Below, one piece after another: positions 1 to 64,000 of a stretch of DNA of 64,000 nt. The notes beneath the pieces were generated by a model. It was not told the DNA's origin, did not search any database, and saw only the letters and a program-made list of their open reading frames with translations. The DNA is from Branchiostoma floridae (lineage: Eukaryota; Chordata; Leptocardii; Amphioxiformes; Branchiostomatidae): contig NC_049991.1 of NCBI RefSeq assembly GCF_000003815.2, positions 12,754,470-12,818,469 of the forward strand, written 5' to 3'. Position 1 is the stretch's first letter, and each line of letters starts with the position of its first letter. The position numbers and the translations under genes are program-made.

Positions 1-498
1 TATCCAGGCCTTATGTATTAGATATTTGCGGACACAAATGTTGTGACACATATTTTATGAACAATGGTGCCTGCTACAGTAGTTGGTGTAGATTTGATAT
101 TGAGGAATTCCAATTTTTTTTGATACCAGGTGACCCTGACACAAACTCACATAGACTGAGAGTTGCCTTTAATGATATCTTTATTAGCCGTACAAAATAC
201 ACATTGATAACATCTGCAGAAATTCTTTAGCCTTTCAACAGCAAAATTATTTGAAGACGTGTTGTTCAAAACTGTCCTGAGATTGTGTGATCGACATTTA
301 CTCTTCAAGGCTGAAAAAGAAAGACATTTCAATGAAGAAAGTGATGGTACATGTACTACAAAAAGAAAGCAACAATGAAAATCAATGTTTATCTAAACAG
401 AACATGATATGCATGACAGAAAATGGCCAACAAGATGAAATATACTGTGGTTGTAAATTCTTGAGTTTATGAGGGTGCACATGGGCACTATAACTTAC

Positions 499-656
499 CT
501 CACAGACGACGGGGCTGCCCTTGGTGTTGTAGAAGACAGCCTGGCAGCTACCACAGTAGTTGGGGACGCAGACGGCGCCGGGGTAGGCCGGACACGTGGT
601 ATACCGACAGGGGTCGACAAAGCACTCCACAAGGGGCTCACCATTAGGGCATGTCT
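499..656 (-). CDS. Exon 51: distinct Cys-rich domain
   Basis: 158 nt, phase 1-0, acceptor gttcacag, donor gtaagt. It encodes TCPNGEPLVECFVDPCRY, TTCPAYPGAVCVPNYCG and SCQAVFYNTKGSPVVC, nine cysteines with a YCGxC motif. It does not fit the VWC-like module. I recall similar C-x-N/D-G-x-P-L...PC...YCGxC blocks in invertebrate matrix and protease-inhibitor proteins but cannot name the family. The next exon is left of position 1; nothing coding is visible in 1-498. Confidence 0.75.
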
Positions 657-3600
657 CTGTGAACAGGGAGGGGAACAGAGTAATGGTAAAGAGGATTCAG
701 TTACTCTGTACAGTACAGCAAATTTATCATTCAGGTTCACTTTCTGTCATATATATGATTGTACAAATCAAGCAGCATTTGTTTTTTCAATGTTTGAAAT
801 CAATGTTTTAAAATTGGAGCATATCATGCTGTTATAAAATATACTTTTTTTAGCCAAATCCTTCACACTTTCAATCAAATGAGGAAAAGGATGAAAACAA
901 TGAATTATTGCAATCAAAATATGGAGTTTGATATCTAGGAAATTGACATTGCATTCAGCCTTAGCATTTCCAATGAAGTGCTCTTTTTTTACAGCAATAT
1001 TTCCTTGTTAAGAGAATATTTTCTGCTATTGAAATAGGGAGTTATGTTGTAGTAGCCTATGTGACTCACCAGGCTCAGGTGTTGTGTAGGGGACAGTTGT
1101 GGTCTCAGTAGTCTGCCATGGGCACACTTGGTCCCTGGGGCACTGCCACTCACCCTTCTTACAGGTGCTGCAAACACAGAATTATGGTACAGCCATTGAA
1201 GGTATATATCAAAAAGGTGCTTAGTATAATTTTTCCACAGTGATAAGATACTCATCTTTTAACCAGTACAGTTTAATTGATTGTTAAGTTTAAGTATAAG
1301 TATATCTGTTTTACATACATAGTGCTGGCATGGTTTTCTGACAAATAAAATACAAGACTTATACAGTCATAAACATGTAGTAGTATGCAGTTCCAGTGCA
1401 TGTACTTACCAGTCCTTATCAGTCTCACCATGGCGGAACTTCTCCCCAGTAATGGGGCTGTAGCAGAACTCTGCAAAAAAATACTCCATTTAAACAAAAT
1501 ATATCCAGCTTAAGGTCGGCATGAGCAATACAAGGTAACCTGGGTATCATCCGATTCCTACAGGGGCTACTTGCACTCGCTACCCTAAAAAAGTCTATGG
1601 GGTAACGAGTTCAAAGAGGCCTGGTAGAGATTGAGAAACTTCAATTTTTCAAACATATCTTTAAAAGTTTGCACAGAAGGCCTACTAACTTAAAGGTTCA
1701 TTGATGTCACATTCTTTTTTAAACTGTAAAAAATTACAATGTTTGTCATAAAGTTTAAGTGAAAGTAAAGGTATTGTACTGAGGATATAGTAAGAACACT
1801 TACTCTCACTGCAACCCTTGCGGGTACAGGAAACACGGCCGTTGGTGCAGGTACTGCAGAGGAGGAAAAAAACAATATTTTAGAAAAGGTGGCACAGATG
1901 TATTCTATCAACATTGAATAAAAATCGAGTATGTGAATGCAGGTGCATTCAAGTCAATCAATGATCTGTGCTTTTATATTATAATAATTGCAATTCAAAT
2001 CATGTGTAAAGCAAACTCTCACCACTTGTTGCAGCCCTGGAAGAACCTCTGGCCACTGTAGTACACACAGCCATCAACAGTGCAGGTTTCCTGGGGCTCT
2101 GTGGGAACATGGAACAGATGCCTCATCTATGACTATCCTGAGGGAATAACTTTGATACCTGATATTTTCTTCGTATCAACATCAGAATTAAGTCAACATT
2201 TTGACTGGTGTGGTAAGAATTAAGTCAACATTTTCACTGGTGTGGTAATTTCATCTAAAACCTAACATTGGCATTGACTTCATAAAGTCTCAAAGTCTCA
2301 TTGTTTTGGTATCTAATCTAGCATCTTTCATCTGATGATCAGCAATAATACATTTTGGATCCCACTTGTCACACAAATAAATCAATGACCAAAAACCTAC
2401 TGAATGGTGGCATATGGTGATGGATTAGGGAATTGTAATGAAACGTTATACCCACCAGTTATCTTCCTGGTGCGGGGGATGGGCTTGGTGGTGATGGGGG
2501 TGGGGCGGCACATCCTCTTAGTGCACATCCATTCGCCGTCCGGTGCACACTTGCTGCATTGAAAAAAAACTTATAGTTGATAAATCCGGCACCTTTAACC
2601 TTCTATCTGCTGAATGTCACATATGGCAAATGCAATGACAAAAGACTGCTGAACTATCTGTCAGGCACTTTTGTAACAGTAACACAAAGGTTAGATTATA
2701 AACAAATGAAAAGTGCACAGCTGGTTCTTCTTGTCAGAATTTATTCTCATCATTTCACTTTTCATTGTAACCTTCTCTGATATTTTGACACCGCACTAAT
2801 CCAATTTTGCATGTAGCAACATTTAGCAGCAATTTTATCTGTCAATGATGCCTGCAAATGATTGATTGATGAAATGGATGTATGGCTAGAATGGGCATCA
2901 AATTTTCATTGAATGATGGTATATGTATGACAGACTCCTTGATTATGTTACTCACCACTTGTTGCAGTCAACACGGGCAGACTGCTTGGGCCTGTAGACC
3001 ACACCAGTGAAGGGGTGGTAGCACTTGTCTGTGGGGCAGGTCTTCTTGGTGCACAGGGTCACACCATCCTTGCAGATGCTGAGATTTAAAAAATGGGGAG
3101 GAGGGCAAGGAGTATGAAATATTGTTTTGTATTCATCTATTCAGTTTTCCAGAAAGAAAAATTTTGAGAGGAGCCGGCAACAGGAATTTCCTCTGCAAGG
3201 CCAGCTCCTTTATCTATGGATTCTACCAAGTTGAACACAGATGACTTTTCATTTGAAACTTTGCTTTTTGTCATGATATTCACCCAAGTAAAAAGAAAGA
3301 TATGACAAAACTTTAAAAAGAAAGTTGATTGACTGAAGTTACATCTGAATGAAAAAATTCTGACCCTCATCAAATGAGCTTGATAACAGGTGGTTGGTAA
3401 ACATAAAAAGATGTTGTGTTGAAAATTCAGGTACATACCACTGGTTACACCTGACAAAGAACTCCTGGCCAGGCTGGTAGTAGGTGCCATTGACGTAACA
3501 CTGGGTCACTGCATAGAAAATGTAATGTAAGGCTTAATCGACTTGCTGCAACAATCTCTCACACGACTATGAATACTATATCAAATTCCATTAATTTCTA

Positions 3601-5529
3601 CATATGGAACAGCGTCCTTGCTGTATCTGCACTCTAAACAGTTGATTATATATATATATATTGTTATTTGATATATTCATGAATTGGTTTTTATTATTTG
3701 GCACACTGAACATATTACCAATGTGACATGATAAAGCTGTCCTTACCAGGGGTGGTGTAGGGGGTCCTGCACTCCCTCTCCTCCTTGCACTTAAGCTGGC
3801 CCTCGATGCACTTGCTGGAAGAGATAGGACAAAGACTTGCTCAATGGTTCATCATAAATGTTTATCATTCATTATTTACTGAGCATATAGTACATACTGT
3901 ACAAACTAAGACTGCCCCTATGGCTACCTGAGCTATGGGGCTGATGGATAAATGGATGGACTGTAGTTTAACATATATCAAGTGTCTGTAGGCTTCTCAT
4001 TCATAGAACTCTGTTTGCAGTCACAATATCTAGTAGCATTTTGAAAGATTCCATTGTATGCATGTTGTGTTTCATAGCCCGTGACCTACCAGGACTTGCA
4101 CTGCACAGAGATCCTCTCCTCCTCATAGACCTTCTCACCAGTAGTGGGGTGGAAGCACACATCTGGTGGGGAAATAAGACATTTACCTAACCTTTATGTA
4201 CTAAGTCACTCATGTTTTATTTCTTCATGATATATCAAATGTCTTAAACCTTTGGATGCATTTTGTTCTACCTTAAAAGTGCTTTAGACAGAATTGCAGA
4301 ATGTTAGCGAGTTAACGACAAAGGAGACAGATGCTCACCACGGGGGCACTTCTTTGTCCTGTCCTCACAAGTGTACTCTCCGTCCTTGCAGATGCTGAAA
4401 TAAAGAAAAGATAAAGTTGATTTAAGGTATGATCCTAGTCAGACTAAGGACTTCTGGGGATGTCTTGGAAATGCTACTTAGTATTATCTATGGCTCTTGA
4501 TATTTTTTCTGTAAAATACTTTTAATAACTGGAACTACAGATCAAGCTCTGGTGAAGAATAAACTATGAGAACAACATAATGGGACATGTTTTCAATAAC
4601 ACTTCACATACCACTGGCGGCAGCCATAGAAGAACTTCTGGCCAGACTGGAAGGTGAAGTCCTTGATCTTGCAGGATTTCTCAGGGGTAGTCTCTGGAAA
4701 AGGTTAAACAACAACTTCAGTCCTTAACTTCCAGCTTTTCAAAAAAATGAGTGTTTATATATGAAATAGCCAGACTTTATCAAAGTTTTCAAACTTGGCA
4801 CATTGCAAATCTGATACATGATGATAAAATGGCAGGTGGTCGGTCTACGTCTGTAGTGTTTCAATGTAATGGTGCTTGGAAGGGTAGCGGTTACAGTTGA
4901 AAGGTACTAGTGACTAATGGTTACTCACCTGGGGTGCAGGGCTTTGCAGGGCAGGCTGGGAAGCCTTCGCGGCAGACACTGAAGAAAAGAAGGGAAAGAA
5001 TAGTTAAAAAGAACAAGTACAACTCAAGGATGGATCACAGAAATCAATTTGAAATTTTCATTCAACTCCATGCTATTTTAGCTTGTGCTACTTACCACTC
5101 GTTGCAGCCATCATAGAAGGTCTCGCCCTCATAGTAAGTCTGGCCCTTCACAACACAGGTAGTGGGCACGTAGGGGGTGGCTATGGGGGAGAGCAAAACC
5201 TGAATTACAATTCTCTGACTGACAAATCTGAGACAACATTAAAACCATGCAGTTTATTTCTCCATGTCTGTAAATTTCCAGCTACATAATTTGGTATTCT
5301 AATATCCAAAGATTCCAAAGTACATACTCATGGTGGGCTCATAGGTGGTAGTCTGGGCGGTGGTGGTCTCACAGAACTCCTGCTGGGAGCACTTCCAGCG
5401 ACCCTCACTGCAGGTGCTGTGAAGGGAAAGTCAAAAGGCATCAATGTCGCATCTACAAATCCTGTCAATGAATGAAGTAATATTTCACAGAAACACACAC
5501 ACACAAACACACACATACACACACATACA

Positions 5530-5570
<41 letters not shown>

Positions 5571-8500
5571 ACAATAAAAAACACATTAAACTCATAGTTT
5601 TAAGAATTACTTTTAAAAAGACTTGAAAACCTACCACTCCTCGCACTGCTTGGTCATGACTTCACCCTCCTTGTACTGAACCCCGGTGTCAGGATGCCAG
5701 CAGAAGCCTTACAAAAAATGATAGAACCTCACTGTTTATTGTGCTAAGTAGGATATTTGTGAAGTATATCTTACTGATAGAAAAAATTATGAAATGATGA
5801 TAATACAATAATGCATAAATACAGTATGTTTTGATTTTTGCTGTAAAGCAGGGCTTGTCTTTTGAATACAGAAAATATAGATATTATAATTGTACATCAA
5901 GAGATAAAAGTGTAGGAATTACTTACTAGGCACACACATCATCAGAGTACAGGCAGCAGAACCATCCCTTCCGCACATGCTGTGGATGGAAGGAAAACCA
6001 GCTCATCATCAATACTAGTATTTAGATCTGACCATTAAACAATGTATATGACACAAAGAGGTAAATTCTTCCAAAAAATGGGAAATAGGACTGAACGCAT
6101 CCTGACGTATCAGATCTAGACAAAAGAGAATATTTCAGACTATAGCCTAGTGATGGTAAAGCCTTCCCGAGCATACTCACCAGGTGTTACACTGGTCATA
6201 GTAAGACTGGCCAGGCCTGTAGAAGAAGCCGTCGACCTCACACATAGGTGTGGGCACCTCACAGTCCTCACGCTGGTAACACTCCATGCGGCCAGACTTG
6301 CAAGTGCTGGAAAACAAAACAAATTCTAATCACTAAAAACCACAAGACCATAGCATGTCCAGGTCAAAAGATACAAGAAATAGAATTTCTGTTGGAGTAC
6401 CAAGGTCACACACCAGGGGGCCCAAAATTGACCTTGGCCTTCATCTTCCCAACCCCTACCCACACCCGTATTATCATTTTAATACATCTAGAGGTTCTAT
6501 AGTTATGCTGATCACAAATATCTGGAAACACAGACAAACAGACACGCCATATACTACACCTCCATTTTTCATGGAGGTAATAATTAAGTCAGTATTGTGG
6601 TTTTAAAAGTTGTACATTGTTTACTAGGTTTAGCTCATAAATTAAAGAAAAAAGGAAATGTTTAAGATAACCATCCATGCATCCATCTCTTCTCACTGTA
6701 TACTTACCATTCCTTGCAGTCCTTGGTGATAGTTTGACCTTCCTGGATCCTAGAGCCGGTCATCGGGCAGTAGCAGACATCTACATATACAACCAACATG
6801 TCATAGTTATAATCTTACTGTCTTCATGTACATGTAAGAATATACTAGTTAACAGATACTCATTATAGCTGAAGAAAACGTAATGTTATAACTGTAATAA
6901 ACATTAAATTTGGCAAGTTATGATTTTCTCAGTTTGAAAGATAGACCTTGTAAAATGTGGTCTTACCGCTAAGGCATGCCATTTCAGTACAGGATGGTCC
7001 ATAAGGAGTGCAAGTACTGAAAGATGCAAGAAGAAGTACAAACCATAAATGCTTATAGAATTGGCCTTACCTTGAGGGCATCCCTTAAGGGTACACCTTC
7101 CTCCATAAGGAGTGCAAGTACTGGAAGATGCAAGAAAAGTTGTGTCTTATATCTTATCTTCTTAGGCATGGAAGCTTACTATACAAAATGACATTGGATG
7201 TTTTCATGTCTGTTTCTGAGCAGATATTGACCCTATTTTCTCAACATCATTGATCTTGTGAATTCTTACAGCTGCTATAAATAAAGTAGATTCGTCATCC
7301 AATGGATAGAAAGGATAGCAATAGCTCTTAAATGATGTTATTCACTCAATAAACAAGTACTACCAGCAAGAGAAAATTTTCAACATGACTCTGTCCTTGG
7401 TGCTGAATATCTGGAGGTGACAACAGCTTTCCCGTAACCCAAAATTACAGCATGACTGTGCTAAAGTTGGTGACATACAATACTTACCACCTGTTGCAGT
7501 CATCGTAGTAGGTCTCTCCAACCTGGAAAGTGATGCCCTTAATCTCACACTGGGAGTACACTGTGGACAATGGAGGAAAGTCAGAGTTATGTCTGATCAC
7601 TTTTTAATGATTGAAGGTAAAAACGACTTGTATACCATAGGGCATAGATATTCAGACAATCAGAAGTTGTTATCAAAGGTAAGAAGGTAATGGTTAGCAT
7701 TTTCTATGTACAACTACTTTCACCCTTTGTTGTGGTTTTTACTTTTATTACAGCAACATTTGATTCAATTCTACGCAGCAATACAAGGAAATGCATATTT
7801 GATGAGTGGCACTGACCAGGGGTGGTGGGCTCAACAGTGGTGGGCTCAGCAGTGGTGGTCATCTGGCAGTCCTCCTGTGGGATACAGGCCCACTTGCTGT
7901 CCTGGCACATGCTGGGATAGAGGGAGAGCAACCTTCACTCTACATTCTGAATACTAGCCACATGTTACACAATATAGGTTAACCCAAATTAGTAAGAGTA
8001 TACATCACATCTTAATCATGTTAGTACCCCTCACTCAAATAGATGGTGATACAGATACCATGGATATAATAATTCCAATTACGCTTTGTCTCTCTACAAT
8101 TTCTTTTAAACACAAACATTCATGCATGGCTAAATGTTATATGAATGTGATGTGAAGCTGTTAATATTATGTCATATCAATAGTAACTCAAAACAAAATT
8201 TAAGACATTTTCTAAAACAGGATTAATGCTGTTATTGTTAAGATACAGGTTTCTTTTATGAAAAAACAAAGGTTTTCTTATAAAAGTCAAGTGAACTTGG
8301 ACTGACCATTCCTGGCACTGGTGTGTGCAGACCTCTCCTGGCTGGTACTTGATGCCAGTGGTGGGGTGGTAGCAGACATCTGTGGGAAGACATGGCAGAG
8401 TTACTTAGCGCTGTTCAAAGATAGTTCAGGAGTGGAGGTGAACAGTGCTCCTCCATCGTAAACCACCACAATCATGAAGAAAATAACCTTGATCAGTTTC

Positions 8501-11500
8501 AGCAATGTTGTAACTCACCACTGGTGGTGCAGGGCAGGATGGTGCACATGGTCACTCCCTGGTCACAGATACTGCAGGAAAAAAATGTGATTATAGTTTC
8601 CAATTGAAAATGATTGTCTATTTGTATTATTCTTCAACTGTTAATGGACGTCTGCAGTAGTAACAATTCTCAAAAAGGGGTTTGCAACTTTAAAAAGGTT
8701 TTTTTAGGACATAGTATGTAATGTAGAAAAAAAGTCTGGAAGTAACCAGTATGTCTGTACCCACCACTTGTTGCACTCCTGGTAGAAGGTCTCACCCTGC
8801 TTGTAGACGAAGCCATCAACAATGCAGGAATCCTCAGCAACAAACTTGCGGGCTGAAATAAGATGATTGTAATGAATAAATAGTTTGAAACGCTAGAAGC
8901 AGATCAATCTTATATCTAATCTGCCCTGTCATTGACTTGGCTATCCATTATAATGGTTGCTGAATTTTTTGTATGGTCATGTTTTTCTTTTGCATAAATA
9001 CTATACAATGTACCCGGTATTTTGAACAAGATGGGTGGTGCTACAGAATTTGGTCTATTGTCAATGAGTAATCTCCTGAATAAAAGATGTGAAGAAGCAA
9101 TCTTATCTCATCAGAACTATTATGTCAAGCCTGAGGATAAGCTATGAGTTACGTACTGATGTAAGGGGTGCAGTCGGGGGTGGTTCCCTTGGTAACAGTG
9201 CCGTGGATCTCATCTCCCTGGGGGGTGACGCAGTAGCAGATCCTCAGGTCGATGTTGCACTGGATGGGGTAGAAGGTGCCGTCGGGCTTGCAGCGGGGGC
9301 GCACAGTCCTGAACACCTGCAGAATTACATGGCAAATACAGTAGAAGACAGTTAATTGCACAATGGATTACCACACACTTCTGTTAATTGCATGGAATCT
9401 AAAATCCCGTGGTGGTGCGGTTCAGTTGGATAACTAATTGCTTTGTTGCACCACCGGGATAAATGCACGAAATATACTGGCAAATGGCTTCTACTGTATA
9501 AAAACATTGTTATTCAAACAAGTTTCATTCCAATCGTAGGAATGATATTTGGTGATGTTCTCAAAAGCTTTTTGTCTAGTTCATTCATGGATGAATGGGG
9601 AAATAAAAAACTACATTGTTAGCAAAAGTCTAATTGAGTTCAAAACTTGGTGTTGAATGTCCAGCATGCTGATACATAAAAATGTATGTATAAGTCTTCA
9701 CAAAACGAACCTGAGGAAGAGTCTCAAAAATCTCCAGCTGGTCCCAGCAGTCCAGGTAAGGGGAGGTGGTGGTGTACTCGGTGGTCTGGGTGTACTCTGT
9801 GGTGGTCTGGGGAGTGTACTCGGTGGTGGTCTCAGGGGTGTACTCAGTAGTGGTCTGGGGAGTGTACTCAGTAGTGGTCTCGGGGGTGTACTCAGTGGTG
9901 GTGTAAGGGGTGTACTCTGGAAAGTGGTACATACAAGATGACTGACAAATCTTATGAACTAATATCAATGGTAAGTAACTTTATGCTCATGTTCACTTAC
10001 TATACTGGGGTTAATGAAATTTTGCTCATCAATACATCTCCATCTTAAAACCTTAAAGTCCATAGTTTGATAGCTTGATGATAGAGAACTATAATTGCGG
10101 AAAAAAACAATTTATGAACATTTCTTAACACGTTATACATTATGTCAAAGATATCATTTATGACTGCTCAGTACTGCTTTACAAGTTTACAAAAATACAC
10201 TGAATGAGATGATCTATGATTATGCAGAGTATGATAATGCAGTGTAGTACCAGTGGTGGTGGCGTAGACAAAAGAGCAGTCGGGGATGTCGACACCGAAG
10301 ACACGGGTGCCGGGGATCTCGTAGCCCTTGGGGGTGGCACAGAAGCAGTACCCGTAGGTGTCGTGGCACTGCAGGGGGGCGTAGCTGCCGTCGGGCTCAC
10401 ACATGGGCAGGAAGTGTCCGGGGCTGGGGATGTACTGCCTCTGCTGGATCACACAGGGGGTGGGGGAGCAGGTCTCGCACACACACTGGGGGGTGGGGGT
10501 GGTGCACTCCTCACCCTGGCAGAGGGAGGGGTCGGGACACTCCTCACACACGCAGGGGGTGGGGGTAGGGAAGGGGGTGGTGCACTCCTCTCCCTCACAT
10601 GGGGTGGGGGTGGTGCATTCCTCTCCCTCACATGGGGTGGGGGTGGTGGTAGGGTAGGGGGTGGTGCATTCCTCACCCTGACAGGGGTAGGGGGTGGTAC
10701 ATTCCTCACCCTCACAGGGGTAGGTGGTGGTGCACTCCTCTCCAACACAAGGGGTAGGGGTAGTTGTGGCTGGAGAGACAGAAGAAAGAAACGCTGTAAT
10801 TTATCTTTGACTTTCACGAAACAAACTAATCCTTTGCTTAGATAAATGTTGAGTAACAAAGTGAACATACATGCACATACATGTAAACCAGTGGCAACCC
10901 CCACATTACCTTTATGCCCAAACTATATATACTTATACTGTATCTATGATATATAGCCACAGTAGCTTCAGCTACTTATGTCTACTTACTCATCCAGTAA
11001 GTGTCACAGTCAGGCACGGTCCTCTGCTCGTAGACCTGGAACATGGACTCCCTGTACATGACACCCTTGACGGGGTGGACACAGTAGCACACATCCTCCT
11101 GGCACTGCAGGGGCTCAAAGGTGCCCTCCTCCGTGCACTTGGGAGTGAACTTGCCACGGCTGTACTCCCTCATCTCCCAGCACTTAGGGTCTGAGAATCA
11201 AAGAAACATGACCAATGAAGTTGTCTGAATCTAAAAATGCATGGTAACTTATTTGCTGTTTTGTTATGTTGATTTGCTTGCTGTTATACATCCAAGGGGG
11301 GAAACAGGAAATTAGGAAATATTTGTATCTCAATTAAGGTTCTTCAACACTACTTGTAAACAGACAGCTTTGAATTCACTCATGTTTGTGGTTATTCTGA
11401 TACAGCTAAATTTCCTTCTTGTATTTTAAATGCTTTAGATGGGCTGTCAAAGTTGATCAGAACTTCTGTATTTCTTTCCAGCTACCAATGGACACAAAAT

Positions 11501-14500
11501 TTAACACTTGTTGATACTTACAGGGAGTGGTCTGGGTGTACTCTGTGGTTGTAGCAGTGTACTCGGTGGTAGTGGCAGTGTACTCAGTGGTGGTCTGAGG
11601 GGTGTACTCAGTGGTGGTGTAAGGGGTGTACTCGGTGGTGGCTGTTTCAGAAAAAAAGGAAGTTAGTCCGGCATTCCATATAACGGCCTCATGGCTTGCT
11701 GAACAACTCAGTTTATGTAACACGAATTCACAATTTTGTTATTGTTGATTGGTGTAAGGGGTGTACTCGGTGCCGGCTGTTCCAGAAAAAAAGATCAGAA
11801 GTTGATTTGCCATTCCACATAATGGCCACATGGTTTGACGAACAACTCAGTTGATGTAACACAAATTCGCATTTTTTTTTTAAATCTTGATTCTTAGACA
11901 GAACGCTTGTTTATGACATTTGCTTCGAGATGGTTACCATCTAGCTTGATGAATAACTGTTACAGTTCTACGTACAAACATTTGCCAAGGTTTAGGATTG
12001 TGTTCTTACTGCAAAAGCGCCAACTAAATCGGCTACATATAGTGGCAAGAAGCAGAACTCCAGTTCGAAGCACTGAGGAAGATGTCTGACAGACATCAAA
12101 ATGTCAGCACGTGAGAGACATTCTGGTTGTACAAAAGTAATCTCCAATAATTCCTATGTTCTACCAAGCTGATGAAATTATTTTGGGAAGTTCTGCGTAC
12201 TGTAGGTGGTGCAGTCAGGAGTGCCCTGTCTGAAGTGCCTGACGGTTCCCCTGATCTGGAAGCCGCGGGGGTCCACACAGTGGCAGTACTTGGTGGTGGG
12301 GTCACACTGCAGGGGGGCAAAGGTGCCGTCAGCCAGGCAGGTGGGGGTGTAGTGGCGGGGCTGGTTCCTCACCACCTGCAGGAGCTTCAGGCATGGGGGC
12401 ACCTCGTAGTCAGGGTACTCAGTGGTGGGGGTGGGGGTGGCTGAGGGAACAAGATGGCAGATAACGTCATTAAAACTAATTATCAATAAGAAATCTGAGA
12501 AAAACACTTTTTTCTGAGAATTAAGACTTAGTAACGGTAAGTTTAATGGGCACTAAAATAAGGTTCTTAATCTTTACAGTTCTTCATTTACCTTATCTCC
12601 TCCTCAACATATCAATTATTTGCACTCTCGTTTCAGAAAAAAAACGTGTTCTTGCTGTAGAAACTGGAGCAACTGATCTCCCAGGTCGTAGGTCGCATCT
12701 AATTAAATGCTTTGACCTTTGCCCAAACCTTCCCCATTACTAATTTGATTTCCCTACAGGAAGTAGTTTTGGCTTGGTTTGGTTATACAGATCTCCATTT
12801 GTGACTGATATGTCACTATTCTTCCTGGAGTCCAGGTGATTTGTGGAGAATCACCAATTCTACACGGAAGGATTTGCACCATCTCACACCGCACCATCGC
12901 ACGTGTGGGAGTTCTTTAACGTGCCTGGGGTATGGCTCTCCCCATACACGGGACCTCCATTTAACGTCCTATCCGAGGGACGGCCCTAGTCGAAGCTAGG
13001 TACTCATTTTCACCTGAGTAAAGTGAGGAAAGTCGTGTAAAGTGCCTTTCCCAAGGGCACAAGATCGGTGACACGGCAGCCGGATTCAAACCCACAACCT
13101 CTCGGTCACGGGCCGAACATGCTGCCGCTGCGCCATGCGGTCCCACAGATGTACACAGTAGTTAGTACACTGTTTCTGTATAAGAGTTTACCTATAGATA
13201 AGGCAATGTTTTTCACTATTTTCTACACACCATAGATGTACTCCTCGCAGTTGGGCTTCTCCTCCCAGGAGCGGACCAGAGTCTCGGGGATGATGGTGCC
13301 CTCGGTGGGGGTGACACAGTAGCAGTAGCGGCTGGTCTTGTCACACTGCAGAGGCTCGAAGGTGCCGTCCTTCTGACAGGTGGGCTTGGTCTGGCTGCGG
13401 CTGCGCAGCTCGTAGCACAGAGGGGAGGGGGTCCCAGTGGTGGTGTACTCGGTGGTGTAGGGGGTCACTGGGGTGGTGGTCTCTGTAAAAGCATATAGAA
13501 TGTTTATTGTAATTCTCATAAAACTTCAACATAAAACCATATTAATAGAATGAGTTTTCAAAGCAATGGATTTAGTAAAAAAAACTGTGATACAACAAGA
13601 CCATAGCATATCCAGGTCAAAGGATACAAAAAATGGTATTTCTGCTGCAGTACCAAAGTCACATACCAGTGGGCCCAAAATTGGTCTTGACCTTCATCTT
13701 CCCAACACCTACTCACATACCAAATATCATCTGTAATCCATTCAGAAGTTCTTGAGTTATGCTGACTACAAAAATCTGGAAACACAGACAGACCAAGGAG
13801 CTTTTATCAGGCTGATAAAAGCTCATTGGACAGCGCACAGACAGGCACACCCACAGTTATTCTACATTTTTCATGGAGATGATTTAATAGTTATATCTAT
13901 CTTCTGCTGCTCTGACTTTGAGTGTTCCTTCTCATTTGCAACAATATCGGATATGCATAGTGCTGCCAGTCTGTTGCTGTTATCAAAGAGTTGACCATGA
14001 ACATACCGAAGAAGGGGGTGCAGTCAGGCAGGCCTTGGCTGACGTGCTGCTCGGTGCCCTTGATCATGTAACCCTCCTGGTCCACACAGAAGCAGTAGCC
14101 GTTGGCGTGGCACTGGGTGGGGTGGTAGGACCCATCAGCCTGGCGGGTTGGCGGAAACGGCTGCCCGGTCGGTCGGCGGAAACCGCTGCCCGGTCCGGTC
14201 CGGAGGTTAGTTTTGGGGGTTTCGGGTATTGCATACAGCAGTGTAAGTGAAGTAAACAAAATGCCTGCTTAAATATTCCATAACGGTTGTTAGATGTTGC
14301 TACATGTTCAAAGGAAGCTGGCCAAATTACTTATCTTTAAAAAAAAAATTAATTTGACATTTCTTGGTAAGATTGTCCCATCCCCAGCTGCTACTTAGAA
14401 CGTCCCCCAGTACAGAACATCAGAAGTTCGCTACGTCAAGGTTGGTCAGAGTGGCGGGTCTTTGATCTAGTATCATATGTACCGCGGGCGCCGGCGACAA

Positions 14501-17500
14501 ACCAATCAATTTTGACAGCACTACCGGGCCGAGCTGTCTGACATGTCTGAGGAGAAACTATCTCTTAAGAACTGTAAAAGAATTCAAATTTAGTTAAATT
14601 AATACTAAAATGTACATTTACAAATGCATGGATTAATTTTTTTTGTGTCAGATTCTGGTTTAAACTAATGTAGTCAATTATATATTAATTATGTGCGATG
14701 TTTTCACATAATTTTGTTACTTCACACGAAAACAGCTCCACCGTAGTCTTTTCAACATGAATGACTCATACTCTGATCAATGCCCACATCTTATTTGTCT
14801 AAAGCTATTCCGAAGAACAATTAATAATAAAGTTTACTACTGTCCCTATTAGAAGTGCCTCACACATATCCACGTGGCCACACACACTGCGTATTTTGGG
14901 GTCAACGACCTAACTTTAATATGCGCTGCATGGAATGCCGAAAACTTCCGATGAATCAAATCAATCCAACCTACAGTTTCCCATTTCAGAGTACATGTAT
15001 ATAAATACAAAATTAGTGTTGGGGATTACATTTTTGAAAAAAAAATCAAGGCGCTAATCATGAGTGCCAGGTATACAGTTCTCGAACAGGACCTTCGTTT
15101 CTGTAACCTCTACTCGAATACCAAAAAGCATTAAGTTCTTACAGTGAGGACACGGCGCGGCTCATTATCGGCAGCACTGAAATCTGGTGTTCACCGAAAA
15201 CATTACGCCGTGTTTGCGTTTTCGAATTTCCGAAACTATGGCAATGTTTGCGATATTAGTACTACTGTAATTTGTTGGGTCAGCCTACATGAGAAATGCA
15301 CTTAAATTACTCCTGCGATAGCAAGCCATCTTGTTTATATTTGGTATACTCGAAACCCCCAAAACCAACCTCCGGACCGGACAGGGCAGCGGTTTCCGCC
15401 GACCGACCGGGCAGCCGTTTCCGCCAACCCTCAGCCTGGCAGGTGGGCACGAAGCCACCGGGGAAGGTCTTCCTGGTCTGGAGGAGCCTCAGGCAGGGGG
15501 GAACAGTGGTCACACCTGTGGTGAAAAAAAAAAGAAGACTTAAATCAAGGACGTTGCTTAAATGTCCTAGGATATTTGATCTTGTAGGCCAGCTGGGAGA
15601 AAGTTAGGTAACATTATGAAACTAAGATGACGACACAAAAAAAGGGAGATGAAAATATTCAATATTAGTAACGTTACACATTTTGAAAGTAAGAATATTT
15701 TGTGAAATGTGAGAGATATAATTATTCATACAATTATCCATACAATTATACAGCCTAACAACATTATAATGCTATAAAATGGTGAATACGAGTACAGTAA
15801 ATCAATTTTGATACAAAAAGGTAATATTACATGTTGAATGACTGAATTGTCATTTAAATGATTGAAATATAAACAAATTCAAATCTATTTGCTGGGGCAA
15901 CGTCGGAAGGCAAAACGTTTTAACATGTGAAGGTAGGACATTGCCACTCACCCTCAGTAGTGTAAGTGCTGGACTCGGTGTACTGGGTGGTGGTCTCAGG
16001 GGTGTAGGGAGTGGTGGTCTCGGTGAAGGGAGTGTACTCGGTGGTGGTCATGTACTGGCTGCAGTCGGGGTAGCCGAAAGTCAGGGTATCTGGAGAGACG
16101 GAGAGAAGACGCAAGTTTTTGAGCAAATCTCGTAAACATCTTCATGTCTTGGCAAGCTAGTTTTTGACCTTTGACCTCAGCATCTTGGTCCTGATTACCC
16201 AAATATTTGTCATACTTTACGCTTAACGATATATGTCACCGTCGAACCGTTACAGTTTTATACAAATTGAAAATCGTAATGTTAGTTTATTCAACTTTCT
16301 GTTTATTCTGTGTATTGCATGTATCTACATGTACTTCATAGTAAAATATAACAGACTAACGTTACATAATTAACATACCTGAGAATATTACTTCAATATG
16401 TTATGTCATATTATGTTTGACATATATGATGTTAGTGCCTACCCTTGATGCGCTGCCCAGTGGGAGTGACGCAGTAGCAGACACCCAGTTCCTTGTGGCA
16501 CTGCTCGGGCTGGTAGTAGCCGTTAGGCAGGCACTTTGGCGGGAAGGTTCCCTTCAGCTGGCGGCTGCCGGTCTGGTACTTAACCAGCTCTTGGGTGCAG
16601 GGGCCTGGGATAGCAACAAAACTTAGTGTTAAATTTCTAGGCATTTTGAGACTTAAATACGAATTCTCCACCAATTTACAAATGAAAATATCACTTTCAT
16701 GAGAAGTCATTATGAAAGATAATCATTCTTTTTAAGAAAACTTAATCAGAGGTTAGGTCATGTGAGCTTGGTATACCAACGTTCCGGTAAATGACTTACC
16801 AACGGGACGGCAAGGGGTCGTAGAGCACTGGATGATTCCAGCGTTGCAGGTGCTAAATAATGAGTAGATAAGTGTTGGTAAAGAAACAAATCTTCTTATC
16901 TTCAGCATACAACATAACGAACAAAATTACATACACGCGCGTTCTGCCAAAGTAACCAAACGTTGGATCTATGCAGCATGACACAAGCAAAATTTTCATG
17001 AAATTTTGTTGAGAGCAACAGTCATCATTGCAGCAGCGCAGTGCATACAGAACAAATACATGTAGTAAGAAAACACAATACATCTTCAGTGCCATTTATC
17101 AGGAGTATTGACAAATGTTATTTTACCAGATGTTGCAGTCCTGAGTGAAGATCTCGCCGGCGCGGTAGGAGGTCTTGGTGGTGCGGTTGTAGCAGGTGGT
17201 GTGGGTGGGGTAGGGCACCTCAGGGGCGCAGTACTTGCGGGTGCAAGACCACTCACCATCGGTACAGATGCTGAAAGAAGTAAATATTCTTTTTCAAAAT
17301 TTTTAAAAATGCAAGAAAGACAGAGCTGTAGAAAAAATCTACAAAAACCATCAAAGAATTACTTAGACTTGCTTCCATTGCTCAACAATCGCACAAGGTA
17401 CAGTGTAAGGCAACCAATAACAACTACTAGCTATATATAGACAAGACTACGAGGCTACATACAGAACAACATGATATTATCGCTAACAGTGACATGACAA

Positions 17501-20500
17501 TATTATCGATGACATGAGCGTAACAATTTCACACCAAAAATTATTTCTCCGACTTACCAAGTGTTGCATCCCTGCTGGACAGTCTCGGTGCTGCGGTAGG
17601 TCCTGCGGCCCATGGTGCAGGTCTTGGGACGGCGGGGCTCGGGGGTGCAGGGCTTGCGGGTGCAGTCCCACTTGCCGTAGGTGCAGACACTTCAGGTTTG
17701 GGAAGCACAGACTCAAATCAGCCGCAGAACCCAATAGTTTGCATTTATGTATCTTTCAGAATATCATTTAACGTTGTTTTTTTGTGTTCAACACTTTTAA
17801 GTCAACTCCAAACTGGCAGATGCTGGAGCTGGACTTTTAACAGGCAGAACAGTGACCAACGCTAACACTTTCTGAGTCCAGCGTTTTGAAAGCTTGTACT
17901 ACTTTCCTGAACAACACCTGAACCCCATGATAAAGGTTTAACAAAGAAAAGTTTGATAGAGAAGAATTGGATTTCGTAGTACACACCAAATGTTGCAGTC
18001 CTTCTGGAAGGTCTCGCCCTCCTGGAACTCGTTGCCGCGGCGATCGTAGCAGACCTCCTGAGTGGTGGGCTCGTAGGTGGGTGGGCAGATCATCTTGGTG
18101 CAGCTGAACTGGCCGTCCACGCAGATGCTGAAGAAAGAAAATACAATCATCATATATCTTAGATTCAAATAGTGGCCGCACTTCGAGAAATTCCGGTTTT
18201 GTGTGAGACAATTTCTCATGAACAACAAAAAGAAACATATCTACCAATGACACAGGTGCATGCTAATTCAAGAGTATTAGAGTACATAACCTGTAGCGAC
18301 TGAAGTGGATATCACATGATATTGTAAATGCTACTAAGACGACCGTACCAAGTGTTGCATCCCTTCTTGATGGTCTGTCCCTGCTGGTAGATCTTTCCGC
18401 GAACGGTGCAGACCTGGGCTGTAATGTGGACAGAGCAAAGAATACGTTGAATGTGAATTGTTGTAGCAGAAAACGGCAACTACAAGGGTTTTGTAATGAG
18501 AACAGCAATCATTCTATATCTTCCATCTACCAGAATGTAAGGCAACTGTACGGATTAGGCAAACCGCGAATCTGAAGATGACACTTACGCTTGCTCTCGC
18601 ACTCGGGCTTCCTCTCACAGGACCAGCCACCCTTGGTCTGGCAGGTGCTTTAGTCACGGTGAAAACAAAATTAGAACAACGTCAGCATTTGTGAAGAGGT
18701 TGATTTAACAAAAGAATAAATTGCACATGCAGAGTCGAATGATTAAAACTGAAAGTGCCGATGAACACATGAAGCCAGTTTTGACTAACCAGATCTCGCA
18801 GCCGATGGTCTTGACCTCTCCAATCTCGTAGAACTCAGACCCGTAAACACAGATATCTGCAAACAGAAAATCAGGATATCGATGAAGCACCGGGTACATT
18901 ACTTTTGACTGTTGAATGGGACAATTCTTAAAGGTGATCCCCATCGGTCTAATCATATTTGACATATCTTTTTTTCGGTAAAGATGATATGACAATGTCG
19001 TGGCCACAGGAACCAGGTCTTGCTCATATATACATCTGACGATACAGAATGTCGAGGCTAATTGAAGTACTTACCATCATAGGGGGTTGTGGTGACGGGG
19101 GTGATTGCTGCAAAGGATATAAAAAGTCACACTTAGTAAAATGCTTCAGTGATTGCATAAAGTTTGAACACGTCACTATCATGGAAGAAATGATCGTATA
19201 CATAAGGAATACCAGCAGGTGAAGAACTATTGACTAAAAGAGTTGAACGTACGTGTGGTGGTGGGGGTCTCGGTGGTGGTGTACTCACAGGGAAGCTCGT
19301 CACAGGCCCACTTGCCGTTGCTCAAGCACTCGCTGTACACATGACAAATTAATATGATTATACGCATAAAGAAAGTTATATATCAAATGTTATGATTTGT
19401 GGTGATGAAGATAAAGATATCTTAGTTACCATTACAAAGTTATGCATAGACGAGTCATCGTGTTGAAGATTTTCGACATAACTAGCTTGAAGTCTTTGTC
19501 CAGATATCTTTAACGGTTGAGCCATATCCTAGGCCTACCATGTCTGGCACTTGTCCCTGGTGTTCTGCTGGACGGTCTCACGGGGCATAAACTCCTTGCC
19601 CTGGTAGGTGCAGATCTTGCCGCGGCCCTGGGTCTTGCAGGGGCAGAGGAAGCGCACGCGGTAGTCCTGGCACCTCACGGACCTGTCCTTCTGGTACCTG
19701 CGAGTACGAAGCGGGGTTGATTTGCATAAGACTGACTGGCAGTACATAAGTAGGCGTTCTCATGGAGGACATAACAGACTTATTCGCAGAAAAATTCCGT
19801 ACCTGTTGGATCCGAATGTAATTCTGCAACGTCGACGGAAAGTTAGCCTTTTTGTTCTAAGATTTCTGCAAAGGTTGACTACTAGTAATGTTTTAACTCT
19901 TGGGCTTCCTGGCGCTTTGTTCACAAATGCTAACATTTAAATGTATCTTCATGATCATGTCTCTTTTTCCAATATTCTCACCTGTTGTCACAGATGAGAC
20001 CGACGCGGCGGTCACAGGTGACGTTCTGGGTGGTCTGGCGCAGGGGGACACCGGCGGATGTCTGGCACTCAATGGCCTCGGGGACGGAGTGCTTGCAGAT
20101 GCCAATCCTGTGGGGGGAAACACTCTGTTAAAGGCCTGGTGTTGTAAACATGGCTGTGGTACGTTCCTGTCTTTTGTTACTAAAAGAAAAAAAATTCTTA
20201 AAGCTAGATTTTTTTACCACAGGCCCTCCAGCTCTACCTCATCGAAGTGTCTCAACATATTCATATCCCCTCGAAATACAGTAATCCTGGATCAAGTTCG
20301 CATTTTGGATACGGAACATGACTGATGAAGGGCGGCGAGATCGACTGAAAATTCGTGGTGAGCGTAGAGTCTTTTTTTTTAAAACAAAGCTCAAACTTTT
20401 CAACAAAAGAAGAGAACGCTCTCGTCATTGATTACAGACGTGATAGGTAATTCTTGCACTTACCAATTATTGCATTAAGTTTGAATATATGTCCAATTAA

Positions 20501-23500
20501 GGATAATAAACGGTCACTCACTCCTTCCTGAGGCTGAAGATGGTCTCGAAGTCACCCTTGCCGGTGTGCGGGACATCGTTGTTGATGTACTCGGTCCAGC
20601 ACAGGCCCTTCTTCACCTTCTCGCAGCGGGGACCCTCCAGCCCAGGCTGGCACTGGCACTGGTCAGGGGCGACACAGACACCGCCGTTCTGGCACTCCTT
20701 CCTGCAGACGGCTGTCATGGAGAAAACACCCATAAGTGACCAACTGTGAGGAAACGTTGAGCCATAGCCTTTTTTTTGTGAATTGCCGAAGTATGACCAA
20801 CTATGACTCGCGAATCCAGTTCAACAATTTCATTTGAACCGGAGTCAGCGTTTCGGTCTTCTACTTCCCTACGTACGGCTGTAGAAGACATCGTGTCAGA
20901 TCAAACTGGATTAAAACTTTTAACTTGTAAAAACAACTATCTAAAATCTTAAGAAGATGATGATAAGGCATCTGAAGATGGGAGACCACTTACGAATCTG
21001 GCATCCGGTCTCAACATCGCCAGTCCAGCCCCTGCAGCACTTGTAGGCGGTGATTGGTTCTCTGTGAAGTGTAAGTTGGGTTTATGAACTTTCAAGACAT
21101 AGCATACTACGGGAAGGTCTTAAAGGAATTGATGATAAGGTGCAGAAGATAAGGCCGAGCAAGCTGTTTTGTCTTACAGCAACGTCCATGTGAAGTATAT
21201 GAACGGGTTACCGTACAAAGGTAATGATAATGTTGTTACTTTGACTACTTTTCCATGCACGTGTCCAATTTATTAATAGTGGCAAAGGTGAAGGTCACAG
21301 CAAAATGCGTAAAGTTATCGGTACCGCCAAAACTTTCTTACACAACAAACCCATTAAATGTTTGAATGTGCATTTCATATATTGCCTCAATCCATAAAGG
21401 TGCCAAACCTACCTCCTGCCGTGCCTGGGTGTCTTGGTATAGGAGCAGACCCTCCCGCTCCTACAGTGTTATGAGAGACATGAAATATTATTGTATCAGG
21501 TAGAAAGCATGCTTCCAATACAAAAATTCCTAATATTCATAGTACCCTAGATGGATTCAGCAGTGGTGTGGGAAATGCGACAACTATCTTGCCTATAGAC
21601 ATAGGCATGTTGAGGTTAGAATGTACTAGACGGATCGGTCGATTGGATTCGACCTTGAGTTGACAGCCACGTGATTCCCATTTCTTACACTTTCAATAAG
21701 ACAGGCTGTTGGAATGATTTATTAGTTTTCGATGGCCAAAGTGCAAATAACCTTGGCAATTAAAAATGAAATCTTCGAGTTGTGTAAACACCGATGTGTC
21801 ATACTGTCAATTATGTCAATTGAAGCTGGTACGGGGATTTCAATGTGAGTTACATAAGACACATAAGACGAATTAGCAAAGAAAGAGCTAGAACGACATC
21901 GGATCAAGAAACCTTTGCTCAGTAAATCAAAGGTTATGCACATGTTTGTTAATCATAGGTTACAGCGCTGTAAAGTCCATTTGGGGGGCGGTGAAACGTT
22001 TGCTAAGTGAGTTCAAAAGTCCGTTTAAAAGGTTCCAATCTCGTAACGCAAACAGTTCTTGCATCATGTTGAGATAGTTGTCTCGGAGATTGAACACCTG
22101 GATGGACACAGGGTGCTACAATCGCTCGATTTGTGTATTTAACTCCCGCTGAGTTCTACACGCCCAACGATACATTTCACGCATACATGTAACAGTTACC
22201 TGAGGGAGGTTTGGAAAGCACATGCAGAGTAGGATTCCATGTAATATCCTCAAGAGATGTACATGACTCTATCTATTCTAGCCCGGGCGAAGGATATTTA
22301 ACTTACTTCGCTTGTTGTTTATTCAACATTTCACGCATACTGTAACAGTTACCTGAGGGAGGTTTGGGAAGCACATACAGAGTAGGACTCCATGTAATAT
22401 CCTCAAGAGGTGTACATCACTACTCTATCTATCTATCCTCGTATTCAGTCTTCGACGAAGAATATTTAACTCATTTCGCGTGTTGTTTATTCAACATTTT
22501 AGCCTTATCAGATATTCACGAATAGCCAGCAAATATCTACCATGTTACACAAGCCAAAGAGTTGCCGCCGCAAGATATACGCGATGTTTAAGACACAGAT
22601 GTTTTGTTAGTTTTCTTATTAATCTGTGAGCTACACAGAGAGGATGTGTCCGTACCAGGTTGGGTCGGTGGTGTAGGGGATGTCGGTGGTTGTCATGGTA
22701 ACCTGTGTCTCGGTGGTGGTGGGTTCCTCCTCCCACTCCCAGTACTTGATGACCTTGGCTTGCGCCAAGACGACGAAGCACAGAAACAGAAGCACCTGTG
22801 GGTAGATTCGCGCGGAACTTTTATAGACTTGAACTAACTTTTTGGTCAATATAACTTTATTGCGCAACAATTGTACATAGTACAAAGCATGGCACCTACT
22901 AATACAAAACTACTGTATACATAACTATAAGGTTAATCTACATGATACAAAGGTGCATAAGTATGGGATGGAAATGGTCTTTTACAATCATTGGAGGGAT
23001 TTCTAGCGTCTAGACAGTCTTTGATATATTTTCCTATGTATAGCATGCAGGGGTATCACAAAGTCATAATATATTTGAATGGAGAGATTTTCGATGATTT
23101 AAACCTATTCGTATTCACAGTAAGTACNNNNNNNNNNNNNNNNNNNNNNNNNNNNNNNNNNNNNNNNNNNNNNNNNNNNNNNNNNNNNNNNNNNNNNNNN
23201 NNNNNNNNNNNNNNNNNNNNNNNNNNNGGTGACTTTTTTTCTTGTCAAATACAGAGCTGACCTTATATCAAATCGTCATCTTACTCGTAGAATTCCTAAC
23301 GGATCACCCGTTAGTGTGATCATTTCGTGCACTAAGGTTTTCTACACAAGTTTGGTATCGTATAGACATAGTTTCAGAAGACACAGCCGACGCCTACCCT
23401 AAAAAGAGTGCCTACAACATTTTTTGCATTGATATCAAAGCTGCAAAAACTTAACTTTGCTTTTTTGAACTACACAAGGCGATAAACATGTACATATATA

Positions 23501-23754
23501 CACACTTATAAAAGGTAAGTGTCACATCGAGCAATATCTACATTGGCTGTTTACGATGGATAGTGCATAACCATTGAAGCGATTAGTTTATAAGACTTTT
23601 CAGGCTAGTACTAGTATTTACCCTTCTTTCCAATACTGATCGGCATAAGGTCACTAGCAACCAATTTGGCCTCTCTCTCCCAATTTTTGAAAGCAAAGTG
23701 TTATAGCCATCATTACTAACTCATCTCTAAAATATAGCTTGCCCCTACCTTCAT
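499..23754 (-). CDS. Large secreted multidomain protein (EMI/EGF/CysD/VWC/Tg1), 5' complete, 3' end outside window
   Basis: I joined 51 minus-strand exons by splice consensus and frame; they give 1,907 codons with no stop if the transposon in exon 19 is removed and one of the two exon-32 copies is used. Domain order: signal peptide, Thr-rich spacer, EMI-like half, EGF, mucin-type CysD, six VWC-like modules, seven Tg1 domains with Thr-rich linkers, thirteen VWC-like modules, one further Cys-rich exon. The protein is probably a secreted mucus or matrix component; CysD is known from gel-forming mucins, VWC-like modules from chordin/kielin-type proteins, Tg1 from thyroglobulin and nidogen. That function is inference. 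No single known orthologue is recognised, so no symbol is given. Exon 51 ends in phase 0 at 499, so the gene continues left of the window. Exon coordinates are in the block entries. Confidence 0.88.
1070..4693 (-). CDS. Exons 40-50: VWC-like modules, C-terminal block
   Basis: Exons 40 (4612-4693), 41 (4339-4394), 42 (4090-4162), 43 (3747-3814), 44 (3439-3508), 45 (2956-3078), 46 (2456-2553), 47 (2023-2098), 48 (1804-1853), 49 (1410-1470) and 50 (1070-1167). Examples: CKIKDFTFQSGQKFFYGC, CICKDGEYTCEDRTKKC, CTVDGCVYYSGQRFFQGC. Exon 49 (FCYSPITGEKFRHGETDKD) is shorter and lacks the usual Cys two residues before the split codon, so its module has five cysteines. Exon 50 ends in a Thr-rich linker. 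Confidence 0.82.
2185..2247. repeat. Two-copy tandem repeat of about 31 bp
   Basis: The block GAATTAAGTCAACATTTT followed by (G/C)ACTGGTGTGGTAA occurs twice in a row, in the intron between exons 46 and 47. Confidence 0.8.
4929..6780 (-). CDS. Exons 33-39: VWC-like modules
   Basis: Exons 33 (6708-6780), 34 (6181-6306), 35 (5927-5979), 36 (5635-5707), 37 (5328-5416), 38 (5096-5180) and 39 (4929-4978). All follow the half-module phase rule. Examples: VCYCPMTGSRIQEGQTITKD; PMCEVDGFFYRPGQSYYDQC; CTCSEGRWKCSQQEFC with a Thr-rich tail. Exon 34 is 2-2 and links two modules. A CA microsatellite lies in the intron between 36 and 37. Confidence 0.82.
5493..5573. repeat. CA microsatellite with AAACAC interruptions
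   Basis: About 80 bp of (CA)n in the intron between exons 36 and 37, with occasional AAACAC and TACAC interruptions. Open frames across it are artefacts of the repeat. Confidence 0.95.
6336..6586. repeat. Dispersed repeat, copy A (intron 33)
   Basis: Shares a long, about 80% similar stretch with 13,594-13,882 in the same orientation, including AAGACCATAGCAT, GTCCAGGTCAAAAGATACAA, GGGCCCAAAATTG and TCTGGAAACACAGACA. Both copies end near a TTTTTCATGGAG hairpin motif. The family is not identified. Confidence 0.65.
6967..7016 (-). CDS. Exon 32b: downstream copy of the tandem alternative exon
   Basis: 50 nt, phase 2-1, acceptor catctttcag, donor gtaaga. It encodes CTCTPYGPSCTEMACLS. Only 54 nt separate it from exon 32a, which is probably too short for an intron. 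Both copies splice in frame from exon 31 and into exon 33, so one or the other should be used. Confidence 0.78.
7071..7120 (-). CDS. Exon 32a: upstream copy of a tandem alternative VWC half-module exon
   Basis: 50 nt, phase 2-1, acceptor catcttccag, donor gtaagg. It encodes CTCTPYGGRCTLKGCPQ when joined to exon 31. The first half is identical to exon 32b; the second half differs. Its 50-nt length and phases mean it cannot be followed in frame by exon 32b. Confidence 0.78.
7488..8852 (-). CDS. Exons 27-31: VWC-like modules after the Tg1 region
   Basis: Exons 27 (8765-8852), 28 (8519-8571), 29 (8307-8379), 30 (7817-7911) and 31 (7488-7560). Halves alternate in phase 1-2 and 2-1 and meet in a split Cys codon. 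Examples: SCIVDGFVYKQGETFYQECN with ICDQGVTMC; VCYHPTTGIKYQPGEVC with MCQDSKWAC. Exon 30 ends in a short Thr/Glu/Pro linker. Exon 31 (QCEIKGITFQVGETYYDDCN) is the first half whose second half is supplied by one of two alternative exons. Confidence 0.82.
9157..9916 (-). CDS. Exons 25-26: longest TTTEYTP linker and Tg1 domain 7
   Basis: Exon 25 (9711-9916, phase 1-0) encodes six to seven TTTEYTP(E/Q) units, then YLDCWDQLEIFETLPQ. Exon 26 (9157-9316, phase 0-1) continues VFRTVRPRCKPDGTFYPIQC, ICYCVTPQGDEIHG and TTPDCTPY. This is the only Tg1 domain in the gene interrupted by a phase-0 intron. The core is CYCV. Confidence 0.85.
9337..9498. mobile_element. MITE with TACAGTAGAAG ends, short copy (intron 26)
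   Basis: A 162-bp element starting TACAGTAGAAGACAG and ending CTTCTACTGTA; the ends are inverted repeats flanked by or including TA. Internal sequence such as CACACTTCTGTTAATTGCA is shared with a 511-bp relative at 34,487-34,997. It lies between exons 25 and 26. Confidence 0.65.
10251..10769 (-). CDS. Exon 24: CxGEEC repeat region and Tg1 domain 6
   Basis: 519 nt, the largest exon seen, phase 1-1. The first half is a coding minisatellite with six C-x-G-E-E-C-T-T units (CVGEEC, CEGEEC, CQGEEC...) separated by Pro/Thr, plus two variants CVCEEC and CVCETC. The second half is a Tg1 domain: PCVIQQRQYIPSPGHFLPMC, SYAPLQCHDTYGYCFCATP, DIPDCSF. The core is CFCA. The repeat shows as an extremely C-rich minus-strand tract, so copy number may vary between alleles. 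Confidence 0.85.
10990..11190 (-). CDS. Exon 23: Tg1 domain 5
   Basis: 201 nt, phase 1-1. It encodes PKCWEMREYSRGKFTPKCTE, TFEPLQCQEDVCYCVHP and RTVPDCDTY. All six Tg1 cysteines are present, and the core is CYCV. Acceptor gattctcag, donor gtaagt. Confidence 0.85.
11522..11641 (-). CDS. Exon 22: TTTEYT-repeat linker exon
   Basis: 120 nt, phase 1-1, acceptor gaaacag and donor gtaagt. It consists only of about five TTTEYT(P/A/Q) units without cysteine and ends TQTTP. It is a removable spacer between Tg1 domains 4 and 5, probably O-glycosylated (inference). A broken tandem copy of its first part lies just upstream at 11.75 kb. Confidence 0.8.
11620..11875 (-). repeat. Tandem duplication of exon 22 start plus flanking intron, with a dead exon copy
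   Basis: Two direct copies of about 120 bp, roughly 11,620-11,737 and 11,754-11,875. Both contain the exon start (acceptor plus ACCGAGTACACCCCTTACAC) and the same upstream intron. The upper copy has an acceptor-like aacag and the first residues of the linker, but no donor follows, so it is a pseudo-exon. Confidence 0.7.
12201..12440 (-). CDS. Exon 21: Pro/Thr linker and Tg1 domain 4
   Basis: Acceptor ccctcag, donor gtacgc, phase 1-1, 240 nt. It encodes a short Pro/Thr linker, then PPCLKLLQVVRNQPRHYTPT, CLADGTFAPLQCD, KYCHCVDPRGFQIRG and GTPDCTTY. The Tg1 core is CHCV. The exon is GC-rich compared with the C-terminal VWC exons. Confidence 0.85.
12774..13146 (-). mobile_element. tRNA-derived SINE in intron 20
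   Basis: On the minus strand, starting near 13,146, a tRNA-like head carries an A box (TGGCGCAGCGG) and a B box (GGGTTTGAATCC). It is followed by a tail with CTTGGGAAAGGCACTTTAC, which resembles the conserved central domains shared by several animal SINE families. The left boundary near 12,774 is approximate and no target duplication was resolved. Confidence 0.6.
13231..13482 (-). CDS. Exon 20: Thr-rich linker and Tg1 domain 3
   Basis: Acceptor tttacag, donor gtgtgt, phase 1-1, 252 nt. The linker (ETTTPVTPYTTEYTTTGT) is followed by LCYELRSRSQTKPTCQKDGT, FEPLQCDKTSRYCYCVTP and KPNCEEY, the six Tg1 cysteines in order. The core is CYCV rather than CWCV. Confidence 0.85.
13594..13882. repeat. 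Dispersed repeat, copy B (intron 19)
   Basis: Counterpart of 6,336-6,586 with the same ends. It carries an extra internal palindrome around GAGCTTTTATCAGG / CTGATAAAAGCTC near 13,797-13,826. Confidence 0.65.
14007..15515 (-). CDS. Exon 19: Tg1 domain 2, split by a transposon insertion
   Basis: The 5' part is 15431-15515 and the 3' part 14007-14144, separated by a 1,286-bp inverted-repeat element. Without the element and one 10-bp target copy the exon is 213 nt, phase 1-1. It would encode VTTVPPCLRLLQTRKTF, FVPTCQADGSYHPTQCH, NGYCFCVDQEGYMIKG and GLPDCTPFFG, an intact Tg1 domain. Read straight through, translation enters the element after TCQA and stops within it about 45 codons later. The allele in this assembly is therefore truncating unless the exon is skipped or the element is spliced out. 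Confidence 0.85.
14145..15430. mobile_element. Non-autonomous inverted-repeat DNA transposon inside exon 19 (Mutator-like by target-site length)
   Basis: The element starts GGGTTGGCGGAAACGG and ends with its reverse complement; the inverted repeats extend about 84 bp with about three mismatches. Each repeat holds two tandem subunits beginning GGCGGAAAC. The flanks carry a perfect 10-bp direct repeat TCAGCCTGGC (14135-14144 and 15431-15440). The 1.1-kb interior is AT-rich with no transposase-like reading frame. A 9-10 bp duplication with long GC-rich terminal repeats fits Mutator-like elements; the family is inferred. Nearly identical ends and a perfect duplication suggest recent insertion. 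Confidence 0.9.
15952..16604 (-). CDS. Exons 17-18: Tg1 domain 1 and Thr-rich linker
   Basis: Exon 17 is 16443-16604 and exon 18 is 15952-16089, both phase 1-1. Exon 17 encodes PCTQELVKYQTGSRQ, CLPNGYYQPEQCH and GVCYCVTPTGQRIKG; exon 18 continues with YPDCSQY, completing the six-cysteine Tg1 pattern (PxQC, CxCV, final DC). The rest of exon 18 is a Thr-rich linker built on TTTEYTP-like units, a likely O-glycosylated spacer. The normally invariant Trp of the CWCV motif is Tyr. Confidence 0.85.
16800..19655 (-). CDS. Exons 7-16: first block of six VWC-like six-cysteine modules
   Basis: Exons: 8 (19253-19332), 9 (19075-19107, an 11-residue Pro/Thr micro-exon), 10 (18790-18856), 11 (18589-18647), 12 (18349-18418), 13 (17987-18127), 14 (17558-17689), 15 (17127-17270), 16 (16800-16852). 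Each module is split by a phase-2 intron inside a cysteine codon: the first half reads C-x-Y-x-G-x-x-Y-x-x-G-E-(x)n-C-N-x-C, the second C-x-C-x-x-G-x-W-x-C-(x)3-5-C. Examples are CTVRGKIYQQGQT and CTCQTKGGWSC. Exons 13-15 carry the end of one module and the start of the next, in phase 2-2. The pattern resembles the first subdomain of VWC domains. Confidence 0.82.
19590..20602 (-). CDS. Exons 5 (tail), 6 and 7: mucin-type CysD (WxxW) domain
   Basis: The domain spans the end of exon 5, exon 6 (19982-20107) and most of exon 7 (19539-19697). Landmarks in order: CWTEYIN, GKGDFETIFSLR, ICKHSVPEAIECQ, VTCDRRVGLICDN, and CQDYRVRFLCPC. These match the conserved blocks of the CysD/Mucin2_WxxW family found in MUC2, MUC5AC, MUC5B and CILP proteins, where the domain mediates non-covalent contacts. 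The usual second Trp of WxxW is Tyr here (WTEY). Exon 7 then opens the first VWC-like module (ICTYQGKEF...). Confidence 0.85.
20522..20711 (-). CDS. Exon 5: EGF-like domain and start of CysD domain
   Basis: The exon runs from acceptor gacag to donor gtgagt (phase 1 to 2). It encodes PVCRKECQNGGVCVAPDQCQ followed by CQPGLEGPRCE, a standard six-cysteine EGF domain with the CQNGG and GPRC signatures and no obvious calcium-binding consensus. The tail LCWTEYINND plus GKGDFET opens the CysD/WxxW domain finished by the next two exons. Confidence 0.88.
20994..21460 (-). CDS. Exons 3-4: EMI-like cysteine half domain
   Basis: Exon 3 is 21413-21460 and exon 4 is 20994-21061; phases 2-2 and 2-1 join cleanly. 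The product contains GRVCSYTKTPRHGR, then AYKCCRGWTGDVETGC. The CCxGWxG...C ending is typical of the C-terminal half of EMI domains in emilin/multimerin-type and EGFL proteins, where it precedes an EGF domain, as here. The first EMI half is short, so the assignment is by motif only. Confidence 0.65.
22176..22500. repeat. Tandem duplication (about 155-bp unit, two copies) in intron 2
   Basis: Two direct copies sharing TTTCACGCATAC, CAGTTACCTGAGGGAGGTTT, CCATGTAATATCCTCAAGAG and TGTTGTTTATTCAACATTT. The second copy carries small insertions, including a short CTAT run. No coding potential is seen. Confidence 0.7.
22656..23754 (-). CDS. Exons 1-2: signal peptide and acidic/Thr-rich N-terminus
   Basis: Exon 1 codes only Met-Lys (23749-23754) followed by donor gtaggg. 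Exon 2 (22656-22795) follows acceptor cccacag. The joined start is MKVLLFLCFVVLAQA, a classic signal peptide with likely cleavage after Ala15. Then come KVIKYWEWEEE and a Thr-rich stretch ending in DPTW. Exon 2 ends in phase 2. Intron 1 of about 950 nt contains an unsized 100-N gap (23128-23227). Confidence 0.8.
23128..23227. other. Assembly gap (100 N), intron 1 of the large gene
   Basis: Exactly 100 N, the usual convention for a gap of unknown size. True length and content are unknown. Confidence 0.99.
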
Positions 23755-23842
23755 GTTTCTGAGTATTGCACTCTTCTCCTGTGGTGAGAACTAGTGACAA
23801 CTATGGTCCAGGATGGCAATGCTAATTTTCTCGGTGGCCCAG

Positions 23843-23851
23843 CTATTTATA
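23843..23851 (-). promoter_or_regulatory. TATA box of the large secreted-protein gene
   Basis: The minus strand reads TATAAATAG. Expected transcription start is about 30 nt downstream, near 23,820. The implied leader of about 65 nt runs to the ATG at 23,754 with no upstream ATG. The motif, leader and the phase-0 join to exon 2 support each other. Confidence 0.65.
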
Positions 23852-23859
23852 CAGGGACA

Positions 23860-26800
23860 GGGGGGGCTGAGATTTATTGGGGCCTATAGTAGAATGACTA
23901 CATGTTTTTTTAAAATGTTTACCATATTGAGGACAATAGTTATATGTAAATTAGTCATCTCGTTTGTTCTGTCATCAGCAGGTAGTCAGCTTCCCCGCTG
24001 TTGATTGGTTGGCATCGAAGAGACCGGTCAAGTTGTTTTGATCTCCCCGTCAAGAGCCTTTGGTCAACATTCTGTTGCAACATCCTGAGTAAATCCTCCC
24101 TTTGGACCGAATGACGGGGCAAAAGTGCACGACACTGCAAAATCAGACGACACATGTCCAGCATGTCAAATCCTGATTGGTTCACCCAAACGAGGCTGCG
24201 ATGTCACGTGATAAGCGCCTCCAAAAGACATGGAAACCCCAGCGCCGAAAAGAGGGCCTTACTGAATCAGCAGCCGACTTATATAGAGAAATTCTGACTA
24301 CGTAACGTATTAAGATCAACAGTACAATGTCTAAACTCAGCGGTATGTCACAAACAACCTCTCGTGTTTGAAGCAAACAGCCCTATCAGATTAGTCTACG
24401 TCCCATGCAAATAAACAGGTAGCTCATATTGCACGCAGGCATATATTGATTGCTATTTTTGGCAGTACGTTGGTATTTTATTATTAAAAAACAAGAACAA
24501 GCACAACGAGAAAGAATTTTCTAGATTGTATTAGCCGCGCCTCTGTCAATGACGTCGACGAAAACCTTCTTTTATAGACATTTTGAAAAATATCTTTCAC
24601 GTGAACTTTTTGCAATATGTAACGTTACCCTGTCTCCCATCGTTGCCTCCGAGGCATATTTAACAGTGGTAAATGTCAGAAACTATCTTTTAGGACCTGT
24701 TGATTCCTTGCACACAATCCGAATGCACTATTCCAATGCGAAATATGCTCATCAAACAATTTGTGTCACCCAAACCGTGCATCACAGTCTAAAGTTCAAG
24801 ACAAAGAGCTAGCTATTGATATGATCTGGTTGTCAATTTTTAGCAGGTTAAACTTTGTTGGATTGTGATGCCTGTTCTGAGATAATACTTGGGCATAGAT
24901 GAGGGTTAAGAATATTCACCCAAAACCACTTTCAACTCGGTTACATGTTACAGAAACAGGTTACATGTATACAGTATACTAGATTTCATAAAAGATCAAT
25001 ACCATACGATGCTATTGAGACATGATTTCTGCACACACGTGTCCGCCTGTAACACAGACTCAAGTTGTTGTTCATTCACAACGTACAGACCGGCACGTAC
25101 GCAGAAAACTCACGTGGGTCATATTTGTCGTACTATGTCAAGTCAGGGGTTGTTTTTCGGCTAGGAAGTGGTAAAAAAATGCTGATCACTGCATGTTTTT
25201 TGTTATTTCTGACGCCTCATATTTCTTCATCTAAGGAGATCATGTANNNNNNNNNNNNNNNNNNNNNNNNNNNNNNNNNNNNNNNNNNNNNNNNNNNNNN
25301 NNNNNNNNNNNNNNNNNNNNNNNNNNNNNNNNNNNNNNNNNNNNNNCTCGCAAGGTCGCGTGATGCGATGGGGACTCGAGCTCGTCTAAGGTTTAGTGTA
25401 GAGGGGTGCGTGATGTTAGCTGGTTTATTTATATCAGTTGTATCTTATCCCAGTCTCTGATAACCCCTATGATGGTCAGGGCAGCCAGTGGTTGTTGTTT
25501 CCTGTTTCCTCTATTAAATAGCTGGCGAGTATGTGTTTTCTGGTGGGTTAAACTTTTAAACTTGATTATGGAGGGGAAACATCGTAACCGCCCGTCCGTC
25601 CACTCCGTCCGCTTGTCCCTTGACCTCCAGGTCGTTGGGGGGGGGGGGGGTCAAGGTAGACATTAAGATAGAGTATCCAGCAGTATGTAATTCTTTATTA
25701 ACACGTACAAATAAACTACTATGATTAAATGTTACTCTATACCTTTTGTGATATCATGATTGCCTCTTTCTTATGCCATAAAGTCTGGGCTTGTAGGCCA
25801 GATGGGTAGTCTACATGTACATTTCAGACATGTCAAGGGTAGGCTGATGAATTCAAAAGGGCAGAATATGCAGCAAGAAGCACGACGCGCTTCACCTTAC
25901 TCTCCAAGCAGAGATTTGACTGTAGGTATTTTTGATGTTTTTTAGGCGTTTTTATCATTTTCTTTAGTTTGAACCATTTTCTTTTTGTCTCGCGGCCAAG
26001 ACGTCAAAACACAGCCGGAGCCTAACCTATGCTTGGAAAGTACCATGTCTGACAGTTTGCATTTTGTGTCTTCAACCCCTCCCCACAACACCCCATTCCC
26101 TTTAGAGGCTGCGAGTGTGCTGCGACCACTGAGAGACCAAAGATTTGACAGATCAATGAGTTTCTCTGCTAAAGAACTCAATGTTCTTACGTGTGGGTCT
26201 TTTGCTGTCTTTTAAATCAACCTTTTACAAATTGCATCATACCCTGATCATAAGATAAAGGTCAGACAGATAGAATTTTGGTCGCTGTACGGTACGTATA
26301 CGTCGCTCAGCAATCGATGTCTAGTAGAAAGGGGAGCCAAGCATTTGACCCGCCGAGGCTAAACAGACTTGGAACTTATTTCCAGAAGTCGGACTAGTTT
26401 GTGCGCAATAAAAAAAACCTGCCTTTCCTACATACGTGAAGGTAAAAACACACCAAGACGACATTCTTGGCATGAATTGTAAATTCCGAGCCCAGCTGTT
26501 CTTTACAATGTCACTAAAACAATGTCACTGAAAACGCCTGTCCAACTCTGCACTTCAGAATATATGGCAGGTGCTGTACAAGTTGACAAGAATTTAATAT
26601 TTCATTCATCGATGTACTTTTATTAAGTACATCGTTGTATGCACAATGTGGAACGAATCATTTTGGATAATGCTACATTATCAAGTAAGAGCACGTTCTA
26701 CACTTATACCAAATGGATTTCTGTCCGTGTTGGCTCAAACAACTCCCCTTGTACTCAACAACTCAAAGGTCGCGTATATAGTCCACGTGGTTCCAAACTC

Positions 26801-27160
26801 TCTGCACTTTGGCTTTAACTCTACATCATATGACCTGCTCTGAGTGGGTTGCGTAAGGCAGACATATATTTGAACAACATATTGTCCTGGCTCGCTAATT
26901 TGCATATGTCACATTACGCCGTCTATACATAGCAGGCAGGTAGTGGTGACCCCTCAAGAACTTTGATTGAATTAATGCATATCTATTCAGTTTCTAACAG
27001 GCTAGTCTTAATCTTAGCAATATCCCAACTTCTAATATATTACCCTATTGCACTCGTATTACTGGATGCTCCGTCTGTTTGCAATGGGGCATGTACAATT
27101 TGTGTGTGTTCGGCTCAAAGCTGAAGTCTGATAGAATAGTACATGTAGTAATATTTCACG
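23860..27160. other. Intergenic stretch without recognised gene
   Basis: Upstream of the large gene's promoter. I see no exon chain with frame support. There is a TATATAAG motif on the minus strand at about 24,277-24,284 with no supported gene behind it, a poly-G run near 25,640 and one gap. Short open frames lack domain signals. Confidence 0.6.
25247..25346. other. Assembly gap (100 N), intergenic
   Basis: Exactly 100 N, so of unknown true size, in the gene-poor stretch upstream of the large gene. Confidence 0.99.
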
Positions 27161-27162
27161 CA

Positions 27163-27171
27163 CGCACACAA

Positions 27172-27240
<69 letters not shown>

Positions 27241-27266
27241 CACATGCACACACACACACACATATA
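27163..27266. repeat. CA microsatellite
   Basis: About 100 bp of (CA)n interspersed with CGCACA and AAACAC units. Translated frames across it are low-complexity artefacts. Confidence 0.95.
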
Positions 27267-27390
27267 GGCAAATACACCCAAGCACACAAATCTATGTAGA
27301 ATCTATGTCACGTTAGGTGTGAAATGTAAATATGAACATGCAAGTGGTGACAGAACATTTTGCAGCGAAAGGCACGGAAAACAATAAAAT

Positions 27391-27573
27391 GTGCAAGTCA
27401 TGGTAGTAATGTTGAATTCAGTCAGCGCACTGCCTTTGAATTCTTGTTGTTTATGTCAGCTTTCTTTCTTCGGGTTAAATGACGGCCAGGTGAGAGTCAC
27501 TACCCACTCGTCGCTATGAAGCTTCACCTGGCGATATTGCTGTATATAACTAGACATATTACCAACATGGTAT
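27391..27573 (+). repeat. Duplicated promoter-like segment, copy A
   Basis: About 180 bp shared with 29,958-30,125, including GACGGCCAGGTGAGAGTC, CACCTGGCGATATTGCTG, a TATATAAC motif at about 27,543-27,550 and ATTACCAACATGGTA. The best conserved part surrounds the TATA-like motif, so the unit may be a duplicated core promoter or a transposon fragment. No transcript exon can be assigned. Confidence 0.6.
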
Positions 27574-27823
27574 GTAACCACCGTAACGCTTCCTCTTTCA
27601 CTTTCACAGAATACGGGCTGCGAGTTTCAGTCACATGAAAACGTTGCTGATGTGATCGGCTGCGGGAGATCCAACCACACCATCTATTGTCTATCTAACG
27701 ATGTATAAGATTGTTTCATTTGATACAAAATAGTGGCCATGGTATAAGTTTCCAAACCTTCTGACGTCTTTTCACTAACATGTCCCCATCTCATTATTAT
27801 GTTCTAAGTAAAACTGTCGTTTA

Positions 27824-28430
27824 TATATACTTAGGCAGCATTATTACTATGTTTGGTGGCACAGAAGAAGACGTCAAATCTAGGCTTGGCAAAGCTACTG
27901 GTATGTGGCAATACTTGAGAAAATTCTGGCTATCTAAGCAAATCAGTGTACCGTTAAAGTTAAAGTTATTCCAGACTATTGTGATGCCAATAGCCACATA
28001 TGCATGTGAATCGTGGAAATGCACTGCAGAGGTAACGCCATCACTAGACACTTTCCAACGTAAATGCCTTAGGACAATCCTAGGCATCTCCTGGCGTGAC
28101 CACGTCACAAATGAAGAGCTCATGCAAAGAGCTAAGGTGGCTCTAGCCAGTGAGACAGTCAGAAGAAGAAGATTGAGATTTGTTGGACATGTATGGCGTC
28201 TATCCGACAAAAGAACAACAAAAACAGCTATGTCATGGGCTCCTAAGGGCACCCGCCCCAGGGGCAGGCCTAAAACTACACTAAGACGGACAATCTTGAA
28301 TGATGGAAGGAAAATGGGTATAAACAGTATGGAGAGCATGGCAGTAGCAGCGCAAGACCGCACGCTTTGGACAAGATATGCTCGACGAGTCGACCAATGC
28401 AACAGTGTTGCGGGAGGAACTAAGGTCTAA
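27824..28430 (+). mobile_element. 5'-truncated LINE: C-terminal part of a reverse transcriptase ORF
   Basis: An open frame of about 200 codons. It starts at a YLGSII motif followed by VKSRLGKATGMW, typical of the end of non-LTR reverse transcriptase (thumb), then LKLKLFQTIVMPIATYACES. The tail has RRRRLRFVGHVWRL and TRPRGRPKTTLRRTI, common in LINE-derived "endonuclease-reverse transcriptase" proteins. It ends AAQDRTLWTRYARRV shortly before the stop at 28,428. The catalytic motif and endonuclease are absent, so the copy cannot move by itself. Confidence 0.85.
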
Positions 28431-28591
28431 GGTAAGGAAAACTGTCGTACCTTTATCTAATTTTCTTTAGAAATATGAACTATGTACGTAAGGTGAAATA
28501 TTTGATATCATATTGCAGATTTGCAAGGGGAATACCAGGACAGGGGGAATATTTGGCGGGGCGTAAATCCCCCTCATCTAATCTTTGATGC

Positions 28592-28640
28592 CATTGGCTA
28601 CAGAATCTCTTGCCATTGGTCGATTTTCTCAGTATAAAAG
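28592..28640 (+). promoter_or_regulatory. TATA and inverted CCAAT promoter of the 171-aa protein gene
   Basis: TATAAAAG at 28,633-28,640 is preceded by two inverted CCAAT boxes (CCATTGGCTAC near 28,592 and CCATTGGTCG near 28,614). Transcription would start near 28,665. A good donor (AAGTCAG then gtagag) closes a non-coding first exon at 28,738. Assignment to the gene at 32.2 kb rests on the chain of splice sites only. Confidence 0.5.
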
Positions 28641-29535
28641 AGGTCTAGGTTTTATTTTTCAGTCAGAGAAACACAAAGTTTCGGACGACGGTATCACCTG
28701 TACCAGTCCTTTGTGAACAGTGCGTAGGAGAAAGTCAGGTAGAGTCGTCTTTCAGTTTCACAAGCTTTGAATCACTGAGCATACGCTATCGAGTTCGCTT
28801 CCGCCGTGATCAAGTTCCATTGATATCGTGTCTTCGTCGTGATCACTGGCTACCTGCTGTGTATTTACTAGTACCAAGGACCTTGGTATTACTAAGTATG
28901 TATATGTAGCAATAGGACAGTGCCTTTATTGTTCAGTTTCCACTCACCATTTCGTATATCGAAAACTAATTATCGTTCAACTGCTCCACGATTTATCACA
29001 CGCCAGATGAGCTGATGGCATTTTTTTGTATTTGTTGTTTTCAGTTGCCGTCTAAGAGACAAAAGTACTGACCCGCACCCTGTGCTTGACCATTGGGAGA
29101 AAGGCACGGCTGGTAAGTGTAATGGTTTGTGGTAGGAAGTCTTTTAAGCTTTTCCTACAGGCTTCGAAACGATGTGGGGTGCTGAAAATCTTATTTTTTC
29201 TTCCCAAAAGTAACACATTAACCAGTGTTTTAAACAATAGATGACTCTTCGGGAAGTTTTGAAGGTAATGTGAACCCCCTGGGAAAGTCCCGGGGAAAAT
29301 ACCCTGGGGAAGTTTCTGACGAAGGGCACGGGAATCCCCTCACTGCAAAGCAAATGTTTCGTACATAACAAAGAACACACCTGTCGGTCAACTGGGAATC
29401 CGTTGTTTTCCCGTTCTCACTACCATTCAACCATACGTCATTATTGTGTTAGACTAGATCTGTGATAATTCTATGTATATACATATATATGTTTTGTTTT
29501 GTTGTGACCTGTACTTAGCTCGGTTGGGCAAAAAT

Positions 29536-29645
29536 TAGCTAGCTGAGGTAACTAAACTAGGCTATGAAAAACGATTTTACTTATAGTGAGTGGAAAACAC
29601 TACAAGTAAAATCGTTTTTCATAGCCTAGTTGCCTCAGCTAGGCA
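29536..29645. mobile_element. Palindromic MITE (perfect hairpin)
   Basis: Arms GGCTATGAAAAACGATTTTA and its reverse complement face each other around a loop of about 20 bp, flanked by imperfect CTGAGG..CCTCAG outer arms and AAAAATTAGCTAG-type ends. Total about 110 bp. No coding capacity. Confidence 0.7.
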
Positions 29646-29957
29646 AAAATGTACAATAAAGACGCGCACACGCACCCACTGACAATCACAAACCCGCATA
29701 CGCACATACGTATTCGTCTATGTTTATCAATGTGTGTGTGTGTGTTTACACAAACATATATATTCGCACATGTAAATCCAGTGTAGCATTAAAAAAACTT
29801 GGAGTTTTTTAAATGGCAGTACGTCGTTTGTGTGGGACACTGTACCGATGATACTTTAACACATGTAACAAAGCTTAGTGGTTTTATTACGCGACTGGAT
29901 AGAATAGAATCTGTGTAGGTGATGAGAAAAGGGAAAGATGAACTTTCAAAAATTGAC

Positions 29958-30125
29958 GTGCAAGTCATGAATGTTGCATTCAGTCGGCTCATTGCCTCAC
30001 ATCCTGTTGTTTATGCTAGCTTACTTGATTAAATGACGGCCAGGTGAGAGTCGCTGCCCACTCAGGATTTGAAGCGTCACCTGGCGATATTGCTGTATAT
30101 AACTAGACCTATTACCAACATGGTA
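29958..30125 (+). repeat. Duplicated promoter-like segment, copy B
   Basis: Counterpart of 27,391-27,573, keeping the CACCTGGCGATATTGCTG block, the TATATAAC motif and the ATTACCAACATGGTA end. It lies within intron 2 of the inferred 171-aa transcript. Confidence 0.6.
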
Positions 30126-30905
30126 CCTTAACAGTTTCTCTTTCGCCTGGATTTGCGTTGCCCCTAGCCCTGCACTTATAATTGGTTGACTTTTGTCAAC
30201 TGCAGCATACGTACTCGGTAATTTATAGCCACCGAAAGTGGAAGCATATACGTGTCACTGAAACACTTACACTAAGTTACAGCTTTGTGCCATTCACAGC
30301 GCAGACGACGAAAGCGATCACAGCACTCCGGTCGTGTCCTCTTCAAGCTGCGTTATCAACTTAGTCCTCGGATCCAGAGTGAGTTATTCAAAAACTAGTA
30401 GTATATGGATCGTTGATCGCAAAAGTATACTGGCTGTGTCCGAACGTTTTAGGAATTTTACTTTTCTTGGCATGACCTGGCGTTGCTTCCAATCGGCCAT
30501 TCCTTGTTTGGACAGATCATTAAGTTGAATGCAGGTGTAACAGACGGCCTTCTTAACTCTTTAGCAGGTCATATGCAGCATCTTGAGCACAATGCGATTA
30601 AGCTAGTGTCTATGTCGGATATTTGGTCAACTAATTTTGCTTGTCGTCCCCAGGTAGTCTTGCTTTCACTTTTCAACCAGGGGAGACCGAACATGAAAAA
30701 CATGTCTTCGATTTGATTGGCTGTTGCTAGTCGTACGACATATTTTCATCCAATAGCGTTTATGTACGGCAAGGGCTTCCTGAGTTGCGTTTCGAGTAGA
30801 ACGGCTGAAAGAGCTGGGTACCTCTACCTTTCTCGAAAGTTAAAACATTTGCGCCCCTACTGTACATCACTTTTGAACGCCGGCCGTGTACATTTATCAA
30901 ACTAA

Positions 30906-31585
30906 GGCCATGTTGATTTGATTATATGGATGACATCCTCTGGGAACTCCAAAACTGATGCGAGCGAGCGAATAAAAAAAAGCTTGGCAAAAAAAAAAGT
31001 TGCCTTCAGTATGAAATCAAAGTGGCCAGGAAGGTTGAACATAGGACTAAACACACATAGTATGGTATACCAACAGTTAGGTGTAGAGACAAGTACATCA
31101 TACGGGTGCAAAACAGTTTTTTTTCTTCTTGGACCTATTCGAAAAAAAAAACAGACCTGAAGAAATCAGAGGAACAGGTACAAAATGTCAGCAGGCATTT
31201 GGGGTCTTACTGGGGCCCAAGAAGACAACAAGAGCGAAGTCAAGTAGAGTTTATAGTCAATTGTACCATGTCCAGGTTCAGGTCCGGACCTGTAAATGAT
31301 CCTCTGGACCTGAATTTTCTGTACTGGTACCTCCCCCTACCAACAATAGATATTTTTCCTTCTGTCCTTTCACATCTTATTCTTTGACTTTAGATTTATT
31401 TTGGCATTCTATGGCCTTTGTTATCTGTTTTCTGATCCTTTTTTTTCAATCTATGGAATATTTGTGCTCATTTTACAGCTGCTTTGCACAATTTATTGTG
31501 TGGTCAAAAACTTTTTTTTTTTTTGGAAATGGCCTAAAATTGGTGCGAGCGTGGATGTCATCCATATAATCAAATCAACATGGCC
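30906..31585. mobile_element. Harbinger-like MITE, 680 bp
   Basis: Perfect terminal inverted repeats of at least 33 bp begin GGCCATGTTGATTTGATTAT and continue ATGGATGACATCC. They are flanked by a TAA direct repeat (30903-30905 and 31586-31588). A three-base TWA duplication is the hallmark of PIF/Harbinger elements. The interior holds A- and T-runs and no transposase. It lies in intron 2 of the inferred 171-aa transcript. Confidence 0.8.
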
Positions 31586-32216
31586 TAACCGATGAAAAAA
31601 AACTGATATTTTACAATTCTGTAGTCTGTAGGGTATTCGCTACGTGTGACGACAGAGTGCGTTTTTTTTACCATACAGAAATTAGCTTTGAGGAGGCTTA
31701 GCAGAGCAGGGAAGCGATCACGAGTGGAAGAGTATCTATCACGGTGCTCAAGGTAGACGTGGCCGCAACTGGTAATAGAGGTCATCTAGATCTGGTGAGT
31801 AAAACACAGACTGTATCTACTGACTTTGACACTTTTAATCAAAATAGCAAAAGTTGCAAATCGGTTTGAGTGCAAATTTCTTTCCAATTCTCTTGGCTAA
31901 CAGACTTTTAAGTGCTGCTCCAGACAAACTTATTGATTCAACCATATTTGCTCTTCTTTGATCATGAATTCACATATTTTCGTATCATAGGCACATGTAC
32001 TTCAGGTTTGTCTTAACGTTTGTCATTATTGATTGTTTTATTTTTCAAAATATGGCTTACAATGGTGCATATCAATATTATATTTCAGAAACCGATTAAT
32101 GTAAGACATACCAGAGGCAGGGTGAAGCTGACATCGCAAGGCAAGAAACCAGGCAAGAAATTCAAGCATAAAAGTGTGGAACTAATACGCACCGGCTAAG
32201 CAACCAACAAGTCATC

Positions 32217-32732
32217 ATGGCTGAGATAAAAATGATTGAGACAACGTCCTTTACATTGATGCCTGAGTTATTAGATGATATCGGGGCGGAGGCCTTGAAG
32301 CATCTCTCTAAGAAGGAGGCTGCAAAAGCCTTAGCAAAAAGAGCATGCTTGGAAATGGGTGATGATGTGATCATAGGGGGAGGGAAAGAGGTCGCTAAAC
32401 AGAATAGCAAAACTATTGGCTATTTTTTCGAGCCTCTGCTAGAAAACCCTGCCGCTACTGCGGTGGGGTTGACTGTGGGAATTGAAGCCGCAAGTTTTCT
32501 ATGGGCCAGTAGAGATGTGATTATTGAATTAAACAATGGGGCCATTTCTGGTGGTGATTGTGCCAAAGAGATCGGCAAAAATGCGGTGTCATCCGTTCTG
32601 TCAGGAAGTGGGTCCCTTCTGGGGGCCAGCATCGGTCAGGTGGTGATACCTGTGCCAGTTGTGGGGGGCGTTGTAGGCGGAGCGGTCGGAAACCTCTTGG
32701 GCAGGTTTACTGCAAAAGGGATATTTTCCTAA
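32217..32732 (+). CDS. Unknown 171-aa protein with a Gly-rich zipper-like C-terminus
   Basis: A single-exon ORF begins at the first ATG after an in-frame upstream stop (TAA in exon 4) and ends TAA at 32,730-32,732. The N-terminal half is charged and helical (KHLSKKEAAKALAKRA). The second half is hydrophobic and small-residue rich. Residues about 130-165 contain GSLLGASIGQVVIP, then VPVVGGVVGGAVGNLLG, a G-x3-G-x3-G series as in membrane-inserting glycine-zipper segments, with a central IPVPVVGG turn. No signal peptide or catalytic motif is seen. Similar Gly-zipper hairpins are common in bacterial proteins and in interferon-inducible ISG12-type proteins, but I cannot assign a family. Membrane association is inference. 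Confidence 0.65.
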   Translation: MAEIKMIETTSFTLMPELLDDIGAEALKHLSKKEAAKALAKRACLEMGDDVIIGGGKEVAKQNSKTIGYFFEPLLENPAATAVGLTVGIEAASFLWASRDVIIELNNGAISGGDCAKEIGKNAVSSVLSGSGSLLGASIGQVVIPVPVVGGVVGGAVGNLLGRFTAKGIFS

Positions 32733-32964
32733 ATACTATGTTTCGGAGACCGGACAGTTTCGGAGACATGAAAACATAAAGCCCCCAAACAAACCGGATT
32801 GAACATATTGGCACTCCAGTACAGAAATACACAAGTTTGTTCCCCTCCTAGCAAACCATTTCCCCCTGGGAATGATCATTTCAAAATAATCACCCAGAAA
32901 GGTTCCACATAGATTAAAACTGCTGAATTGAATGGTGTTTGCAATTCATTACTGTTATAATAAA

Positions 32965-34175
32965 GTTCAAGTATATAATTGTTCTCAAATGAAGCGAAAT
33001 TCCGCTTTAGTTGCCAAAACATTCCTATACGGCATTCAGATCCACCCGTGAAACATAAAACACAGCAGTTAAAAAATATAAGAAAAACAAAACAACGCCC
33101 GGCGTAGACTCACGTTTCCTGGCAGACTAAAATCATTTGATTAAAGATGTTAACGGATCAAATGCCACCGGGGACAAGTACCACCAATTGTATGACTTTC
33201 GCCTCCCCATGGTGCCAACTTGGACCTTATCTGGACTGGCGATCTAAACTTTGACACCCTAGCTTTAAGTTGGCAATGATTCAAATCATTCAGTCGTACT
33301 GTATGCGGTTGTCAGTTGTGTGTTTTCTTTTTTAGCAATATGAAAGTTGAAATACGCTTGGATCAAGGCGAAACCATATGTCCGTTTTGAAATAAATTAC
33401 GTTTGGCATTCTAAAAGGAACATTGTGTAGAGTACTATAACCTAGATCTCCTTTACTTAATACTGTTTCCTTACAAAAATATGTAACGTTGTGTGAGGTG
33501 GCATGTAGAAAAACCCTACATTTTCTTCTTCATGTATGATGGTGTTTTCTCTAGATCTGTCAATAGCCTATGTCTCATCAATACATAGCTCACGGATATC
33601 AGTATAGACGTTTCCTTCTCCAATTCTAAAGGAAATTGGAAGTTTTACTATGAATGGAAATGGTATTTTGATGATTATGCTCGTCTATTGTATTTTCACA
33701 TTTTATTGCATGTCTTGGTGAAAGGGTTTGACGTCTTGTGGTTCACGTTTGGATGTATATGTAGCTAGCTGGACAAAAATGCGATTTTGATAATTTTTCA
33801 GGCAGATTTAACTATAATACATGTACACATACAAAATAGCCTTATTCTCGGAGGATGCAATAGCATGCATTGTGTTGTGTTAGCTGAACTTATGCATTGA
33901 CGTAATTATCATAAGCATATCGAATATTGAACGTGCAAACGTTAGACGAACATGTGAATAGATGATACTTCATTATACATTGCCATGAATATGACATAAT
34001 CTTTTGACATTTTATTAGCTTGCAGTGATGTATGACATCTACCAGTATTTCTCCTGTGACGAATATACATGTATTACTAGTATGTTGTAATCGAGAGTCT
34101 TTTTTTGTGAACCTGCTCATGTTACGTTGACGTTAGTAGCAGCCCGATTTGGGTCAACTCATAGCCCGTATGCAC
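32965..34175. other. Stretch without recognised gene
   Basis: AT-rich sequence downstream of the 171-aa gene. I see no splice-supported frame, RNA gene or clear repeat structure in it. Confidence 0.5.
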
Positions 34176-34371
34176 TACTGTAAATGCAGAAATGTTCGCG
34201 GTGGATTAATGTTCGCGGTTTTCGCGGTGACCACTTCACGTCGGAACATTTTTCTATAATGATATTAGATTGCAGTCTATGGTGTTACCGCGAAATTAAA
34301 TCCACCGCGAAAAGTCCTTTTTCCCGCTACCGCGAAATTAAATCCCCGCGAACTTAAATGCATTTACAGTA
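34176..34371. mobile_element. MITE with TACTGTAAATGCA ends
   Basis: Starts TACTGTAAATGCAGAAATGT and ends with the matching inverted repeat (TAAATGCATTTACAGTA). Both subterminal regions hold repeated TTCGCGG/CCGCGAA blocks. About 195 bp with TA at both ends, as for TA-targeting (mariner-like) MITEs. Confidence 0.75.
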
Positions 34372-34486
34372 ATATCTAACTACCCGTGAAACTGGTGCAT
34401 TAGAGCTCATGAAAATACGGACGAGTGGTAATTTGAGGGCAATGTTATGTGATTTCAAGTTATATGCAAATAGCTTCTAGTATCAG

Positions 34487-34997
34487 TACAGTAGAAGCCA
34501 GTTAATGGCACAACGGATAACTGCACACTTCTGTTGATTGCACGGAATCCCAAAGTCACGTAGTGATGCGGCCCAGCTGAATAACAAATATAAGTTTATT
34601 GCAAATTCTTGCCCGAGGGCTAATTGCAAGTGACCAAAAAATGACAGAAAAAATGGCAAACAGTATAGTAAGCAACTACTGTAGTCTTATTGGGTTTGAC
34701 TTCTTTTTCTGAGACAGTGGAAGACGAAAGATCCCACTTATTCTGCAATGTGTGGGTTTTGCGACGTTAAAAGGAGAGTATACGTAACGTTAGTAGTAGT
34801 TTTATTTTTGTCTGTAAACGTGGAGAGGATGGAATTTGTTGGCTTTGTTTAGCTTTTTTCTCTATTATGTAATGGCAAATCAAATGGCATAAGACAGTAA
34901 CATAAGCTGGAGAATGAGTTTAGCCGGCAGAGGAGTGCTTTGATCTGCTTGGAGATTAATGGCAAATGGGGAGTGCAAATAAACGGCTTCTATTGTA
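34487..34997. mobile_element. MITE with TACAGTAGAAG ends, long copy
   Basis: 511 bp between TACAGTAGAAGCCAG and an inverted GGCTTCTATTGTA end. It shares terminal sequence (TTAATGGCACAACGGATAAC, CACACTTCTGTTGATTGCA) with the 162-bp copy at 9,337-9,498, which appears to be an internally deleted relative. No ORF of note. Confidence 0.65.
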
Positions 34998-35299
34998 CTT
35001 AGAGTCACAACGACGCCTAGCGGTTTGGTGAAACACTACAGATTTGTGTTGTGATGTAACGCGGAACATTAAAGGCTCTGATTAGGGTTAAGGGAGTTCT
35101 GATATGGCTCTTTTTAAGTTGCTACAGTTATCAAATAAACGACAAAGGGAGGAAAATGAAGCACATTTAACTTAATTGAGGAGAAATTCTGTATGATTGG
35201 AGAATTTCTGACAAAAAATGTGACAATCATGAAAATGGTATCTGCAAACACTCTCCCAACATCCTCAGAAACCCTACTCGGACCCCAGTAAAACGCAGG

Positions 35300-35443
35300 C
35301 GGAAGTAAGTGTGGGTGTAAATACTAGTAGTTAGTAGTTCGCGGAGCTGTTCCACATTCTCAGAAGAAGCCAGGCAGTCAACACACGGTGACGACCTGAA
35401 GTTATGAAACTGGTTTGTACATAGGAACAGTCTTCAACTTAAG
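35300..35443 (+). promoter_or_regulatory. Candidate first non-coding exon and ETS-type promoter, possibly of FOXRED2
   Basis: An ETS-like GGCGGAAGTAAG lies near 35,298-35,309 and a strong donor (ACTTAAG then gtgagt) at 35,443. The next plus-strand acceptor with a downstream gene is ttaacttacag just before 38,571, which opens FOXRED2 exon 1. The link is only by position and strand. The intron would contain the GC-rich element at 36.1-37.35 kb. Confidence 0.3.
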
Positions 35444-36119
35444 GTGAGTCGTGTAAAACCTGAAATGAACTCTCTTACTCTCTCATTGTTTAGTTGAGAA
35501 GTTTTTGAACGCCTTTTCCTTGTCCGGTCGAGGAAAAATGCGTTTGTGGGGTGGGGGGGCACTGACATATGGGAACTCTTTCGTCCCTGTTGCTTTGAGT
35601 TATCTTTAAAATAAACATGTTATCGAACCAATGAAATCATTAAATGTCGTTTTTGAAGGTTTACAATCATAGGCGGTTTGTTGCTGCTTTTAGTATTGAA
35701 CACTTCCAAACGAAAACCAGGCTACAGGGCCTCAAGTTACGTAAACGTTGAAAAGTTAGTAGTCTTATCATAATATGGCCGGTGGGCAACCACAGACCTA
35801 TGGCCATATGTTACGCACGACTGTCAACTAAGTTCAATTCAAAACTTGCAAATGGTTTACAAACGTTTAATATGTCCTTGTTACTGCATCAAAAATGCCA
35901 CGTGGGACATTGATACTGAACTTTGAAGTACATAGCGCCTGTCTAACTCTTAGACACTGTCTTGTGTCTTATTTCCAAAGGTTTAAAATTAGTAGCCCCA
36001 ATAGAGTAATAACATGGTTTTGTTCTGTCCCTGGATTCCATCAACTGTCACTTTATACCGTTTGTGTAACAATCTGGGCTTAGAATTAATTTGTGCAGCA
36101 CAAGGACCATAATCAAGTA

Positions 36120-37352
36120 TCATTTATACCCCCATTCCACTGGGACGGCGCTCTCGCGGCGCTCTCACGGCGATGGCAAATTTGACCATCGCGGTGAGAG
36201 CGCGGTGGGATCGCCAAGGTCGCCATGGGAGCGCGGTGAGAGCGCCGTGAGAGCGCCGTGAGAGCGCGGCGGGAGTGCCATCGCGGCGAGAGCGCCGTCA
36301 CCACGGCGATGGTATGGAGCCCTGCCATACCATCGCCGTGAGAGCGCCGAGGATGGCGATGCAACAATGATCGCCATGAGAGCGCCATGAGAGCGCCAAG
36401 AGAGCGCGGTGAGCGCCGATAGGGCTAAACAATGGTATATGATAGGCCCCATTCCACTAGGACGGCGATCTTAGATTCTTACCACGCTCTCGCTGCGCTC
36501 TCAACTATAGTTCATGGAGTCTTTATTCTTGAAGAAGTATATTTTGATGAATGTTGCTGTCAAATCATACTTTTGTGTCATGAATCACTTCCTAATTAAA
36601 ATCATGGGTAAAACAAATTAGACAACTACACATATGGTGCTTTATTCAGCGTTTCGAGTCACAGGATTACTCCAGATTAGATATAACACAAATTGACGAG
36701 AAAAAACTCGGAGAAATGTTCAAAATGTACAATGAATTAAACTGAGATGGAATAATCAAGAACACAAGGGTTTGTTATGTGTTATTTTTAAATGTTAACA
36801 GAATGACATTTTAGTTTTCATGTTCTTAACCTGTAGATTGAGATTATAGAAGACTTATTTTCAATAGATCAAATCGTTTCACTATTCTATAATTTACGAT
36901 AATAACCTGGCATGATTATGATATTCATTTTGAACAAGTTACATGGCAAATTCAATTTTAAAAAACAGCAAGTCAAGCGTATAGATAATCTTAGACTCAC
37001 GCTGAACGACTCTACAGTGAGCAAAATTGGATTTGTTTACAGCCTTGATTTTGTAATTTAAAATTACGTAAGACGTAAAAGTATGACTTGAAATACAATA
37101 AAATACACAAAAGATAAGAAATCTCGTTCTTTATCTCTGAAATTCGTTGAGTAATCTTTAAAGTTCTTGGCAGCCCATAAAAATTGCTGTCCTTTGAGTT
37201 TTCTGTCGCGCTGGGAGCGCGCTGGCGTCGCAGGAGAGATTCCACTAGAGCAGCTTTTTCTGCCATCGCGGCGCTCTCACGGCGATGGGGCAAGTTTGCC
37301 ATCGCCGTGAGAGCGCGGTGAGAGCGTCGTCAAGTGGAATGGGGGCCTTACT
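36120..37352. mobile_element. GC-rich inverted-repeat element with GAGAGCGC minisatellite arms
   Basis: Ends resemble (GG)CCCCATTCCACT: left-type ends at about 36,122 and 36,447, a right-type end (AGTGGAATGGGGGCC) at about 37,332-37,347. Subterminal arms are built of CGCTCTCACGGCGATGGCAA and its complement, repeated as degenerate GAGAGCGCC(G/A)TGA units. The 36,485-37,200 interior is AT-rich. It looks like a palindromic DNA transposon with a nested or duplicated left arm. Open frames here are repeat artefacts. Target duplication not resolved. Confidence 0.6.
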
Positions 37353-38628
37353 TTAATTTCTCTATGAACAATACTGTAACTGCAAATAGAACTTTTGCAA
37401 TGTGGTGGTAATTATCACATGACCTAATTAATATACTGAGCTTACAGTGAAGGATACTGAGGTGGCACATAGGTAGCCATCCTTGTGAAGTTAACATTCA
37501 GGAAGTGGCATCTATCCAAGGGGACATAAGCTCACCAGAACTGTTGTATAACCAATGATATTCACATAAGCGTATGTTACACAATCTCTTGCTGCCATGG
37601 GGTAATTGTCTAGAGGCTGAGCAGACAGGTGGGCTGCTAGTGTGACTTGGTGCAACATGTTATTATCTAGTCCACCTGTTAATTCTCCTAGATATGAATG
37701 TCTTCACCAGGCTAATCAGCATAACATTATTCACCTGCATGGACATTTCTGGATACCTAAAATGTGATGGTTACATGTTTCAGTGACCCTGAAAACAAGT
37801 CACTCTTTGACAGAAACCTTTTCGCCAAGTCCCAATCTTATTTTAAGTCTCTGCCTCTCTCCTCTCCATTCTTTCCTTCATTAGAGAATTACTTGTTCTA
37901 CATTCTTTCAAGATTGAAGAAACAAAATTTTCCTGTTTTGCTAGAATATGAGTTAGCAGGTTTGGACATATTCAAGTCTTAAATGGGAGTAAATCAAGTT
38001 ACTCTGCCAGTATGGGGCCTGCATACTAATGAGGCTCAGGTTGAACCTGGCATTATAAAGACACCATTCACCTGGCCTCAGGCTTCTACATATGATAGGA
38101 TTTCCATTGTTCTTTTTGCAACGTGTCCTACACTCCTTGGCACACCTGCATTCTTTCACACACCTTCATTTTTTTATCCTAAGTCCTGTTGGTGCCGTGT
38201 CTTATAATTACTGGTAAGTTCGTGTATGTTATAATATCTGCAGGTACACACACACACAACACACACTGTGACACACACACTTGAGGTTTGAGGAGTACAT
38301 GTTGACATATGAGAAAATAACAATATTTTGCCTCTCTGTGTGTGGCCTTGTTGATTACACAGTTATTTTGTATATGTATATTAAATGTATATTCCACAAG
38401 ATGGCTGACATGGTATTTCCAGATATGAAGCTTTTTATTTTGCATGTGACTTTCAATAATTGAAGAAAATTGTAGTCATTGTCAGTGGTAAGTCTGTCAG
38501 TGTTTTATATTTTTTTTTCACTTTAGTCCCAGAAAGTTTGACATCACATATTTCTTTTGTTTAACTTACAGAACCAGAAATCAGACTCATAAGACTACAG
38601 ATTGATCGTTCCCATCTTGCCTACCATC

Positions 38629-41600
38629 ATGGCACACCCTCAGCATGCCAAGCTTCTAGCCATCGCTCTGCTTGTCGTGGCGGCTCTCCCTCCATGCCTT
38701 CAGCAGTCCTTTCACGACATTCCTCTTGTCAGCGTTCAGTCAGGAGAAGACATACCTGCCGAACCCCTCGGCAAGGAGGGTAGCGCAAAGCAAGGTTTTG
38801 ACGTCTACCACGATTACCTCGTCATCGGCGCTGGCCTCGTCGGGGCTGCAGATGGGGTCTATCTGGAGCGGGCGGGACGAGACTACCTGATCCTGGAGCG
38901 TGGGATGGGCGCGGGAACATTCTATACGCAGTACCCGCGCCACCGCAAGCTGATCAGCATCAACAAGCGCAACACGGGCAAGACCAACAAGGAGTTCAAC
39001 ATGCGGCACGACTGGAACTCGCTGCTCAGCGACGACGACAGTCTGCAGCTCCGACACTACTCCAAGGAGTTCTTCCCCCCGGCGGACATCCTGGTGCAGT
39101 ATCTACACGACTATGCCACCAAGCTGAAGCTGAAGGTGCAGTACAACACTAACGTGCAGGGGGTGTCCAGGGTGGCCAACCACTCCGCCATCGCCAAACA
39201 TCTCTTCATTCTGCGCGACCAGGCAAACCGCACATACGCATGCCAGTAAGTAACACTGTTCTGATGATTATAAAGACTTTTTACTGCTTCTTACTTAGGC
39301 CTTTGCTTTAAAAAAAATTAAATGGCAATAAGCACATTGTACCTGAGGTTGTGCGAAATTGAAGTAATGGCCCAGGACCGCCTAGGGTGGCGCCGAATGG
39401 TGTGGAAAAGATGCCAATGCCTTGATGCAGGCCATTCACCAAGCTGAGGAGACCTTACCAAGTATCAAGTAAAAAAATAAGTACTGTATATATCCGGTAG
39501 CATGATTTTGAATTTGAATGCATCAATCTTTATGTGTATTCCATGATGACCTTTAGGCTTATGTACAACATGTTCCATTGTGGTGACTATTACATCAACA
39601 ACATTTCTACCACTTGCCTACATGTTACCTAAAGCCAGGACATTCATTAAGCAACACTTCTTATGTAAGTCTAAAGGCAGGTGGTGCTTTTCCTATCCTT
39701 CCCACGCTGCGAGCTGTCTGTTTTATGAAAGTGTCCTTGTGGGAGAGACGTCAATCCTTGTTGCCATGGCAACGCAGACTAATTTGAGAGAAAAAAAGCT
39801 TCAAATTTAATTAAGGAATGACTTCAGGATACCTGTGTCCTTGGAAGGTAAACACTGTGGGAACATAGAAATGAGTATGTGTATATTGGAATTATAATGT
39901 CAACACTTAGTCCTCGGGCCCTTTAATTACTAAGACCCAGCCACCTCCCCTTGTGGCAGTATTTTTCAGTAGGAATGTGTACAGTATGTCAGTAGGTGGT
40001 GGTTTATGCTGATAAAATGGTTCTATTGCTCTTACTTAAGACAAACAACTGCTCTGGTCCATGGGAGCTCCTCAAATAGAGCGGCAAAATCTAATTTGCA
40101 GTCTGGGGCGTGTGACGCCATATTTACCTTGCCCAGCAGCAACTGTTAGTTTTGTGCACTCTAAAATACACTGTAACTTGTGTAAGGAACTAAAAGTTTT
40201 GTGGTCATGTTTGTCAGTACATGTTTTTGTATTTACAAACAGGCTTGGATATTGATGGGCTGATTCTAATATTGCAAGAATAATTCTTATGTATTATTGA
40301 TATCATACTAGTAGTTTGTCTGGGGTATATGTCAAATGGTGTACTGAAACCTTTCTTAAGAAACTGTCACTTAGATGGATAATGGTAGCCCTTGTGTAAA
40401 TATTGTGTGTATACTAGTATGGCCCACTGTCAACTTCACACACATGGATTATAAAAGGTGGAAGTGTGCTGTACGGGGGCTAAAACAAACTATTTACATT
40501 CAACTCAGTTCACTACCTACTATTTGCAAGCTTCCATTGTTTTGTGTCTTAAAGTTAAATACTTTGGAAAATGTGGTACTGTATAAAGAATTCATATTTG
40601 TACATGTAGTTAAAAATTGTACCATGTGAAATCAAAACAAAATTCAAATCCTATTTTGAAAACAAATCTCAAAGTCTATTTTTTGAGTGCTACCACATTC
40701 ACTGCTGTTTCAAAATAAAGAAAATAAGACATAACATTATCAATAAAATGAGCATTTTTTTGTTCAAGTACAATATAAAAACATGTACAAAATATACTAG
40801 TATTCAGTTTTTGTTACTGGCAGAAAAGTGGTTCAAGTTTGAATTACAAAACAATGTACTGAAAACATTTGAATGAAAGAGTAAGATATTCAGAAAAACA
40901 ATTTCCTTGGTCATTTGAGACTTGAGTTGAGAAGTCAAACCCAATAGAACATGGTCAGGGGTATAGTTTTGTTATACACTAAGAAGTCAGCTTTTTGCAT
41001 CAACGATTTGTCAGTGAATTTTAGCTGTTTATCTGGTTCCGTCCAATAACCTTAGGAGAGTCCACACAATCGTAACCAATGGAATAAACAACACACACAC
41101 AGGTTTCAAAACTGGAATCATACACTGAATTTTATTCACAACTACAAACATGTACTACATGTATATAGAACAAGATTGAAGTGAATTGTTTTGTTGTGCT
41201 CTTGTCAGAACCCTGATCGTGGCCACCGGAGTCTGGGTCCCCAACGTACCCAAGATGCAAGGCCTGGAGCACACCGTGGGGTACGAGGACATGTCGCTGG
41301 ATCCGGAGGATTACGAGGGGAAGACCGTTCTGATCCTCGGGCGCGGGAACTCTGCCTTCGAGACGGCCGACCACATCATGCACGCCACCAACCTGATCCA
41401 CATGTTCGCCCGCAGTCGCGTCAGGCTGTCATGGGCCACGCACTACGTCGGAGACTTGAGGTAATAGCCAGGAACATTTTTACTGAAACAGTCAAACCTG
41501 TACAAGTGCCAACCTCATTATGAAGACCACCTTGCCAATGTAATCACCAAATATGGTGATCCCTTAAAATAACTTTTCCTATGGATACAAGCAATCATGT

Positions 41601-44600
41601 CCATAGTGATCACCTGTCTACATACAGATGTAGACAGAATTTTATTGGTCCTCTAATTGGTCGTCATGAGCAGGTTTTGACTATACCCCTTTATAATGCA
41701 ATAATTCAACAGAGATGCTGTTATCATAATGCTATTGATAACATGAGGAGCATTGATAAAAAAAAACATTCAGGTGAAGAGAAGTGCTATACAATTATAT
41801 TCTTTTGTTCATCACGTCCTGTCCAGGGCTATCAACAATGGACTACTGGACACCTACCAGCTGAAGTCCCTAGATGCAGTGCTGGAGGCTAACGTGGAAA
41901 AGATGAGAGTTGTGAACGTCGATGGAAAACTCTACCTGGATGTCTATGATGAGGATGAAGATGTTCCAGATGGGGAGGACGCTGAGAGTGACTCTAATAT
42001 TCCACCCAAGATCCCCACTGACAACTTCGCAGCACGTGAACCTTACGATATCATCATTCGTGCACTGGGCTTCAAGTTCGATGACAGCATTTTTGATGAG
42101 TAAGTGTCAATCTGCAAAAATCTGTTGTGATTTTTAAGATGGAGAACATGTACTTCTTTTGATAAACATTGTGTTCCATTTCATGCTAGTAACAATAGTA
42201 CTTCAATAGTACTCACATTGTGTATGATTTTAACTTGTCCATTGAAACATCATATTAAAGAAATTGTCAAAGCATTGTAAATATTCAACCAGGATACATG
42301 TACTTCAGTCCCAGCCTGTGATTGTAAACATGTATTCGTTGGTCCAACAGTTGATGAGTTTTTTTGTGTTTTTCTCCCAGAACCACAGCTGTAGAGATGG
42401 GACGGAACAGGAAGAAGAAGTACCCAACCATCAAGCATAACTACGAGTCCAGTAATGTTCCCGGCATGTTCTTTGCCGGCACCTGTACACACTCGCTGGA
42501 CTTCCGCAAGTCTGCAGGGGGATTTATCCACGGCTTCAGATACACAGGTACGTGCATGCGGTTAAAGACCATCTTCTTCTTAGCTTAAAGAGCCCAACAC
42601 ACTCACAATATGGCGATATGCTTACGCCAAAAAGCAGTTACTCAAGCAACTGGGTATGGTTTTGGAAACGGTCAGACCTTTCAACTACTATCCAGATGTT
42701 TTCGTCACTGACACAGAAGAGATCTTATTGGAGAGGGTTTATATATCCTAGCTGTAAATCGATAAGTTAAAGAGATCTAGTTGAAAAACAGGTATATCCT
42801 AACTATGAATCAATATGCAAAAATGATTGGAAGACAATTTTTCAAAGGTCCAAAAGCTTATGGGGATATGCTTGTTTTTATGTTTGAGCCTTTATTTATT
42901 CATGAAGAACTCAAATTTGTCTGCTGGCTGTACATTGAGGTCATGGGGGAAGAGGTAAAGGTGAGATTAAAATGTAACAGAGATAGGCATGATTAGGTAA
43001 ATTAAATCATACCCATACACATAGATGGTAGTGCAAAAGCACATATCAAAATAAATGGTCTGTGTTCGTTAATGCCTTCTCTCTCATCACTTATCAATAA
43101 TCTTACGTTTGTTAGGCACATTAAAAAGACATAACTTTACAATATTTCAACACAATGCATCTGCAAATCTATCTCAGAAAGATCCATTGTTTAAAGTTGG
43201 AACAAAAGCACTTCATAAACGGTTAACCAGTAATTCCTTGTTATCAAGGTCATTGTGTTGGTATGCAGGATCTAACTGTTGTACCAACACGGCCTCACTG
43301 CATCCTTGTTTACAGTCACACACGTGCCATGTAAACGTTTCTCAGGCCCTGACCAGGATATTGCAGCAGTGAGGCATGTCCCTCTGATGTGACTAATGCC
43401 AGCGTATATCAACAACAAACTCTATGTCACTTCAAATGGGATCCTTATGGTGTCATGTGTTACTGGTACATGTACATGTTAAGTTACTAAATGTAATCTG
43501 AACATGTTTCTTGTGAACATGAGGAAGAAAAAGACTGTTAAAGCTCTTAATGCACCATATAATCACTTATCAACTTGGCATAGATATGTTACCTAAGACT
43601 GTAGGTACAGTCAGACCAAGGAGGTTAAAGAGACTGACTACACATTGTACTTTCCACACTGCACAAGATAACTTTGACAACATTGAGTCTTTTGGCTCAG
43701 TGTCAAGTCTGACTGGATGGTCCTTTTAATCCTCCAAACGATCATCATCTTTTGTTGTTCTTGTAACTACATCCTAGACTGTATCTATATTATAGACTAA
43801 TCATAATGATTGTGAATATGGCTGTGCAGTGTAATAAGGTAGATTCATTACGAGACAAAATCCCCCCCCCCCAAAAAAAACAGTGACTTTGTTTTTCCCA
43901 ATACATCCCTATAACCCTGTACCAATACTGTTGTTCCTATAGCACGAGCCATGTTCCACCTGCTGGAGTGGCGTAACCATGGTGTCCCCTGGCCCTCCGT
44001 CAGCCTCCCCACCACCCAGCTGCTCAGTACCATCGTCAAGCGGCTCAACGAAGGCTCAGGGTTCTACCAGATGTTCAGCGTACTGGGGGACGTCATCATT
44101 CTAAAGAAGTGAGTGTCTTAGAGAGAAAAGGGCTTCCTTTTTTTGAGTTAATATTGACTACAATGTACATAATCACATGAACACATGCATTTTTGTTTTT
44201 GTCTTCTTTTTTTTTAACACTTTAAAGTTACAAATCCCATTTCATCATTTGCTTATAAAAATTGAAAATTGTGGCTGTTGTTAGTGTGTTTGCCAAAGTC
44301 CAATGAAAAGAACGACAAACTGATTTCAACACTTCCAAGCAATCTTTGAACTGTTCCTATCAGTTCTTGGAACTGTTGCAAAGTTCTTGCATTTGGCCTA
44401 TGTTCTTTGAACCGTTACTAAGTTCTTTAAACAGACTAAGTTTTTGGAGCTGTTCCAAAACTCTTGTCACTTTAAAAGTGAATAGTATGTAGAATGTGTA
44501 CATTAAGTGTTCTATACATAGGACTGTCAAAATGACACTCATTCCCCCATGTGTCTACAGTGGTGGAACCTCCTTTGTGTACCTGGAAGAATTCCCCATC

Positions 44601-46721
44601 CGTCTGCTGCCTGCTCTGCCTAAGGTCGCAGGGCACGACGGCGAGCAGTTCATAGTGGTGGCGCTGGAGTATGGCAAGAACTTTTCAGGTGGGCAGCCAT
44701 GTCAGGGTTTAACAAGTTTTCTAAAATTCACTTATCCTATCGGGCAAGTACATACAAAATTTACCAAACTTGCTTTCTGCTTGCCCCAAAATTTAACTAA
44801 CATTTTTTACCATGTATTTTGATGTGCAGCAATGGAATTGTTTTATTATTGGCTCTATTTTTCTGTGTTGACCAATGCATGATGCGGAACTGTGATAAGC
44901 AATAAGTATACCGAAATCTCATGGAAAAATCTTACTTGCCCTATCGGACAAGTGGGGAAGGACATTCACTTGCCCGATGGACACTTTCACTTGCCCGGGA
45001 CAATCGGGCTAGTGGACTTGTCCAACCCTGCATGTTGAATTCAATAATGTTTATTTCTTTACCACTTGTGCCTAAGCAAGTCTTCCACAAATTTGGTAAC
45101 TGTAACAGTTTTGTTGACTTCATCATGGTATATGCATGGCTAGTTTTATGTATAAATATGTATTTTGATTTTTGAATTTGAACTACACAATGTGGGTATG
45201 TATACAATCACACAACAATTTTCAGTACAAGTGTGCCCATACTTATATCATATCATTTGATGTATATTGTTTGCCAGATCACATCACTTTTAATTTCTTT
45301 ATGATATATTGTAGAGTCGCTGATGAATTTGAAAGAGATCCATGTGTCTTATACATTTCCTTCAGGCCCCGGTAAGGATATATTCCGACCAGACCGAGCC
45401 ACAGGGGACCCCAGCGATGCTCACAACTCCAACTTCCTCCACCCTGTCTTCTACCATTACGACAAACTTCCCACTGGTTAGTGTTCATTGAAATACATGT
45501 TGGGCTTTTGCTTTTGACAGTAAATTCACATGAGCAAAAAATGCACCAATAACTCTGCACCAATTTATAATTCTGTTGGTTTGAAATGCAGAGAAATGCC
45601 TCATTGTTCTGTATGTCATGCATAACTTTTCTATTGACTTTATTACATCATTTGTTGACTGAAAGAGCTGCTACAGGTTTAAAATAGCCCTGAGAAACAT
45701 TGTACATGTAATTGTATACTCCTAGCAAAGAAAATGGCCCACAAAACAAATTGCTGAGATATGAAGCTCACAGGCAGTTTCTTGCAAAAATCTGACAAGG
45801 TTGGAAATTTGATGAAGCATTTTGCTTAGACTGTATGTTTATTAAACTATTTCTGGCCACTTGCCTCTCCACTTGCAGAATCCGACATGTTGGCCCGCCC
45901 AGAGAAATGGATCCTGCCCCGCCCGACACACCTGCACCACACCGTGGAGGACTTCCTCACCAGCTTCACGGCTCCCAAGAGTCACATCCTGCCCATCAGG
46001 CGCTTCCTGGAGACAAGTCTGGACACTGACCTCAGGTAGGGACAAAGGTTACAGGTTATGGTTCAAATAGGGACAAGTCTGTGAACACTGATATTAGATA
46101 AGGACAAAGGTGACAGGTTATGGGTCATAGAGACAAATCTGAACATTGACCTAGGATGGAAGCAATTTGGGCAGGAAGATATGAGTCATTGGAATAAATC
46201 TGGACACATACTTCTAGTACATGGATAAATGCTGTTGGTCATGGCGATAAGTCTGAACTCTGACCTCAAAAGTTAGAGGTTATGGTTCGTGGAGATAAGT
46301 CTGAAAGTGACCTGAGGTTGGGATAAAGGTTAGAGGTTATGGGTCATGGAGACAAGTCTGACCCGGCCCACAGGAATGCGTAGGAACATGTGAGTTAGCA
46401 GTTGTTGGTCATTGACACAAGTCTGAAGCAAGAATGTTTGCTGCCAGTAGATTTATGGCATAAATGTTTTATCAAATGCTACACAAAATAGGACATAAGA
46501 TACAGTAACAATAACACTGTGTTTTAGTGACACAAGATAGAAAACTCAAAACACATTGTCCATTACTTTCCAGAAACTTCTTTGCTGAATCCTGCTTCAA
46601 GATGGCGCTGAAACACCGTAGCGTGCCCCGGGAGTGCCAGGAGCACTACATGCAGGGCCAGGGGCTCATCCCTACAGTCCCCATACTCACACATGCCGTC
46701 AAGTCTGGTCTGGTCATGTAG
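38629..46721 (+). CDS. FOXRED2: FOXRED2 (ER FAD-dependent oxidoreductase domain protein), complete
   Basis: Nine coding exons: 38629-39245, 41209-41460, 41827-42099, 42381-42547, 43943-44108, 44561-44688, 45366-45476, 45879-46035, 46574-46721. They total 2,019 nt, 672 aa, close to the vertebrate FOXRED2 length. An N-terminal hydrophobic segment ([16 protein letters not shown]) serves as signal peptide. A FAD Rossmann motif GAGLVG lies at residues 67-72, with [15 protein letters not shown] just after. Exon 2 has the NAD(P)-type motif [15 protein letters not shown], then [16 protein letters not shown]. The known family member (ERFAD) is a luminal ER flavoprotein in ER-associated degradation. 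The C-terminus ends SGLVM, with no KDEL-type retention signal. Acceptor ttacag at 38,570 implies an upstream non-coding exon. Confidence 0.95.
39366..39440 (+). mobile_element. Short LINE 3'-end fragment in FOXRED2 intron 1
   Basis: Encodes [15 protein letters not shown], resembling the extreme C-terminus of LINE reverse transcriptase ORFs (compare AQDRTLWTRYARRV in the LINE at 27.8-28.4 kb). Only about 75 bp is recognisable. Confidence 0.4.
46020..46376 (+). repeat. Decayed minisatellite founded on the FOXRED2 exon 8 donor site
   Basis: About six degenerate units of 45-62 bp follow exon 8, each resembling GACAAGTCTGGACACTGACC, TCAGGTAGGGACAAAGG and AGGTTATGGGTCATGG. The first unit contains the real exon end and donor at 46,035. 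Later units keep weaker forms such as CCTGAGGTTGGG near 46,311. The array is therefore a tandem amplification of the exon-intron junction. Confidence 0.7.
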
Positions 46722-49494
46722 GGCACATGGAGTAGGCTTTCTACAACCTTTAAACTTTAAGCATGATTTCGACCAATTCAATATTTTAGCTTTAGTCCAA
46801 ACGATATACAGGCTGACTGGATTATGCACAATATAAGCAGTAGTATTCAAGACATCACAGGATATAGAAAACAGTACAATGCCTTATGAGGTGATAGGAA
46901 AATATGAAAGAAAATAGTGTATTTTACATGGAAGGGAAGTGTAATTGTGGAGAGTTTGAAGTATTCTGTACAGGTGAGGGTGGTTTTCTACCTTATACCT
47001 GTTATGAGAACTGTTACCATATATGTAAGATTATCATAAGACATTACTGGTATTGGTTTATCATATTTAAGCTCAAGGTGCCATCTTCTTTCCCTAGTTC
47101 TTTTAAGATTATCCGTAAGGGGGTTGGTAATATATTCAGATCATGTTTTTGCACTTCTCAGTCCTACATGTACCAAACGATGCAGTATGAAAGGGAATGT
47201 AAAACAGAGCAAATGTTTATGTGCCACAAGGTGCCTTCTGCAAACAGGCTGCTAGATCTTGCTGCACTCTGTCTATACATGTATTTATTCATTCAAGGAT
47301 GTTCATGGAAAGTAGTTTTAGATGATCTCAAGTGTTGGTTTAAGTCCTTAGAAGCTGTGCTTGAAACCTACACCGACAATTTAGTTCATAGGGATTTTAG
47401 AAAAGGATACTATGCAGTGAACTGGCAAAGAACCAAATATCTTCAGGTACAGAAACAAGAACTCTATGTATTACAGGTGTTATTATGTAAAGGCCTAATG
47501 CCTTTGTTTTTGGAGCTTTTACAGAGAACATTCTATTTTTATTCAAAAGTGTGCTTTCAAATTCTTCCATGGTAATTCTTTCAATGTATTCAACACTCAG
47601 ATGAATTATCAGACCAACAAACAGGTGTAAATGAGAATCATACAAGAAATTCTGGAAAGAAACATTTACTATTCTTTGAAGATGTTTAAAATCAGAATCT
47701 CTAAACTACTGAGTATTTGACAAACATTCCTGATATTTCTAGATTGGATGTTTTTCATCATGGAAGCCTTTTGATGAAGTGCTGTAGGGCATTGGTGTCA
47801 TGATAGGGAATATGATCAACATTCCGACCAGTGTATATGTAAAAGCCAGGTAGTGCTCTGATAGTAACTGAACCATTTCTGGTTTGTAAAATCTAAATCA
47901 GTTCAGTCATAAGTTTAGTGGTTGAAGATCTAATTTGTTGAATTATATTTGATGACTTTGGCATAAGGGCTAGCTGTTACATTTGATGGTATTTTAGCAT
48001 TATATTGTGGGAACCAAGCTTGTAAGCTGCTTGCTGTAGTATTTATGAAAACAGCTAGGGGGTGTTGTTGACAGGAAAAACTTGTTTTGCAACTTTAGAA
48101 TTGTACTGAACTGAATTTGGGGATGCACAATTGTCTACCAGTAGTTGTTTGAAAAGTGACTGACAGATATAGAGTATGCTGTAATTTCCATTATGGATAA
48201 TCTTAGTACTGGACCAACAGGAGAATTTAGGTCATTCCATTCAGGCTGATTGTAAGATATTTTGATGGTTGTATATTTTCTGAATCAGTAGAGTTATGAA
48301 ATTAATGAACCATGTAGTTGTAAGTTTTATACTTCTCCACATACCTTGGAAAAGTGTTTAGAAGAAATAACAGTAGTGTACAATACTGTGTGATACCACA
48401 GGTATATACAGTAAGTACTGAACACAGTTGTTCTCTCGAGATTATCAATTGTTGGAACAAATAACAGTACAGTAGGGGACAAAACTTTGAATTGTGCCAT
48501 CTTCATGCTATTCCAAAAGTAATGTCTTTGTTGACAAGTATTTTGATCAGAACTTGTTATGGTTTCAGTCTTATCATATACCCTTTGTGCAGTGAAATCT
48601 TGTATTGCCACCGTGTGGTATTTCCAGTGCTTGTACATTCACAGTATATTCAGCATATCTAAAAATCAGCAAAGTTTATCTGTTACCTTTGGATGATATG
48701 GTGTTAGTCAACTTCTTGTATTTTTGTCTCCCCAGAAATAGCACTCTATAAGTATTATGACTCACGTCGGTTTTAAACTGGTGACTCGGGAATAAAGCAT
48801 GATGTTTTATGGAAGAAGTAGTCATATTTTCATGCCTGGCGACTATTGTAAGGAACTTTTGAAGATAATCAGTATTCAAGAATTCAATTTGAATTGGCAA
48901 TTCTTTTCAACTAAGTCTTGTCATGAAAGATGAGAGAACTATATTTAACTTAAAAGTACCTCTTGTGAAATTGCCTACAATTTTGATGGCAACAGCTAGG
49001 TGGCGCTGTCGGCATATACTATATAGGCAGCTACATGACCAAATCAAAGCTGAAGATGTGCTTTGATACTGATGGTTGATCACATTGATCGAGTTTGTCT
49101 ACATTGATAAAATTTTTATCCAAAGTACGAAGAACAATATTTAAGGTGAACATGGTGACGAGCTCAATGCTGTAAGTTCATTTTCTTGTGTAGCAGAAAT
49201 ATTGACTTTTTTTTTCCATTCAGCAATTTAAGTATTTACATATAATGGAAAAGGCAAAGAAGCTGATTTTCATGGGACGGACTGTTTTATTGTATGTACA
49301 TATTGATACAAATGTCATAAGAAATATGATAAGCACTATTCAGCATGTTAGAACACACACAATTGACTTCTAATTCAAAACTTCGTAGATTTGAATTCAA
49401 ATTTAACAATTTCATCCACGTTGAGTGAAGCTACAATTAGGACTCATGAACACAGCATGCACTTCGCATATCACACATTCATCTCTGGGGGACT
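46722..49494 (+). other. FOXRED2 3' flank, probable 3' UTR
   Basis: AT-rich sequence after the FOXRED2 stop. It contains an unexplained 223-codon open frame (46,904-47,575) without domain signals, and GAATAAAG at about 48,790 as one possible polyadenylation signal. The transcript end cannot be fixed. No exon for the adjacent homeobox gene is recognisable here. Confidence 0.4.
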
Positions 49495-49594
49495 NNNNNN
49501 NNNNNNNNNNNNNNNNNNNNNNNNNNNNNNNNNNNNNNNNNNNNNNNNNNNNNNNNNNNNNNNNNNNNNNNNNNNNNNNNNNNNNNNNNNNNNN
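49495..49594. other. Assembly gap (100 N) downstream of the homeobox exon 2
   Basis: Exactly 100 N, size unknown. It lies about 420 bp beyond exon 2 of the homeobox gene on its 3' side and could hide the missing third exon. Confidence 0.99.
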
Positions 49595-50017
49595 CTCCAT
49601 CTAGCACTTTCATTGAGCATTGAGACCGCTGACGTAATACAGTGATTGATATATGAACTTTCAGTTTCTTGATAGTCTTGAATGACACTTCTCATGTGCG
49701 TGGAATATGCTAGATCTAAGACCTTACCGCCAAAATGTTCAACCATACTATAAATGTACAAGTCCCGGCAATGGACACAATTTACAGTGTAAAGTTTTAC
49801 TAAACAATAGTTCATGGGAGCAACTTGTCTTTAGAATGAATATTCATTGTTTGGTTTCTCGCATCTTTTTGATCGGTCGTTTTGACTTTTGGTTCTGCCG
49901 TTTTGATTTTTGCATGCTGTAAACAAATTATAACATAATTTTTTGGGAAAGATATATACTTCAGTTACTGTAGTAACTATATGTTATAGCCTACAAATGT
50001 ATGATCACGTATCTCAC

Positions 50018-52056
50018 CTGAGTGTCTGTAAGCCCGATCCTCTGCGCCAGCTCCTGCCTCTCGGCCGCTGCCAGGTACTTCTGCGTCTGGAACCGTTTCT
50101 CCAGCTGGAACACCTGGTACCCCGCGAAGGCCGTGCGGGCCTTGTTCTTGCTGGAAGTCTTGTCGTCACCGCTGTCGTCTCCATCTATAGAAATGGAATA
50201 CAATAAATTAAAGTCAGCAAAGACAAAACAAGTGAACTATTTGATCTATCGATCAGAAAATATTCGTAGCGTTCAATCCTACATTAAATATACAAAAATC
50301 ACTTCATGAAAAAAAATACCAAGTACCAAAGATACTTCTACCATTCATTTTCCCCAGTTTTATCCGAAAGATGTTTTCTCTCATTCAGAACCACTTTTTG
50401 CCAAGTATCGTTTGTAGATTATCATGTTCCGCCATCTCTTATCACTTTTGTACGAGAACATCTTCAAAGTCTGTCATGTCACACTAATTATAAAGTATAA
50501 AATGAAAACGTTGCATATTCATAACCATGGCGTCTGAGTCCTGACGCCAAGACGGTCTCGGACCCTTCTCAAAAGTCTGTCGCCAGGGTCTAGTATCTGG
50601 ACCCTCCTCGCTAATTTATGAGTCTGTACCATTTAACTTATCTTAGCATTATTCTTTATTTATAACACAGAATCTAGAGAAGGCACCCAAAAGTAAAAGA
50701 TAACGGAAGAATAGTCGTTTTGTACTTGTATTTGCATTTCGTCGACCTTCATAGCCAATAGTTCTTTTCTTTGCCATGTTTTGTGAAGAATGTATGCACG
50801 ATTTTTAGATAGAATTTCCTTTAAATGCGGGCTTTATTTTTGCTTTATTTTACGAAATGGACCGTGATGATGTTATTTGTGTTCAGTTTTATTCTAGCAA
50901 TGAAAACATTTTGGTAGCGAAGTTATGTTGAAGAAACTTTCTTGTCTAATTGAATTGATTTCTAAAAACTTTCTAAGAAGGTAATCCCTTTATGTTCCAA
51001 TCAAGCCCATCAAAACACTCCAGATTGTAAAAGCAAACAAAAGGCAGTAACATTGTTTTAAAGAGCAGCAATTCTCACGAATTACAGGCGCCACCCATAT
51101 TTATCCTAATACAAAGAATTTACGGGCATTGCCATTAGTTTCTTTTTGTACATGACGAAAATGGTAATTTTGTTTGGCTTGTGCCATACAACTACTAGTA
51201 CATGACGTTGTTATGTGGCACAAACCAAACAAAATCACAATCATAGTACTGTTTAACGTTGTACCAATGATAAAACTCCTGGGTTAGACTGATACCGTTT
51301 TTAAGTTTCTAGAAGAATAAGACATAATATGGAGCGATCTATTCATTTGATTCACGAAACTAACGAGTTTTTGTCTTGAAAATTGCAGACTTGCATTTTT
51401 CTGTATCGTAAGTGGTATGTCATGTATGTAGCGGGGTTAAGTTTTCAAGTTACATAAGCACTTATTCAAAATGGAGGGAACATACATCTTTGACAAGAAA
51501 AGCGCCGAGGAAAATTGGTATGAAAGCGGAAAAATTTTCTCCCTGTAGAAGTTTGTTTCTTTCAGTTATAAGTTAGTTTAAAACTTGCAAAAGAACAAAA
51601 CTTCGGATAAATACCTGACGACGCGTCCCTGTCTGTGCTGTCTGCTTTTCCACTTGACTTTGGTGAAAAGTTGTTTCGGTTCTTCTCGGCATCTTTCGGA
51701 GCGTTGTGTCCCTCTCTATCGGGTTGCCTCGCCTGGTCCTCCTCGCAGTCGCTCGCCGACTCCCAGGGACGCTTCAGACTGACGGTTCCGGTGCCATACG
51801 CCCCGCGCCCCGCATGAGCGACGGAAGGCGCACGGTGAGTCGTTCCCGTGGTGAAGTCTCTCCTTTCGTGCTCACCGGTGACAGGTCCGGAACTTGCGGG
51901 ACGATAGTGCAGCGTGCCGACCCCGCTGTGATGCTTCGTCGGAGGAGCAAAACCGAGATCGAAACTTCTCTGTAGCGTCATGGCGTTTTGCTCTACTTGT
52001 ATCTCGCGAAGCTTTGCAGGAAAGTTGGTCTGACCACGATTCTGATCAAACAACAT
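50018..52056 (-). CDS. NKL-type homeobox transcription factor, last exon(s) missing
   Basis: Exon 1 is 51615-52056 (442 nt) and exon 2 is 50018-50184 (167 nt); GTCGTCAG joins ATGGAGACG in frame, giving 203 codons. The start is the first ATG (MLFDQNRGQTNFPAKLREIQ); an upstream TTG was not used. The N-terminus is Ser/Asp/Gly-rich with an acidic run (DGDDSGDDK) before the homeodomain. The homeodomain begins near residue 160: NKARTAFAGYQVFQLEKRFQ, TQKYLAAAERQELAQRIGL, TDTQ. It stops after position 44, before recognition helix 3. QKYL...ER and LEKRF are typical of NKL-subclass genes (Tlx/Bar/Vent-like); I cannot choose among them. A weak TATA (CATAAAA, 52191-52197) lies upstream. Confidence 0.88.
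51167..51235. repeat. Hairpin inverted repeat in homeobox intron 1
   Basis: AATTTTGTTTGGCTTGTGCC and its near reverse complement (GGCACAAACCAAACAAAAT) face each other over about 30 bp. Probably a remnant of a small palindromic MITE. Confidence 0.6.
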
Positions 52057-52819
52057 TTTACCGGATGTCAACGTTGTCAGACCGAAAACCAGGCCGCTTC
52101 TTGATTTTATCTTCTCCTCAGGAATGTCTCTGTGTGTTCACTCGTGATGTGTCCGGATCTGAACTGATTTTCTGACAGGCGCACCTCCCGTTTTATGTAG
52201 GTGGGCGTTCTGTTGTTTTGTTTGGAGCATAAACCCGAACAAGCCACGCTGATGTGTCAACTGTTTTCTTTTGTAGCCGACAGTCGCCAGCCGCTGGCTC
52301 CAGAGACATTTGTGATCTGGAATGGGTTAATTGATTAATTATAGACAAATGACTCAAATTAGGAGTGCGTGCTTCGCAAGCTTAAGTTGTAGAGGTTTGC
52401 CGAGTTTACCAAAGACTTCGCCTTATTATTTTTTCTCTTACACACATTTATAGAAACGTGATAACTTTTGATACAATTTCACCTCTACTGCGGAAGGGTT
52501 AAAAATGTTTCCTATCTCAAATTAACGACAAGAAATAAGACCAGCAACGTGCAATGTACGTTCTGCAGTCGTGACACCTTTGTGCCAGCCGTATTCATGA
52601 CCAATAGTCTACAAGACTTTCCCAGTGGCGTCAGGACCCAACCTGGCGTCGACCAATTTCAACAAGTTTCTTCCCAATAGCATCATCCTATTATACTCAC
52701 TACAAGACACAAAGGTATCAATCAACCGATTATGTGGCCAAAGAAAACATCCATTGTCTAGACTACAGGTCGTGGCGTTGGTCGTGACAGGTGCGCGACA
52801 GGTACATCGCATTGTTTTT

Positions 52820-53227
52820 GGAGCTAATTGTTTCTCTGAAAAGCAACACATCAGATTAATGTTCTGTTTCAATAGTTTAGGTGGAACTATCATCATTTTC
52901 AGAACGCAAAGGTGTCGCCCATCGCTTCCACGAGGTACATTTAGTGAAGAGACCAAGCCTAATTGTTTTTCTTAAAAGCAACACATCAGAATGTGGAACT
53001 GGCATCACCAAAACGCAAAGGTGTCGCCCATCGGTTCGCGTTCAGTAAGTGAAGGCACCAAGCTGAATTGTTTTTCTGAAATTGAAAATCAGCTCATCCG
53101 AATAATGTTCTGCTTCAAAAGTACTGACCATTTTGGTGGAAGCAGTATCATTTACAACACAAAAGGCATCGCCCATCGCTACAACGAGCGGGTTTTAACT
53201 TTTACTGAAGCGACCAAGTCCTTTTAA
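52820..53227. repeat. Degenerate tandem repeat (about 130-160 bp unit, about three copies)
   Basis: Repeated landmarks: AATTGTTTTTCT(G/T)AAA, CA(A/G)C(A/T)CATC(A/C)GA, ACGCAAAGGTGTCGCCCATC and AGTGAAG(A/G)(G/C)ACCAAGC. Copies are centred near 52,905, 53,020 and 53,165. No frame persists across copies. Confidence 0.6.
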
Positions 53228-56200
53228 GAATCTAAGTGGAATTAGAGCCGTGGTCATTTAGGAAATCTAAATGTTACGTGTATATACAGCAATCATCATA
53301 TAATGTACCTTACTAATGACTAGTAATGCGTGTTTGTTACTCTGTTTCTCTGGTAAGGTTCTTAGATTGTACCTCAAAATAGCTAATTTTATTCCTTTAA
53401 CCCGGGATCGGGCATCATCGCTCATCGGCTCATTTAACAATCACGATAATGAGGACTTGTTTTGTTAGCACAAGTAGGTTATAACCTCTTTGGTTACTAG
53501 TACTGCAATGAGTATTTTTTCTAACGGAATGGTAGGATTGGGGGAATGAGTCATAACTTCAATTTGTATACCTAAGATGTTTTCACCGGTGCGGGGTAGA
53601 ATTTCTCATAACCTGGATTTTGCAAACAGGATAAATCAGTTCTAAACGTCTTCGAAGGGGTTTAACAGAAAACCTATCATAGAGCCCGGTATTTCTCTCT
53701 TCTCTCTATCTGTTTTTCTCTCTTATATCATGATCGAAGCGTCATGGCTCTTATTTGAAAATTGTTGAAAAGCGCAAGGAGGATTAAACCTCGTTGAAAA
53801 GAGTATTTCAAGATACTGAAATTTTATTTGCCCTTTTTTAAGAGTAGAGATATTTTTTCTATTGAAAATTATCAACAAACTGAAAAGTGAAATCGCAACT
53901 GTGGCCTTCTTTGAGAGAAAAAGAATTACAAATTCATATCAATGACATGAGAAGAACTGAATGTGGTGCCAGTAGAATTGTCGGAATTTTCAGACAATGA
54001 GATCTTAACTTGTAGAACAATGAGCCCGATGGGAGCCCGTCTACCTGACAGTTGATAACGATCTCACAGGCGACAGTCATCGTGGCCATTCGGGTTTGAA
54101 GTGGACCTCGTTCACACCATATTACTTTATCCAGACCCCGAAATCTCGGCTATTGCCGGGTCCTTAGGTCATCAATAAGGCAAACATGGGTGGAGCACCT
54201 GTGGGGAGAGAACAACCACCCCGACAATTTGACGGTCTGTGTTACCATTGGTATGGTAAACTCTGCCAGTTTCTCTGGCGCCGGGGAAAAGAGATGCGAG
54301 CCGCTATCGGAGGAACGCTCGGGAGATACCGACCTGCTCTATCTGGTCGGGAGGGCAGGCATCCGGCCAGGCGCGCGCCTTTCTTTTGTGGAGTCGGAGT
54401 CGCTCGGAAATTATCGGAAAAATTACCGGAGAAGAATGAATGATATCAACAGATTCCTGTTCTGTATCTTCGAAACGGAAAAGGTATAATTTAGCGGAGA
54501 GGGCCGGTAAATGTGTACAGAGGAACACACAGAAACCTCTTATCTAAAACTTCTCCCATGCCTAGCTTTTTTAATACCACATGGAGCTTTTGCCACGCTC
54601 ACATAAACTAGCTCTTCATTCGAATGTCACTCGAGCCTTTTCTATCGTTGACGATGTACATTATATTCTATCATTGTATAAATCATGGACTTCTTTTGTC
54701 ATCGAATCACAGCAGCGCCAAGGCCATTTATTTGATAAGCTCTTTTTCCAAAAATGAAAAAGCCTCAACAATTGTCAAATAAACGTAGTATGGAGACATT
54801 TCTAATTTCCGGAAGCGTAGCCATGTGTGTTGCAATTGTAAATGATATGGAAGGCGTTACTACGTACAAATATCGTATCTTTCATCTAGACACCTGCAGA
54901 CCACACACTTCAAAGTTTTGTTAGGCCTTGACGAGCAGTTTATAATCTATTTCTCCTGAAATATGAATAATTGTTGTAAGAAATGTACGGTTTTCTTCAC
55001 GGTAACCTGTGTCGCAGAGGACTCAGAGAACATTGTGCCTTGTACTAGTGTGATAGTAGTGTATTAGATAAATACCTAAAGCTTTGAGTAATCCACATGT
55101 TGAGTCTATCGATATGTTTCCTATCTTCGTGTGTATCAGAATCTTGAAACGCTGACAGATAAAAGAACCCGGATACGGAAGAGAGCGGAACGGCGCCAGG
55201 AGAAATTACCAACATTTCGGCGCTTTTGTCTCACAGAATACTTGTTAACGTGTTTAGCGTTGTGATGTTGTGTCGCTGTGGATTTTTGCAATACTTGTAA
55301 AATATTTTGAGTTCTGTGATCATAACATAAGTAACCCATAGAATTAGCCAATGAAGGCGATGGAGATAAGATGACGATTTAAGATGGCGGGAAGTGAAAA
55401 TTTGGCGCCAAGACTCTGAAAGAAAACAGACGACACTTGCTAATTGTTGTGGTTATCGGAGCAACAGATTCGCATCTTCCGTTTCTGTTGAAACACAATC
55501 ACTGGAAAGTCGATAACCCGGATAACTTTATTGTTTATGGTTGCATAGGGAAACGACCGGGTCCCCATACAAGTCAACTGTCTGGCTCACCAGCCGCTCA
55601 CCGGACGCATTCCCAACGTACACATAATATGTGTACAGCACATATACCAAGGGGCTTTTATAAAGATATGATTCATCACTAAAAAGTGACATTCAAATGT
55701 CATCCTAACCCTCAAGCAGATATCAAGTTGACTTTCTCTGTCCAAGGAGTTTATACGGAGTTACCTACATGGCCCTACAACCCTATATATTAGAGCTTCC
55801 TGGCTTTGTCACGGTTCCCCAAGATGAATTGGCAACTCAAGTTGAGTGCGCTTCTTTCAGAAAATTTATCAATCTCAAGCACCACAGCAAGGCAGTGCAA
55901 CCGGGTTCTTGTAGGGAAAAGTGCGATGCCTTTACGCACAAAACGCAGCGCGTTCCGGGTGGCAACACTTTAAAACCTACCGATGAAATAGTGCGGCTGT
56001 ACTTTTCAATGTTTCCGCTAGATGGTAGTAACGTTACTACTTTACCATAATAATTCTTTATCCACCTGTGCGTTTGCAAGCGTTAAATCAAAACGTACGA
56101 CTTGCATTTTGTTAGTTTGACGAAAATTACTGCCGTATCATCGTCAGTTTATATCTGTGGCAGCCTACTTCCAACGACCGTTGCGATACTTGTACAATGT

Positions 56201-56270
56201 ATTTTATATTCATGGTACGCGAATTAGCTGACGCGAACATTCTGCTACATTCACAGTTCAAGCCTACAGC
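53228..56270. other. Intergenic stretch between homeobox gene and DCXR
   Basis: No splice-supported frame recognised. The GC-richer part at 54,180-54,440 carries two overlapping open frames of 85 and 99 codons on the plus strand without domain signals. The 55,340-55,440 area has promoter-like GGCGGGA and GGCGCCA motifs but no gene follows. Confidence 0.45.
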
Positions 56271-56279
56271 TGGTCTGCT

Positions 56280-56299
56280 GGGGCAAAGGTCACTATAAA
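56280..56299 (+). promoter_or_regulatory. DR1 nuclear-receptor site abutting the DCXR TATA box
   Basis: GGGGCAAAGGTCA at 56,280-56,292 is a near-perfect DR1 (HNF4/RXR-type) element. It is followed after one base by TATAAA at 56,294-56,299. The DCXR ATG is 44 nt further on, giving a very short leader. Control by HNF4/RXR-class receptors is inferred from the motif. Confidence 0.55.
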
Positions 56300-56342
56300 C
56301 ATCAGCACGAGTTGAACATCTTCACATCCCGTTTCCTAAACC

Positions 56343-60272
<3,930 letters not shown>

Positions 60273-61450
60273 GGGGCCTCACATTTGTCGTGACTCAAGC
60301 TTGTATCACGTTCATGACAAAAGCCTAGTTTGCGTTTAGTATACTCTTCTTGTAGGTCATTAACCTTGTAGGTTGTGTAAGAAAATTAAGGTTTGAGAAA
60401 ATTCAAGATCGTGCAAATCCAACAGCAAGCACTCGTTCCAGACTGCTACTGTAACTAACTTAATAGTTTTTGACCAATATTACATTTGGTCACAATGAAG
60501 CCATAAGCTATTCATATGGAATATGTGGCATTTTGTAACTTTGCTTATACTAAGAATGGCAAAAGTTGACAAATACAAGGTTGCTGATGTTTTTTTCCAG
60601 ATACACACAGTATACCTGAAAGCTATATATATACACATTGTATTGTGTATCTGCTTGCCAAATTCTAATTACTATGTTCTAAAAAAGCAATTTGAATAAT
60701 TTTATGACTATTTGTGTTTCCATTATTGTTATTGATTCATGGCACTCAATTATATTGTACCATATAATGGTTAGTGTTCTCCATACCGTATCAGCCACAC
60801 GGTGATTTACATCATTCACCCGGACGGGAGACCCGGACGGGGGACGGGAGACCCCGTCTTGTAATTAGCCAGCGAAAGGAAATGTCACCCCGTCATGTGT
60901 AAACATGTGCGAACATGTGTGATCACGTCGACCGATGATGATGATGATGATCCAGATAATGTATATATATTATTCTTGACAACCAATGTCGTAATTTCAT
61001 GTGTACATCTGTGATTTATTGACAATTGCAATACTTAGATTGAGCACTTAGTGTAGAACACCGCAAAAGTATCTGTTAAGGAAAAGTTTGACAATTGAAT
61101 TTATTTTTGACAGCATTGGTTTGGACAAAGTTGTTTGTAGAGATGTGAGAATTGGCAAAATACGATTAACATGATATAATTCCAACCTTAGTGCTTCCAC
61201 ACACCACTTGCTGCTTGTGGAAAAAACACTAGTGTGTATTCTCAAGGAAGTTTTACTTGAGATTTTAGTTGCTACCTCATTTGCATTTTGTCAAGGGCAG
61301 AATGTGTGTTTTCATAATGGAGAGAAAAATTAAACTTATCTCACATAAACATGCAGCAAACTTTATTACAATTATGGTGCGTAACTATTAACAAACATGT
61401 AACGTTACATGAAATGGCATATTTTGGGGTAGTGCTGGCTTTGATGATAT
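60273..61450 (+). other. DCXR 3' UTR and flank
   Basis: AT-rich sequence downstream of the stop. Blocks at about 60,283-60,345, 60,440-60,560 and 61,170-61,450 have diverged copies in the same order at 62,848-63,560. It also holds a short GACGGG(A/G)GAC tandem near 60,818-60,850 and a GAT run near 60,935. The polyadenylation site is not determined. Confidence 0.55.
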
Positions 61451-62553
61451 AATGGCTCATATCATAATAATAATAAGAATAGGCCTCAGTTTATGCTACA
61501 GCATTCGTGATAATTTACCGATATTTTAACTTACTAATGATAGAATGATTCAACATATTTGTTGATGACCTTATCATATCAAATGACCAAGACAAATATG
61601 CCTCTGAAAAGTAAATTTTATACTTTATTTTGCTGGCAGTTGTAATCCAGCACCTCTTTATCAAACGGCTCTAGCAAAAGCTTCCCCCTCAAAAGGACGT
61701 TGTGTCTATAAGTCTTCAGATACAAATAATTATTATGAAGATGAAATTGATGATTTAGTATTTGAAATTAAAGGAATGGATACAGCAAACTAGATAAATT
61801 TATGAAACAAGGTGCGATGATATAATATATGATAAATGACAGCATTGAAAAGTAAAGTGACACACCTGTACCCAACATTTACCGAAACTGCAGTTTTGAA
61901 AGACACGTGATATACGTGAAATATCGAAATACAGCAGCTTTATAACCATTGTTTCGTTTCTATCAGTCTACGAAGTTTCAAGTGATAATACATCAACCTG
62001 TTGGCTTTCCCCTTTATGTATCAGCAACCTTGGCATAGTCCATATGGTGGGTCAAGTTCATATAACCGGCACAAAGCTCCCCAAGGATTTCGTGGAAAGC
62101 CTGTTATTAGTAATGTACGAGTATGGTTATGCCATCTGATTTCAATATTCACTTAAAGTTTAATGTTGACGTTATTACACATATGGGAGGTCGCCTTTAT
62201 CACCTCGGGTGCCTATTAAATAAATCGCTCGGAACTCGTCGGCGTTCGTCACTCGCTCGGGTGATCCCGGATACATGCAACATTTGGAGTCACACTCGTT
62301 CATCCAGGCAGTAAAGCACGGCGATCCGACAACAATTCATTGACCTACCACCTGTGTTTAGATCACATTCAATCATTTCATGTATTTGATTTTTGTTCAC
62401 TTGCAATTAGCCCCATGGGCATGAATTTGCCATAAAACATTATTATGTTGACGTCACAGGTATTTGGGTACATGGTAAATGTTTGAGTCCTCTAAACTCG
62501 CCGCCAACATTGTGTTGCAACGTTGCTACACAAAGTTCAATGTTCAGAAGTCA
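61451..62553. other. Stretch without recognised gene upstream of the DCXR pseudogene
   Basis: AT-rich, no supported exon. It would contain the promoter and first exon region of the second DCXR copy, but I see no similarity to the DCXR promoter before the gap. Confidence 0.4.
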
Positions 62554-62653
62554 NNNNNNNNNNNNNNNNNNNNNNNNNNNNNNNNNNNNNNNNNNNNNNN
62601 NNNNNNNNNNNNNNNNNNNNNNNNNNNNNNNNNNNNNNNNNNNNNNNNNNNNN
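62554..62653. other. Assembly gap (100 N) at the DCXR pseudogene exon 1
   Basis: Exactly 100 N; the base after the gap is within what looks like the end of a DCXR exon 1 copy. Confidence 0.99.
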
Positions 62654-63570
62654 AGGAAAAGGTGAGTTTATATTTGGGGTTTTATGTTAGTGTGACCAGT
62701 GGTGATTTACTACATCTTAGACCTCCTCGGTGTGAACTCAAGAGAGTTTGCATGTCTTTGTTTAGGTTGTACGTGAACTTCTACAGCTCCAATCAGGTGT
62801 GTCTAATACATACCATTGTTTGCAATCCTCACAGGTATTGGCTGTGACACATTTGTTGTGACTCATGCTTGCACTAAGACGTTGACAAAGGCCTAGTTTT
62901 CGTGTACACTTCAGTTTTAAGTCTTTAGCTTGCATTGTTTGAGGACGTTAAGTTTAAATTTTGAGTATAATCAAGATTAACTCCAATATCAAGAACTCCC
63001 CCGAGACTAGTTGCTCCTGTAACCAACTTAATAACTTTTTTAAAACCATACATTTAGTCACAATGAAGCCATATGCTATTCGGATGGAATATGTGACATG
63101 ATGTAACTTAGCTCATACAAGGAATGAGGTTTCTGAATACAGTAAAAGGTTGCTTAATTCTAATTGCTTAGTTCTATAAAAGTATTTTGAATAATTTTAC
63201 GACTTCACTCCAAGAGATTTCATTGACCTTGTCGTTATTGAGCATGGAGTGTAGGACACCAAAGTATATGTTTCTGATTCTAAATCGTCAAAGAGTCGTC
63301 TGTAAAAACGTGAGAATTGGTAGAATATGATGTGCGTGTCCACTTCCAATCTCATTGTTTCCATGCTCTACTTGCTACTAGTAACTTTCCAGTGTTTATA
63401 TAAGGAGGGTTTAGTTGCTATCTTAAATGCATTGCGATGATGACAGAATGGGTGTTTTTAAATGGAGAATAAAATTGACAATGATCTTCCATGGCCATGC
63501 TTCGTGGCAAACTTTGTCGTAATTATGGTGATTAACATGTAACAAACGTGCAATTGCATAATAAGGTCTA
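62654..63570 (+). pseudogene. DCXR: Degenerate tandem copy of DCXR (exon 1 end, intron 1, exon 2 start fused to 3' UTR)
   Basis: After the gap, AGGAAAAG plus donor gtgagt matches the end of DCXR exon 1 (AGGGAAAG, gtgagt). At 62,831 acceptor cacag and GTATTGGCTGTGACACA match the exon 2 start (GCATTGGCCGTGACACA). The sequence then passes straight into TTTGTTGTGACTCATGCTTG, which matches the DCXR 3' UTR (TTTGTCGTGACTCAAGCTTG). The UTR similarity continues, for example CACAATGAAGCCATA and GCTATTC(A/G)(T/G)ATGGAATATGTG. Exons 3-8 are absent, so no reductase can be made. Intron 1 is retained, so it is not a processed copy. Confidence 0.75.
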
Positions 63571-64000
63571 GCTTTATTGGAGTGCCCCTGAATTGTGAAT
63601 CAAATATTCGGCCACTTTTATGAAAACAATATGAATAGGACTCAGCACTGTGATTTTTGGCAAACAGATACAGTAACAGAAATTATCTGTTATTTTCGCC
63701 ATCGTTTGACATGCAGCCAAACGTCCAAGTACCCGGCCCACATTCACGGATGAACTCTCCTCCTTGGCCTTGGCACCCTGCCATGATGTGGCCACCAATG
63801 GTTACCAATAACATGTGGTAGGAACTTTCTAGTGATATTCTTGACCTTTTTCAATTAGTAACGAAAATTCGGGGCTATCATTACTATGTCTACCAAATTG
63901 TGCCCATCAATTGTCTCAGCTACAGTATCGTAGAATAGTTTTATCATGTACATATAGTTGATATGCACTGTATTTTACTTAGTGCTTAGTACGATTATTA
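63571..64000. other. Right edge, no recognised gene
   Basis: AT-rich sequence with a 74-codon minus-strand open frame (63,574-63,798) without domain signals. Nothing supported. Confidence 0.4.

Follow-up and report, generated by a model that had tools for sequence, protein, structure and literature searches.

Tandem, likely mutually exclusive exons that may exchange the reactive loop in a pacifastin-like module of Branchiostoma floridae

The gene and its duplicated second-half exon

The window (the whole 64,000-nt stretch of Branchiostoma floridae DNA that was analysed) contains a minus-strand gene that extends from about 22.8 kb, where its start is uncertain, towards position 1 and that encodes a large protein of many modules, probably a secreted one. 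The 44-exon model of the gene is automatic; it lacks exons present at about 5.7-5.3 kb, and its start is not to be relied on. In the exon series as read by eye, only one module position has two intact second-half exons, termed a and b, all others having one per module. The exons of this module and of those that follow it are:

7560-7488, minus strand: upstream exon, first half of the module (...CEIKGITFQVGETYYDDCNR), with Cys1, Cys2-Asn and two bases of the Cys3 codon; from splice sites and phase
7120-7071, minus strand: alternative exon a (32a), 50 nt, coding for the last base of Cys3, Cys4, Gly and Cys5-Thr-Leu-Lys-Gly-Cys6; from sequence, splice scores and frame
7070-7017, minus strand: 54-nt gap between exons a and b, GT...AG, with one yUnAy site
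7016-6967, minus strand: alternative exon b (32b), 50 nt, coding for the last base of Cys3, Cys4, Gly and Cys5-Thr-Glu-Met-Ala-Cys6; from sequence, splice scores and frame
6780-6708, minus strand: downstream exon, first half of the next module, without Asn after Cys2; either copy joins it in frame
6306-6181, minus strand: exon with the end of the next module and the first half of module M11
5979-5927, minus strand: exon for the second half of M11 (CTLMMC), a module with a Pacifastin_I score of 47.9 bits

The two 50-nt exons lie exactly 54 nt apart, at the positions where an earlier note on this DNA had put them. They form a direct repeat with 104-nt spacing and 77% identity over 75 nt and, being adjacent, homologous, of equal length (50 nt) and in the same phase, are confirmed as tandem duplicates. 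The copies agree throughout their first 19 nt and differ at 15 sites, all in the last 31 nt; with randomly placed differences, so long a stretch of identity at the start would have a P of about 1e-4. The shared half had been described as CTCTPYG; more exactly, the first C is a codon split over the intron. Both copies have an AG acceptor and a GT donor, in agreement with the splice sites claimed for them. Compared with 17 other exons of the same gene, scored leave-one-out, the acceptors (8.8 bits for a and 7.9 for b) lie within the gene's range of 0.0-13.3, and the donors are modest, their 6.3 (a) and 6.4 bits (b) being lower than 16 of the 17 reference donors (range 4.2-13.4). Most of these reference exons carry a TG before the donor, which is absent from a and b. 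That the pair is an assembly artefact or an allelic duplication is extremely improbable, as the exon-pair region matches a single place in a DNA search of the 513-Mb genome and as differences at 15 of 50 exon sites are many for alleles. A search for a close paralogue with the neighbouring exon as query likewise found its own locus alone.

A profile made from 18 other second-half exons re-found those 18, and neither a nor b was among its best 45 matches; both are therefore atypical members of the gene's second-half series, and further duplicate second-half exons could be missed by the same scan. A minus-strand fragment at 2813-2770, in an intron of M17 (TCKIGLVRCQNIREG), resembles by eye a decayed second-half exon; it has neither an AG acceptor nor the last Cys and is unlisted in the profile scan. 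Between 8852 and 1070 (minus strand) two module types roughly alternate, the first with CN and a four-residue Cys5-Cys6 loop, the second with no Asn and a loop of five or six residues. The first-half exon of the last module (1470-1410, minus strand) lacks Cys2 and Cys3 as predicted, which points to a degenerate module or a wrong boundary. The two blocks of six-cysteine modules are separated by several thyroglobulin type-1-like repeats at 16604-9150 (minus strand), and the one repeat tested, at about 9330-9155, is confirmed by Pfam. Thyroglobulin type-1 repeats are often inhibitors of cysteine proteases, so that the protein may combine two types of inhibitor. Other local tandem duplications are found at 22188-22421 (81 nt, 94% identity) and 11659-11879 (82 nt, 80% identity), and a plus-strand open frame at 27765-28430 resembles by eye a remnant of the reverse-transcriptase region of a retroelement.

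Reading frame, predicted RNA folds and constraint

A single copy, a or b, spliced between the upstream exon (7560-7488) and the downstream exon (6780-6708) maintains the frame, as had been claimed for exons 31 and 33, whereas using neither copy produces a stop at the junction and using both shifts the frame, with a stop after 23 residues. Only single inclusion stays open, and the one-or-the-other logic of the earlier note is thus borne out by the reading frame. Its further claim that the gap is probably too short for an intron agrees with the usual steric rule, by which splicing is blocked when the donor lies less than about 50 nt from the branch point (PMC5740500; PMC7969005). The 54-nt gap contains a single yUnAy match, a motif match only, whose A is at position 25 from the exon a donor; the next-smallest intron in the 44-exon model has 117 nt. 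Exons 4a and 4b of human OGDH offer a similar case: their gap is short, and mutual exclusion is enforced by the mere 25-41 nt that separate the upstream donor from the branch points (PMC7969005), although gene and organism differ and the branch site considered here is known from its motif. The steric rule is not absolute, since human cells splice a 56-nt intron with the help of a dedicated factor (PMC8363638). The frame conflict is a barrier to double inclusion, a further, steric barrier being a prediction, and on the sequence it is likely that a and b are mutually exclusive.

It is proposed that both copies would be used, one per transcript, and that double inclusion would be blocked mainly through the branch site 25 nt from the exon a donor, with folding of the 54-nt gap perhaps adding to the block. 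Transcripts that contain both copies or neither would then be lost through their premature stop. The same early stops could also be the purpose of the pair, if common a-b inclusion or skipping served regulation by lowering expression, and joining reads do occur in some human exon pairs with a frame conflict (PMC5740500). This regulatory reading is nevertheless very improbable, as a-b joining should be rare across so short a gap, in which the one branch site is 25 nt from the donor, and as the change of the loop would have no explanation.

The 221-nt region of the pair folds more strongly than its shuffled versions (z -3.0, 0 of 200; z -2.6 with another 100 shuffles), and the most extreme of 51 segments of the same length along the gene (start 7150, z -3.3) overlaps it. 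Three elements of the predicted structure involve splice sites:

7027..7074, minus strand: predicted 17-bp hairpin pairing the exon a donor with the pyrimidine-rich stretch before b; from folding only
6982..7022, minus strand: predicted hairpin with a perfect 9-bp stem, TTTCAGTAC/GTACTGAAA, over the exon b acceptor; from folding only
6964..7093, minus strand: predicted 15-bp duplex between 7093-7077, in the second half of exon a, and 6980-6964, which comprises the end of exon b and its donor; from folding only

Together the predicted stems would cover both splice sites of exon b, the pyrimidine-rich stretch before it and the donor of exon a. The idea that exon duplication can generate competing RNA structures has been published (PMC6071210).

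Differences between the copies cluster in the loop half: 15 of its 31 sites differ, compared with 4 of the 58 aligned sites that make up the first exon half and the adjoining intron (Fisher P 1.2e-5). The intron part of these 58 comes from local alignments with gaps, about 20 nt long on either side, and contains splice signals, so that some of its conservation is expected. Beyond these flanks ungapped identity is 8/29 upstream and 16/43 downstream, which may merely mark the ends of the duplicated unit. An old duplication with saturated introns was considered and withdrawn, as the 104-nt unit together with its similar flanks of about 20 nt covers most of the 54-nt gap. Within the last 31 nt the two copies agree in Cys5, Thr and Cys6, and each of the remaining seven codons after the loop glycine encodes another residue in b than in a. 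When 15 differences were scattered at random over these 31 nt, Cys5, Cys6 and an open frame survived in 1.6% of trials, and in about 0.3% if Thr was to be kept as well. Retention of splice sites, an open frame and the family-defining residues in both copies would seldom be expected from random change. The count of silent against amino-acid-changing differences between a and b is not significant (P 0.25); positive selection, sought by this counting, is not shown, what is seen being fast change or replacement of the loop segment.

One of the copies might be a non-functional by-product of the tandem duplication, included in transcripts rarely or never. The modest donor scores of both copies would suit such a by-product, as would the predicted fold over the acceptor and donor of exon b, and a fairly recent date for the duplication is compatible with the similar intron flanks (about 20 nt per side). 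We judge it unlikely, given that AG, GT, length, open frame, cysteines and Thr have been kept in both copies despite half of the loop sites being different.

Family of the module

The earlier note had named the exon a VWC half-module. It does encode half a unit of six cysteines, namely the second half with Cys4-Cys6, but VWC is not the top Pfam family and was rejected as a name for the module, the forms alone reaching 20.0 (a) and 20.3 bits (b), below the cut-off of 27.6; stretches of 224 residues that hold several modules pass the VWC (PF00093) cut-off. For the 41-residue module alone, Pacifastin_I is the best Pfam family with 29.3 bits for form a and 29.7 bits for form b (cut-off 27.9), and the scores become 25.8 and 27.3, below the cut-off, on trimming to Cys1-Cys6. 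PF23244 (VWF) is unlisted for either form alone; on the 224-residue stretch it scores 42.4 bits with form b against 32.2 with form a. Among PDB matches with E up to 10, pacifastin inhibitors account for 16 of 18 with form a (best E 1.4e-4) and for 15 of 17 with form b (best E 7e-4), which also matches VWF at E 7.5. M11 (6306-5927) has the top Pacifastin_I score among the nine modules or module forms tested singly, its 47.9 bits being close to the 49.7 and 53.4 bits of the two true pacifastin fragments scored.

Four human VWF/mucin E-type segments, in all of which PF23244 is the best family, score 19.7-30.4 bits on Pacifastin_I, one of them (30.4) above the cut-off. There are five Pacifastin_I matches in the lancelet's own genome, three above the cut-off, and the best of them, locus L002, comes after a TIL-like segment (TIL being named by eye). 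With these controls the Pacifastin_I score was rejected as stand-alone proof. A profile of 11 CN-type rows, chosen for their Asn after Cys2, matches pacifastins and VWF/mucin E modules about equally well, the best pacifastin reaching a single-domain score of 37.9 bits and the E modules about 36 bits, and a profile of four other modules matches VWF/mucin and one pacifastin at E 0.2.

Pacifastins are a family of serine-protease inhibitors in which the disulphides join cysteines 1-4, 2-6 and 3-5. The module has the hallmarks of the family, namely Asn after Cys2 (CNRCTC), Gly in the Cys4-Cys5 loop (TPYG) and Cys5-Thr-x3-Cys6, which reads CTLKGC in form a and CTEMAC in form b. It differs from pacifastins of the strict 2009 pattern, with 16 residues between Cys1 and Cys2 (9-12 required) and 2 between Gly and Cys5 (3-6 required), and agrees with the ancestral type of 2026, which has six cysteines and allows 13-20 residues between Cys1 and Cys2. 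Of the 19 module forms tabulated (M20, whose first exon lacks Cys2-Cys3, left out; number M18 unused; boundaries of M1 uncertain), 12 have Asn after Cys2 and none fits the strict pattern. A looser ancestral-type pattern, with Gly-Cys5 relaxed to 2-6, fits 10 forms and also 3 of the 7 comparison modules. These seven comprise the four human segments together with those own-genome loci, three out of five, in which the search pattern was matched; in L006 an extra Cys was skipped. Lys or Met is found at P1' in 9 of the 12 CN-type forms and in none of the 7 comparison modules (Fisher P 0.003, for small, hand-picked groups).

Ancestral-type pacifastins (PMC13388995) and Trichoplax tapp-1 (PMC2689174) have the same order of six cysteines, the Asn after Cys2, the Gly in the Cys4-Cys5 loop and a Cys1-Cys2 stretch of 13-20 residues. 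Each domain of tapp-1 is encoded by two exons, one for Cys1-3 and one for Cys4-6, the same split as here (PMC2689174). Ancestral-type pacifastins also accompany VWC and thyroglobulin domains (PMC13388995), of which thyroglobulin type-1 repeats are present in this gene too.

The main rival of a reactive-loop swap holds that the exons are mutually exclusive but belong to a VWC/VWF-E-type adhesion or ligand-binding module without inhibitor activity, in which a binding surface is switched. VWF/mucin E-type (VWC/FnI-like) modules have the same cysteine order and, in three of the four segments compared, a CNxCxC core. They match the gene's CN-type profile nearly as well as the best pacifastin does and themselves score on Pacifastin_I, while the gene's interleaved modules match VWF/mucin and the best own-genome Pacifastin_I match follows a TIL-like segment. 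The acidic P1 of exon b, moreover, recurs in four of the seven comparison modules. The four E-type segments differ in that none has the Lys or Met signature of the CN-type modules at P1', and both forms alone differ from them in placing Pacifastin_I on top with PF23244 unlisted; the PDB matches of both forms are almost all pacifastins, and M11 reaches 47.9 bits on Pacifastin_I. Taken together this rival appears rather unlikely. The family remains debatable because VWF/mucin E modules are near relatives, and in view of the VWF/mucin controls, the trimmed scores and the pattern fits the module is called pacifastin-like and not a proven pacifastin.

Two possible loops for one module

The best reading, with chances that seem about evenly balanced, is that the exons are mutually exclusive and give a pacifastin-like module one reactive loop or the other. 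Each copy would supply the Cys4-Cys6 half of one such module, including the P1-P1' position of the loop, and the switch would change which protease or partner the module binds. The earlier note had the swap alter one cysteine loop; the Cys5-Cys6 loop does change, and this was too narrow in that the end of the Cys4-Cys5 loop and the residues after Cys6 change as well. P1, P1' and the following residue all differ between forms a and b. CTLKGC of form a aligns with CTLKAC of the PDB entries 1kgm and 1gl1, which we take to be the chymotrypsin inhibitors SGCI and PMP-C, the name PMP-C appearing in the PDB listing. P1 of pacifastins is the second residue of the Cys5-Cys6 loop, and Leu at this position goes with chymotrypsin-like targets (PMC13388995). 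Form a would present a Leu-Lys site of the chymotrypsin type and form b a Glu-Met site, a pair that is reported in molluscan and non-metazoan pacifastins (PMC13388995). It is possible that form b has no inhibitor activity.

Serpin-1 of Manduca is reportedly the subject of work by Jiang in 1994 and 1996. In serpin-1 of Manduca sexta and in PpSerpin-1 of Pteromalus, as would be the case here, alternative exons replace the reactive-site region of the inhibitor, which makes insect serpin-1 the nearest functional parallel of the exon a/b swap (PMC10513286). Serpins differ in that they are large inhibitors acting by conformational change and carry their alternative exons at the C-terminus, whereas exons a and b, two exons only, serve one small module of six cysteines among the many modules of a long protein. 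Another parallel comes from amphioxus Fgfr, whose IIIb and IIIc exons are also tandem and mutually exclusive in a chordate and also change a region of ligand contact; they differ in encoding part of a receptor Ig domain, in having been shown by RT-PCR and in being regulated by Esrp (PMC5703972). The splice variants of insect pacifastins shown in PMC2689174 drop whole domains, in contrast to the loop swap proposed here, and among the papers listed by searches of the open-licence literature none was recognised as dealing with mutually exclusive exons for the reactive loop of a pacifastin.

Loss of pacifastins towards deuterostomes is one of two hypotheses put forward in PMC2689174. Word searches of the text of PMC13388995 gave no mention of chordates, cephalochordates, deuterostomes, lancelets or Branchiostoma, and no example of a chordate pacifastin was found in the excerpts of either paper.

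It may be suggested, if more tentatively and at somewhat less than an even chance, that a chordate possesses a small canonical-type inhibitor with splice-switchable specificity, Leu-Lys in one form and Glu-Met in the other, through sterically enforced, RNA-folded exons that would be an independent counterpart of those of serpin-1. With one module, two loops and a short gap that contains one predicted branch site, the locus provides a clean test case. If the suggestion is true, loop swapping by alternative exons, known for insect serpins, would also have arisen in a small inhibitor module of canonical type, and a lineage in which the 2009 survey was obliged to assume a loss would possess a pacifastin-like, splice-tunable inhibitor.
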